Assembly (NCBI GenBank): GCA_021734045.1
Contig: JAIPJR010000008.1
Coordinates: forward strand, 1 to 45,968
Source: Fidelibacterota bacterium
Lineage (GTDB): Bacteria > Fidelibacterota > UBA8477
Length of the DNA stretch: 45,968 bases
Direction of reading: 5' to 3'
This document shows positions 1 through 45,968 of the stretch, piece by piece. The first letter of the stretch is position 1; each line of letters opens with the position of its first letter. The notes beneath the pieces are model-generated. The model was not told where the DNA came from. It saw only the letters and a list, made by a program, of their open reading frames with translations, and made no database searches. The translations under genes were made by a program, and so were the position numbers.

Positions 1-2
1 AC

Positions 3-230
3 GCTCAACCCCTTCAGGTTACAGAATATAATAGAGAACAAAATCAAACGCTTCCTCAAACAAACAACGCCCTTGAGCCTAACATTATCCGGTAAGATTT
101 TGAACTAGCTGTGGTTACCTTTTATTATGAGGCAACAGGACTAATTATACCAGGATTAATTCATCCCCAAAATGTACCAGAGGAGACGATCCCGGGGGCA
201 TCAATTACAGTGAAATATTATTCTGCTTGA
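3..230 (+). other. Possible broken C-terminal coding fragment at the window edge
   Basis: Reading the plus strand from base 3, a frame runs open to TAA at 93-95 and then continues in the same frame to TGA at 228-230. The second part reads like protein (it ends ITVKYYSA) but has no start codon or ribosome site of its own. Its A-rich codons look different from the genes to the right. I do not recognise the product. It could be the 3' end of a gene with a nonsense mutation, a misassembled contig end, or chance. Nothing on the minus strand, downstream of the exporter operon, looks like a terminator. Confidence 0.2.
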
Positions 231-236
231 GGAATA

Positions 237-938
237 CTAAGCCGAGATTAACTGGTCCTCTATCATCATCGTTTCTGAAGATGCGATCTGTCCATCAACC
301 AGGCGGATGACACGTTCACAGTATTGGGTGATATTGGGGTCGTGGGTAATCATGAGGATGGTATTCCCCTGCTTCCATAAATCAACGAAAATCCCCATGA
401 TTTCCTCACTGGAATGAGAATCCAGATTACCGGTGGGCTCATCTGCCATAATAATCGCCGGTTTGTTTACCAGGGACCGAGCGATTGCCACGCGCTGTTG
501 CTGCCCCCCGGAAAGCTCATTGGGCTTATGATTCATCCGATTTCCCAAACCAACCAATTCAAGTAGATCCGTCACTCTCTTACGGCGTTCACGGGTGTTT
601 ACCCCGGCGAAAATCATAGGCAATTCCACATTTTCATACGCCGTGGCATAGGGCAGTAAATTGAAGTTCTGAAAAATAAATCCCACGCGACGATTCCGAA
701 TATCAGCCAACGCATCATCATCCATATCGCCCACATTTTCACCAGCCAGGAGGTATTGGCCGCCGGTGGGTTTGTCCAGACAACCCAGGATATTCATCAG
801 TGTGGACTTACCGGACCCGGAGGGACCCATAATCGCCACAAATTCGCCTTCATCCACTGTGAGCTGGATGCTTTTCAGGGCTTCAACTCGCACCTTTCCG
901 GTGTTATAAACACGCTGAATATCCTGCATCTGTATCAT
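237..938 (-). CDS. ABC transporter ATP-binding protein, MacB/LolD type
   Basis: ATPase subunit (233 aa) that would power the two FtsX/MacB-like permeases encoded directly upstream. Visible motifs are Walker [10 protein letters not shown] at residues 38-46, the signature [13 protein letters not shown] near 142 and Walker B with [12 protein letters not shown] near 165. The ADEPTGNLD wording and the length match the LolD/MacB/FtsE branch, which uses ATP for mechanical transmembrane work or efflux through a periplasmic adaptor. The ATG at 938 is preceded by an AGGAG-type ribosome site, 14 bases after the permease stop. It is the last gene of a four-gene minus-strand operon. The substrate (antibiotic, lipid, peptide or other) cannot be told from sequence. 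Confidence 0.93.
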
Positions 939-952
939 TTATCCGTTCTCCT

Positions 953-2203
953 CTATTCGTATCGTAAAGCTTCAATGGGGTCAACATTTGCCGCCCGCCG
1001 GGCTGGGAAATACCCGGATGCCAGCCCCACCACCAGCAGAATACTCATGGTAACAAGAGCGATGGGCGTCGAAAATGTAGGCTTTCCTAAAAATTGTAAC
1101 GGGCCATCATTTACCGGAATACCCTGCAACGCCACAATAATTAGTAGCGAGGCAGTGGCGCCTATAATACCACCCGTAATTGAGATAAGCAGTGCTTCCA
1201 GAATAAATTGCCACCGGATAACCCGTTTTTTGGCTCCCAATGCGCGCTTCACACCAATTTCAGCCGTCCGCTCTTTAACTGATACATACATGATATTTGC
1301 CACGCCTACACTGGCGATGATGAGCGTTAATGCACCCATAATGCCCAGAAATATCTGCAGACCGGTGAAGATGTTTTGTGTGATTTCGCCTTGTTGGATA
1401 GTGTCCCACAACCGCAATGCTTTCTCATCTTCCGGCAAAAATTTGTACTTCCGCCCCAGGATATTATACACCTGAGATTTTACCTGCGGTGCCATGGCAC
1501 GATTTTCCACTTGGTAGATGATGCGGCTGGGATATTTATTACCAAAAAGTGCCTGTAGCGTGGTTGCCGGGAGAATACCCTGATCCGCATCGGGTCCGCC
1601 GTACATACTCATTTGCATCTTTTTCTGCATTACACCAATGACCAGGAATGGCATGCCATTCAGCTTAATGGTTTTACCTACCGCTTCTTTATCACCAAAC
1701 AAGCTCGCTTTCAGCTCATCTCCCAGAAATATCACTCGGCGACGCTGAACCACATCCACCGGATTAATATATCTCCCGCCGGTCTGAGGATATTGGCTGC
1801 GAAGTTCACCAAAATCAGGGAGGACACCCGTTACCCGTTTGTTCAAAACTTTCTTGCCATATTCAAGTGCCACATTCCAGCGATCATATTCCGTACTTAT
1901 CCGGCTGATAGAGGGGATTTTATTTTTCAATAAGTCCATATCTTCACCGTGCAAGACAACCCGTCGCCCCCGCGGCAATCCCTGATAAATCTGACTGGTC
2001 TGCCCACCGGACAGAATGACGATATTTTGCCCCAATCCCTTTTCAGCTTTGACCAGCTGACGCTTTACACCTTCACCAAAAGCAAGTAACAGAATGATGG
2101 AAAGCGTACCCCAGGCGATGGCTGCCAGCGTCAGGGTTATGCGTTTGCGCTGCATGGCCATATCACGCAAATAGAGTCTCAGTAAAAACCATATTTTTAT
2201 CAT
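953..2203 (-). CDS. ABC transporter permease, FtsX/MacB-like (second of two)
   Basis: Membrane subunit of about 416 aa. It has the MacB layout: one N-terminal membrane helix (residues ~15-40), a large periplasmic MacB_PCD-like domain (~45-270), then three C-terminal helices with the conserved stretch ERTAEIGVKRALGAKK between helices 2 and 3 and the ending ARRAANVDPIEALRYE. I prefer the ATG at 2203, six bases after AGGTG, to a GTG three codons upstream. It is about 13 bases from the upstream permease, to which it is clearly related (GVANIMYVSVKERTAEIG here, GVSNIMYVVVEERTREIG there). The two probably form a heterodimer with the 237-938 ATPase. Confidence 0.9.
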   Translation of the reverse strand: MIKIWFLLRLYLRDMAMQRKRITLTLAAIAWGTLSIILLLAFGEGVKRQLVKAEKGLGQNIVILSGGQTSQIYQGLPRGRRVVLHGEDMDLLKNKIPSISRISTEYDRWNVALEYGKKVLNKRVTGVLPDFGELRSQYPQTGGRYINPVDVVQRRRVIFLGDELKASLFGDKEAVGKTIKLNGMPFLVIGVMQKKMQMSMYGGPDADQGILPATTLQALFGNKYPSRIIYQVENRAMAPQVKSQVYNILGRKYKFLPEDEKALRLWDTIQQGEITQNIFTGLQIFLGIMGALTLIIASVGVANIMYVSVKERTAEIGVKRALGAKKRVIRWQFILEALLISITGGIIGATASLLIIVALQGIPVNDGPLQFLGKPTFSTPIALVTMSILLVVGLASGYFPARRAANVDPIEALRYE

Positions 2204-2216
2204 AAGCGCCACCTAC

Positions 2217-3446
2217 CTACTTCCGCATAGCCATTACAGGATCCAGACGAGCGGCTTTTCGGGCGGGGAAAAATCCGGCAATAAAGGCAATCAGTCCCAA
2301 AATTGCTGCTGTCACAACCGCAACAATGGGTTCCAGGGTTAAAGTCCCCACGAATTTTTCAATGGGCAGGAAATTAGCACCCACAACCGCGGCACCACTA
2401 ATGAGGAACCCGATGGTTCCCCCTAACGTGACAATCAGAAATGTTTCCAACAGATATTGTCCCAGAATTAGGCGTTTTTTCGCTCCCAGCGCCTTTTTAA
2501 TACCGATTTCCCTGGTACGCTCCTCCACCACAACATACATGATATTACTTACGCCGATTCCTCCCACGATAAGGGTCATGCTACCCACAATTCCCAAAAA
2601 CAAGGTGAAGCCCAGGAAGAAAGAATTGAAAAATTTATCCATCTCGGTGGTATCCCAAATCCAGAGTGCTTCTTTATCAGCGGGATGAAACTGGTGGGTT
2701 TGAGACATTACCTGATAGACTTTGTTTTTTACAGTCTCAGTCCATTCTGGCTGGCGTGCCTGAAAAATCACATTATTGGGATAGCGGGCACCGAATATGC
2801 CCTGATAGGTCGAAGCGGGAATGACGATACGCCGACCATCACCGCTGTTGTAGCTGGCGTTTTGGATTTTTTCCTGCAGGATGCCGATGACGAGAAACGG
2901 TGTACTGTTAATGAACATGGTTTCTCCCAGCCCCTTGCCTGCACCGAACAAGTCACGTTCTACTTCATTGCCTATGAAAACCACCCGCCGCCGGTTTTTT
3001 TCGTCCAATGCGTTGATGAAACGCCCGCCTTGCTGGGGAATTTGATTCCGCATATCACCCCAAACAGGCAGCACGCCTGATATTCCAGTGGAGTATTCCT
3101 GACGTCCAACCCGTATCCGCACATCACGAGAAAATTCCGGACTAATGCCCCGTAATTCAGGGATTTTCTCCCTTAAGCGCACCACATCTTCAAGCCGTAA
3201 GCCAACCTGCTTGCCACGTGGAAAGCCTTTGTAAGGCATGGACGTGCGTCCGCCCCAAAGAATGCAGATGCCCTCGCCGATACCGTGAGCAGCCTTGGAG
3301 GAGAATTTGTGAAAGCCGCGACCAACTGTAATGAGCAGAATGATGGCGACGGAGCCCCACACAATTCCAAACAGCGTCATGAAGGTGCGCATTTTCTGAG
3401 AACGCAGATCCCGGATAATCTGACGGATGTGTTGCAATAGCATCAT
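2217..3446 (-). CDS. ABC transporter permease, FtsX/MacB-like (first of two)
   Basis: A 409-aa paralogue of the next permease with the same architecture: an N-terminal membrane helix (~20-40), a periplasmic domain, and three helices after residue ~275. The FtsX-family signature ERTREIGIKKALGAKK and the terminal ARKAARLDPVMAMRK are visible. Tandem ATG codons start it; the upstream one at 3446 is taken. It lies 11 bases after the adaptor gene. Having two separate permease genes, with the ATPase as its own gene, differs from E. coli MacB, where ATPase and permease are one chain and the permease is a homodimer. Confidence 0.9.
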   Translation of the reverse strand: MMLLQHIRQIIRDLRSQKMRTFMTLFGIVWGSVAIILLITVGRGFHKFSSKAAHGIGEGICILWGGRTSMPYKGFPRGKQVGLRLEDVVRLREKIPELRGISPEFSRDVRIRVGRQEYSTGISGVLPVWGDMRNQIPQQGGRFINALDEKNRRRVVFIGNEVERDLFGAGKGLGETMFINSTPFLVIGILQEKIQNASYNSGDGRRIVIPASTYQGIFGARYPNNVIFQARQPEWTETVKNKVYQVMSQTHQFHPADKEALWIWDTTEMDKFFNSFFLGFTLFLGIVGSMTLIVGGIGVSNIMYVVVEERTREIGIKKALGAKKRLILGQYLLETFLIVTLGGTIGFLISGAAVVGANFLPIEKFVGTLTLEPIVAVVTAAILGLIAFIAGFFPARKAARLDPVMAMRK

Positions 3447-3457
3447 CTTAAAGATAC

Positions 3458-4555
3458 CTACTGAATCACCTTGGGTGGGCGTTCAACAACCTGTTCATTT
3501 TCCAGCAACCCTTCGACGATCTCCGCCTGGACGCCATCACTCATCCCAATCTCTATCGCACGCCGGGAGATGGTTTTGCTCGTGGTGTCTTCCACTTCCA
3601 CAAAAACCGAGTCATCTGCGAATGTGAGTAACCGCTCTGGAATAATCAGTACATCCTGAGCTTGGCGAATAATGATATCGGCATTGGCAGAGTAGCCAGC
3701 GCGTAGTGTGACACTATCCGACGGCATGATGTCAATTTCAATGTCAAACAGCGTAGCGTTTTCCTGGATCCTGGCTTTTGGTGAAATACGGCTTACCACG
3801 CCGTGTACGATCGTGCCCGGTAAAGCGCCGATTTTCAAGGATGCAGGCATACCCAGATTAACTTTGCCGACATCAATCTCGTCAACAGTCCCTTTAAACA
3901 CCAACTCAGACATGTCAGCCAGTGTAAAGAGCGGCGTACCAGCCTGATAGGTGGTGAGTGGCACAACGGGATCACCCAGATTGACGAATTTTTCCAATAC
4001 GATTCCTGAGGTGGGCGCCCGTACGACGGACTCCACTTTATCGCCGTCCATGCCCGCCTGTCCATCCTGAATAAGTGATAACCTGTCTTGATTCAACGCT
4101 AACCGTAATTTGGCTTCTTTGTACGCCAATTCGGTTTTTTCAAAATCAGAGGGTGCAATCAACTGCTTATCCAGTAAATCCTTCTGCCGGCTGTACTGTT
4201 TCGCTGCATTATCAAACGCTATCTGTGCTAATTGGAGATTGCGACGCACCTCCGTGACTTCCAATGGTGTGGGATCTGGCGTAATATCTACTAACACCTC
4301 GCCCACCTGCACGGGATCCCCTACTTCTACCATCATGCGCTTTACGATTCCGGGAATTTTCGATTTGACTTGAATTTCATTGCGTGGTGTGATGGTACCG
4401 ACAGCCAAAGCTTTCTCAACGATTGAACCACGCTCTACAGAAACGGTGGTATAATCATAGCCATTGTCGCTACTATCCTTTTTTGTGAGAAAAGCACCTG
4501 TAGCCAACACCAAAATCAATCCTAAAACTATCCAAATTATCTTTTTCTTTTTCAT
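3458..4555 (-). CDS. Periplasmic adaptor (membrane fusion protein, HlyD/MacA-like)
   Basis: First gene of the exporter operon, about 365 aa. It begins MKKKKIIWIVLG, a membrane anchor, followed by a lipoyl/barrel-sandwich half-motif (KSKIPGIVKRMMVEVGDPV), a coiled-coil hairpin (residues ~95-150), the second barrel half (VRAPTSGIVLEKFVNLGDPV) and a beta-barrel with the membrane-proximal domain. This is the RND/ABC adaptor family that bridges an inner-membrane transporter and an outer-membrane channel. A GTG nine codons upstream is possible, but AGAGGG sits just before the ATG at 4555. No TolC-like gene lies in the window, so the outer-membrane partner is elsewhere. Confidence 0.9.
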   Translation of the reverse strand: MKKKKIIWIVLGLILVLATGAFLTKKDSSDNGYDYTTVSVERGSIVEKALAVGTITPRNEIQVKSKIPGIVKRMMVEVGDPVQVGEVLVDITPDPTPLEVTEVRRNLQLAQIAFDNAAKQYSRQKDLLDKQLIAPSDFEKTELAYKEAKLRLALNQDRLSLIQDGQAGMDGDKVESVVRAPTSGIVLEKFVNLGDPVVPLTTYQAGTPLFTLADMSELVFKGTVDEIDVGKVNLGMPASLKIGALPGTIVHGVVSRISPKARIQENATLFDIEIDIMPSDSVTLRAGYSANADIIIRQAQDVLIIPERLLTFADDSVFVEVEDTTSKTISRRAIEIGMSDGVQAEIVEGLLENEQVVERPPKVIQ

Positions 4556-4666
4556 TTTTCCCTCTTTCAATCCGGTGTCCACCTGCCTGATTATTCCAAA
4601 TATTTCAGCGCCTCTGTGGCGCGCATGTATTAGTTAGTTCGGAAATTGGACAAACGTCCGGCACTA

Positions 4667-4861
4667 CGGTTGCCTCCTCCGGATGAGAAAAGTGAAATTA
4701 TTTTGAATGGATAATTTTCAGGTGTTATGGCAGGTGGTCCAACTTAAAATCCACCTGATAATGAAAACCTTCTGGTTCGATGCGGGTAATGACCAACGGC
4801 ATTTTGCGCGCAGAAAGGAAACGATTCAAATCGAATGTAATCGCTTAGCCGTAAATATTGA
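4667..4861. repeat. Direct repeat copy A (degenerate)
   Basis: This segment matches 6906-7105 in the same orientation. The best part, 4738-4861 against 6982-7105, has about nine mismatches in 124 positions without gaps. The flank towards 4667 aligns more loosely, with a shared 13-base block ending at 4705 and 6944. The remainder of the 4556-4993 interval holds only short possible hairpins (for example GCGCC/GGCGC at 4608-4622). Confidence 0.85.
4725..4861 (-). pseudogene. Decayed 3' fragment of the 6957-7388 gene
   Basis: Read on the minus strand, this stretch still encodes the C-terminal part of the 143-aa protein at 6957-7388 (for example LNRFLSARKMP and EGFHYQVDFKLD), ending LDHLP instead of LDQQALRLP before TAA at 4725-4727. 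The codon matching GAA in the intact gene (in NINGEV) is TAA here, so the fragment carries an in-frame stop, and everything N-terminal to it is absent. It is therefore non-coding debris from a partial duplication. A plus-strand open frame at 4707-4898 is its shadow. Confidence 0.8.
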
Positions 4862-4993
4862 ACCGATCTTCGGCAAAGTGAATCGCGCAACTAACTGAGG
4901 TCTCTGCCTAGGCTAAAGCTCCTTGGTGTGTAGTCAGGCTGATTGTGGAACATACCTTTGGTTTGAAATGAGGAGCTTTGTAAAAAATATCTT

Positions 4994-6592
4994 CTATCGG
5001 ATCAGCACAAGCGTTTTCATCTCACTCCCACCCTTGACTTTCAACCGGCAGAAGTAGAGCCCGGCGCCCAGCTCCCGGCCAATATTATCCCGGGCATCCC
5101 AAGAGACCGCATGCTCACCAGCTGGATAATATCTGCTAGCCAACGTCCGAACAACTCGGCCCTGCACGTCGTAGACCGACAGATTAACATGTTCCGGTGC
5201 AGCCAGGGAAAATTCAATCACGGTACCAGGATTGAATGGGTTGGGGTAAGCGCGCTCCAAGGAAAATAACTGCGGCTCTTTCGTGCCAGCATCCGGCGTG
5301 TAAGTGAGTGTAATAACATGCCCGTAATGGCGCTTCTCCACACCGCTATAGTCCACATCAGCCAATAAATAGCGATAGGTGCTCCCCGTGGTGACCCGGG
5401 CATCCTGAAAAGCGTACTCAGTATAATCGTTTGTGGAACCGTTACCTTCCAGCGCCTTGTGATGAGTAAAGGAGGCCAGCAGGCGGAATGCACCTTCCCC
5501 CAGGGCGCGGTAGATATTGAACCCCAAATTTTCGATCTCTGAATCAGTGCTCCAGAGGAGCTGAACGTACCCGTTCATGACTTTGGCGCTAAATGTTGAA
5601 AGGGAGACCGGCAGAGAGGTGTCCGTACCGTTCTGCCAGGAGAGGAAGGGATAACCGCTGTTGGTGCTGCCCGTCAGATCCATATCCCAGTAATCGTTAT
5701 TGGCGGTATCATTGTTGGGATTGGTCTCAAAATCCCAGGCGGAATTTAAGCCGTCTGTACTTACATCGGTGAAGGTAGCTAAGTCTTTCATCTCGGAGGT
5801 TGTTTTGCCAGTGCCTCCTCCAGAGCTACTGCTCTGGCCGGAGGTTGTTTTGTCCCAGAAGGAGTCGTCGACGTCACTACCTGAACTATTTCCAACCAGC
5901 CCGCCTGTGTCCTCCGTTCCACTAACCGAACCTGCAGCATAGCATTTTGACATAGTGCTGAAAGAATTATCCCCCACGAGTCCGCCGATACTTCCGTATC
6001 CACTGATTGATGCAGTTGAGTACGAATTTGAAATCGTACCACCGTTATTAGTTCCGATGATACCACCTACATCATATCCATAAATTTCCAATTCATCGTG
6101 TTTACCGTGAACAGAACCGGTAGTGTAGGAATAGGAAATAGTGCCGTCATTGTGCCAACCTACTATTCCACCTACGTAATTTCCTCCGGTTATATCCACA
6201 TGGGTCACGCCGATGTTGGTGATCGTGGCGGCGTCTGTTTTGCCGAACAAGGCAATATGTTGTGTAGTTGGGCGGTTGATGTAGAGATTATCTATCGTAT
6301 ATCCGTCGCCGTCATATGAGCCGGTGAAATCGGTTGAGCTATTCCCAATCGGTGTCCAGCCAGAACCACTGTCCCACTCGGAAGTGGCGGAGGCATCGAT
6401 ATCGTCGGTTTGCTTGAAGTATTTACCCCATTCCCCTGAATTCTGACTTATCCAGTAGAGGTTATTCAAATTGTCAATCAGATAAGGATCACCACTGCTT
6501 CCACTGCCGCTGGGCGCGGTAGCGACAGGCTGTGACCAAATACTGGTTATCATGACAAGGAATAAAATCAGGAAAGTCTTCGTTTTCATCAT
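4994..6592 (-). CDS. Secreted GLUG-repeat protein with C-terminal FlgD-like sorting domain
   Basis: A 532-aa exported protein of unknown function. A signal peptide (residues ~1-21, ending SIWSQ) leads into about four GLUG-type repeats between ~130 and 270, each with a GG(I/L)(I/V)G ... S(Y/K)(S/T/C)(Y/T) pattern; such repeats occur in surface proteins of FCB bacteria and anaerobes. After a linker and a beta-rich domain (~330-430), the C-terminus has the AYPNPFNPGTVIEFSL motif and ends in a beta domain (GLYFCRLKVKG), the FlgD-like module that in related bacteria directs secretion or anchoring. The ribosome site is a G-run just before tandem ATGs. It is a single-gene unit sitting between the two copies of a direct repeat. 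Confidence 0.8.
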   Translation of the reverse strand: MMKTKTFLILFLVMITSIWSQPVATAPSGSGSSGDPYLIDNLNNLYWISQNSGEWGKYFKQTDDIDASATSEWDSGSGWTPIGNSSTDFTGSYDGDGYTIDNLYINRPTTQHIALFGKTDAATITNIGVTHVDITGGNYVGGIVGWHNDGTISYSYTTGSVHGKHDELEIYGYDVGGIIGTNNGGTISNSYSTASISGYGSIGGLVGDNSFSTMSKCYAAGSVSGTEDTGGLVGNSSGSDVDDSFWDKTTSGQSSSSGGGTGKTTSEMKDLATFTDVSTDGLNSAWDFETNPNNDTANNDYWDMDLTGSTNSGYPFLSWQNGTDTSLPVSLSTFSAKVMNGYVQLLWSTDSEIENLGFNIYRALGEGAFRLLASFTHHKALEGNGSTNDYTEYAFQDARVTTGSTYRYLLADVDYSGVEKRHYGHVITLTYTPDAGTKEPQLFSLERAYPNPFNPGTVIEFSLAAPEHVNLSVYDVQGRVVRTLASRYYPAGEHAVSWDARDNIGRELGAGLYFCRLKVKGGSEMKTLVLIR

Positions 6593-6956
6593 TTCCCCCC
6601 TTTGAAAACTGGAAGTTCATGATGACCAACACCAAGAAATCAGGTGAGACCTTTGTATGGAGAAGGAAAACTGCCTGAATGCCATTAAAAAATATTGACA
6701 AAGGAGTCGGTCAACATTGATCCATTTTTCTGAAAACTGCTGAAGCTTAACCAAATATAATTTCAGTATCAATGGTGAATCTCGATTAAAGAAAGGCATT
6801 TATTTATTAAAGCTTTTCCTTTTTCCAAAAATTCATCGTGTTTTCAGGCAAATGATTCTGTCTTGCTGGAATATCATGAACACTTTTAGCTGATTTCCAT
6901 AAGTCCGGTTGTCTCGATTCGTGGAAGAAGATGAAATTATTTTGTTAACGAAATAA
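6593..6956. other. Intergenic region, mostly featureless
   Basis: This 364-base gap is AT-rich and contains no convincing gene. A TATATT read on the minus strand at 6754-6759 could be a -10 box for the GLUG gene, but no good -35 box stands 16-18 bases upstream of it. The end towards 6906 belongs to the direct repeat described separately. Short open frames here have no ribosome sites and no recognisable sequence. Confidence 0.4.
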
Positions 6957-7105
6957 TCAGGGAAGGCGTAAGGCTTGTTGATCCAGCTTGAAGTCCACCT
7001 GATAATGAAAACCTTCGGGTTCGATGCGGGTAATGACAAACGGCATTTTGCGCGCAGAAAGGAAACGATTCAAATCGAATGTAATAACTTCGCCGTTAAT
7101 ATTGA
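6906..7105. repeat. Direct repeat copy B (intact gene end plus 3' flank)
   Basis: This is the counterpart of 4667-4861. It covers the last ~50 codons of the 6957-7388 gene and about 50 bases after its stop. The GLUG gene and its upstream region separate the two copies by about 2.0 kb. Confidence 0.85.
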
Positions 7106-7388
7106 CTCCTGCCTGCACCTCTTTGTCAGGCATCAGTAGATCGAGCAACGTCGTCAGTAACTTCTTACCCCACTTACTTTCCACGCTCAGCCGTACGGTA
7201 AGACAGGGTGATTCATATTTGACGAATCGGATGGCGATGGGAATATGAATGATTTTCCCCATGATCTTTTGTTCAAAGGTAGCTCGCAACTCGTTCAGGT
7301 GCGCATGAATATCCCGCACTCGCGGGTCGGGTAAATTTTCAGCCAGCAGTGGCGCAATTTCATCCAGCGTCAGTGTCAGCGTGGCCAT
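6957..7388 (-). CDS. Conserved-looking hypothetical protein, 143 aa
   Basis: I do not recognise the family. The protein is soluble, with no signal peptide or membrane helix. It starts with an acidic helix (LTLDEIAPLLAENL), then alternating hydrophobic stretches (IHIPIAIRFV, CLTVRLSVES) that suggest a beta-sheet domain, and ends in the conserved-looking C-terminus that was duplicated at 4725-4861. The ATG at 7388 lies inside the 3' end of the DUF1232 gene, overlapping it by 29 bases, so the two are probably translationally coupled. Its job may be related to the membrane-linked DUF1232 protein, but that is only inferred from position. Confidence 0.7.
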   Translation of the reverse strand: MATLTLTLDEIAPLLAENLPDPRVRDIHAHLNELRATFEQKIMGKIIHIPIAIRFVKYESPCLTVRLSVESKWGKKLLTTLLDLLMPDKEVQAGVNINGEVITFDLNRFLSARKMPFVITRIEPEGFHYQVDFKLDQQALRLP

Positions 7389-7851
7389 TCAGATTCTTCT
7401 TTTTTAAAAATTTTTGCAATCGCTTCCATGCCCCGCCCCCCAGCATGCGATCGGCTTTTTCAATAATTTGTGCGATGAGAGGCAGAATTTCATGGTCACC
7501 TGCCCAGTGTTTCTCGATGATGGCCGGATCAACGACTTTCATGACGGAATTAAGTACATAAGCTGCTACAGCGATATCATCCACAAACCCCACCGGGCCG
7601 ACAATGATTTCGGGAATGATGTCGATGGGTGACATAAAATAGGCGATGGCGATACCAAGTTTTGATTTAATCGCTATTGGCACACGGGGGTCCAGTGTCA
7701 ATTTCACCAGAAGGTGGAAAATATCCGGTGCCGCCATAATATATTCGGCATATTTGTTCTGCTTATGCTCCGGATTGGAAAGCCAACGCTGCATTCTGCG
7801 CCTTAGTTTCTGATAGTAATCCAGTTCGTTTTCATTCAGTTCGTAAGTCAT
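7360..7851 (-). CDS. YkvA/DUF1232 family protein
   Basis: About 163 aa from the ATG at 7851, which has a GGTGA site seven bases upstream; the same frame is open 37 codons further but that part lacks a good ribosome site. The DUF1232 core is visible at residues ~75-115: KSKLGIAIAYFMSPIDIIP followed by VGFVDDIAVAAYVLN, with the family's P-D-IP and DD motifs. Members are small proteins with one or two membrane-associated helices and no settled function. The C-terminus is very basic (LQKFLKKKN). It shares a 29-base overlap with the downstream hypothetical gene and is first in that two-gene unit. Confidence 0.75.
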   Translation of the reverse strand: MTYELNENELDYYQKLRRRMQRWLSNPEHKQNKYAEYIMAAPDIFHLLVKLTLDPRVPIAIKSKLGIAIAYFMSPIDIIPEIIVGPVGFVDDIAVAAYVLNSVMKVVDPAIIEKHWAGDHEILPLIAQIIEKADRMLGGGAWKRLQKFLKKKNLNGHADTDAG

Positions 7852-8038
7852 TTTATCACCGGTTTTGCATGGCTGGTAAGATAAAGGATGCGGCTCTCGA
7901 AAAATCATTTTTCTAAACATTGTTTTAAAAACTGCTTGGGTAATAGACCACAAATTTCTCACGGCAATTAGTTAAGCTTGCAATCCTAATTGGCAGGTGT
8001 GATTTTGGATTTCAAGCACCGATAAAAGGAGTTACGCT

Positions 8039-9700
8039 GTGCGTCAAATATTCAAGTTAAATCTGTTTTCGATCATTCTGCTGACCAGTCAGGTAATTGC
8101 AACTACATTTTATGGAACCGTTCGGGATGAGCGCAGCCACCTGGCACTCTACCAGGCCAAAGTAAAAATTATCGTCTCTGATTGGGATGTGGTGGATTCC
8201 ACTTATACCAACATCGGTGGTCGTTGGATGTTCAGCTACACAAGTGTTGCGCCGGTAACGCCGGTTTTGCCTCAGGGCATCGCGCTTGGTAATAACTACC
8301 CCAATCCCTTTAATCCCAGCACCATCATTCCATTCCGAACCAATCAATCCGGCATGGTGACCTTTACGGTTCATGACATTCGTGGGCGCAGCATCGCTCG
8401 GGAAACTTTCTATACCAATGCCGGTGAATATGAAATTCATTGGGCTTCGGCGGGTGCGGCGGGGCTTTATCTTTATACACTTGAGCAGGCAGGCTATCGT
8501 GAAACCCGGAAAATGATACAGCTAGACGGTGGCCGGGGTTCAGTGGGCGGCGTCCAACAGGTTCGTCAGATCAATGGCTATCTGCCCCAGGAGAATCTCT
8601 CCAAACCCGCCGAGACCGAGGCAACTATTATCGCAGAAAGACTCGGCTATCTGCCGGATACGATAACGGTTGTGATTGAGGAAAATGCCGATTATCCCAG
8701 CTATCTACAGTCCGTCCATGACTGGGCCACGCTGATTGACCTTCACAATGATGTTCTGGAAGTGTTATCCAGTGATACCGCCTATCATTTAGCTGATCGC
8801 CATACGAATCATCATACAGACATCCCCCGCATGCAGGACGGCGGCGTTAATATGCAATGGTTTTCCGTTTGGATCAGCCCCTCCACCTACCCGGACAACC
8901 CGTATCAAATCGCATTAAATTTCATTGATATTTTTGATGCTGAAGTCTCCGCTAATCCAGCCACTTTGGGAATGGCGACTACGCCACAGGAGGCACTTGC
9001 ATTGAATGCAGCGGGCAAAATCGCCGGGATCTATGGCGTTGAGGGTGGACATACCATCGAAAACAGTCTGGATAATTTGTACCAGCTCTACGATCTGGGC
9101 ATGCGATATCTCACGATTACATGGAATAATTCTACTGACTGGGCAGTGTCGGCTCAGGATGACCGCTCGGAAACGGTGGGACTCAGTGAGTTCGGCCGGC
9201 AGGTTATCCGTACCTTGGATTCGTTGGGCATTATCATAGACATTTCCCATACAGGGATTCAAACCATCAACGATATTTTGGAGGAAACTACCAATCCAAT
9301 TATCGCCACACATTCCGGCGTGCGGGCTTTACGGGACCATTATCGGAATTTGACCGATAATCAGATTATTGATATCGCCAATTCCGGCGGTGTCATCGGA
9401 ATTGTGTTTTATGATTACTTTTTGGATTATCCGGGTGAATGGGTGTCCGTAAGTACTGTGATTGATCATATTGATTACATTGTTAACCTGGTTGGTGTGG
9501 ATTATGTAGCCATCGGATCGGATTATGATGGCATTGGTCAAAATGACGCGCCCAGCGGTTTGGAGGACACCTCCAAATACCCCAATCTCACCATGGGATT
9601 GATTAATCGTGGTTACTCAAACGAGGATATTCGCAAGATTCTGGGCGGCAATTTCATGCGGGTATTTGAGCAGGTTTGCGGGGACCAGCCTGTTCAGTAG
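8039..9700 (+). CDS. Secreted membrane-dipeptidase-like enzyme (peptidase M19) with internal sorting domain
   Basis: A 553-aa exported zinc peptidase. It starts at GTG 8039, seven bases after AAAGGAG, with a signal peptide of about 21 residues (LFSIILLTSQVIA). Residues ~76-160 form a FlgD-like domain (NNYPNPFNPSTIIPF ... AGLYLYTLEQAG) that normally ends a protein. The M19 domain runs from ~225 to 553 with the metal ligands in place: LIDLHNDVLE (~231), the bridging Glu in YGVEGGH (~334), DISHTG (~402), IATHSGVR (~423) and GSDYDG (~492). Family members cleave dipeptides. The gene converges on ppiC with only 20 bases between the stops and no visible terminator. Confidence 0.88.
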   Translation: MRQIFKLNLFSIILLTSQVIATTFYGTVRDERSHLALYQAKVKIIVSDWDVVDSTYTNIGGRWMFSYTSVAPVTPVLPQGIALGNNYPNPFNPSTIIPFRTNQSGMVTFTVHDIRGRSIARETFYTNAGEYEIHWASAGAAGLYLYTLEQAGYRETRKMIQLDGGRGSVGGVQQVRQINGYLPQENLSKPAETEATIIAERLGYLPDTITVVIEENADYPSYLQSVHDWATLIDLHNDVLEVLSSDTAYHLADRHTNHHTDIPRMQDGGVNMQWFSVWISPSTYPDNPYQIALNFIDIFDAEVSANPATLGMATTPQEALALNAAGKIAGIYGVEGGHTIENSLDNLYQLYDLGMRYLTITWNNSTDWAVSAQDDRSETVGLSEFGRQVIRTLDSLGIIIDISHTGIQTINDILEETTNPIIATHSGVRALRDHYRNLTDNQIIDIANSGGVIGIVFYDYFLDYPGEWVSVSTVIDHIDYIVNLVGVDYVAIGSDYDGIGQNDAPSGLEDTSKYPNLTMGLINRGYSNEDIRKILGGNFMRVFEQVCGDQPVQ

Positions 9701-9720
9701 ATTCGCCGCTTTGACTTGGA

Positions 9721-9996
9721 CTAGCGCTGCCCAGTCTTTTTGATAATGTGGTAACCGAATTGTGTCGCGACCGGACGACTTAAGGCGCCGGAACCCAATT
9801 TCGCCACTGCGGCTTCAAAGGGTTTAACCATCTGCCCGGGTCCGAACCACCCTAAATCCCCACCCTTTGCCTTACTGGGGCAGGTGGATAATTCTTTTGC
9901 CAGCGCGGCAAAATTGGCACCCTTCCTTAACCGATTATAGATATCGTCGGCTTGTGAACGATTTTTCACCAAAATATGACTTGCGCGCCATTCCAT
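9721..9996 (-). CDS. ppiC: Parvulin-type peptidyl-prolyl isomerase, single domain
   Basis: At 91 aa this is the size of E. coli PpiC and consists of one rotamase domain: RASHILVKN at the start, KGGDLGWFGPGQMVKPFE in the middle and TQFGYHIIK at the end, with the two conserved His residues. There is no signal peptide, so it should act in the cytoplasm as a folding helper. GAAGGG lies just upstream of the ATG at 9996. A good promoter overlapping a perfect palindrome lies at 10025-10058. The symbol rests on size and domain layout, not demonstrated orthology. Confidence 0.88.
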   Translation of the reverse strand: MEWRASHILVKNRSQADDIYNRLRKGANFAALAKELSTCPSKAKGGDLGWFGPGQMVKPFEAAVAKLGSGALSRPVATQFGYHIIKKTGQR

Positions 9997-10024
9997 TTTT
10001 CAATCCCTTCTTTTTCATTTATCG

Positions 10025-10041
10025 GGCCAATTATATTGGCC
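10025..10041. promoter_or_regulatory. Perfect palindrome, candidate operator
   Basis: GGCCAAT and ATTGGCC arms of seven bases flank a 3-base centre. The palindrome lies between the divergent ppiC and GH9 genes and covers the -10 box of the ppiC promoter. On the plus strand its centre reads TATATT, so it could also be a -10 box towards GH9, although the -35 there is poor. A dimeric regulator binding here could control both genes. Confidence 0.45.
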
Positions 10042-10058
10042 ATGACCTCGGAATTCAA
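10030..10058 (-). promoter_or_regulatory. Predicted promoter of ppiC
   Basis: On the minus strand TTGAAT (10053-10058) and TATAAT (10030-10035) are separated by 17 bases, close to the sigma-70 consensus. Transcription would start near 10023, giving a leader of about 27 bases before the ATG at 9996. Confidence 0.55.
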
Positions 10059-10141
10059 CACGGATTCCGAGCCAAAAATCACCCGGTCCGGCATTTGCAC
10101 AGGAGGTTTCCTGAATCTGATAACATGAAGGAATGGTTACC

Positions 10142-11968
10142 ATGAAAAACCGTAAGCAGTTGCTGCTATTCATATTAATCTCGGCAACTTTCAGTACCTA
10201 TCTCTGGCAGTGTGCTTTATTTCAGCCGGCCGGCACGGATGAGCCGAAATTTCATATCAGGATGAACCAGTTAGGTTTTCTACCCAATGATTTAAAAACA
10301 GCCGTTGTATTATCATCCGAGGAGGTCTCAACTCTCCCCTATCAGGTGGTCTTCCAAACAGGAGAAAATGGTGCACCTGAAGTGGTTTATTCTGCAGAGG
10401 CGGCTTCCCTGGACAAACCTTACGGCAATTTTAATTACACATTTGAACTGGATTTCTCACAAGTAACCGAGCCGGGTGAATACCAGGTTTTTCTACCTGA
10501 TCACGGTATTCAGTCCCACCGATTCAAAATTGGTACGGACATCTATCCAACAGATGCTCTAATCGGGTACATCAGTCAGCAACGCTGTGACTACAACCCT
10601 TTTCTGGATACTTTGTGTCATCAGCACGACGGGCGCACGATGTACGGTCCCATGCCTGATAGTACTTATATCGATGTACGAGGCGGTTGGCACGACGCGG
10701 GAGATTATTTGCGCTATATGCTCACCTCGGGAAATACGATTGGCCGTTTGCTTTTTACCTATCGTGAGAATCCTGAAAATTGGCCGGACGAGAAAAATGC
10801 ATTGGGGCTTCCGGGCGAGAATGGCATCCCGGATATTCTGGACGAAGCCAAATGGGGATTGGATTGGATGTTGAAAATGCATCCCAAACCGGATCAATTA
10901 TTTCATCAGGTGGCGGATGACCGGGACCACATGCACTGGGATTTACCCCAATACGATCAGTCCGATTACGGCTGGGGACCGGGTGAGAGTCGCGTGGTTT
11001 ATTATGCTACCGGTGAGCCGCAGGGCTTGCTGGAATATCAGAACACATCCACCGGAATTGCCAATCTTGCGGGGCGTTATGCGGCCGTTATGGCCATGGC
11101 CGCTGATATTTGGAAGCATGATTTGAATGACGATGGATTTGCAGAAAAATGTTTGACTGCCGGAGAGGAAGTTTATGCCATGGGTCTGGCCCAGCCCGGT
11201 TGTCAGGAAGGAACACCGTGCCGTTCCCCCTACCGTTATTATGAATCAACCTGGCATGATGATATGGAATGGGGTGCTGCTGAGTTGTATCGTGTTACTG
11301 GAAAAGCGGAATTTTTACAGGATGCCAAACGATTTGCATTGGATGCCGGTGTTACCGAATGGATGGGACAGGATACGGCCCGCCATTATGAATATTATCC
11401 GTACATGAATCTGGGGCATTATGCCCTTGCGCAGGTCGTTGATAACCCAGCCTTCCGGGATACGCTGGTGAATTTTTACCGGGCCGGCCTGGCGCGCGTT
11501 CAGGCGCGTGCGGAACGACTCGATTCACCCTTTGGTTATGGTATTCCCTTCATCTGGTGCTCAAATAATCTGGCGTCGGCACTGGTGAATCAGGGATTGA
11601 TTTACGAAAAAATGACCGGTGACAAATCGTTTCGAACGCTGGTGACCAATACCCGTGATTGGATGTTAGGTCGGAATCCCTGGGGCGTCAGTCAATTCGT
11701 AGGCGTTGGTCGGGTGACACCCCAGGATCCCCATAGCGTGATTGCCGATATTACAGGAAGAGAAATTACCGGCGGAATGAATGACGGACCAGTGTACGGT
11801 TCCATTTATGGTCAACTAAAAGGCATTTCACTCCACGATCCGGATGAATACGCACCCTTCCAGTCTGACGATGTCGTTTTTCACGATGATCTGGGTGATT
11901 ATTCCACGAATGAACCCACGCTGGACGGGACGGCAGAAGCGGTGGTGTTTTTCGGACTATTGCGCTAG
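10142..11968 (+). CDS. Glycoside hydrolase family 9 (endoglucanase-type) with N-terminal Ig-like domain
   Basis: About 608 aa from the ATG at 10142, chosen because AAGGA lies nine bases upstream; an ATG at 10133 abuts that site directly. The N-terminus is hydrophobic and ends in a Cys (YLWQC), so it may be a lipoprotein, though the lipobox is not canonical. A CelD_N/Ig-like domain (FHIRMNQLGFLP...) covers ~35-125. The GH9 barrel follows with GGWHDAGDYLRYM (~181; catalytic Asp pair) and the C-terminal acid in STNEPTLDGTAEAV (~590). Family members mostly cut beta-1,4-glucans, though exo-glucosaminidases also occur. It stands alone on the plus strand and ends at a terminator shared with the convergent protease. 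Confidence 0.92.
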   Translation: MKNRKQLLLFILISATFSTYLWQCALFQPAGTDEPKFHIRMNQLGFLPNDLKTAVVLSSEEVSTLPYQVVFQTGENGAPEVVYSAEAASLDKPYGNFNYTFELDFSQVTEPGEYQVFLPDHGIQSHRFKIGTDIYPTDALIGYISQQRCDYNPFLDTLCHQHDGRTMYGPMPDSTYIDVRGGWHDAGDYLRYMLTSGNTIGRLLFTYRENPENWPDEKNALGLPGENGIPDILDEAKWGLDWMLKMHPKPDQLFHQVADDRDHMHWDLPQYDQSDYGWGPGESRVVYYATGEPQGLLEYQNTSTGIANLAGRYAAVMAMAADIWKHDLNDDGFAEKCLTAGEEVYAMGLAQPGCQEGTPCRSPYRYYESTWHDDMEWGAAELYRVTGKAEFLQDAKRFALDAGVTEWMGQDTARHYEYYPYMNLGHYALAQVVDNPAFRDTLVNFYRAGLARVQARAERLDSPFGYGIPFIWCSNNLASALVNQGLIYEKMTGDKSFRTLVTNTRDWMLGRNPWGVSQFVGVGRVTPQDPHSVIADITGREITGGMNDGPVYGSIYGQLKGISLHDPDEYAPFQSDDVVFHDDLGDYSTNEPTLDGTAEAVVFFGLLR

Positions 11969-11999
11969 TTGAAAAAGTGATTATTCTTAAAATAACACT

Positions 12000-12037
12000 A
12001 AAAAAAAGCCCTGAATCGCAATCGATCAGGGCTTTTT
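12000..12037. terminator. Bidirectional Rho-independent terminator
   Basis: A-run, GCCCTGA, 11-base loop, TCAGGGC, T-run. It lies between the convergent GH9 (plus) and protease (minus) genes and reads as a terminator in both directions. Confidence 0.9.
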
Positions 12038-12061
12038 GGGTACTTCCAGTTTTCTGTATTT

Positions 12062-14461
12062 TTATGAGCCGATAATCACATTCACCAAACTCACCAGATC
12101 CATTACATTCACATCGCCATCCTGATTATAATCGGCTGCCAGCGCGGCATTTCCAGTCAAAGGCGCTGACCCCATGATATGACTGACAATCATAACAATG
12201 TCCTGAATATTGATGAGAGAATCATAATTAACATCTCCGGGCGTAAAGAAATCCAGATTACCGGTGATAATTCGAATGTCATCCACGGCGGCCTCCACCA
12301 ATGACCCGCCGCCCAGATCCTCAGCGATAAATTGCACCTGCAACTGACTGAAGTCGGTGAGAAATTGAGGCAAATAAAAGGTCTTCATGACCCAGGCGCT
12401 CTCACTCTCGGTCGTCTCCTCCAAAATCACCCAGGCACTGTCTTCGTGCGAACGTGCCTGGACGCGCCAATAGTCAAATCCCGGGCTCAACCCCTCCGCG
12501 TTTGTGTACCAGCGCCAATATGTGAGAATCGGCATGGTACCTTCGGGAAAATTGTAAAATGAGGAGCGTAACGTGGTTCTGCCGCCATCCACATCAGCCT
12601 CCCCATTGTTGGTACTACTGGCAGGTGCATTGCCCGTGAAGAAGCAATTTTCACCTGTATCCGAATGATCGTCCTCCGGCTGAACCGGTGTGCTGTTCTG
12701 GAAGGTTCCGTTCGGATTACCCCACTCCCAGAAGCCAGCACTGGCATCATCCTCGGGAACACCTAATAGCCAGGCCCCCTGTGTTTCACAATAATCATTC
12801 ACAAGTGTGATAAAGCTGTTCATACCACCCACGAGAAACATATACGCTTCGTCGGCACCGTTTGCCGGTGAATAAATACTATTTCCGGCTGTATCGGTGG
12901 CTTCCACATAATACTGCATGACGGTTCCGGCCGTTTGCGCAGGAATATTCCCCTCGTATTGACCTGTAGAAATCTCCATTAAGTTTACAAATTCAAAGGG
13001 TGCATTATCCACCGAGTAATGGGCTCTCACTTGGGATAATGTCTGGCCCGGATCGAGAATGTTCGCGGTAATTAAAATATCGGTTGCGGCATCATGTTCT
13101 AAAATGGGGGTATGGGTTATGCGAAAAGGCAGCACAGCTTTAATCGCGTTGAGACGCTTACCCATTTGGACATTGCCGATATCATCTCCATCCATTAGCT
13201 GTGCTTCCTGCTCATCCACAGAAAGATTTGGAAACTGACTGCGAATCAGCGCAGCAACACCACTCACCATAGGAGCTGCCATGGAGGTGCCGTCCCAGGC
13301 TTCGTATAAATTTTCATGAAATGGATTGGCTGGATCAGTTGCACTCCAAATCCCAGCGCCGGGCGCACACATATCCACCCAGGAGCCATAATTTGAGAAT
13401 ACTGCCCGGGTATCACTTCCTGTGGTAGCGCCAACGGATACCACACCGGGACTATTGGCAGGATAGAATGGAAATGAAGAGGCATCATTCCCGGCTGCCG
13501 CAATAACAAGACAGCCCTTGGTATTGCGTGCGTACAAAATAGCGTCGTTGATCGTAGATGAATTCATGCCACCACCCCAGCTGCAGTTGATCACATCCGC
13601 ACCGTTATCCGCTGCATAAGTAATGGCATTCACAATAACATCATCATAGGAGTTGGGGAAGATTTTCAGCGCCATAATCTTGCTTTCATAGGCCATTCCG
13701 ATAACGCCGATCAGATTATTCCCGGATGCAGCCGCTATACCGGCCACGTGGGAGCCATGATCTTCGGCGTGATAAGGATGCCACCACCAATCATGACTGG
13801 GATCGTTGTCTTCATCTGGATTGGACTCGGTTCCGGAGAAATCCCACCCCAATCCGTCATCGACATAGCCATTTCCGTCATCATCAACACCATTCCCCGG
13901 ATTTTCGCCCGGATTCATCCAGTAATTATCCACCATATCAGGATGTGTTGTGTCAATTCCTGTATCGATAATTGCCAGAATGACGGTGTCTGAACCGGCA
14001 GTAAGGTCCCATGCTTCTTCCGAGCGAACCTTCGCATGGTGCCAGGAAACTGGAAAAAGTGAATCATTGGGTGTAACGAACAATTGGCGTTTATAAATGG
14101 GTTCGGCATATTCAACGCCCTGCACGGCTTCGAGTTGTGCAACCACAGCACTAATATCGGTACCTTGATTAAATTCGAGAGTGAAAATTCTGTTCAGCCC
14201 CTGTTTCTTTCCCTGGTCCCGGGTCGCGGATACCTGGAAAGCGGGTTTAATATTTTGTATCGAATGAGTTGCCATGACCTGGTCAATAGCGGGCACTCCC
14301 ATTTGCTTTACAGGCATTTTCGGCAGGGATATGGTGCGGGAGACATTTTCAGATAGTTTTAAAAATACCTTATTCTCCCGCATTTCCAGCGGAGACGGTT
14401 GGGCGAGAATAGCTATATTTATAAACGCCAGAGTGACCAGAAGTATGTGTTTCATCCTCAT
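12062..14461 (-). CDS. Secreted subtilisin-like serine protease (S8) with dockerin-type C-terminus
   Basis: A 799-aa exported endopeptidase. A signal peptide (~1-20) is followed by a propeptide-like region up to ~130. The catalytic triad is intact: Asp in AIIDTGIDTTHPD (~166), His in HGSHVAGIAA (~237) and Ser in GTSMAAPMVSG (~393). A beta-sandwich domain lies at ~560-735. The C-terminal 60 residues form two dockerin type I-like calcium loops (GDVNYDSLINIQDIV and DYNQDGDVNVMDLV). The first ATG is used, with GAGAGGG upstream. In this group of bacteria such dockerin-like tails are often found without cohesins and may serve surface attachment. It is a single-gene unit opposite the GH9 gene. Confidence 0.92.
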   Translation of the reverse strand: MRMKHILLVTLAFINIAILAQPSPLEMRENKVFLKLSENVSRTISLPKMPVKQMGVPAIDQVMATHSIQNIKPAFQVSATRDQGKKQGLNRIFTLEFNQGTDISAVVAQLEAVQGVEYAEPIYKRQLFVTPNDSLFPVSWHHAKVRSEEAWDLTAGSDTVILAIIDTGIDTTHPDMVDNYWMNPGENPGNGVDDDGNGYVDDGLGWDFSGTESNPDEDNDPSHDWWWHPYHAEDHGSHVAGIAAASGNNLIGVIGMAYESKIMALKIFPNSYDDVIVNAITYAADNGADVINCSWGGGMNSSTINDAILYARNTKGCLVIAAAGNDASSFPFYPANSPGVVSVGATTGSDTRAVFSNYGSWVDMCAPGAGIWSATDPANPFHENLYEAWDGTSMAAPMVSGVAALIRSQFPNLSVDEQEAQLMDGDDIGNVQMGKRLNAIKAVLPFRITHTPILEHDAATDILITANILDPGQTLSQVRAHYSVDNAPFEFVNLMEISTGQYEGNIPAQTAGTVMQYYVEATDTAGNSIYSPANGADEAYMFLVGGMNSFITLVNDYCETQGAWLLGVPEDDASAGFWEWGNPNGTFQNSTPVQPEDDHSDTGENCFFTGNAPASSTNNGEADVDGGRTTLRSSFYNFPEGTMPILTYWRWYTNAEGLSPGFDYWRVQARSHEDSAWVILEETTESESAWVMKTFYLPQFLTDFSQLQVQFIAEDLGGGSLVEAAVDDIRIITGNLDFFTPGDVNYDSLINIQDIVMIVSHIMGSAPLTGNAALAADYNQDGDVNVMDLVSLVNVIIGS

Positions 14462-14582
14462 GGATAGATTTCCCTCTCGTAATCAATAACCGATTGAGTA
14501 TTATTGGACTATATTAACCTATTGCTGAATGTGCCGGAAGCAATAATTCCTTGAATCACAGTCTCCACATTTTCTTTACATT

Positions 14583-15209
14583 TTATTGAATAACGCTGCT
14601 GGCGATGAGGAATTGAGCGATAAAATAGCTTCCCAGAATCAACGGTCGGTATAAAGGATGACTGCTAACGAAGCGATTCCAGGCTAAGACTGAATCGGAA
14701 ATGACAAATAGCACTGCACCTACAGCCGCATAGACGGCAAATAGTTCACCGATGTCCCACCATAAGTTCAATGCCGACCAAACCATTATCAGTATGAATA
14801 CCATGTAAACCAGAACGGCAATTTTCATCTGTCCAAGATGAGGCTGCAAAAGGTAAAACATCCAGATGCCATAAATCAAAATCGGCAATCCAATCAGAAG
14901 GGAAAAATCAGAAGCACTACGAATGAATGCGGATGCGTATAAAATTTGACCCATCAGGAAGCTGACCAGTCCGGGTAAAAACCTGTCTTTCGGCAACATG
15001 AGAAATATATCACCCGCGAGACAAAAAATGAGTCCCAGCAGGATGAGTTGCAGATAAAGGTTGTTAAAGGTTTCTGCATGTGACAACACAACCAGAATAA
15101 TACCCAGTGTCGTAAGGGGTTTTAAGATGTAATGCCAGATTGCGGGAGAACGCTTTTCCCAGTAAATGGCAAGCGTCGCTGATGCCGCGATAGCTAGAAT
15201 TGTAAGCAT
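14583..15209 (-). CDS. YhhN family integral membrane protein
   Basis: 208 aa, almost entirely membrane helices (about seven or eight). It carries the YhhN-family pattern: KPLTTLGIILVVL near residue 31, GLIFCLAGDIFLMLP near 59 and ISDSVLAWNRF near 170, the acidic residues lying in helices. The human member TMEM86B is a lysoplasmalogenase; bacterial members are mostly uncharacterised. It has a strong ribosome site (GGAGGAG) before the ATG at 15209. It follows tRNA-Ser and its terminator, so it probably has its own promoter, which I could not place with confidence. Confidence 0.82.
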   Translation of the reverse strand: MLTILAIAASATLAIYWEKRSPAIWHYILKPLTTLGIILVVLSHAETFNNLYLQLILLGLIFCLAGDIFLMLPKDRFLPGLVSFLMGQILYASAFIRSASDFSLLIGLPILIYGIWMFYLLQPHLGQMKIAVLVYMVFILIMVWSALNLWWDIGELFAVYAAVGAVLFVISDSVLAWNRFVSSHPLYRPLILGSYFIAQFLIASSVIQ

Positions 15210-15297
15210 TTGGATTTACTCCTCCTCTATTGATTACAATCGAAGGAAGGTAAGAGCCAAGCCTGGCTTCCGGAAGTCTCATATGATTTAAAGAGAT

Positions 15298-15330
15298 AAA
15301 AAAAGCCCTGAAATAATCAGGGCTTTTTTT
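15298..15330. terminator. Rho-independent terminator after tRNA-Ser
   Basis: Seven A, GCCCTGA, 5-base loop, TCAGGGC, seven T. It lies just downstream of tRNA-Ser on the minus strand. The seven-base stem is identical to that at 12000-12037. Confidence 0.92.
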
Positions 15331-15336
15331 CGGATG

Positions 15337-15422
15337 CGGAGAGACAGGGATTCGAACCCTGGATAGGGGTTGCCTATACACGCTTTCCAAGCGTGCGCCT
15401 TCAGCCGCTCGGCCATCTCTCC
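15337..15422 (-). tRNA. tRNA-Ser (anticodon GGA)
   Basis: An 86-base cloverleaf on the minus strand. The acceptor stem is GGAGAGA/TCTCTCC, the D-arm region reads GCCGAGCGGCTGAAGGC, the anticodon stem CACGC/GCGTG holds the loop TTGGAAA with GGA, and a long variable arm typical of tRNA-Ser precedes the T arm (GGGTTCGAATCCC). The 3' CCA is not encoded. It has its own promoter and terminator. Confidence 0.97.
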
Positions 15423-15433
15423 AGTTTTCAAAG

Positions 15434-15450
15434 CGCTATTCTAAATAGCG
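15434..15450. repeat. Inverted repeat in the tRNA-Ser leader
   Basis: CGCTATT and AATAGCG arms around CTA lie between the predicted tRNA-Ser start of transcription and the mature 5' end. It would form a small hairpin in the precursor. Confidence 0.5.
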
Positions 15451-15456
15451 GCGGCA

Positions 15457-15485
15457 AATATAGCGGGCGGCCTTTCTGCTGTCAA
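15457..15485 (-). promoter_or_regulatory. Promoter of tRNA-Ser
   Basis: TTGACA (15480-15485), a 17-base spacer and TATATT (15457-15462) on the minus strand give a near-consensus sigma-70 promoter. It lies just after the stop of the deacetylase gene. Confidence 0.8.
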
Positions 15486-15488
15486 CGC

Positions 15489-16274
15489 TTATTGGCCAGC
15501 CAGCCGTTTCCGTATCTCAGTTCCATGCGCTGCCAGGTTAATGATCTGCTGCTGAAGAACCACCAGAGGGGTCCAAATATTGACGATTAATTTTCCCCGC
15601 ACTACAGAACGCCATTCATGGTGATAGACTCCCAGACGGGGTACCAGAAAATCTTCAAATCCCCGGGGTGGTGATTCCAGGGGAAAAGAAACCGCACATT
15701 TTTCATATCCAGCAGCTCTGGCCAGCTCAAGTATCGTTTGATTAAATCGATTAAATGGCGGGCAGAGCGTCTTTACCTGAACGCCAAGCTTCTGCTGCAA
15801 AATGTCCTTGGAGCGGCGTAGCTCCACGGAAATATCTTCCTTGGAAATATTGGTAAGAATGCGGTGCGAAACCGTGTGGGAGCCGATTTCCCACCCGGCG
15901 GCCTGTAGTTCACGGATCTCTGTCCAGGTCAGATGCCTGAAAGCCTTACCACCAATTTGCCAGTCCCAGTCATTCGATTTTCCAACAAAATCGGTAATGA
16001 TGAAAACTGTGCCGGGAATGCTCAAATCATTCAAAATGGGGAACGCTTTCGTGTAAACACTCTCATAACCGTCGTCAAACGTGATGGCAATATCTCGCTG
16101 TTCTGCATTCCGGCGTGAAATATCCATCACCCGTTTGAATGTGAATTCCTGTTCCTGCAAGTCTGCGATTTGACGCTGAAATGCAGAGGGGCTGACAGTC
16201 GTCAGCCCCCATTCGAATTCATCACTCACCTTGTGATAAACCAATCCCTGGTTATACAAGGGCATTCTTATCAT
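15489..16274 (-). CDS. Polysaccharide deacetylase family protein (NodB domain)
   Basis: 261 aa with the carbohydrate esterase 4 signatures: ITFDDGYESV (~64, catalytic Asp and metal-binding Asp), SHTVSHRIL (~133, metal-binding His pair) and CPPFNRFN (~172). Such enzymes remove N-acetyl groups from chitin, peptidoglycan or other glycans. No signal peptide or membrane anchor is obvious, which is unusual if it acts on the envelope. It is the last gene of the long minus-strand operon, starting 13 bases after ald, and the tRNA-Ser promoter begins just past its stop. The substrate is unknown. Confidence 0.85.
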   Translation of the reverse strand: MIRMPLYNQGLVYHKVSDEFEWGLTTVSPSAFQRQIADLQEQEFTFKRVMDISRRNAEQRDIAITFDDGYESVYTKAFPILNDLSIPGTVFIITDFVGKSNDWDWQIGGKAFRHLTWTEIRELQAAGWEIGSHTVSHRILTNISKEDISVELRRSKDILQQKLGVQVKTLCPPFNRFNQTILELARAAGYEKCAVSFPLESPPRGFEDFLVPRLGVYHHEWRSVVRGKLIVNIWTPLVVLQQQIINLAAHGTEIRKRLAGQ

Positions 16275-16287
16275 GAAGTTAACCTAC

Positions 16288-17403
16288 TCAGGGCAGTACC
16301 GACTCCACCGGATCATACGCCAGGTCAAACGCTTCGCTTACCGCTTGACAGGTGACTTTACCGTTATACATGTTGAGTCCCAGTAAAAATCCGGGATCAG
16401 ATTTGAGTGCAGCCACCGGCCCCTTATCCGCAATTTTAATCACGTATGGCAAGGTAGCATTGGTTAATGCAATCGTAGAGGTGTACGGTACGGCGCCCGG
16501 CATGTTCGCGACACAGTAATGGATGATTCCCTCGACCTCAAATGTGGGGTCTTCATGCGTAGTCGGATGGCATGTTTCAATACAGCCGCCCTGGTCCACA
16601 GCAACATCCACGATAACCGAACCCTTCCGCATGAGCTTCAGCATATCCCGCGTAACCAATTTTGGTGCTTTTGCGCCAGGAATAAGCACGGCACCAATCA
16701 ACAAATCAACCTGAGGTAGAAGCTCCTTAATATTGGTAGCTGAGCTGTACATGGTCATCACATTTTTAGGCATGAAATCATCCAAATCGCGCAAACGATT
16801 CAGATTCACATCCATCATGATGACCTGGGCACCAAACCCGGCGGCAATTTTTGCCGCATTAGTACCTACGATACCACCTCCCAGAACCAGAACCAGGGCT
16901 GGTTTAACACCGGGGACACCACCCAAAAGGACACCACGGCCGCCCATGCGATGCTCTAGAAATTTAGCACCTTCCTGAGTAGCCATTCGCCCTGCCACCT
17001 CGCTCATTGGGGTTAACAACGGCAAGGTACCACGTTTGTCTTCCACTGTTTCGTAGGCGATAGCAGTTGCTTTACTCGCTTGAAAATTAATTGTCAGGTC
17101 GCGATCAGCTGCAAAATGGAAATAGGTGAAAACAGTCTGACCTTCCCGGGCCATTGCGATTTCAGGTGCCTGAGGCTCCTTAACCTTCACGATCATTTCC
17201 GCTTGTGCCCAAATATCAGCAGCCTTATCAACGATAACGGCACCAGCTTTTTCGTATGCCGTATTTGTAAATCCGCTATTAAGTCCGCCATCGTTCTCTA
17301 CCAAAACCTTATGGCCACGACTCACCAATGCTTCCACACCACCCGGGGTCATGGAAATTCTGTTTTCATTGGTTTTAATCTCTCTTGGAACGCCAACAAT
17401 CAT
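16288..17403 (-). CDS. ald: Alanine dehydrogenase
   Basis: 371 aa, the usual length. The enzyme interconverts L-alanine and pyruvate plus ammonia with NAD. Visible features are the N-terminal MIVGVPREIKTNENRI with the substrate-binding Arg, KVKEPQ (~74, catalytic Lys region), FHFAAD with the active-site His (~96), the Rossmann nucleotide loop VLGGGIVGTNAAK (~172) and the family's DVAVDQGGCIET (~268). GGAGGG precedes the ATG. It lies 18 bases after the M16 protease gene and probably feeds amino-acid carbon into pyruvate. Confidence 0.95.
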   Translation of the reverse strand: MIVGVPREIKTNENRISMTPGGVEALVSRGHKVLVENDGGLNSGFTNTAYEKAGAVIVDKAADIWAQAEMIVKVKEPQAPEIAMAREGQTVFTYFHFAADRDLTINFQASKATAIAYETVEDKRGTLPLLTPMSEVAGRMATQEGAKFLEHRMGGRGVLLGGVPGVKPALVLVLGGGIVGTNAAKIAAGFGAQVIMMDVNLNRLRDLDDFMPKNVMTMYSSATNIKELLPQVDLLIGAVLIPGAKAPKLVTRDMLKLMRKGSVIVDVAVDQGGCIETCHPTTHEDPTFEVEGIIHYCVANMPGAVPYTSTIALTNATLPYVIKIADKGPVAALKSDPGFLLGLNMYNGKVTCQAVSEAFDLAYDPVESVLP

Positions 17404-17421
17404 TTAACACCCTCCGTAGCT

Positions 17422-18684
17422 TTACCGATTAGCCGGTTCAAGAATCATTGTAAAAAACATGTCCGATAGGAACAATTCCTGTGCCAGAGACTGAACATCA
17501 GCGCTGTTAACCGCTTCAATTTTTTCCAGATATTGGTCAATATCCATGGCATGATCATAATAAATCAATTGCCGTCCAAGTCTGAACATGCGCCGCTCCA
17601 TTGATTCTTCAGACATGACGATGCCAGATTTGTATTGAGCTTTCACCCGCTCAAGCTCCTGCTCTGCAATTGGTTCATCAGTTAATTTTTTCAATTCACC
17701 TTGTACCAACTCTAATCCACGATGACGGTTTTTCGGATCCGTGGCCAGATAGATACCGAACACACCGGTATCACGATACAGATTTGCAAAGGAATAAATG
17801 GCATAAGCCACACCGTGGGCTTCCCGGATATTCTGGAATAAGCGTGAGCTCATTCCTCCACTCAATACCGCGTTCAAAACGCCCAAAGGCCAGCGTTTTT
17901 CATCACTCAAACTGAATATCCGTCTACCGGTAATGAGATGCGACTGTTGGATGGACCGGGTTTCAACTGCTTCCCCCGGCGTTGCTTCATGCAGTTCATC
18001 GACAAAATGATTCGTGAGCCGCTGGGTCCCCTCCACAAAGTACTGAGAAAGCAGTGCAACCAGTTCATCGTGATCCACATACCCACTGGCCGTTACCACC
18101 ATATTCTCCGGATGGTAGTGTGTGCGGCGGTAGTCATTCAGTGCTTCGTGGGTGAAATTCTTAATCGTCTCCTCGAAGCCGATGACCGGCCTACCTAAAC
18201 CTGAATTTGGGAATATTCGGGATTCAAAAGCATCAAAAACCACTTCATCCGGAACATCCTGAGCGTCGCGTAATTCGTCCAAAACCACATACCGCTCCCG
18301 CTCCAGTTCTTCTTGAGGAAATGTGGGATTTAGCAGAATATCCGTGAGTAGCGAAACGGCAATTTCAAGATGTTCTTCCAGGAAACGGGCGTAAAAGCAG
18401 GTATAGTCTTTAGAGGTCATGGCATTGACCATTCCCCCTACCGATTCAAGCGCCAATGCAATCTCATATTTATCGCGCGTTTCGGTTCCTTTAAAAACCA
18501 TATGCTCTAAAAAATGAGAAATCCCGCTGATTTCAGCGGGCTCATAGCGACTTCCGGTTTTTACCCAAATACCCAGAGCGACAGAACGAACGGTTGGCAC
18601 ATGTTCCGTAACAATGCGCAAACCGTTCGCTATTACTGTCTCTCTGCGTGTTAACGCATTATCGCTAATATCGGTGACCTCCAC
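17422..18684 (-). CDS. M16 zinc protease (insulinase/processing-peptidase family)
   Basis: About 420 aa, equivalent to the protease gene found after pnp in many bacteria (YmxG-like). The inverted zinc site HFLEH is in SHFLEHMVFKGT (~residue 55) with the downstream Glu in VVLDELRDAQD; a second inactive-type half follows. The frame is open well into the pnp tail because that tail lacks stops in this frame, so the start is uncertain. I give GTG 18684; an ATT at 18669 is also possible because a GGAGGT site lies seven bases upstream of it. There is no in-frame ATG near the expected N-terminus. There is no signal peptide. Confidence 0.85.
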   Translation of the reverse strand: MEVTDISDNALTRRETVIANGLRIVTEHVPTVRSVALGIWVKTGSRYEPAEISGISHFLEHMVFKGTETRDKYEIALALESVGGMVNAMTSKDYTCFYARFLEEHLEIAVSLLTDILLNPTFPQEELERERYVVLDELRDAQDVPDEVVFDAFESRIFPNSGLGRPVIGFEETIKNFTHEALNDYRRTHYHPENMVVTASGYVDHDELVALLSQYFVEGTQRLTNHFVDELHEATPGEAVETRSIQQSHLITGRRIFSLSDEKRWPLGVLNAVLSGGMSSRLFQNIREAHGVAYAIYSFANLYRDTGVFGIYLATDPKNRHRGLELVQGELKKLTDEPIAEQELERVKAQYKSGIVMSEESMERRMFRLGRQLIYYDHAMDIDQYLEKIEAVNSADVQSLAQELFLSDMFFTMILEPANR

Positions 18685-20878
18685 GATCCCCGCGATTACC
18701 GCCGCGATCCCGATTACCGGGTCTGCGATCGCCACCTCGGCCACCACGATTACCACCACTACGGTGTTCGCGTGGCGGTGGCTCAACGTAACCTTCGGGT
18801 TTTTCCAACAGAACCTTGTGGCTCAGATTCAAGCGACCCATGTCATCAATTTCCATGAGCTTCACTTTGAGCGTATCGCCAATATTCACCACATCTTCCA
18901 CTCGGTTCACGTGACCCCAGGCCAATTCGCTGATATGGACCAGGCCGTCCCGACCGGGCAGGATGTTGACAAAAGCGCCAAATTGCATAATGCGTACGAC
19001 TTCACCTTCAAAGATCTCACCCACTTCAGGTTCGCGGGTCAGGTTGCGCACGTGTTTCTCGGCCGCTTCACAGCGTTCCGTATCCGGCGCGAAGATGAAG
19101 ACTGTTCCATCCTGGTCGATGTCAATTTTGGAATCTGTGGCAGCACAAATTTCCTTAATCGTCTTACCACCGGGACCAATGACATCACCAATCTTGGAGA
19201 CCGGGATTTTCATTGTGATAATCCGGGGTGCGTATGGGGAAATATTTGGCCGCGATTCCGGCAATACAGCTTCCATTTTCTCGATGATGTGAAAACGACC
19301 TGCTTTAGCCTGCTCCAGCGCCGTGCGCATGACATCCTGACTAATACCGTCGATTTTCAAATCCATCTGGATGGCAGTAATACCATCTTTTGAGCCGGCA
19401 ACCTTAAAATCCATATCGCCGTAATGGTCTTCATCACCCAGGATGTCGGACAAAACAGCAACATTGTCATCCTCTTTGATAAGTCCCATGGCGATACCGG
19501 CAATGGTTCTGGCTGTGGGAACACCCGCATCCATCATGGATAGGGAACCGCCACACACGGTGGCCATTGAAGAAGAGCCATTGGACTCTAAAACTTCCGA
19601 AACGACACGCAGTGTGTAGGGAAAGTCTTCTTTATTGGGGACAAATGGTTTTAATGCCCGCTCGGCAAGGTTACCATGCCCCACCTCCCGACGACTGGTG
19701 CCGCGCAACGGACGGGTCTCTCCCACACAATACGGCGGGAAATTATAGTGCAACATGAATGACTTGGTAGTCTCCTCCTGCTCCACATTGTCCAAGATCT
19801 GCTCATCCAGTTTGGTACCCAGGGTGGTTACAACCAATGCCTGCGTTTCACCACGCGTGAATAACGCGGAACCATGCACCCGCGGTAGTACATTAACCTG
19901 TACATCAATAGGACGGATTTCCGTCAAACCACGCCCGTCAATGCGAACTTTTTCCTGCACGATCATTTTTCGTACATTCTTCTTCAGGCGATTGCTGAAG
20001 ACTTCGTGAATAACCTTCTCCTGCTCAGGATAAGTTTCAGCAAATTTCTCCTGCAATTCCTGTTCATAGGTTTCACGACTGGTGTAGCGTTCCTGCTTGT
20101 CCCGGATGGTGTTCAACTGGGTCAGTTTCGCTTCATCAATGGCGGCGTCAACAGCCGTTTTCATTTCAACAATGACCGGGTCAACTTCAACTTCCCGTTT
20201 GGTGGGATTGATTTCTTTAATCAACTCATTCTGAAAATCAATGATAGGTTTGATATGCTTCTGAGCAAAGTCCAAACCCGCCACCAATTCATCTTCGCTG
20301 ATTTCAAGGGATTCACCCTCTACCATTAAGACATCCGTCGCTGTTCCGGCTACAATCATATCCAGCTTGGATTCTTCCAGTTGCTGAAAAGTGGGATTGA
20401 GAATGTATTCACCGTCAACCAGACCGACTCGGACCGCCGCGATGGGACCATTCCAGGGGATATCAGAGATGCTCAGTGCAACCGATGCGCCCAGCGTTCC
20501 CAGAATATCAGCCGGATTTTCCGAATCGCTGGACAGCACAGTGATTAACACCTGCGTTTCGGCCATAAATTCTTCGGGAAATAACGGGCGAATCGGTCGA
20601 TCCGTTAGTCGTGACGCCAAAATTTCCTTTTCTGACGGACGACCTTCCCGCTTGAAAAAGCCACCGGGAATTTTACCACCGGCATAACTTTTTTCGCGAT
20701 ATTCCACCTGCAACGGGAAAAAATCCCGACCAGAATCTTGTGTTTTAGCAGCTGTGGCTGCAACCAACAATGATGTTTCGCCATACTGCACATAGACTGA
20801 ACCGGAGGCCTGTTTCGCCATTAATCCGGTTTCCAGAATGAGAGGACGCCCTCCCAATTCCATTTCTTTACGTATCAA
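18665..20878 (-). CDS. pnp: Polyribonucleotide nucleotidyltransferase (PNPase)
   Basis: 737 aa. It degrades RNA 3' to 5' with phosphate and forms the core of RNA decay. The order is RNase PH domain 1 (from ~10), a helical linker, RNase PH domain 2 (from ~310), a KH domain (IGPGGKTIKEICAATDSKID, ~565) and an S1 domain (EIFEGEVVRIMQFGAFVN, ~625). The chain ends in ~30 residues rich in RGG/GGR and Arg-Asp, which E. coli PNPase lacks. The start codon is TTG 20878, with GGAGG a few bases upstream; this gives the usual N-terminus, whereas the next ATG would cut into it. It follows rpsO, as in many bacteria. Confidence 0.97.
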   Translation of the reverse strand: MIRKEMELGGRPLILETGLMAKQASGSVYVQYGETSLLVAATAAKTQDSGRDFFPLQVEYREKSYAGGKIPGGFFKREGRPSEKEILASRLTDRPIRPLFPEEFMAETQVLITVLSSDSENPADILGTLGASVALSISDIPWNGPIAAVRVGLVDGEYILNPTFQQLEESKLDMIVAGTATDVLMVEGESLEISEDELVAGLDFAQKHIKPIIDFQNELIKEINPTKREVEVDPVIVEMKTAVDAAIDEAKLTQLNTIRDKQERYTSRETYEQELQEKFAETYPEQEKVIHEVFSNRLKKNVRKMIVQEKVRIDGRGLTEIRPIDVQVNVLPRVHGSALFTRGETQALVVTTLGTKLDEQILDNVEQEETTKSFMLHYNFPPYCVGETRPLRGTSRREVGHGNLAERALKPFVPNKEDFPYTLRVVSEVLESNGSSSMATVCGGSLSMMDAGVPTARTIAGIAMGLIKEDDNVAVLSDILGDEDHYGDMDFKVAGSKDGITAIQMDLKIDGISQDVMRTALEQAKAGRFHIIEKMEAVLPESRPNISPYAPRIITMKIPVSKIGDVIGPGGKTIKEICAATDSKIDIDQDGTVFIFAPDTERCEAAEKHVRNLTREPEVGEIFEGEVVRIMQFGAFVNILPGRDGLVHISELAWGHVNRVEDVVNIGDTLKVKLMEIDDMGRLNLSHKVLLEKPEGYVEPPPREHRSGGNRGGRGGDRRPGNRDRGGNRGDRGGHRY

Positions 20879-20893
20879 AATACCTCCTACGAC

Positions 20894-21163
20894 TTACTTA
20901 CGTATACCGAGCTTCTCGATTAAAGCTTTGTAGCGTTGGTAGTCCTTTTTCATCACATAGTTCAATAGACGCCGGCGCTGCCCAACCATTTTCAGCAGGC
21001 CACGGCTGGTGTGATGATCTTTCTTATTTTCCTTCAGATGCTCGGTCAAACGCCGTATGCGTTCGGTCAGAATTGCGACCTGGACTTCCGGTGAACCAGT
21101 ATCGGTTCCACTCTGTCCGTATTCTTTTACAATCGCAGATGTTTCTTCTTTGGTGAGTGACAT
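20894..21163 (-). CDS. rpsO: 30S ribosomal protein S15
   Basis: 89 aa, exactly the usual size. S15 binds the central domain of 16S rRNA and nucleates the platform of the small subunit. The family pattern is clear: [20 protein letters not shown], the His-Asp-His-His-Ser RNA contact ([21 protein letters not shown]) and [21 protein letters not shown] lies four bases before the ATG. It sits between ribF and pnp. In E. coli S15 represses its own translation; I did not find a comparable pseudoknot in the short leader here. Confidence 0.98.
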
Positions 21164-21185
21164 TACTCCTCCTATTTCACAATCT

Positions 21186-22139
21186 TCATAAGTTTTCGAT
21201 TATTTTTAAACATTCTTCTTTGTCTTTTCCTAACTGGTCTTTCAGATCCCGGGGGCTGGCGAAGGTCTTTTCTGCCCGGATTTTCTGATAAAACTCAATC
21301 AAGAGCGTTTTGTCATATAGTGAATTCTCATCACCATTCCAATCAAACAGATTTATCTCAACAATATCATGGCTCAATTCATCTTCAAATGTGGGCCGAA
21401 TACCAATATTGCACATTCCAAAATGTCTGTGACCGTCGAAACTCGCTTTGGCCAGATAGACACCCCTGGCCGGAATGAGCTTGTTTGGAATGGGCGGTTG
21501 AATATTTGCCGTGGGATAATTCAGTGCCCGCCCGCGTCCTTTGCCGCGTACAACTGTACCATAAACGGTGTAGGGGTGCCCCAGCAAACGATTCGCTAAG
21601 TCAAGGTCATTACCCTGAATGGCATCCCGTATTCGGGTACTGCTCATAGGATGACCATTTTCCATAATGGGTCCCATAGCGGTAACAGCAAAGCCCAGTT
21701 CAGCACCTTCCGTTTTGAGAAAATCAACATCCCCGGCGCGATCATGCCCAAAACGATGGTCATAACCCACCACCACATGTTTTGCCTGCAGCTTTTGAAC
21801 CAGAATATCGGTTACAAATTCTTTTGCTGTCATTTCTGAAAAACCAGCCGTAAAGTCCAGCACCAGAAACGCATCCAGATCAAACAAGCGGTTAATTAAA
21901 AATTCTTTCTCTTCCAGTGTGGAGAGCAGGCGAATCCCTGGTCGGGTCTTGTCACGCAACAAAATCTGCGGATGAGGATCAAAGGTCAGTAGAACGCTTT
22001 TCAATTGCTGCGTCGTGGCCAATCGCTCGGTTTCCTGCAACAATGCCTGATGACCACGATGAATGCCATCAAAGCTGCCAATGGTGACAATGGTTCCATT
22101 ACCAGGATTGACAGCATCTAAGCGGCGCAGGATGTCCAT
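21186..22139 (-). CDS. ribF: Bifunctional riboflavin kinase / FAD synthetase
   Basis: 317 aa. It makes FMN from riboflavin and then FAD. The N-terminal nucleotidyltransferase domain shows [16 protein letters not shown] (~20) and [10 protein letters not shown] (~160); the C-terminal flavokinase domain shows [11 protein letters not shown] (~205) and ARGVYLAKA. The start overlaps the end of truB by 22 bases and GAGGAA precedes the ATG, so the two are translationally coupled. Location in the rbfA-truB-ribF-rpsO stretch is usual. Confidence 0.96.
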
Positions 22140-22789
22140 CGTTCCTCAAAAGTATCAATCGTTTCTGCCTTCTCAATGGTGTAGGGACCGATTGCCAGTC
22201 GTCGCAATTCCGTCAGCGTGGCACATGTTTTCAGAGTACTGCCAATGTCTTCAGCAAGTGTGCGGATATAAGTACCTTTTCCGCACCGCACACGCATGGT
22301 GAATTCAGGAAGATTAACCATTTCTATATCAATCTCATACACATGAACGCGTTGAGGTTCGCGGGGAACAACCTTCCCTTCCCGGGCGAGTTCGTACAAT
22401 TTTTTGCCGTTCTGTTTCTTAGCAGAGTACATGGGTGGGATTTGATCAATCGCACCAATAAACTGTTCTGACGCTGCCAAAATCTTGGGGCTGGTCAGCT
22501 CCGGAACGTCCATGGTTTTCACAACGTCACTGGTAAAATCTCCGGTATCCGTCTGCTCGCCAAGTTTCACCGTTGCCCGGTAAGTTTTTTCCAGCGCCAT
22601 AAACTCAGCTTGCCGTTTGGTGAATTTTCCGGTAAGGACGACTAAAACACCAGTAGCAAACGGGTCGAGTGTCCCGGCGTGACCTACTTTTTTTATCCTG
22701 GTGATGTTTCGAATTTTGTTGACCACATCAAAGCTGGTCCAATTGGCCGGTTTATCAATGGTAAAAATGTTATCGCCCTGCTGTTTCAA
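22118..22789 (-). CDS. truB: tRNA pseudouridine(55) synthase
   Basis: 223 aa. It converts U55 in the T-loop of tRNAs to pseudouridine. IDKPANWTSFDVV, the catalytic-Asp motif GHAGTLDPFATGVL (~35) and the RNA-contact motif GTYIRTLAEDIG (~167) are present. It lacks the C-terminal PUA-like domain of longer members such as the 314-aa E. coli protein, ending soon after the core. The start is TTG 22789, overlapping the rbfA stop as TTGA, with GGAAG upstream. Confidence 0.95.
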   Translation of the reverse strand: MKQQGDNIFTIDKPANWTSFDVVNKIRNITRIKKVGHAGTLDPFATGVLVVLTGKFTKRQAEFMALEKTYRATVKLGEQTDTGDFTSDVVKTMDVPELTSPKILAASEQFIGAIDQIPPMYSAKKQNGKKLYELAREGKVVPREPQRVHVYEIDIEMVNLPEFTMRVRCGKGTYIRTLAEDIGSTLKTCATLTELRRLAIGPYTIEKAETIDTFEERWTSCAA

Positions 22790-23127
22790 TTCATCAACTT
22801 CCGGATAATTCGATTCATGTGATCCATGTATGCCATGGTGTCATCATGGAAAAAACGCAGTTCAGGAACATATTTCAACGGCACTTCCTGCCCAACATGG
22901 TACCGAATCCTACCTTTGTGGTGTTCCAGCACTGCCAGACTGCCATCAATTTTATCATCACCACCCAGAATGGAGAAATAAACAGAGGCTAACTTCAAGT
23001 CATCGCTCATTTTTACCTGGGACACTGTAATAAATCCGGGGGCGGTTTCAGTCATGAACCGGGTTAAAAAATCAGCAACTGCCGCTTGAATGGCTTTAGC
23101 AACTTTGTCTTTACGTGCGGATCCCAT
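22786..23127 (-). CDS. rbfA: Ribosome-binding factor A
   Basis: About 113 aa from the ATG at 23127, which has GGAAAG eight bases upstream; the frame is open further but would run into infB. The KH-like fold shows VAKAIQAAVADFL, DLKLASVYFSILG and the GxxVPLKYVPELRFFHDD end typical of RbfA. It assists late maturation of the 30S subunit at 16S helix 1. It lies 16 bases after infB and overlaps truB by four bases. Confidence 0.94.
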   Translation of the reverse strand: MGSARKDKVAKAIQAAVADFLTRFMTETAPGFITVSQVKMSDDLKLASVYFSILGGDDKIDGSLAVLEHHKGRIRYHVGQEVPLKYVPELRFFHDDTMAYMDHMNRIIRKLMN

Positions 23128-23143
23128 CAAAAGTCTTTCCGTA

Positions 23144-25744
23144 TTACACTTGCAGTGTACGCTTTTGCTCCTCGACGGTATAAAATTCCAAGACATCGCC
23201 TACCTTGAGCTTGTCATAACCCTTTACAGCGATACCGCACTCATTGCCTTCCATGACCTCTTTCACATCGTCCTGAAAGCGCTTCAGATTACCGATTTCG
23301 CCTTCGAAAAGTACGCTATCTTCACGTTTCACGCGCACATGGGCGCTACGCTGTACCACACCGGATGTGACTTTTGATCCCGCAATATTGCCCAGTTTGG
23401 GAACTTTGAATAATTGCAGCACTTCGGCCGTTCCAATGACCTTTTCGATGCGTTCAGGTTCAAGCATGCCTTCCAGGGCTTTACGGATATCTTCCACTGC
23501 ATCATAAATGACATTGTAATTGCGTACTTCGACGCGCTCCGATTTTGCCAGCAAACGAGCTTTGCTATCGCTGGTGACATTAAACCCGATGATAATGGCA
23601 TTTGAAGTTGAGGCCAGCAGCACATCGGACTCCTTAATCATACCGATGCCCTTGTGCTTGATGCTCACCGCCACTTCGTCATTGGAAAGCTTCATGAAGG
23701 AATCGGCCAGCGCTTCGATTGAGCCGTCCACATCACCTTTTAAAATCAGGTTCAATTCCTTGACCTTCCCCTCAGCGATCTGGCGGGATATTTCATCCAG
23801 AGTCTGCAGGCGCATTCGTTTGAAATCCTGTTCCCGCTTCACTTGCTGCCGCTCAACACTGATTTCACGTGCTTTTTTCTCACTCTCCACGCAGAGGAAT
23901 TTGTCTCCTGCACGGGGAACATCACTAAATCCCAAAACCTGCACGGGTGTACCGGGGCCGGCTTCTTTTATCCGGGCACCACGCTCATTCATCAAAGCAC
24001 GGACCTTACCAGAGTAGTCACCACAAACAAATGTGTCGCTCATTTTCAAGGTGCCGCGATTCACCAGAATTGTCCCAACAGCGCCAAGCCCCTTGTCAAG
24101 TCTGGCCTCGACTACAACGCCACTGGCTCTGGCATCCGGATTAGCCGAAAGTTCCATAATCTCAGCCTGCAAAAGAATGACCTCCATCAGGTCCTCAACA
24201 TTGGTACCGTGCTTGGCTGAAATTTCCACATCTGGATATTTGCCACCCCAGCTCTCCACCAGAATGTCACGCTCGGCTAATTCCCGGCGCACCCGTTCCG
24301 GATCCGCACCGGTTTTATCAATTTTATTAATAGCGTAAATCATGGGAACACCGGCAGCTTTGGCATGGTCAATGGCTTCAACGGTTTGGGGCATCACAGC
24401 ATCATCAGCCGCAACCACTATCACCACAATATCCGTAACCTGAGCACCACGGGCGCGCATAGCTGTAAACGCTTCATGACCGGGTGTATCCAAAAATGTT
24501 ATAAGCTGACCATCTTTTAATTCCACCGAATAGGCGCCGATATGCTGGGTGATACCACCAGCTTCCCCGGCAATAACATTAGCGGAGCGGATGAAATCCA
24601 GCAGGGAGGTTTTTCCATGGTCCACATGGCCCATAATGGTGACAACCGGCGGGCGTGGTTTGAGTTTCTCCGGCGCGTCCTTGACCTCTTCTTCTTCAAG
24701 GATTTGCGTGATTTCTTCTTCGAATGCCACTTTCACATCGAATTCGTCAGCCAAAAGCTCAATGGTATCCCGGTCAATGCGCTGATTGATGGTCACCATC
24801 ATGCCCATCTCCATACACTTCCCAATCACATCGGCCACATCCACATCAATCAACTCGGCAAAATCATGGATAGAGATGAACTCTGAGACGCGAAAGACAT
24901 CGTCCTCCATCACTTCTTCACGGCTGCCATGGCTTGTTTTTTTACGCCTACGCCGCTTTTCATCCATGGAGGACATAACTTTTTTAATGGATGCGTCCAC
25001 CTCTTTTTCAGTGAATCGCGGTCCCTGACGACGCTGGCTCTTACCAACTTTATCTTTTTTATCAGCCTTGGTTCGAACCACATGCTTGACTTTGCGCTCC
25101 ACCTTCTTCGCCACGATTTTTTCACGGATGGGTTTTTCCGTCTCTTTTGGCGGTACGACCTTTTCTTCAGGTGAATCGTCTTCAACTTGGGTGATTGGAG
25201 CCGCTTTTTTGGCCGGTTTCGATGGTGCGTCACCGGGTTTTGTGGGTGTCTCTTTTTTGGTTTTTTTCTCTTTAGCCTGAGACTCGGCTTCCTGCTCTAA
25301 TAATTTTGCTGCTTCAGCTTCTGCTTTCCGACGCTCGCGTTCCTGGGCTTTGAATTTTTCATCGGCTACCTGCTGGGCTTTGAGCTCACCACTACGGCGC
25401 TGGGTTTCTGAAATTTCCCTCAGACGCTGTTCTTCTGCTTCCCGACGCTGCCGCTCCTCTTCTTCTTTACGCTTGACCTCTTCCTGCTCGCGGCGGATGC
25501 GCTCTTCCTCTTCACGGCGACGTGAATCTTCCAGTGCCCGGCGCTCTTCTGCTTTGCGATCCTGTTCAATCTGATACAAATCACCGGCGAACTTCTTTAA
25601 TATGAGTTCGTAGGTCTCTTCCTCCACGGGTGCCATATGATTGGCGACTTCGACACCGGCTTCTTCCCTTAGGAAGTCAATAATTTCCTGATGCGAGATA
25701 TTAATCTGCTTTGCGATTTGATAGATGCGTTTTGCTTTACTCAA
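23144..25744 (-). CDS. infB: Translation initiation factor IF-2
   Basis: 866 aa. This GTPase brings initiator tRNA to the ribosome. The N-terminal IF2_N segment ([20 protein letters not shown]) is followed by ~230 residues of highly charged Glu/Arg/Lys coiled coil and a basic linker, then a second IF2_N copy (~290) and the G domain: [14 protein letters not shown] (~375), DTPGHEAF (~423) and NKID (~478), then domains II, III and C2. The start is TTG 25744 with AGAGG seven bases upstream; this gives the expected N-terminus. The 83-base gap to nusA contains no ylxR-like gene. Confidence 0.97.
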
Positions 25745-25827
25745 AAATTGCCTCTTCGTATTCGTCTTCGTCTTACTTTAGCCGGTTCGCGTCCTTTAAG
25801 GCCTGCCATATTACGGTTCCGGGATGC

Positions 25828-27165
25828 TTACAATTCTTTCGGTTCTTCCAGTGCTTCTGTGTTGTCAACCTCCTCAGAATTAGATTCATCATCGGCGGGA
25901 ACATCCACCTCGATTTCTTCAACCACCTCTTCGATTTCCACGACCTCATTCAGCACTTCCATGAACTCATCAAGGCTTTTTTCACCAAGACCCTTAATAT
26001 TCAGCAGAGATTCGCGGGAAGTATTGACCACTTCGTTAACGGTCTCAATGCCATTTTCAACCAGGATGTTCACCACACGGGTTGGCAAGCCTTCCACATC
26101 AACCAGGAAGAGCTCCTCTTCACCGCCACCTTCAACTTCTGAGCGGGACTTGGCATCAATTTCAAAACCCGTTACTTTGGAGGCCAGGCGCACATTTTGA
26201 CCATTCTTGCCAATGGCCACACTAATGTCCGAATCTTCGAATAGTGCCAGGGCTCTGTGTTGCTCATAATCAATTTCTACATGATAGGGTTTCGCAGGAG
26301 AAAGCGCGCGCTGAATCAACAACTTATTCTCGCTGCTGAAATTGATGATATCAATCTTTTCACCGTTTAATTCCCGCACAATTACCTGAATTCGGGAACC
26401 CTTCATACCCACACAAGCTCCCACAGCATCAATCCGCTTATCGTTGGATTCAACAATAATCTTCGTGCGATCTCCCGGCTCACGTGCGATAGCCTTGATT
26501 TCAATTATGCCGTCTTCAATTTCAGGTACTTCGGTTTTGAATAATTTGATGAGAAATGCCGGGTCCGCACGGGAAATGATGATTTCGTAATTCTTCTTAT
26601 CCTTCCGAACTTCCTTGATGATAGCCCGGATGCTGTCACCACGACGATAACGCTCGTTGTAGATTTGCTCATCCCTGGGCATCTTCAATTCTGCTTTATC
26701 AATGTTAATAAAGAGGGCATCACGGCGAATCTGGTGAATTTCGCCCAAGATGATTTCATTCACACGACCGGCATAGTCCATGTAAATCTCTTCTTTTTCA
26801 AATTCCTGAATTTTTTGATTCAGCGTCTGTCGGGCATAAGTGATTAAGCGGCGGCCGAAAGAATCCGGGTCCACCACATCAATATAGGGATCGCCAATCT
26901 CTAAATCCGGTGCCACCTGATGCGCCGTTTCCAAATCCACTTCAAAATCAGGATCAAAGACAGTTTCTACGACTTCCTTTTCCTGATAAATCTCAATTTC
27001 ACCCTTATCCATATTCACGATGACATCGAAGTTGTCCACATTGCCATACTTCTTTTGAATAAGTGTCATAAAAATTTCTTTAATGATACCAGCAAGCTCT
27101 TTCCGGTCAATATTCTTCTCTTTAGCGACCTGGATAAAAGCTTCAATGATATTTTTGCTGATCAA
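25828..27165 (-). CDS. nusA: Transcription termination/antitermination factor NusA
   Basis: 445 aa. It binds RNA polymerase and nascent RNA in pausing, termination and antitermination. The NusA N-terminal domain (1-~125), S1 domain (~130-200), two KH domains (the first with VGACVGMKGSRIQVIVREL, ~245; the second with VAIGKNGQNVRLASKVTG, ~317) and a helix-hairpin-helix segment (GLGEKSLDEFMEV, ~400) are visible, then an acidic tail. The start is TTG 27165, seven bases after AAGGAG. The gene follows rimP by 16 bases. Confidence 0.96.
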   Translation of the reverse strand: MISKNIIEAFIQVAKEKNIDRKELAGIIKEIFMTLIQKKYGNVDNFDVIVNMDKGEIEIYQEKEVVETVFDPDFEVDLETAHQVAPDLEIGDPYIDVVDPDSFGRRLITYARQTLNQKIQEFEKEEIYMDYAGRVNEIILGEIHQIRRDALFINIDKAELKMPRDEQIYNERYRRGDSIRAIIKEVRKDKKNYEIIISRADPAFLIKLFKTEVPEIEDGIIEIKAIAREPGDRTKIIVESNDKRIDAVGACVGMKGSRIQVIVRELNGEKIDIINFSSENKLLIQRALSPAKPYHVEIDYEQHRALALFEDSDISVAIGKNGQNVRLASKVTGFEIDAKSRSEVEGGGEEELFLVDVEGLPTRVVNILVENGIETVNEVVNTSRESLLNIKGLGEKSLDEFMEVLNEVVEIEEVVEEIEVDVPADDESNSEEVDNTEALEEPKEL

Positions 27166-27181
27166 GAGCGAACTCCTTTTG

Positions 27182-27640
27182 CTACCATTTTAATTGCACA
27201 AATCCGGCTTGAATGTTTTGCAGTGGCAGGTGAATCCGGCTTTTATCAGACTGAATAATAACCACTTCCTGCTCCACCGCCTCGATGGTGCCTGTCACCG
27301 GATTGTCAACAGCGGGTAAATCATGCTCAAATTTTATCTGGTGACCGGTATACCGCTTAAAATGTCGTGGTTTTGTGATGGGATATTTCAATCCCGGTGA
27401 ACTCACTTCCACCGACAACTTTTCAGTATCCAGTCCGGGCAACTGGAATTCATCCCGCAATGCACGGTTAATGGTGGCCAGCTGGTCAATTGAAATACCA
27501 TCGTCTGCTTCACAGCGAACGTTCAATTGCCAGGCATCCCGGCGATTCTCAAGTCGCCAGCTCACCAGGAAAACGCGCTCATCCAGAATACGGGATAAAA
27601 TTGCGTTTTCAACCACATCGTCAGGCCATTCCAGTGCCAT
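27182..27640 (-). CDS. rimP: Ribosome maturation factor RimP
   Basis: 152 aa, typical length. It is needed for assembly of the 30S subunit. The pattern VSSPGLKYPITKPRHFKRYTG (~98) and the C-terminal Sm-like beta barrel with GTIEAVEQEVVIIQ are family features. The ATG at 27640 is first in the nusA operon and is preceded by a promoter and a strong hairpin (27670-27731). The first ~60 residues are more divergent than the rest. Confidence 0.92.
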   Translation of the reverse strand: MALEWPDDVVENAILSRILDERVFLVSWRLENRRDAWQLNVRCEADDGISIDQLATINRALRDEFQLPGLDTEKLSVEVSSPGLKYPITKPRHFKRYTGHQIKFEHDLPAVDNPVTGTIEAVEQEVVIIQSDKSRIHLPLQNIQAGFVQLKW

Positions 27641-27669
27641 TTTACCAGCCCCAGCCTTTCATATAACAA

Positions 27670-27695
27670 GAAAGTGGGCTATTCAACCCACTTTC
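27670..27695. promoter_or_regulatory. Strong hairpin at the 5' end of the rimP operon transcript
   Basis: GAAAGTGGG and CCCACTTTC arms, nine perfect pairs, with an 8-base loop. On the minus strand TTGTTA follows, a weak U-tract. The hairpin begins within a few bases of the start of transcription predicted from the promoter at 27703-27731, so it may protect the 5' end or act as an attenuator; it could instead be a terminator of the upstream TPR gene. Confidence 0.6.
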
Positions 27696-27702
27696 GCCGC
27701 GA

Positions 27703-27731
27703 AATATATCTTTGAGCCCCATCTTCTGCAA
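27703..27731 (-). promoter_or_regulatory. Predicted promoter of the rimP-nusA operon
   Basis: On the minus strand TTGCAG (27726-27731), 17 bases, TATATT (27703-27708). The -35 box matches only the first half of the consensus; the -10 box is identical to that of tRNA-Ser. Confidence 0.5.
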
Positions 27732-27758
27732 GTTCAAAATCGTTTGATAATGCGTAAT

Positions 27759-28427
27759 TTAACTCCCGAGCATTCCCTGCAAATACCGATAAGAATCCAA
27801 CAGCTCTGAGCTGAGTTTTTCAGATTCTACCGAAGCTACCACTCCCCGGGCAGCATCCAGTTCACCCGCACGAAAATAATTGTACCCGGCTGCAATCAGC
27901 GCTTCGTTCCGGGCTGTGAATTTCCCGACTCCGGCTGCATTTTCATACAACTTAGCCGCACCGGTATAATCATTCTGCTGCTCCTTGATGTAGGCCAATT
28001 TCAATAGCGCTGCAGATTTGATTATTTTAGACTCACTGTATTTCGATAAGGACTCAAACATCATCCGGGCGGCATCATACTTATTGGAGTCCAGTTTCAT
28101 CAGACCCAGATAGTAAACGCTCAGATCGGTCCCGTCTTTCCCACGGTATTGCTCATAAACCGATTGCAGTTCTTCTTCCACGCCCAGCGTGCTTCCGGAT
28201 GTGTAGGCGGCAATGGCCTTTGTGGCAGATAATTGCGCTTCATTACGCATTTCTTTCCGGTTATTCTGCCAGCCCCACCCCAGGATGATGAGAACAATGA
28301 GGATGACAATTCCAGCATTGATATTCCGCTTGTTGGTTTCATAATACCGGCGGGATTTTTCATAAGATTCCAGTAACGGATCCCTGCGTAGTTCTTTTTT
28401 TGTGATTTTCTTCCGCGGGTGTAACAT
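27759..28427 (-). CDS. Tetratricopeptide-repeat membrane protein
   Basis: 222 aa. A basic N-terminus (HPRKKITKKELRRD) and a single membrane helix (residues ~38-54, INAGIVILIVLIILGWGW) precede a soluble domain of TPR-like helix pairs (for example LKLAYIKEQQNDYTGAAKLYENA and AAGYNYFRAGELDAARGVV). The layout resembles YfgM/Tol-Pal-type TPR proteins, which bring partners together at the membrane, but I cannot name an orthologue. The gene lies 56 bases after tRNA-Arg on the same strand with no terminator between. Confidence 0.75.
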   Translation of the reverse strand: MLHPRKKITKKELRRDPLLESYEKSRRYYETNKRNINAGIVILIVLIILGWGWQNNRKEMRNEAQLSATKAIAAYTSGSTLGVEEELQSVYEQYRGKDGTDLSVYYLGLMKLDSNKYDAARMMFESLSKYSESKIIKSAALLKLAYIKEQQNDYTGAAKLYENAAGVGKFTARNEALIAAGYNYFRAGELDAARGVVASVESEKLSSELLDSYRYLQGMLGS

Positions 28428-28483
28428 GACAGCACGTCCAGTCGTTGTAATTATTCAAATTTTCAGGCGAATTCCCTCCACCG

Positions 28484-28557
28484 TACCCCTGAGGCGATTC
28501 GAACGCCTGACCTACGGTTTAGGAAACCGTCGCTCTATCCTACTGAGCTACAGGGGC
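28484..28557 (-). tRNA. tRNA-Arg (anticodon CCT)
   Basis: A 74-base cloverleaf on the minus strand. The acceptor stem GCCCCTG/CAGGGGT starts with a G-U pair; the D arm contains GCTC, the anticodon stem ACGGT/ACCGT holds TTCCTAA, and the T arm is AGGCGTTCGAATCGCCT. No CCA is encoded. It reads AGG codons. It has its own promoter; no terminator separates it from the TPR gene. Confidence 0.96.
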
Positions 28558-28577
28558 TCTTTGGAAAAAAGCACGCA

Positions 28578-28605
28578 AATATAAGCGGCACCCTTTGGGT
28601 GACAA
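28578..28605 (-). promoter_or_regulatory. Promoter of tRNA-Arg with overlapping inverted repeat
   Basis: TTGTCA (28600-28605), 16 bases, TATATT (28578-28583) on the minus strand. An inverted repeat with CCCTTTG and CAAAGGG arms (28591-28609) overlaps the -35 box and spacer. The repeat could be an operator, or the weak end-hairpin of guaB transcripts. Confidence 0.65.
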
Positions 28606-28663
28606 AGGGATTTAGGGTATTTATTACTGGTGTTTAATGCGCGGCAAGACTTAGCCAGAGGCG

Positions 28664-30115
28664 TCATTTCTTGTAGTTAGGTGCATCCTTTATAAAATGC
28701 AGGTCATGGGGATGACTTTCCTGGATACTGGCGGGTGTGACCCGGATAAATTCAGCCTGTTCACGGAAATTTTTTAAATCTCGGGCACCACAATAGCCCA
28801 TGGATGATTTCAGTCCACCAATCAATTGAAACACAATGTCTTTCACCGATCCTTGCAAGGGAACAAAGCCCTCCACACCTTCGGCGACAAGTTTCTTTGA
28901 TTCAGATTGTGTCTCCTGGAAGTAACGATCTTTACTCCCCTTCATCATGGCTCCGATGCTCCCCATGCCACGATAACTTTTATATTTTTTCCCACCTTTC
29001 TCAAAAACTTCCCCCGGACTTTCCAATGTACCGGCGAATACACCACCCATCATCACTGCGTCAGATCCTGCAGCCAGGGCTTTTGCCAGATCCCCGCTCC
29101 GACGAACCCCGCCATCAGCGATAACCGGCATGTCCATTGATCCGGCGGCTTTCGCCACTTCCATAATGGCAGTCAGCTGGGGCACGCCAACACCAGCAAC
29201 GATGCGGGTTGTGCAGATTGACCCCGGTCCAATACCGACTTTAATGCCGTCAACACCGGTCTTACTCAATGCCTCGGCCGCTCCCGTCGTGGCAATATTC
29301 CCGGCAATCATCTGAACGTCGCCGTAACGTTTTCGCATGGCTTGCACTGTCTGAATCACTCCGGCAGAGTGTCCGTGCGCTGTATCCACTACTAGCGCGT
29401 CCACACCGGCACTCACCAGTGCATCTCCCCGCTCCAGCGAATCTTTGGTTACACCAATGCCGGCCGCCACACGCAATTGTCCACTGGGGTTAAGAGTCGC
29501 ACGGTGGTAAGCGCCATGGGGATGATTCGGCAGATAAACCCCCGAAATTGAACCGCCTGCATCCTGAAATGCTATGCACAGTTTTTGATTTGCCGCGACC
29601 TGTTTTTCTACGGCTTCCAGGGATTCATACTCTCCCATAACCATAACCGGCCAGCCATTTTGCAAACTGTCCAATTTTGTACTTTTATTTTCGACACCAT
29701 CAATTTGAGATTTTGGGAAAAAGTGTAATGCACCATCGGTCTTGAGAATGACACCCGCGATGCGTTCATAGTGATAGTCCTGAGAAATCTTACCAACCGT
29801 AGTTTTAGCCCCCGAAATTATAACCGGGGCTAATCGGGGAACAGGTGACATCTTCACCCGCTGAACCTGACTGACCTGCTCATCAATGGTCATGTTCTTA
29901 TGAATAACACCAATTCCACCCAATGCAGCGATTGTGGTAGCCATGGAATATTCGGTCACCGTATCCATAGCGGCCGAAACCAACGGTATCGCTAATTCAA
30001 TCCCCCGGGTGAAGCGACTATGTACATTCACCTCACGGGGCAACACATCCGAATAATTCGGTACCAGCAACACATCATCAAAGGTGAGACCTCTTAAATC
30101 AGATAAATGGGCCAT
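28664..30115 (-). CDS. guaB: Inosine-5'-monophosphate dehydrogenase
   Basis: 483 aa from the ATG at 30115 (GAGAG upstream); a longer in-frame start lacks support. It oxidises IMP to XMP, the committed step to GTP. The (beta/alpha)8 barrel shows LTFDDVLLVPNYSDVLP, VVDTAHGHS (~245), the catalytic-Cys loop GPGSICTTRIVAGVGVPQ (~300) and YRGMGSIGAMMKG (~385). The inserted region (~100-205) should hold two CBS domains, but only a faint pattern (ISQDYHYERIAGVIL) remains. It is a single-gene unit between the rpiB terminator and tRNA-Arg. Confidence 0.95.
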   Translation of the reverse strand: MAHLSDLRGLTFDDVLLVPNYSDVLPREVNVHSRFTRGIELAIPLVSAAMDTVTEYSMATTIAALGGIGVIHKNMTIDEQVSQVQRVKMSPVPRLAPVIISGAKTTVGKISQDYHYERIAGVILKTDGALHFFPKSQIDGVENKSTKLDSLQNGWPVMVMGEYESLEAVEKQVAANQKLCIAFQDAGGSISGVYLPNHPHGAYHRATLNPSGQLRVAAGIGVTKDSLERGDALVSAGVDALVVDTAHGHSAGVIQTVQAMRKRYGDVQMIAGNIATTGAAEALSKTGVDGIKVGIGPGSICTTRIVAGVGVPQLTAIMEVAKAAGSMDMPVIADGGVRRSGDLAKALAAGSDAVMMGGVFAGTLESPGEVFEKGGKKYKSYRGMGSIGAMMKGSKDRYFQETQSESKKLVAEGVEGFVPLQGSVKDIVFQLIGGLKSSMGYCGARDLKNFREQAEFIRVTPASIQESHPHDLHFIKDAPNYKK

Positions 30116-30158
30116 GTTTCTCTCGGTATAATTGATTGTGTTTATTACGCATACATAC

Positions 30159-30181
30159 AAAAAAGCCGCCCGGAGGCGACT
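30159..30181 (-). terminator. Rho-independent terminator after the RpiB-like gene
   Basis: On the minus strand GTCGCC, TCCG loop, GGCGGC, then a run of T. It closes the five-gene operon that begins with the ferredoxin gene and separates it from guaB. Confidence 0.8.
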
Positions 30182-30193
30182 GTTTAACTCACA

Positions 30194-30877
30194 TTAATTT
30201 CCAAAGGGTTTTGAACGCATTTTGTCCAATGCAATGATTTTGTCGACCCGACGCTGATGGCGACCCCCGGCAAAAGGTGTTTTAAGCCAGGTTTCAACAA
30301 TCTGTCCCGCCACCTGTTGACCGATGATACCGCTGCCCAAAGACAATACGTTGGTATCATTGTGTTCCCGGGCATTTCGGGCAGTTGTTACATCAATACA
30401 ATTGGCAGCCCGGATCCCGTCTATCTTATTCGCCGCAATGGCGCTACCAATACCAGCACCGTCAATGATGACGCCACGCCAAGAGTTCCCACGGGCGACC
30501 GAACGGCTCACCTTTTCGGCAATATCAGGATAATCCACCGCATCCGTATTGTAGGTTCCAAAATCCTCCACCTCATAGCCCAGGTCGCTGATAACTTTCT
30601 TAAGAACTTCCTTTAACTGAAAGCCACCATGGTCCGCACCGATAGCAACCACCTTCAGGCTGCGAAGTTTGTCCACTGGTTCGTCCATTTGAACGGGCTG
30701 CACCCCACTGGAGGTGTGTGTTTCTTTTATCACAGGAAGATTGAGTTCTTTAATCAGATCTTTGGCGGCTGGCGTCACGATGGCGTCGTCTTTTAAAAGG
30801 AGGGGAGATTTTTTTCGCGCGAGTTGGCGGATCATCGATTCAGTGACAACTCGTGATGCCCGCTGTCTCATATTCAT
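30194..30877 (-). CDS. RpiB/LacAB-family sugar-phosphate isomerase-like protein with N-terminal extension
   Basis: About 227 aa from the ATG at 30877; a TTG at 30919 is also possible. The C-terminal ~150 residues are an RpiB fold: VVAIGADHGGFQLKEVL, IIDGAGIGSAIAANK and AREHNDTNVLSLGSGIIG. Where E. coli RpiB has the catalytic Cys (CGTGIG), this protein has Asp (DGAGIG), so ribose-5-phosphate isomerase activity is uncertain. The first ~70 residues carry a helix-rich segment (TESMIRQLARKKS) and AIVTPAAKDLIKELNLPV, which from memory resembles the N-terminus of EutQ and of RpiB relatives in microcompartment loci. It ends its operon, 12 bases or more after hutH, depending on the start. Confidence 0.75.
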   Translation of the reverse strand: MNMRQRASRVVTESMIRQLARKKSPLLLKDDAIVTPAAKDLIKELNLPVIKETHTSSGVQPVQMDEPVDKLRSLKVVAIGADHGGFQLKEVLKKVISDLGYEVEDFGTYNTDAVDYPDIAEKVSRSVARGNSWRGVIIDGAGIGSAIAANKIDGIRAANCIDVTTARNAREHNDTNVLSLGSGIIGQQVAGQIVETWLKTPFAGGRHQRRVDKIIALDKMRSKPFGN

Positions 30878-30930
30878 GGCTCTAACGATAACTGATGGAA
30901 GTCGTGATTGAAACAACAATCACGCTTCTG

Positions 30931-32448
30931 TCAGCCCTTTTCATGCTCCCAAATTTCATTCAATACCCCTTCCCGAATGAGACGCGCACCAGATTCAATA
31001 TGTTGATGTAAAATGCTATCTGTTTCCATGAAAGGGACGGTTTCCCGCAATCGACTGTAAAACTGCTTTGAAATCGGACCTAACTGCAAATCTTTGTGAA
31101 AATCAGCTGCCTGAGCACAGCAGAGATATTCAATACCACAAATCCATTCCGTGTTCTCAATAATCTGTAGCAATTTCCGACCAGCATTGGGAGCCATACT
31201 CACATGATCTTCCTGATTGGCGCTGGTGGGAATCGAATCTACCGTGGCAGGATGAGCCAGAATCTTGTTTTCGCTGGCCAGTGATGCAGCCGTTACATGC
31301 GCAATCATAAATCCTGAATTCAAACCGGGTGTTTTAACCAAAAACATGGGCGCTTGACTTTGGGAGGATTCCTGGAATGCCGCAATGCGACGCTCACTCA
31401 TATTTCCCAAATCCGCAATCACAATGGCCAGGTAATCCATTAAATGACCAATAGGTGCTGCGTGGAAATTCCCCCCGGACACCAGCTCGCCTGACTCGGT
31501 CAGTGTAAGTGGATTATCCGTAGCACTATTGATTTCGCGTTCAATCGTCGCGGCTGAATAGTCAAGCAGGTCGTAGGCTGAACCGTGTACCTGGGGGATA
31601 CATCGCAAGCTGTAAAAATCTTGTACCCGATCGCAGGTCTCATGAGAATGTCTAAATCCCGAATCTTGCATAACCCGGTGGAGCATAGCTGCTGCGTGCT
31701 TTTGACCCTTTTGATTTCTGGCCTCTTGAATTTCCGGCCGAAATGCCGCATCCGTTCCCAGCATCACTTCGGTGGAAAATCCCCCAATCAGGGTCATTGA
31801 ATCCAATAAATTCTTCGCTTTTGCATAAGCTGTGATGGCCAGTGCGGTTGAGACCTGAGTACCATTAATAAGCGATAGCCCCTCTTTTTCCAGCAGCGTG
31901 AGTGGCTCCAGATTCTCCTGATCTAATACCCGGTTGGCGGCTTGGCGTTCACCCTCCGGGGTCAGAAAATCGCCTTCACCGGTGAGTGTTAATGCTAAGT
32001 CAGCCAGCGGTGCCAAATCACCACTAGCCCCCACACTACCCTTGCTGGTGATGGCGGGGAACAGCCCCCGGTTATAATATTCCACCAGACGCTGTACTAC
32101 TTCAGGACGTATACCGGAATACCCTCGTGCCAGGCTATTGATTTTCAGTAACAGAATATACCGGACAATCTCTTCTGGAAAAAGCGGCCCCACACCGGCT
32201 GAATGACTTCGAATCAGGTTCCGCTGGAGCTGCTTTAGATCATCAGAAGAAATCCGTTGGTTTGCCAGTTTCCCAAAGCCGGTATTAATCCCGTAGGTCA
32301 CCTGGTCTGATTTTAAAAAATCATCCACTACCTTCCGACTGGCCTGCATCCGGTCAAGCGACTCAGGTGAAAGCGAAATTTTCTCCCTTTTTTGAACGCA
32401 GCGAATAAGTTCCTGCAGACTAACCGTGTATCCATCCAGGCTTAACAT
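30931..32448 (-). CDS. hutH: Histidine ammonia-lyase
   Basis: 505 aa. It deaminates histidine to urocanate. The active-site Ala-Ser-Gly that cyclises to the MIO group is in GSVGASGDLAPLADLAL (~140), and TYGINTGFGKLAN (~52) and NLIRSHSAGVGP (~77, with the Ser-His pair usual in histidine-specific enzymes) are present, as is the SANQEDHVSMA motif. GGAGAAG precedes the ATG. No hutU, hutI or hutG follows; the neighbours are a helicase and an isomerase. An aromatic ammonia-lyase or aminomutase is the main alternative. Confidence 0.9.
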   Translation of the reverse strand: MLSLDGYTVSLQELIRCVQKREKISLSPESLDRMQASRKVVDDFLKSDQVTYGINTGFGKLANQRISSDDLKQLQRNLIRSHSAGVGPLFPEEIVRYILLLKINSLARGYSGIRPEVVQRLVEYYNRGLFPAITSKGSVGASGDLAPLADLALTLTGEGDFLTPEGERQAANRVLDQENLEPLTLLEKEGLSLINGTQVSTALAITAYAKAKNLLDSMTLIGGFSTEVMLGTDAAFRPEIQEARNQKGQKHAAAMLHRVMQDSGFRHSHETCDRVQDFYSLRCIPQVHGSAYDLLDYSAATIEREINSATDNPLTLTESGELVSGGNFHAAPIGHLMDYLAIVIADLGNMSERRIAAFQESSQSQAPMFLVKTPGLNSGFMIAHVTAASLASENKILAHPATVDSIPTSANQEDHVSMAPNAGRKLLQIIENTEWICGIEYLCCAQAADFHKDLQLGPISKQFYSRLRETVPFMETDSILHQHIESGARLIREGVLNEIWEHEKG

Positions 32449-32464
32449 AGCGTCTTCTCCCAGA

Positions 32465-35347
32465 TTAACCGTTTCCCGCTGATTGATGACTTGCCAGCCA
32501 CTTCACAACACCCCCAATCAAATCTTCTTTGGTGCGTGCCGCCACATGTGGGATGGGTGTGGAATTAATGAAATAACTCCCGTACCGCTTGGTGAATAAG
32601 CGGTCATCCAGGGAAATCACAGCGCCGTAATCTGACATGGTCCGGATTAGGCGTCCAATCCCCTGCTTGTACTTAATCGCCGCCTCGGGCACAGCATATT
32701 CCATAAAATCATTCCCGGAATTCATACGAATGTCATCCTGATTAGCACGGACGATGGGTTCGGAGGGTACCTGGAAGGGCAGTTTGGCAACGACCAGTAG
32801 TTGCAGCGCATCCCCGGGGATATCAATACCCTGCCAAAAACTGTCCGTAGCCAGCAGAACACTCCCCGGCTCATTTTTAAATGTGTTGATTAAATGAACT
32901 CGCGAAACCTGATTATTCTGCACCAGCAATTTGCGATTGGAGTGTTTGAAAATGGGCGTGAGTGCTCCTTCCCATTCCAGCAACTGAGAATAGGAGGTAA
33001 ATAAAATCAAGGTTCCGACGGGATGCGCTTGCCAAATCTCTTCCAGAGCGCTTATGACGCGTTCCGTATAGTTTGGATCTTTCGTGTAACCCAGAAATAG
33101 CGGCACAAAAGCCCGGGCCTGATCCTCATAAGAAAAAGGTGATGGATACAATCGGGTAACAACACGGTCATTCTCCAATAGTCCCGTTCGCTTCATGTAA
33201 TACTCGAAACTGTCATTCACAGCCAGCGTTGCTGAGGTAAACACAGCCGAGCTTAAATCTTCATACAATGCCGTTTGCAAAACATTCCCCACCCGAAGCG
33301 GTACCTGAATAAACCGGACATTGATGTCATCTTCCCGCGGACTCATTTCGAACCAATATATCATCCCCGCCTCGTTGGCCGCAGCTTGCGAGTCCATAAT
33401 GGCGAAGGTATTTTGTAATTCCTCACGGAACCCATCGAGCCGTAATAAATACTCCTCCAAGTCCACGACACCATCCGTATGGATGTCATCCAGTTGTCGA
33501 CGCAATGTCTCAAGTAATTTTTGCAGATTTCCAAGGGCGACGATTAATTCCTGCCAGGGATTAGCCACAGGTGCAAACAGCTCTTTCTCAGCCGTGTAAA
33601 GCTCTTTGTACATGAATTTGGAATGTTGAAGCTTGACCAGATGCTGCTGGCGGAATTCCTGAAAGAATGACTCGCTGGCATTTGAAGCCTCCTGGGTGGC
33701 ATTCTGAATGTCTTCCACCTGTTGCAGAACATCTGTTTTCTCCTCCTCCTTCAGCGGAACAAGATAATGAAGCAAATCCACCGATAGTCCTGTCATGCGC
33801 CGTGCTCGGTAGTACATGCGATCCAGTAAATTCCTCAAGCTGTAGTACGAAAATTCCGAGGCGAAAAATTGGTAGGCATTTTTCTCCAACAAATGCCCTT
33901 CATCCACCACCAGCCGCTCATATCGGGGAAGAATGCTATGCCCCGCCGCCGCGTCAGAGAGCAGCAATGAATGATTCACCACAATCACATCTGCTCCGTG
34001 GGTCTCACGACGAATTTTTCCTAGAAAACAGTGCTCAAACGGCTGACAAACGGCGGTTGTACAAAATCCTGGTTCGCTGCACAGTTTACTCCATAGATAA
34101 CTAGCCCGGCCGGTGCTGAAGCCATTGTGCTCATCAATATCACCGGTTCGTGTTTCCCGCAACCACAACACCAGCGTTTGCATCTCCTCCTTTTCACGGT
34201 CAGACAGGAACCAGTCTAAATCGCGCATAGCCCGCGTCCACTTATTCTTACAGATGTAGTTGGAACGACCTTTTAGCAAAATCGCCTTCATCCCAATCCC
34301 CAACTTCTCCTGTATGAAAGGGATTTCTTTGTGGAAAAGTTGATCCTGTAAATTTTTTGTGTTACAACTGATGATGAGTGGTGCCTCTTCCTCCAATCGA
34401 TAACGGGTCAGAACGCTGGGAACCGTGTAGGCCAGACTTTTTCCCACTCCCGTTCCGGATTCAGCGACAAGAAACTCATTGTTAGTCATTATCTGCTCGA
34501 TGTCTCGCGCCATATCAGACTGGGCGGGCCGTGGTTCATAACCGGACAATTGCGCAGCCAGCGAACCATTTTTTTCGAAAATATCTGCTAACTCAGGCAG
34601 CTCCTCTTTTCTTTGAATGTCCCTGATATTTGGTGGTGAAGGTATGGGTTCGGGTGTAAATCCATGGGGCATCACCATTTTCTTACCGCTTCGCAGGTGA
34701 TTTAAGATATTTATAAATAATAGTTTGTTAGGCATTTCAACACTGCGGTGAATCTCCACCAAATTCTGAAAGACTTCCTGGTCACCGCGCGCCATTTCAC
34801 CGATGAATTTCAAAAGCAATTCACCCGTTAATTCGGCATCATAATCTGCCCGGTGGGTCCCCTCGGCACTCAAACCGTAGTATTCCGCAATATCACCTAA
34901 TCGGTGATTCACTAAATCGTAGCGAAAAGTCCGGGAAAGGTAGAGCGTATCCAAGAGTGGGTTTTCCAGGTCTTTGCCATCGTATTCTGACCGTTTCTGC
35001 TGTAGAAATCCGTAATCAAACATCACATTGTGACCCACGAGAGGAAAATCACCCAGGAAGGCGAATATCTGCTCCATAACGGCTTCCAATTCGGGTGCCT
35101 CTGCGACCATTTCGTCGGTGATGGTTGTGATTTTTGTAATGAAGGGTGGGATGGGAATCGGTGGCTTGATAAATTGCTGCATGCGCTCAGCGATTTTTCC
35201 ATCCACCACCTTAACAGCTCCAAATTCAATGATAAAATCGTTTACCGGGTCAAGACCGGTCGTCTCCAGATCAAAAGCCACATAGGTTTTCAAGCCGATA
35301 CTGGCCAGGTATTTGGAAAATTCCAAGGCAACACTTTCTTTTTTCAA
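32465..35347 (-). CDS. dinG: DnaQ-like exonuclease fused to DinG-family helicase
   Basis: 960 aa. An N-terminal DEDD 3'-5' exonuclease domain (FDLETTGL at ~25, HNVMFDYGF at ~105, HRADYDAEL at ~165) is joined to a superfamily 2 XPD/DinG-like helicase with Walker A ESGTGVGKS (~295) and DEGH (~480). Cysteines between them (YICKN, LCSEPGFC, AVC, EHC) probably bind an iron-sulfur cluster. This arrangement is that of the Firmicutes DinG proteins. The start is uncertain: TTG 35347 gives the expected N-terminus but has no clear ribosome site. Probably a DNA-repair enzyme. It follows the GGR-like gene by 29 bases. Confidence 0.92.
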   Translation of the reverse strand: MKKESVALEFSKYLASIGLKTYVAFDLETTGLDPVNDFIIEFGAVKVVDGKIAERMQQFIKPPIPIPPFITKITTITDEMVAEAPELEAVMEQIFAFLGDFPLVGHNVMFDYGFLQQKRSEYDGKDLENPLLDTLYLSRTFRYDLVNHRLGDIAEYYGLSAEGTHRADYDAELTGELLLKFIGEMARGDQEVFQNLVEIHRSVEMPNKLLFINILNHLRSGKKMVMPHGFTPEPIPSPPNIRDIQRKEELPELADIFEKNGSLAAQLSGYEPRPAQSDMARDIEQIMTNNEFLVAESGTGVGKSLAYTVPSVLTRYRLEEEAPLIISCNTKNLQDQLFHKEIPFIQEKLGIGMKAILLKGRSNYICKNKWTRAMRDLDWFLSDREKEEMQTLVLWLRETRTGDIDEHNGFSTGRASYLWSKLCSEPGFCTTAVCQPFEHCFLGKIRRETHGADVIVVNHSLLLSDAAAGHSILPRYERLVVDEGHLLEKNAYQFFASEFSYYSLRNLLDRMYYRARRMTGLSVDLLHYLVPLKEEEKTDVLQQVEDIQNATQEASNASESFFQEFRQQHLVKLQHSKFMYKELYTAEKELFAPVANPWQELIVALGNLQKLLETLRRQLDDIHTDGVVDLEEYLLRLDGFREELQNTFAIMDSQAAANEAGMIYWFEMSPREDDINVRFIQVPLRVGNVLQTALYEDLSSAVFTSATLAVNDSFEYYMKRTGLLENDRVVTRLYPSPFSYEDQARAFVPLFLGYTKDPNYTERVISALEEIWQAHPVGTLILFTSYSQLLEWEGALTPIFKHSNRKLLVQNNQVSRVHLINTFKNEPGSVLLATDSFWQGIDIPGDALQLLVVAKLPFQVPSEPIVRANQDDIRMNSGNDFMEYAVPEAAIKYKQGIGRLIRTMSDYGAVISLDDRLFTKRYGSYFINSTPIPHVAARTKEDLIGGVVKWLASHQSAGNG

Positions 35348-35376
35348 GTCAAATTAAACAGCAGAATAATAACGCT

Positions 35377-36549
35377 TTAGAACCCGGCGAATGCTTTGGC
35401 AACATCAATGAGGATACCCGGCCGTTTTTTCGCTGCCGTGCTAAATATTTTCAGCAATGACCGTTTTTCCTGGGGGACTTTGGTCAATTTGGCTGCAATA
35501 TCATCCAAATCCGAATCGGAGAGAGAATCCACCGCATCAGCGATGCGATACAGACGGGCGTGATCATCACCGCCGGCTTTATTCCATCGTTTCACATAAC
35601 GGTCGAAGAATTTTTCGGTGTAATCCCCCGCTTCCACCGCTTCTGCTGCGGTCATCCCGGCCAGCTTACCACCGTGCATACCGCTGATGATGCCCCCGCC
35701 GGTCATGGGATTCACCATCCGGGCCGCGTCACCTGTAAGCATGATACCGTCAGCGGTATATTTTTTCACTGTCTTGGCTACCGGCACGCCCCCGCAAATC
35801 ATGGTTAGCGTGGAAGCGTTGGGAAATTCTTTCGCCATAAACCGGTTAAGTAAATCAATAGCCTTGTAATGCTTTGCTTCCGTTCCCACCACACCAAGAC
35901 CGATATTGGCTTTGCCATTACCCTTCGGGAAAACCCACAAATAACCACCGGGGGCATAAGTGTGTCCTACATAAAAATCGATTCGCTCCGGATCCACATC
36001 CACATTGGCAACACTAAATTGCACGCATGATTCGGTATCGCGCAATTTCAGCGCAGTCCTTAAACCAGCCCAACGCCCCACCCGGGATTCTACACCATCT
36101 GCACCGATGACGATTTTCGCCGAGAGGGTACGCTTTTCTCCCAGGTAATCATATTCCACCCCGGTAACCCGTCCGTCGTCAAAGCGTAATCCGGTCACGT
36201 AGGCTTTGGTCAGGATCTGGGCGCCTGCCTGAGCGGCTTTGTTTGCAATATCATAATCGAAAATCCGCCGGTGCAGCACATAGCCCAAAGCCTGTCCGGC
36301 CGTATCAATGACGGTCCCATTGGGTGAAACCATCCGAATTTTGGAAATCGTAGCTGCGATCCAGTTGGGTTCGGGTTCCACGAACTGGCGCAGGCCTGCA
36401 TCACTCACCGCCTCACCACACCGCACCGGATACCCGATATCCCGGTCTTTCTCAAGAATAATCGTCCGGGCACCACCTTTAGCTGCGTACCAGGCAGCCA
36501 TTGAGCCGGCAGGGCCGCCACCCACTACGACAACATCAAATTCAGTCAC
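35377..36549 (-). CDS. Geranylgeranyl-reductase-family FAD oxidoreductase
   Basis: 390 aa. The N-terminal FAD fold VVVVGGGPAGSMAAWYAA (~6), the family motif DIGYPVRCGEAV (~40), GADGVESRVGRWAG (~148) and LTGDAARMVNPMTGGGI (~270) place it in the GGR family, which saturates isoprenoid chains in archaeal lipids, chlorophyll and some menaquinones. The start is GTG 36549 with GGAGGT upstream, overlapping the ferredoxin gene by eight bases, so the two are coupled and the ferredoxin is the likely electron donor. The isoprenoid substrate (quinone side chain or lipid) is unknown. Confidence 0.85.
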   Translation of the reverse strand: MTEFDVVVVGGGPAGSMAAWYAAKGGARTIILEKDRDIGYPVRCGEAVSDAGLRQFVEPEPNWIAATISKIRMVSPNGTVIDTAGQALGYVLHRRIFDYDIANKAAQAGAQILTKAYVTGLRFDDGRVTGVEYDYLGEKRTLSAKIVIGADGVESRVGRWAGLRTALKLRDTESCVQFSVANVDVDPERIDFYVGHTYAPGGYLWVFPKGNGKANIGLGVVGTEAKHYKAIDLLNRFMAKEFPNASTLTMICGGVPVAKTVKKYTADGIMLTGDAARMVNPMTGGGIISGMHGGKLAGMTAAEAVEAGDYTEKFFDRYVKRWNKAGGDDHARLYRIADAVDSLSDSDLDDIAAKLTKVPQEKRSLLKIFSTAAKKRPGILIDVAKAFAGF

Positions 36550-36745
36550 TCGCGACCTCCTCTTCTTCCGGATTCACCCGGCTTTCCAGGACATCGATGG
36601 GACAGACCCAAACGCAGATATCGCAATCGATACAAGTTTCGTGAATAATTTTCAGATCGGCTTCAGCCATTTCAATGGCATCTACAGGACAGACGGCCAC
36701 ACAGGTGCCGCAAAAATCACACTTATTTTCCTTTATATGAATCAT
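36542..36745 (-). CDS. Small 2x[4Fe-4S] ferredoxin
   Basis: 67 aa with two CxxCxxCxxxCP clusters: Cys 9, 12, 15 and 19, and Cys 38, 41, 44 and 48, each last Cys followed by Pro. Each binds a [4Fe-4S] centre. An acidic tail (NPEEEEVASD) follows. It is first in the operon that continues with the GGR-like reductase, overlapping it by eight bases, and so probably donates electrons to it. In methanogens a ferredoxin encoded beside GGR has been reported to serve as its partner. Confidence 0.93.
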   Translation of the reverse strand: MIHIKENKCDFCGTCVAVCPVDAIEMAEADLKIIHETCIDCDICVWVCPIDVLESRVNPEEEEVASD

Positions 36746-36898
36746 GGTCTTTGACCTTCCGAACCTAGGTTTTTTCTAACGGCTCTAAGATAATTGGAAT
36801 TGTGAAAAAGATGAGCAAATCCTTACGGAAATTTCACAGGAAGTTTGCCGCTTTTCAGTTGATATTTTAAAAATAAAACCCGGCTTTGCGTAAGTCTC

Positions 36899-38287
36899 CT
36901 ACCAGCTCAAAAGCCTGTCAATATTGATGAAACCCACCCGCTGGAGAACTATGATGAAAACCGCTACAGGCGCAACAAAACGGATCAGGAAGAGCCAGTA
37001 TTTGTACCCTTTTCCAAAAGAAGTTCCGGTAAGGAATTCACTCTCCCGCACCCGGCTATCCATGAACCAGCCGGTAAAAATTGCAATCAATAATCCACCA
37101 ATCGGTAAAAGCCAGTTTGAAGCCAGATAATCCACCGTATCAAAGAAATTGATGCCGTAAATCACTTCCCAATTTTTGAATATGGTTCCGGACCCTGACA
37201 GCGCACTGGGAATACCGATTATGAAAATGACGCCACCCATAATCAGAACCGCCCTCCTCCGGCCCCAGCCCAGCAAATCGATGAAATTAGCGGCGACCAC
37301 CTCCAGTAAAGACATACCGGATGTGAGCGCGGCGAATACAACCAGCAGGAAGAAAATGATGGAAAGAATCATTCCGCCGGGAATTTGTGAGAAGATGATG
37401 GGCAGTGTTTTGAACAGCAGCCCGGGACCCGCTTGCGGTTCATATCCGAATGTGAAGATAATGGGGAACAATACCAGCGTCGCAATGATGGCCACTGCCG
37501 TATCCAGTACGGCAATAATGACTGAGGTCTTTACCAAATCTTCTTTCCTACTCAGGTAAGAACCGTACGTGATAATCGCACCCATGCCCAGACTCAGGGT
37601 AAAGAAGGCGTGTCCCAATGCTTCCAAAACGCCGGAAGGTTTGAGTTTTGATACATCCGGATAGAAGAGAAACCTGAAGCTGCGGCCAAAACCGTCCAGC
37701 GTCATGGCGTAGAAAAACAGCACCACCAGAATGCCCAGTAACACCGGCATTAATATCCGGCTCCAGCGCTCGATTCCGCCTTTGATACCACCATAAACTA
37801 CACCAATCGTGAGTAACATGAAGATGGCGTGCCAAAACATGTTGATATCCCCGGAAGTATAGAGCACATCAAATGTGCGGCTGATTTCATCCGGTGACAG
37901 GGCATCAAAGAAATGACTGACGGACATGAGCGTATAATTAAGTGCCCAACCAGCCACCACGCTATAATACGACAAGATGATTAAACCGGAGAAAACACCA
38001 ATCCAACCCACAAATTTCCAATTGGTCTTACGGCTGCTGCTAAGTTTATCAAATGCCACGACGGGACTACTCTGTGTCGCCCGGCCTATCATCACCTCTG
38101 CCAGGAAAACCGGAATGCCCACCAGTGCAATACAAAACAGGTAGATGAGGACGAAAATACCCCCGCCATTTTCACCCGTGATGTATGGGAATTTCCATAA
38201 ATTACCCAATCCAACGGCTGACCCTGCAGCTGCCAGAATAAACCCTAATTTAGACCCCCATTGCTCGCGTATTTGACTAACGGCCAC
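36899..38287 (-). CDS. Sodium:neurotransmitter symporter (NSS/SLC6) family transporter
   Basis: 462 aa with eleven or twelve membrane helices. The first helix has the NSS signature REQWGSKLGFILAAAGSAVG and LGNLWKFPYITGENGGG, which contribute to the sodium and substrate sites; GYEPQAGPGLLFKTLP and LTSGMSLLEV are also typical. Bacterial members (LeuT, MhsT, TnaT) carry hydrophobic amino acids with sodium. The start is GTG 38287, overlapping the DUF5683 gene by 11 bases, with AGGA upstream. It ends a four-gene minus-strand group. Confidence 0.9.
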   Translation of the reverse strand: MAVSQIREQWGSKLGFILAAAGSAVGLGNLWKFPYITGENGGGIFVLIYLFCIALVGIPVFLAEVMIGRATQSSPVVAFDKLSSSRKTNWKFVGWIGVFSGLIILSYYSVVAGWALNYTLMSVSHFFDALSPDEISRTFDVLYTSGDINMFWHAIFMLLTIGVVYGGIKGGIERWSRILMPVLLGILVVLFFYAMTLDGFGRSFRFLFYPDVSKLKPSGVLEALGHAFFTLSLGMGAIITYGSYLSRKEDLVKTSVIIAVLDTAVAIIATLVLFPIIFTFGYEPQAGPGLLFKTLPIIFSQIPGGMILSIIFFLLVVFAALTSGMSLLEVVAANFIDLLGWGRRRAVLIMGGVIFIIGIPSALSGSGTIFKNWEVIYGINFFDTVDYLASNWLLPIGGLLIAIFTGWFMDSRVRESEFLTGTSFGKGYKYWLFLIRFVAPVAVFIIVLQRVGFINIDRLLSW

Positions 38288-38696
38288 TGTTCCTGTCCTT
38301 TCCTGTCTCTAATGAATCAACAGCTGTCGCACCTTCGACGGTATAACGATCAAAATTGTATAACTGGGCATCAACATAGGCGTCGATGAGTCCTAAAGCC
38401 CATGTCAGCCCCATCATCCAGGCCTGATCATTTCGGGTTCTATGGTCCGAGGACAGGCCCGATTCTTCATACGCTTTTGCAGCTTTTTGATAGCGTTGGG
38501 TATAATAAACGAAGGCGCCCGAAAAAATAAGGGCTTTCAAATATTGGCCATTGTAGAGCTGCCCGCCACCGGGAATCAATGACAAGTAAAGCGCTGTTTT
38601 AGGATTACGAGATGGGATGGTATCGTTGACGGTGACGGTTGAATCCATTTCCTGACCGAGTGCGGCACACAGGGCCAGTACAAAGCACAAAAGCAT
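38277..38696 (-). CDS. DUF5683-like small membrane protein
   Basis: 139 aa. A short signal-like hydrophobic start (MLLCFVLALCAALGQ) precedes a core with ALYLSLIPGGGQLYNGQYLKA (~33), a DUF5683/TM2-like turn between two membrane segments, and a second hydrophobic stretch AWMMGLTWALGLIDAYVDA (~90) with the acidic pair common in the family. The function is unknown; related proteins are common in FCB genomes. It lies five bases after the lipid kinase gene and overlaps the symporter gene. Confidence 0.75.
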   Translation of the reverse strand: MLLCFVLALCAALGQEMDSTVTVNDTIPSRNPKTALYLSLIPGGGQLYNGQYLKALIFSGAFVYYTQRYQKAAKAYEESGLSSDHRTRNDQAWMMGLTWALGLIDAYVDAQLYNFDRYTVEGATAVDSLETGKDRNSGR

Positions 38697-38700
38697 CCGT

Positions 38701-39582
38701 TTAATACTGCCAATCCCCTATCAGTTTAACCGCGGCCGGAATAACCTTTACACTGACTTGTTTTTCCATGGGCTGGAACACTTCACCATCATAATGGACC
38801 GGCATGGTAGCGGCGCTGGTAAAGGTGAGTTGCTTGGTTCGATCCAGATGAATTTCATTCAAAACGCTGACTTTGCCATTCCGCAATTTCCGGATATTGC
38901 GTACGATGCGACCTTTGCGTAGTGGTTCCACCATTGCCACATCCAGTACGCCATCATCCATGAGAGCTTCCGGGGTGAGCTTGAACCCGCCCCCCATATA
39001 GGGTGAATTTCCAATAGCTAACTGAAAAACAGATGCCTCAAAAACTTTGTCATTCATTTCAATCTGTACTTGTGTGGGCTGATAGTTTCGCAACGCCCTG
39101 GCAATCGCCACAATATGAACCTTTTGGCCGGTGATGCTTTGAATATCATTCCCCTCCAGGTTTACCTGTCCGTCAAACCCAACACCCATACCATTGATGA
39201 AATAGACCGTATCATTAATACAACCCACATCAACGCATTTGGTTTGGCCGGCTATGAGCGTCTTGACCGCTTCCGGAACCTTCCGGGCAACACCCGCAGC
39301 CCGTGCCAGATTATTGATCATTCCAGCCGGGATAATGCCCAATGGGTTTTCATGTTCGAGTAGAAAAGGAATCAGCAGATTAATGGTACCATCTCCACCC
39401 AACGCCACCAAGACATCCGCTTTTTCTATATCCGCCAGTCGCTCAGAAATTGTATCCGGTGTATCAAATTCGTGAATGACATATTTTTGATCGGTTTTCT
39501 TTAATTGATACTCCAGCAGCGGCAGGGCTGCCCTGGCTTTACCCCGGCCTGCAGTAGGATTGTAGATGATTTGGTAGTGCAT
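38701..39582 (-). CDS. Diacylglycerol kinase-family lipid kinase (YegS/DagK-like)
   Basis: About 293 aa from the ATG at 39582, which starts MHYQIIYNPTAGRGKA, the phosphate-binding start of the family; an upstream in-frame extension would overlap ridA and has no family sequence. VLVALGGDGTINLLIPFL (~60) and GIIPAGMINNLARA (~85) are the nucleotide-binding motifs, the second differing from the usual G-T-x-N-D-F. It phosphorylates diacylglycerol or a related lipid (YegS acts on phosphatidylglycerol). It starts 13 bases after ridA. The ribosome site is weak. Confidence 0.87.
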   Translation of the reverse strand: MHYQIIYNPTAGRGKARAALPLLEYQLKKTDQKYVIHEFDTPDTISERLADIEKADVLVALGGDGTINLLIPFLLEHENPLGIIPAGMINNLARAAGVARKVPEAVKTLIAGQTKCVDVGCINDTVYFINGMGVGFDGQVNLEGNDIQSITGQKVHIVAIARALRNYQPTQVQIEMNDKVFEASVFQLAIGNSPYMGGGFKLTPEALMDDGVLDVAMVEPLRKGRIVRNIRKLRNGKVSVLNEIHLDRTKQLTFTSAATMPVHYDGEVFQPMEKQVSVKVIPAAVKLIGDWQY

Positions 39583-39595
39583 GATTGTGAATGAT

Positions 39596-39973
39596 TTACA
39601 GGTGAGCAACCATGTCAATTTCAACATCCGTACCCATCGGTAATGCCGCCACCTGAACAGTCGCCCGGGCAGGTTTGGATGCGCCCATATAGTCGCCATA
39701 AATGGCATTCAACGTTGCAAATTTGCCAAGATCCGTGACATAAATAGTTGTTTTCACAACTTTTGTGAAATCTGTACCTGCGGCCTTCAGCACTTCCGAA
39801 AGATTATGCATTACCTGGTGCACCCGTGCTCCAAAATCGCCCTCACTCATTTTGCCCGTTTGAGGATCGAGGGCAATCTGTCCGGATGTATAGACCATGC
39901 CATTAATTGTCACTGCCTGACTATAAGGTCCAATCGCCTGGGGCGCCGAATCGGTGTGAATCGTGTTCTTCAA
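39596..39973 (-). CDS. ridA: RidA family deaminase
   Basis: 125 aa, usual size. RidA hydrolyses reactive enamine/imine intermediates from PLP-dependent enzymes. Motifs are APQAIGPYSQAV, VYTSGQIALDPQTGKM, VVKTTIYVTDLGKFATLN and the Arg-containing SKPARATVQVAALPMG. The start is TTG 39973; AAGGAG lies about eight bases upstream and the protein begins KNTIHTDSAPQ, as expected. It is first in a group with a lipid kinase, a DUF5683 protein and a symporter. Confidence 0.93.
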   Translation of the reverse strand: MKNTIHTDSAPQAIGPYSQAVTINGMVYTSGQIALDPQTGKMSEGDFGARVHQVMHNLSEVLKAAGTDFTKVVKTTIYVTDLGKFATLNAIYGDYMGASKPARATVQVAALPMGTDVEIDMVAHL

Positions 39974-40121
39974 TGCGTTCTCTCCTTAAATGGTATGATC
40001 ATGAGGCCAGCGCCTTCCAGATGGCGCCCGTATGGGTCAGAAGGTCTCATTTTAGAATAAAATGCTTTGCGGGGCGCCGGTCGTTCACGGGCTGCTTCCA
40101 ATTCTGTGTAAGCAAATAAAT

Positions 40122-41372
40122 CTACGAATTCAACGCCAGAAAATCAGCATAAGTCTGGCGTTTCCGAATCGTTTTCACGGTACCATCAGTCTGTATTAGA
40201 ATTTCCGGTGCAAATGGCCGGGCATTGTAGGTGGATGCCATGACATAGCCGTATGCCCCGGCCGATCCCAGTGCGATGAAATCGTTGGGCAGAACGGTTG
40301 ATATTTCTCGGTCGTGGGCAAAATAATCGCCCGTTTCACACACGGGTCCCACCACATCCACGGTCATTTTTCCGGATCGTTTTCGGGTTGGGATAAGCGC
40401 GTGATAGGCGCCGTATAAACTGGGACGCAACATATCTGTCATAGCTCCATCCACTACAATGAATGTCTTTAAGTCGTTGTGTTTCAGGCCAATAACCTGT
40501 GTTAATAAAATAGCAGTGTTGGCCACCAACACCCTTCCGGGCTGAATATAGAGCTGGTAGTGTCCAAGTTTTTCTGAAGCGTATTCAGCGATTTCTCCCA
40601 AAAATGGTGTGGTCTCCAATATATCGCGGAAGGGTGTTTTATAATCGACACCAAATCCACCACCTAAATCAACTTTCGTCAGCCGGGCACCGGCTTTTCC
40701 CAGATTGCCGGTATAATTTACCAGATAATCAACCAAATCCATGAAGGGCAGCGGTTTGAGGATTTGCGAACCAATATGACAATGGATTCCCGTGAAATCC
40801 AAGGAAGGATATTTTTCGCGATCCACAAAATGCTGAAAAACCTCCTCAGGTGGCATGCCAAATTTATTCTCGCGCAAACCTGTGGTAATTTTGGGGTGGG
40901 TCTGGGCATCAATGTCAGGATTTAACCGTAACAGAATCTCCGGCCTCTTACCCGATTTCGTTGCCGCCTCGTTGAGCATCTCCAGCTCAAATGCGCTCTC
41001 TACATTGAACTGGGCAACATTGGCTTCCAGGGCTGCTTCCATCTCCCGTCGAGTTTTCCCCATGCCGGCAAATGAGATATCATTTCCCTCAAATCCAGCA
41101 GCCTGTGCCAGATACAACTCACCACCCGAAACGATATCCACCCCGAAACCTGCTCGCTGCATCATTTCCAGAATGGCTATATTGCTATTGGCCTTCATGG
41201 CATAACTCACGTGAATTCCACGTGTTTCAAATGCCGATTTGAGAACCGAAATATTTCGCTCCAACACTTGGGCAGAATAAATAAATACCGGCGTACCGTA
41301 TTGGTTGCCGATTTGATCTAATGGTATGCCGGAACAGGTAAGGCTGTCTGCTTGAAATCTAAAATCTGTCAT
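40122..41372 (-). CDS. lysA: Diaminopimelate decarboxylase
   Basis: 416 aa. This PLP enzyme makes lysine from meso-diaminopimelate. The PLP Lys is in SYAMKANSNIAIL (~58), followed by GVDIVSGGELYLA (~77), GIHCHIGSQIL (~190), VDLGGGFGVDY (~228), the substrate motif GPVCETGDYFAHDRE (~335) and GAYGYVMASTYNARP near the end. It is last in an alaS-gcvPB-lysA group, 16 bases after gcvPB, with no clear terminator in the 148 bases that follow. Confidence 0.96.
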   Translation of the reverse strand: MTDFRFQADSLTCSGIPLDQIGNQYGTPVFIYSAQVLERNISVLKSAFETRGIHVSYAMKANSNIAILEMMQRAGFGVDIVSGGELYLAQAAGFEGNDISFAGMGKTRREMEAALEANVAQFNVESAFELEMLNEAATKSGKRPEILLRLNPDIDAQTHPKITTGLRENKFGMPPEEVFQHFVDREKYPSLDFTGIHCHIGSQILKPLPFMDLVDYLVNYTGNLGKAGARLTKVDLGGGFGVDYKTPFRDILETTPFLGEIAEYASEKLGHYQLYIQPGRVLVANTAILLTQVIGLKHNDLKTFIVVDGAMTDMLRPSLYGAYHALIPTRKRSGKMTVDVVGPVCETGDYFAHDREISTVLPNDFIALGSAGAYGYVMASTYNARPFAPEILIQTDGTVKTIRKRQTYADFLALNS

Positions 41373-41388
41373 GAATTTATAGCAATGT

Positions 41389-42828
41389 TCACCAGCGAAC
41401 GGTTAATTGACGATTGGCGCGGGTCTCATCTACCCTTCCAACCGGTGTTGTTTTGGGTGACTCATGGAGAATGTCCGGGTTGGTACGGATTTCTTCATCA
41501 ATCTTCACCATCACCTCCACAAAACGATCCAGCGTCTCCCGAGTCTCACTCTCTGTAGGCTCAATCATGAGCGCTTCCTTCACGATGAGAGGAAAATACA
41601 TGGTTGGCGCGTGAAATCCGTAATCCAAGAGCCGTTTGGCGATATCCAGAGCTTTCACCCCGGCGGCTTTTTGGTCAATCGCCGAAAGCACAAATTCATG
41701 CATGCAGGGCAAATCGTATGGAAGCTGGTAATAATCCTTCAAGCGATGCATGAGGTAATTGGCATTAATGACTGCAGCTTTGGAAATATCAGTCAGGTTA
41801 TCACGACCCAGCATCCGGATATAGGTCCAGGCACGGACAAGCACACCGTAATTGCCAAAGAAGGCGTGCAGCCGGCCGATACTATCCGGATGATTGTTGT
41901 TAATGATGAAATGCCCATCCACTTCATCAATCGTTGGCGTCGGGAGAAATTCCACCAGACGCGCGACCACACCAATGGGACCGGCTCCCGGACCACCACC
42001 ACCATGCGGCGTTGAAAAGGTTTTGTGTAGATTGATATGGGTAATGTCGAAGCCCATGTCAGCCGGACGTACAATGCCAATCAAGGCATTCATATTGGCG
42101 CCATCCATATACATGAGCCCGTCCACATCATGAATTAATTCCACGATTTCCAGAATGCGTTCTTCGAACAAGCCCAGTGTATTGGGATTGGTGAGCATGA
42201 GACCGGCAACTTCATCATCCAATTTGGATTTGAGATCCTCAATATCCACCAGCCCACGTGAATTGCTTTTAATTTCAACTGCCTCATAACCCGCCATGGC
42301 GACCGATGCCGGATTGGTGCCGTGGGCGGCATCCGGAATGAGAATTTTCGTTTTCCGGTTGCCTTTCATGGCGTGGTACTTGCGCATGATTAGGACGCCG
42401 GTGAGTTCGCCCTGTGATCCTGCTGCCGGCTGGAGCGTAAAGCGTTCCATTCCCGTAATCCCACACAGGAATTTTTCTAACTCATAGTAAATCTGCAGTT
42501 GCGCCTGGGACATCTCCTCCGGTTGCAAGGGGTGAGCTTCAGCCGTGATGGGCTGGCCGGCAGTCCAGTCATTAATCTTGGGATTGTACTTCATGGTGCA
42601 GGATCCCAATGGGTACAAATCCTTGTCAACATGATGATTTTTTACAGATAAATTGGTGTAGTGCCGTACCAATTCCGGTTCGGAAACTTCCGGGAGGCGA
42701 ACCGAGTCCCAGGTTCTTTGGAAGTTACCCAGAATCAAGTCATCCAGTGGTTGCTCCGGAACATCGCATTTGGGCAACGATGTGGCCATTTGCCCCCTGG
42801 CGCCACGCTCGATGATTAATTTTGTCAT
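41389..42828 (-). CDS. gcvPB: Glycine dehydrogenase (decarboxylating), subunit 2
   Basis: 479 aa. Half of the P-protein of the glycine cleavage system in organisms with a split P-protein. PLP-binding Lys lies in HINLHKTFSTPHGGGGPG (~265). LGSCTMKYNPKIND (~77), QPAAGSQGELTG (~138), and DAAHGTNPASVAMAGY are conserved. The start overlaps the end of alaS as ATGA, so translation is coupled. The partner subunit 1 and proteins T, H and L are not in the window. Confidence 0.95.
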   Translation of the reverse strand: MTKLIIERGARGQMATSLPKCDVPEQPLDDLILGNFQRTWDSVRLPEVSEPELVRHYTNLSVKNHHVDKDLYPLGSCTMKYNPKINDWTAGQPITAEAHPLQPEEMSQAQLQIYYELEKFLCGITGMERFTLQPAAGSQGELTGVLIMRKYHAMKGNRKTKILIPDAAHGTNPASVAMAGYEAVEIKSNSRGLVDIEDLKSKLDDEVAGLMLTNPNTLGLFEERILEIVELIHDVDGLMYMDGANMNALIGIVRPADMGFDITHINLHKTFSTPHGGGGPGAGPIGVVARLVEFLPTPTIDEVDGHFIINNNHPDSIGRLHAFFGNYGVLVRAWTYIRMLGRDNLTDISKAAVINANYLMHRLKDYYQLPYDLPCMHEFVLSAIDQKAAGVKALDIAKRLLDYGFHAPTMYFPLIVKEALMIEPTESETRETLDRFVEVMVKIDEEIRTNPDILHESPKTTPVGRVDETRANRQLTVRW

Positions 42829-45449
42829 TGGACTTCCTGTTCCACCAGAGACTTCACCCCGGCGATTACCATTTCCAGTTTTTCAGGCTTTTTCCCTCCG
42901 GCTGTGGCCAGATTTGGCTTACCACCGCCACCGCCGCCCAGTTGCTGACCCAGTTTACGCACAATGTCACCGGCTTTCAGTTTGTATTTCGCCGTCAAAT
43001 CCTGAGAGACAACACAGACAACATAAGGGGCACCATCCATCACGGCTCCCAGAACCCCGACACCTGAACCCAATCTGTCCATAAGCGCGCTTCCGGCATC
43101 TTTCAATTCATCCATTCCGGATACCTGGATTACCGATGAAACCACTTTGAAATCAGCAACCTTTTCTGCTTCGGTGATCAAATTTTCAAGACTGGCAGCC
43201 ATTTGGTGAAATTGCAGGGCTTTTACCTGCTTCTCAAGCTCGTGTTTTTCAGTGGCCAGGAGAGCCACCCGTTGTGGCAGATCCGTGACCTCACAATTCA
43301 ATAAATGTCGCAATTCCTGTACCACGTCACGATCACGCCGGTTTAACGCTTCTGCCCCGGCACCGGTGACCGCTTCAATGCGTCTTACGCCGGCTGCGAT
43401 GGCAGATTCAGAGGTAATCCGGAACGATCCAATATCACCGGTAGCATCCACATGGGTTCCGCCACACAATTCAAAACTAAAATCACCAAATTTCACCGTT
43501 CGGACTTCATCCCCATACTTTTCACCAAAGAATGCCAGAGCGCCTGCCTGTTGGGCCTCGTCAAACGACTTAAGTGCTACGCTTGTCCTGGCATTGAGCC
43601 GAATCTCTTCATTTACCAGATTTTCAATCTGCTTCAATTCTTCTTCACCGACCTTTTTATAATGACTAAAGTCAAACCTCAGGTGCGTTTCGGCCACCAG
43701 CGAACCGGCCTGTTTCACATGGTCACCTAACGTTTTTCGCAATGCCGCATGGAGTAAATGGGTAGCTGAATGATTCCGCTTAACTGCCTGGCGTCGTTCC
43801 GCTTCCACAAGAGCCTGCAGGGGTTCGCCATTGATTTGTTCAAAATCACCCCGCATAATCTCAACATAATGCAGAATCCGGTCGCCGTCCTTCTGGGTGT
43901 CGGTTACTTTTAGCTCCAGCGCGTCATTCCGAATAACACCGGTATCGCCAATCTGACCGCCACTTTCAGCATAGAATGGCGTTTCATCCAGCACCACCAC
44001 CATTTTATCATTATGCATCTGGTAATGTCGGATATGAACCATGGACTCGGTTTTCTCATATCCAATGAATCGGGAATGCTCACCGGTCGTCACTTCCGTC
44101 CAATCACCTCCGGATGTCTGCTGATGTTTGAATTGGTGAGCGGAACGGGCTTTGGCGCGCTGTTGAGCCATGCGCTTTTCAAAATCATCCATATCCACCG
44201 TCAAACCTTCTTCTTCGGCCATAAGCCGGGTCAAGTCTGCGGGGAATCCATAAGTATCGTAAAGTTTGAAGACGGCTTCACCTGGCAAAGCATCGATTTT
44301 TTGGGTGCGGGTTTCGTCCACAAGATTCTGAAAGATTTCGATTCCCCGGTCCAAAGTCTTGGAGAAGGATTCCTCCTCTGATTGGATGACACGGGCAACA
44401 TAATCGGTGCGTTCCTTGAGTTCAGGGAATGTATCACCCATGATATCCACGACCGTTGGAACCAGTTGGTGCATGAACGCGCTGTTAATACCCAGCGTGC
44501 GTCCGAACCGCGCTGCCCGACGCAAAATGCGTCGCAAGACATAACCACGGCCATCATTGGCGGGGAGTGCGCCGTCGGTAATGGAAAATGTCAGCATGCG
44601 GATATGATCCGCAATCACGCGGTGTGCAGCACCATCTTCCGGATGATAAGGGACACCGGTCAATTTTGAAATGTGCTCCAGAATCGGCGTGAATAAATCG
44701 GTTTCGTAATTAGAAGTTTTCCCCTGCAGATACGCAACGATGCGCTCAAACCCGGCACCCGTATCCACGTGCTTGGCAGGTAGTTCTGTTAATTTACCGT
44801 TTTCATCCCGGTTATTTTGGATAAATACAAGGTTCCATAGTTCCATGAAGCGGGGATTATCGGTATTCACACCTCGTTCCGGATCACTACCGTGAATGTC
44901 TTCGGTTCCACCCACATCAATATGGAGCTCTGAACAAGGTCCGCAGGGGCCGGTTTCCCCCATTTCCCAGAAATTATCCTTCTCACCGAATCGCAACACA
45001 TGGTCCCGAGGGATGTCTGTCTCGCTTAACCAGAGATTAAAAGCCTCATCATCATTTTTATAGACAGTGGCATAGAGTTTATCTTTTGGAATATTCCAAA
45101 CATCGGTAAATAATTCCCAAGCCCAGCGTATCGCTTCTTTCTTGTAGTAATCACCAAAACTCCAGCTCCCCAGCATCTCGAAAAAGGTGTGGTGGTAGGT
45201 ATCCTTACCAACCTCCTCCAGATCGTTGTGCTTACCGCTCACGCGGATGACTTTTTGGGAGTTGTAGGCTCTGGGAACCTTGGGTTGCTCCAGATTCAGA
45301 AAGATGTTTTTAAACTGGTTCATCCCTGCATTGGTAAATAATAGGGTGGCATCATCGTAGGGTACGACGGGCGCGCTGCGAATAAATTTATGGTCGTGGT
45401 TTTTAAAGAATTCGAAAAAATCGTTGCGTATTTGTTTTGCTGATTTCAT
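42825..45449 (-). CDS. alaS: Alanyl-tRNA synthetase
   Basis: 874 aa. The class II aminoacylation core begins FFEFFKNHDHKFIRSAPVVP with LLFTNAGMNQFKNIFL (~55). The editing domain shows NHSATHLLHAAL (~560) and FELCGGTHVDATGDIGSF (~665), which hold its four metal ligands. The C-terminal C-Ala domain contains LGGGGGGKPNLATAGG (~850). The length is standard. It leads the alaS-gcvPB-lysA group with its own promoter. Glycine is a natural misactivation product of AlaRS, though the pairing with gcvPB may be coincidental. Confidence 0.98.
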   Translation of the reverse strand: MKSAKQIRNDFFEFFKNHDHKFIRSAPVVPYDDATLLFTNAGMNQFKNIFLNLEQPKVPRAYNSQKVIRVSGKHNDLEEVGKDTYHHTFFEMLGSWSFGDYYKKEAIRWAWELFTDVWNIPKDKLYATVYKNDDEAFNLWLSETDIPRDHVLRFGEKDNFWEMGETGPCGPCSELHIDVGGTEDIHGSDPERGVNTDNPRFMELWNLVFIQNNRDENGKLTELPAKHVDTGAGFERIVAYLQGKTSNYETDLFTPILEHISKLTGVPYHPEDGAAHRVIADHIRMLTFSITDGALPANDGRGYVLRRILRRAARFGRTLGINSAFMHQLVPTVVDIMGDTFPELKERTDYVARVIQSEEESFSKTLDRGIEIFQNLVDETRTQKIDALPGEAVFKLYDTYGFPADLTRLMAEEEGLTVDMDDFEKRMAQQRAKARSAHQFKHQQTSGGDWTEVTTGEHSRFIGYEKTESMVHIRHYQMHNDKMVVVLDETPFYAESGGQIGDTGVIRNDALELKVTDTQKDGDRILHYVEIMRGDFEQINGEPLQALVEAERRQAVKRNHSATHLLHAALRKTLGDHVKQAGSLVAETHLRFDFSHYKKVGEEELKQIENLVNEEIRLNARTSVALKSFDEAQQAGALAFFGEKYGDEVRTVKFGDFSFELCGGTHVDATGDIGSFRITSESAIAAGVRRIEAVTGAGAEALNRRDRDVVQELRHLLNCEVTDLPQRVALLATEKHELEKQVKALQFHQMAASLENLITEAEKVADFKVVSSVIQVSGMDELKDAGSALMDRLGSGVGVLGAVMDGAPYVVCVVSQDLTAKYKLKAGDIVRKLGQQLGGGGGGKPNLATAGGKKPEKLEMVIAGVKSLVEQEVQ

Positions 45450-45490
45450 ATCTCACAATTGGGTTTCACGTGCTATCATTTTCGGCGTGT

Positions 45491-45520
45491 AGTATAAAAG
45501 GATAAGCCCGTTTGTGTAAG
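45491..45520 (-). promoter_or_regulatory. Predicted promoter of alaS
   Basis: On the minus strand CTTACA (45515-45520), 18 bases, TATACT (45491-45496). The leader to the ATG at 45449 would be about 35 bases. The -35 box is only moderately good. Confidence 0.4.
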
Positions 45521-45635
45521 TGAATTTCTTGGGTTATGCGCCAATTCAGTCATGAAAAACATTTCGGCTGCCACCAAAATCAATGGTCAAATTTAGTTGG
45601 TCAATTCGTTGCATTTTTATCACTGGTCTTTTAAA

Positions 45636-45968
45636 ATGGCGCAAAAGGAATCACGCGTTAAAAACATGGTTTTAAAAAAATCCTCAATTCGTACAGCAGT
45701 GTTTCTTATTGTACTGTTTATAATGGTTTCGCTCACAGGTTGCTGGGAAAAACAGGATCACGATCTGTTGTTGCCTGAAACACCCCATTACCAACTCACT
45801 GGTACCGTGGTGGATGAAGTCACCCAACGCCCGCTTCCCGATATTCAGGTGATAGTAAAAATGGGGTATTCCCTTTATAATGTTGAATGGCAAACACTTA
45901 CCCTCCACACTGATTCCGCCGGTTTCTTTCAAATCGACACCATTTATCCCGGCAGCTATATCATGGAT
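45636..45968 (+). CDS. Lipoprotein with carboxypeptidase-like regulatory (beta-sandwich) domain, cut by window edge
   Basis: The reading frame is open from ATG 45636 to the right edge (111 codons so far); ATG 45666 is an alternative start. After a basic start, a hydrophobic stretch runs into the lipobox SLTGC (~35), so the protein is probably lipid-anchored. YQLTGTVVDEVTQRPLPDI and TDSAGFFQIDTIYPGSY match the start of a CarboxypepD_reg-like domain, common in surface proteins of FCB bacteria. It is divergent from alaS. The function cannot be told from this part. Confidence 0.75.
   Translation, partial: MAQKESRVKNMVLKKSSIRTAVFLIVLFIMVSLTGCWEKQDHDLLLPETPHYQLTGTVVDEVTQRPLPDIQVIVKMGYSLYNVEWQTLTLHTDSAGFFQIDTIYPGSYIMD

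Follow-up and report, generated by a model that had tools for sequence, protein, structure and literature searches.

The window, a stretch of 45,968 nucleotides corresponding to contig C61 of a 2.54 Mb bacterial genome of the phylum Neomarinimicrobiota, or Fidelibacterota (92% complete, 119 contigs, listed contamination 0.04%), carries on its minus strand a small ferredoxin gene followed by a gene for a reductase of the geranylgeranyl reductase (GGR) family, the pair being flanked by a symporter gene and a helicase gene (Table 1). The eight-base overlap of the two genes described in the first-pass annotation is borne out by the open reading frames and by the sequence itself. A GGAGG site ends 6 bases before the GTG start of the reductase, and the two genes are presumably translationally coupled. 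The ferredoxin bears two CxxCxxCxxxC motifs and scores 53.5 bits with Fer4. Between the end of the symporter gene and the ferredoxin lie 153 bases, and the helicase gene starts 29 bases downstream of the reductase. A scan for promoters and terminators (3 found against 1.9 expected, and 4 against 1.8) was uninformative. The reductase is 93% identical to that of a Candidatus Neomarinimicrobiota MAG.

Table 1. Genes and motifs at the ferredoxin–GGR locus (positions in the window)
Feature	Position	Strand	Description and basis
GGR, archaeal type	35377..36549	-	390 aa, GTG start; ORF, PF22578, TIGR02032, NF041160, PDB 3oz2
2[4Fe-4S] ferredoxin	36542..36745	-	67 aa, ATG start, directly upstream of and overlapping GGR; ORF, Fer4
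Overlap of ferredoxin end and GGR start	36542..36549	-	8 bases, GTGACTGA; read from ORFs and sequence
Cys44 codon of GGR	36418..36420	-	aligns with active-site Cys of Sulfolobus GGR; alignment
PxxYxWxFP motif of GGR	35926..35952	-	residues 200-208 (PGGYLWVFP); alignment
GGG motif of GGR	35692..35700	-	residues 284-286, reported for archaeal GGRs; alignment
First 4Fe-4S motif of ferredoxin	36689..36721	-	residues 9-19; translation
Second 4Fe-4S motif of ferredoxin	36602..36634	-	residues 38-48; translation
Exonuclease-helicase protein	32465..35347	-	syntenic neighbour downstream of GGR; PF00929 and PF13307; context, outside the mechanism
SNF-type sodium symporter	36899..38287	-	syntenic neighbour upstream of ferredoxin; PF00209, 187 bits; context

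The reductase had been read as a GGR of archaeal style, and both parts of that reading held. It passes the cut-offs of the GGR catalytic-domain model (PF22578, GGR_cat; 95.6 bits, cut-off 27) and of the GGR superfamily model (TIGR02032; 240.3 bits, cut-off 158.8), and the window protein itself contains the motifs defined for the family (PMC10821996; PMC6309074). Among the finer models it scores best with NF041160, the Thermoplasmatales digeranylgeranylglycerophospholipid reductase. Since it falls under every narrow DGGGPL reductase equivalog cut-off (271.6 bits against 780 for NF041160, 171.9 against 580 for NF041080, and 85.5 against 700 for NF041385), it is not filed under any of the three; with the MenJ model NF045655 it reaches 71.5 bits, the cut-off being 700. 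Its best solved match is the Thermoplasma acidophilum GGR (3oz2; residues 2-380, E 1.4e-73), and its predicted model (pLDDT 90.6) aligns with 3oz2 at a TM of 0.90. Cys44, the counterpart of the active-site Cys47 in the Sulfolobus GGR, occupies a position that is cysteine in all 86 ferredoxin-linked rows, in all 24 rows of a diverged set of GGR homologues (GGR2), and in every other row compared. The five fixed positions of PxxYxWxFP are identical throughout the 86 ferredoxin-linked rows; the longer YxWxFPx7-8GxG motif is found in the window GGR and in 80 of the 86. The GGG motif after residue 220 is more selective: it occurs in 84/86 ferredoxin-linked rows and 7/7 archaeal rows, and in none of the 24 GGR2, two BchP, or single MenJ-type rows.

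Phylogeny places the protein accordingly. Thirty-seven bacterial ferredoxin-linked and five euryarchaeal GGRs form one branch of a 64-row tree with support of 99/98, and a 45-row tree agrees (SH-aLRT 99), so that the reductase groups with euryarchaeal GGRs instead of an unrelated oxidoreductase clade. Outside the branch fall BchP and, on long branches in the 64-row tree, the MenJ-type protein and the GGRs of Sulfolobus and haloarchaea; archaeal rows in these trees are few, and several outgroup rows sit on long branches. The clade of bacterial ferredoxin-linked GGRs receives support of just 41/10 in the 64-row tree and 74 in the 45-row tree, which is why no claim is made for that clade or for a direction of transfer. 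BchP/ChlP and MenJ share the superfamily (TIGR02032 in the case of MenJ), and two plasmid records of the BchP/ChlP type have a UbiA-family ChlG two genes upstream; BchP/ChlP differ in their separate branch, in the missing GGG, and in the stretches shown, where no ferredoxin is annotated. By HMM, fold, motifs, and tree, the reductase is archaeal-type.

The linkage to a ferredoxin extends far beyond the window. Flanks of up to 8 kb around 85 GGR matches were scanned together with the window and locus L013, eight fragmentary GGR matches being left out of the locus counts. All 87 bacterial loci scanned in this way have, on the strand of the GGR and no more than 700 bases upstream of it, a two-motif ferredoxin ORF, and their reductases are called ferredoxin-linked GGRs (Fd-GGRs) here; L013 and L046 are the same contig, which leaves 86 distinct loci in 83 genomes. 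The same scan found no such ORF at any of 680 control genes (150 aa or longer, in the same loci, with starts 900 bases or more away from that of the GGR) or upstream of any of the 24 GGR2. Given these counts, the ferredoxin is not placed there by chance. It overlaps the aligned GGR start or lies at most 13 bases from it in all but one of the 86 loci, the exception being 517 bases away; the offset of eight bases seen in the window is that of 39 of the 86. The surroundings are equally persistent, with the helicase (family 1) at +1 in 79/86 loci and the symporter (family 3) in 66/86; most other neighbouring genes were labelled by eye. A locus syntenic through the phylum in this manner implies that the Fd-GGR unit is old in Neomarinimicrobiota. 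It is not peculiar to the window organism and is common in the phylum; G020, a genome of the same genus (89% complete), has no GGR match.

This distribution also bears on whether the genes are archaeal contamination of the MAG. The protein is archaeal in type, its genome is an assembly of 119 contigs, and its nearest named relative is likewise a MAG, all of which could prompt such a suspicion. Against it stand the constancy of the neighbours through the phylum, the recurrence of the pair in a single-contig genome (G017), and the contamination listed for the window genome; we regard contamination as extremely improbable. What the locus holds is thus a genuine pair of archaeal type with a long history in the phylum.

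The GGR2 proteins merit separate description. At 15 loci of f22, g33, and g18 (L139, L142, L145-L150, L152-L154, L159-L162), a GGR2 without ferredoxin fills the Fd-GGR slot, beside a divergent UbiA-family protein designated UbiA5. These proteins are 29-34% identical, lack the GGG motif, and are ambiguous between archaeal and MenJ models. Their position could reflect either a replacement of the Fd-GGR or divergence after loss of the ferredoxin.

A dedicated ferredoxin partner had been proposed from the precedent of methanogens, and the 86 bacterial loci are joined in this respect by two methanogen records, Methanocorpusculum petauri and a Methanocalculaceae MAG (L014, L015), in which the order is ferredoxin-GGR-GGR. 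Their GGRs are 38-39% identical to the window protein and likewise follow a ferredoxin; they differ in forming a tandem of two and in their archaeal host. Another counterpart is the Methanosarcina acetivorans GGR, which according to a review needs the ferredoxin of its own locus as its in vivo reducer (PMC10821996). The likeness, drawn from that review, is the ferredoxin gene at the GGR locus; the difference is the host, here a bacterium in which the activity is predicted. The T. acidophilum GGR (Ta0516), for its part, matches over nearly its full length and has the same motifs, and a 4Fe-4S protein has been reported at its locus (PMC10821996). It is 37% identical in the structural alignment, and reportedly uses NADH or NADP(H) in vitro (PMC10821996). 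As this is the closest characterised relative, the ferredoxin need not be the donor in the window organism. A ferredoxin-GGR unit is thus of a kind already known; what seems new is its spread in the phylum, its linkage to the ferredoxin, and the likelihood that a cultured species carries it. A literature search found no such unit described in Neomarinimicrobiota, which is weak evidence for its being new, as the search covered titles and abstract openings and subscription journals were mostly outside its reach.

What might such a reductase act on? Genes for prenyl lipids and for quinones, whose absence would have undercut any isoprenoid role, are both represented in the genome. The GGGPS, on contig C24, matches PF01884 (2.2e-42) and passes TIGR01769 (207.6 bits, cut-off 161.55), with 4jej as its best solved match. 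On contig C20 lies a DGGGPS-like UbiA protein that scores 203 bits with two models whose cut-offs, 269 and 296, are both above that score, and that matches the solved DGGGPS 6m31 over residues 3-274 (E 6.1e-37). Five DGGGPS-like proteins of the phylum (G004, G016, G074, G022, G017) behave similarly, their best models being PRK12882 or PRK12884 with scores of 199-223 bits, in every case under the cut-off. GGGPS, DGGGPS-like gene, and GGR thus occupy three separate contigs. The genome also encodes MenA, MenB, and MenC together; with diether and menaquinone genes both on hand, gene presence alone does not decide the substrate. The GGGPS gene follows a glycine cleavage P-protein gene (L001:85-1428, contig C24), and the window has a glycine dehydrogenase-type gene of its own (41389-42828), the GGGPS being on the other contig. 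Elsewhere in the genome a second GGR-like flavoprotein (L006:1333-2460), below the TIGR02032 cut-off, sits directly after a gene of the cyclopropane-fatty-acid synthase family (CMAS); as a guess, it may reduce a modified fatty acyl chain.

One expected component, G1P dehydrogenase (PF13685), has no match in this 92%-complete genome, where an assembly gap is possible. Over the phylum PF13685 is too broad for counting the enzyme. Two of the five strongest PF13685 proteins were classified, and for both the closest model is one of G1P dehydrogenase (177.5 and 177.8 bits against a cut-off of 413); another, weaker match was classified as a glycerol dehydrogenase. The former two, L209:646-2046 and L212:1465-2835, are 457-467 aa long and come from two genomes; three further genomes have PF13685 scores similar to theirs.

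This inventory has a parallel in Cloacimonetes, whose GGGPS and DGGGPS made an unsaturated archaeol lipid in Escherichia coli, whose MAGs were noted to contain euryarchaea-like GGRs, and which lack G1PDH, the authors arguing for another source of G1P (PMC7852524). Both cases present an FCB bacterium with GGGPS, a DGGGPS (here a DGGGPS-like protein), a euryarchaea-like GGR, and no G1PDH found. They differ in phylum and in that GGGPS and DGGGPS are co-localised in Cloacimonetes; in the main text of that report, the word ferredoxin occurs solely in the reference list (PMC7852524). More broadly, GGGPS and DGGGPS were recorded in all 12 FCB phyla examined in one survey, whose table includes Candidatus Marinimicrobia (PMC6431249). 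The archaeal-ether-lipid context in which the first-pass annotation placed GGR homologues of FCB bacteria is supported.

On this basis, a pathway can be sketched. GGGPS would attach one geranylgeranyl chain to glycerol phosphate and the DGGGPS-like UbiA protein another, after which the GGR would reduce the double bonds of the chains with electrons from the co-encoded ferredoxin, such that the cell would make saturated or partly saturated archaeol-like lipids beside its ordinary bacterial ones. Both the electron flow from ferredoxin to GGR and the substrate are suggested by the gene pair, the family, its conservation, and the partner genes. We consider it probable, though well short of certain, that the pair is a ferredoxin-driven GGR hydrogenating the geranylgeranyl chains of archaeal-type diether lipids; in such a role it may set membrane isoprenoid saturation, as first suggested.

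The chief evidence on substrate comes from the distribution of partner genes across the phylum. The sample, an even draw of 149 genomes, contains 85 at 90% completeness or above, which were used with no contamination filter (84 remain with one); a single GGGPS row, judged to be spurious (G024, E 6.6e-5), was removed. Counting these 85 genomes as independent, all 48 with an Fd-GGR also have DGGGPS, whereas the 37 without it are divided into 23 with DGGGPS and 14 without. For GGGPS the corresponding figures are 45 with and 3 without when Fd-GGR is present, and 22 and 15 when it is absent. Of the 14 genomes in which DGGGPS is absent, eight are of genus g8 and six of g28, and none of them has GGGPS. 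At the seven such loci seen (four of g28 and three of g8), neither ferredoxin nor GGR is left, whereas UbiA5 is kept; the symporter is kept in all but one, where the contig ends, and the helicase in g28 only. Adding GGR2 to the Fd-GGRs gives a seemingly stronger association with DGGGPS (66/0 with any GGR, 5/14 without), a pooling that was dropped since GGR2 has no ferredoxin, no GGG, and ambiguous models; the main claim uses Fd-GGRs alone.

The first-pass annotation had held saturation of the menaquinone side chain, a role like that of MenJ or of the Archaeoglobus prenyl reductase, to be equally possible, and it is this part of its reading that has weakened. There is family precedent, as MenJ and a menaquinone-specific reductase of Archaeoglobus are GGR-family enzymes (PMC10821996), and besides the MenA, MenB, and MenC of the window genome, a MenA-like protein lies 2-3 genes downstream of the GGR in 11 of the 86 bacterial loci (e.g., L119:3706-5082). 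That downstream family is about 460 aa long with an N-terminal PNPOx-like part, the one member scanned scoring 20.2 bits, below cut-off. On the other side, the 71.5 bits of the GGR with the MenJ model compare with 271.6 for the Thermoplasmatales model, and a Nonomuraea protein of the MenJ type, whose own 256.7 bits fall short of the cut-off, is placed on a long branch in another part of the tree. Nor does Fd-GGR show any association with MenA-like genes (38 with and 10 without when present, 29 and 8 when absent; p=1; 85 genomes counted as independent), MenA-like being defined by a single-protein search at E <= 1e-10 that takes in distant UbiA proteins and could miss a divergent quinone prenyltransferase. 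Genomes of g6, g25, g14, g22, and g17 keep the Fd-GGR with no MenA-like and no MqnA/D match, and in an inventory of PF01040 proteins in 24 genomes these genera carry only the DGGGPS-like protein and UbiA5 (the latter missing in G055 and in g17). Conversely, lineages with MenA-like genes that lack GGGPS and DGGGPS are missing the pair. A menaquinone substrate is, all told, improbable; the co-occurrence, together with the retention of the pair where no quinone prenyltransferase is recognisable, favours DGGGPS-made diethers over menaquinone.

A third candidate is another prenyl substrate, be it free GGPP, a polyprenol, or the product of UbiA5. GGRs are promiscuous, several reducing GGPP or geranylgeraniol in vitro (PMC6309074), and a myxobacterial homologue reduces sterols (PMC12004948). 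In 50 of the 86 bacterial loci the gene next upstream of the ferredoxin is that of UbiA5 (e.g., L103:7148-8113, L060:9354-10298, L067:6789-7820), and genus g17 has the GGR with neither GGGPS nor MenA-like genes. Specifically, among the ten g17 genomes (G022, G027, G039, G047, G059, G063, G070, G078, G082, G086), GGGPS is found in none, a DGGGPS-like protein in eight, and Fd-GGR in seven (one GGR being a fragment); of eight checked for UbiA proteins, seven have the DGGGPS-like one only and G059 none. With DGGGPS-like protein and Fd-GGR but no GGGPS, the substrate in g17 must differ. On the other side, UbiA5 was not found in the window genome, it is kept at loci without Fd-GGR (g28, f7), 18 of the 50 UbiA5 do not have the N[DNQ]xxDxxxD pattern, and Fd-GGR goes with DGGGPS. 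Since UbiA5 and Fd-GGR are each kept alone, neither needs the other, and UbiA5 was dropped as a required partner. Some UbiA5 are cut to about 263 aa, yet UbiA5 as a family is kept at loci without ferredoxin and GGR; a truncated structure model of UbiA5 (pLDDT 78.3) matched no PDB entry at E <= 0.001. We judge another prenyl substrate unlikely, albeit deserving of more weight than menaquinone.

Shared ancestry tempers the genome counts behind the diether reading. A tree-corrected pairs test, which covered 91 genomes and used a tree of the SNF symporter gene alone, yielded, for any GGR, 3 usable pairs, of which on average 2.5 changed in the same direction with GGGPS, 1.5 with DGGGPS, and 1.5 with menaquinone genes, none significantly; the menaquinone genes thus match DGGGPS here, a point in their favour. 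For Fd-GGR alone there were six pairs, with DGGGPS in the same direction in 1.3. The fewest changes on the symporter tree number 4 for any GGR, 6 for DGGGPS, and 15 for menaquinone genes. The co-loss rests on two or three lineages, and so on few independent events.

The joint absence has a further implication. The survey of FCB phyla also put forward the possibility that the two enzymes work in reverse in such bacteria and degrade archaeal lipids (PMC6431249). A reductase lost along with them makes a backward, degrading pathway less likely, and the spread of Fd-GGR together with its joint absence with GGGPS and DGGGPS suggests that the pathway is used and not vestigial.

A cultured member of the phylum probably carries the whole set. 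Genome G017, a single contig of 2,788,509 bases with 45.4% G+C over three sampled pieces of it, has the pair, GGGPS, and DGGGPS, and probably is that of Fidelibacter multiformis IA91, for which a genome of 2.79 Mbp and 45.6% G+C was published (PMC11652737). The published lipid work on IA91 consisted of fatty acid methyl esters, and the main text of that report has no occurrence of "quinone", "isopren", or "archaeol" (PMC11652737); ether lipids would therefore have gone unseen. These methyl esters of one species were the only lipid data found for the phylum.

The Cloacimonetes case for archaeal-type diether lipids in living bacteria is built on MAGs, an assay of the enzyme, and heterologous expression in E. 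coli, and isolation and lipid analysis are called for in that report (PMC7852524). For Neomarinimicrobiota, a broader scenario is conceivable to which we would give slightly less than an even chance, namely that in most of the phylum saturated archaeol-type lipids, made with an Fd-GGR unit of deep ancestry there, form part of a mixed membrane, and that the streamlined f7/g8 lineage, with genomes of about 1 Mb, and g28 dropped GGGPS, DGGGPS, and the unit together. The f7/g8 lineage we take, as a guess, to be the open-ocean SAR406. The diether pathway would be completed by a reductase that has a fixed ferredoxin partner, and the idea can be tested by lipid analysis of the cultured species. If it is true, and if the cultured carrier is confirmed, a living bacterium that can be isolated could be shown to bridge the lipid divide.
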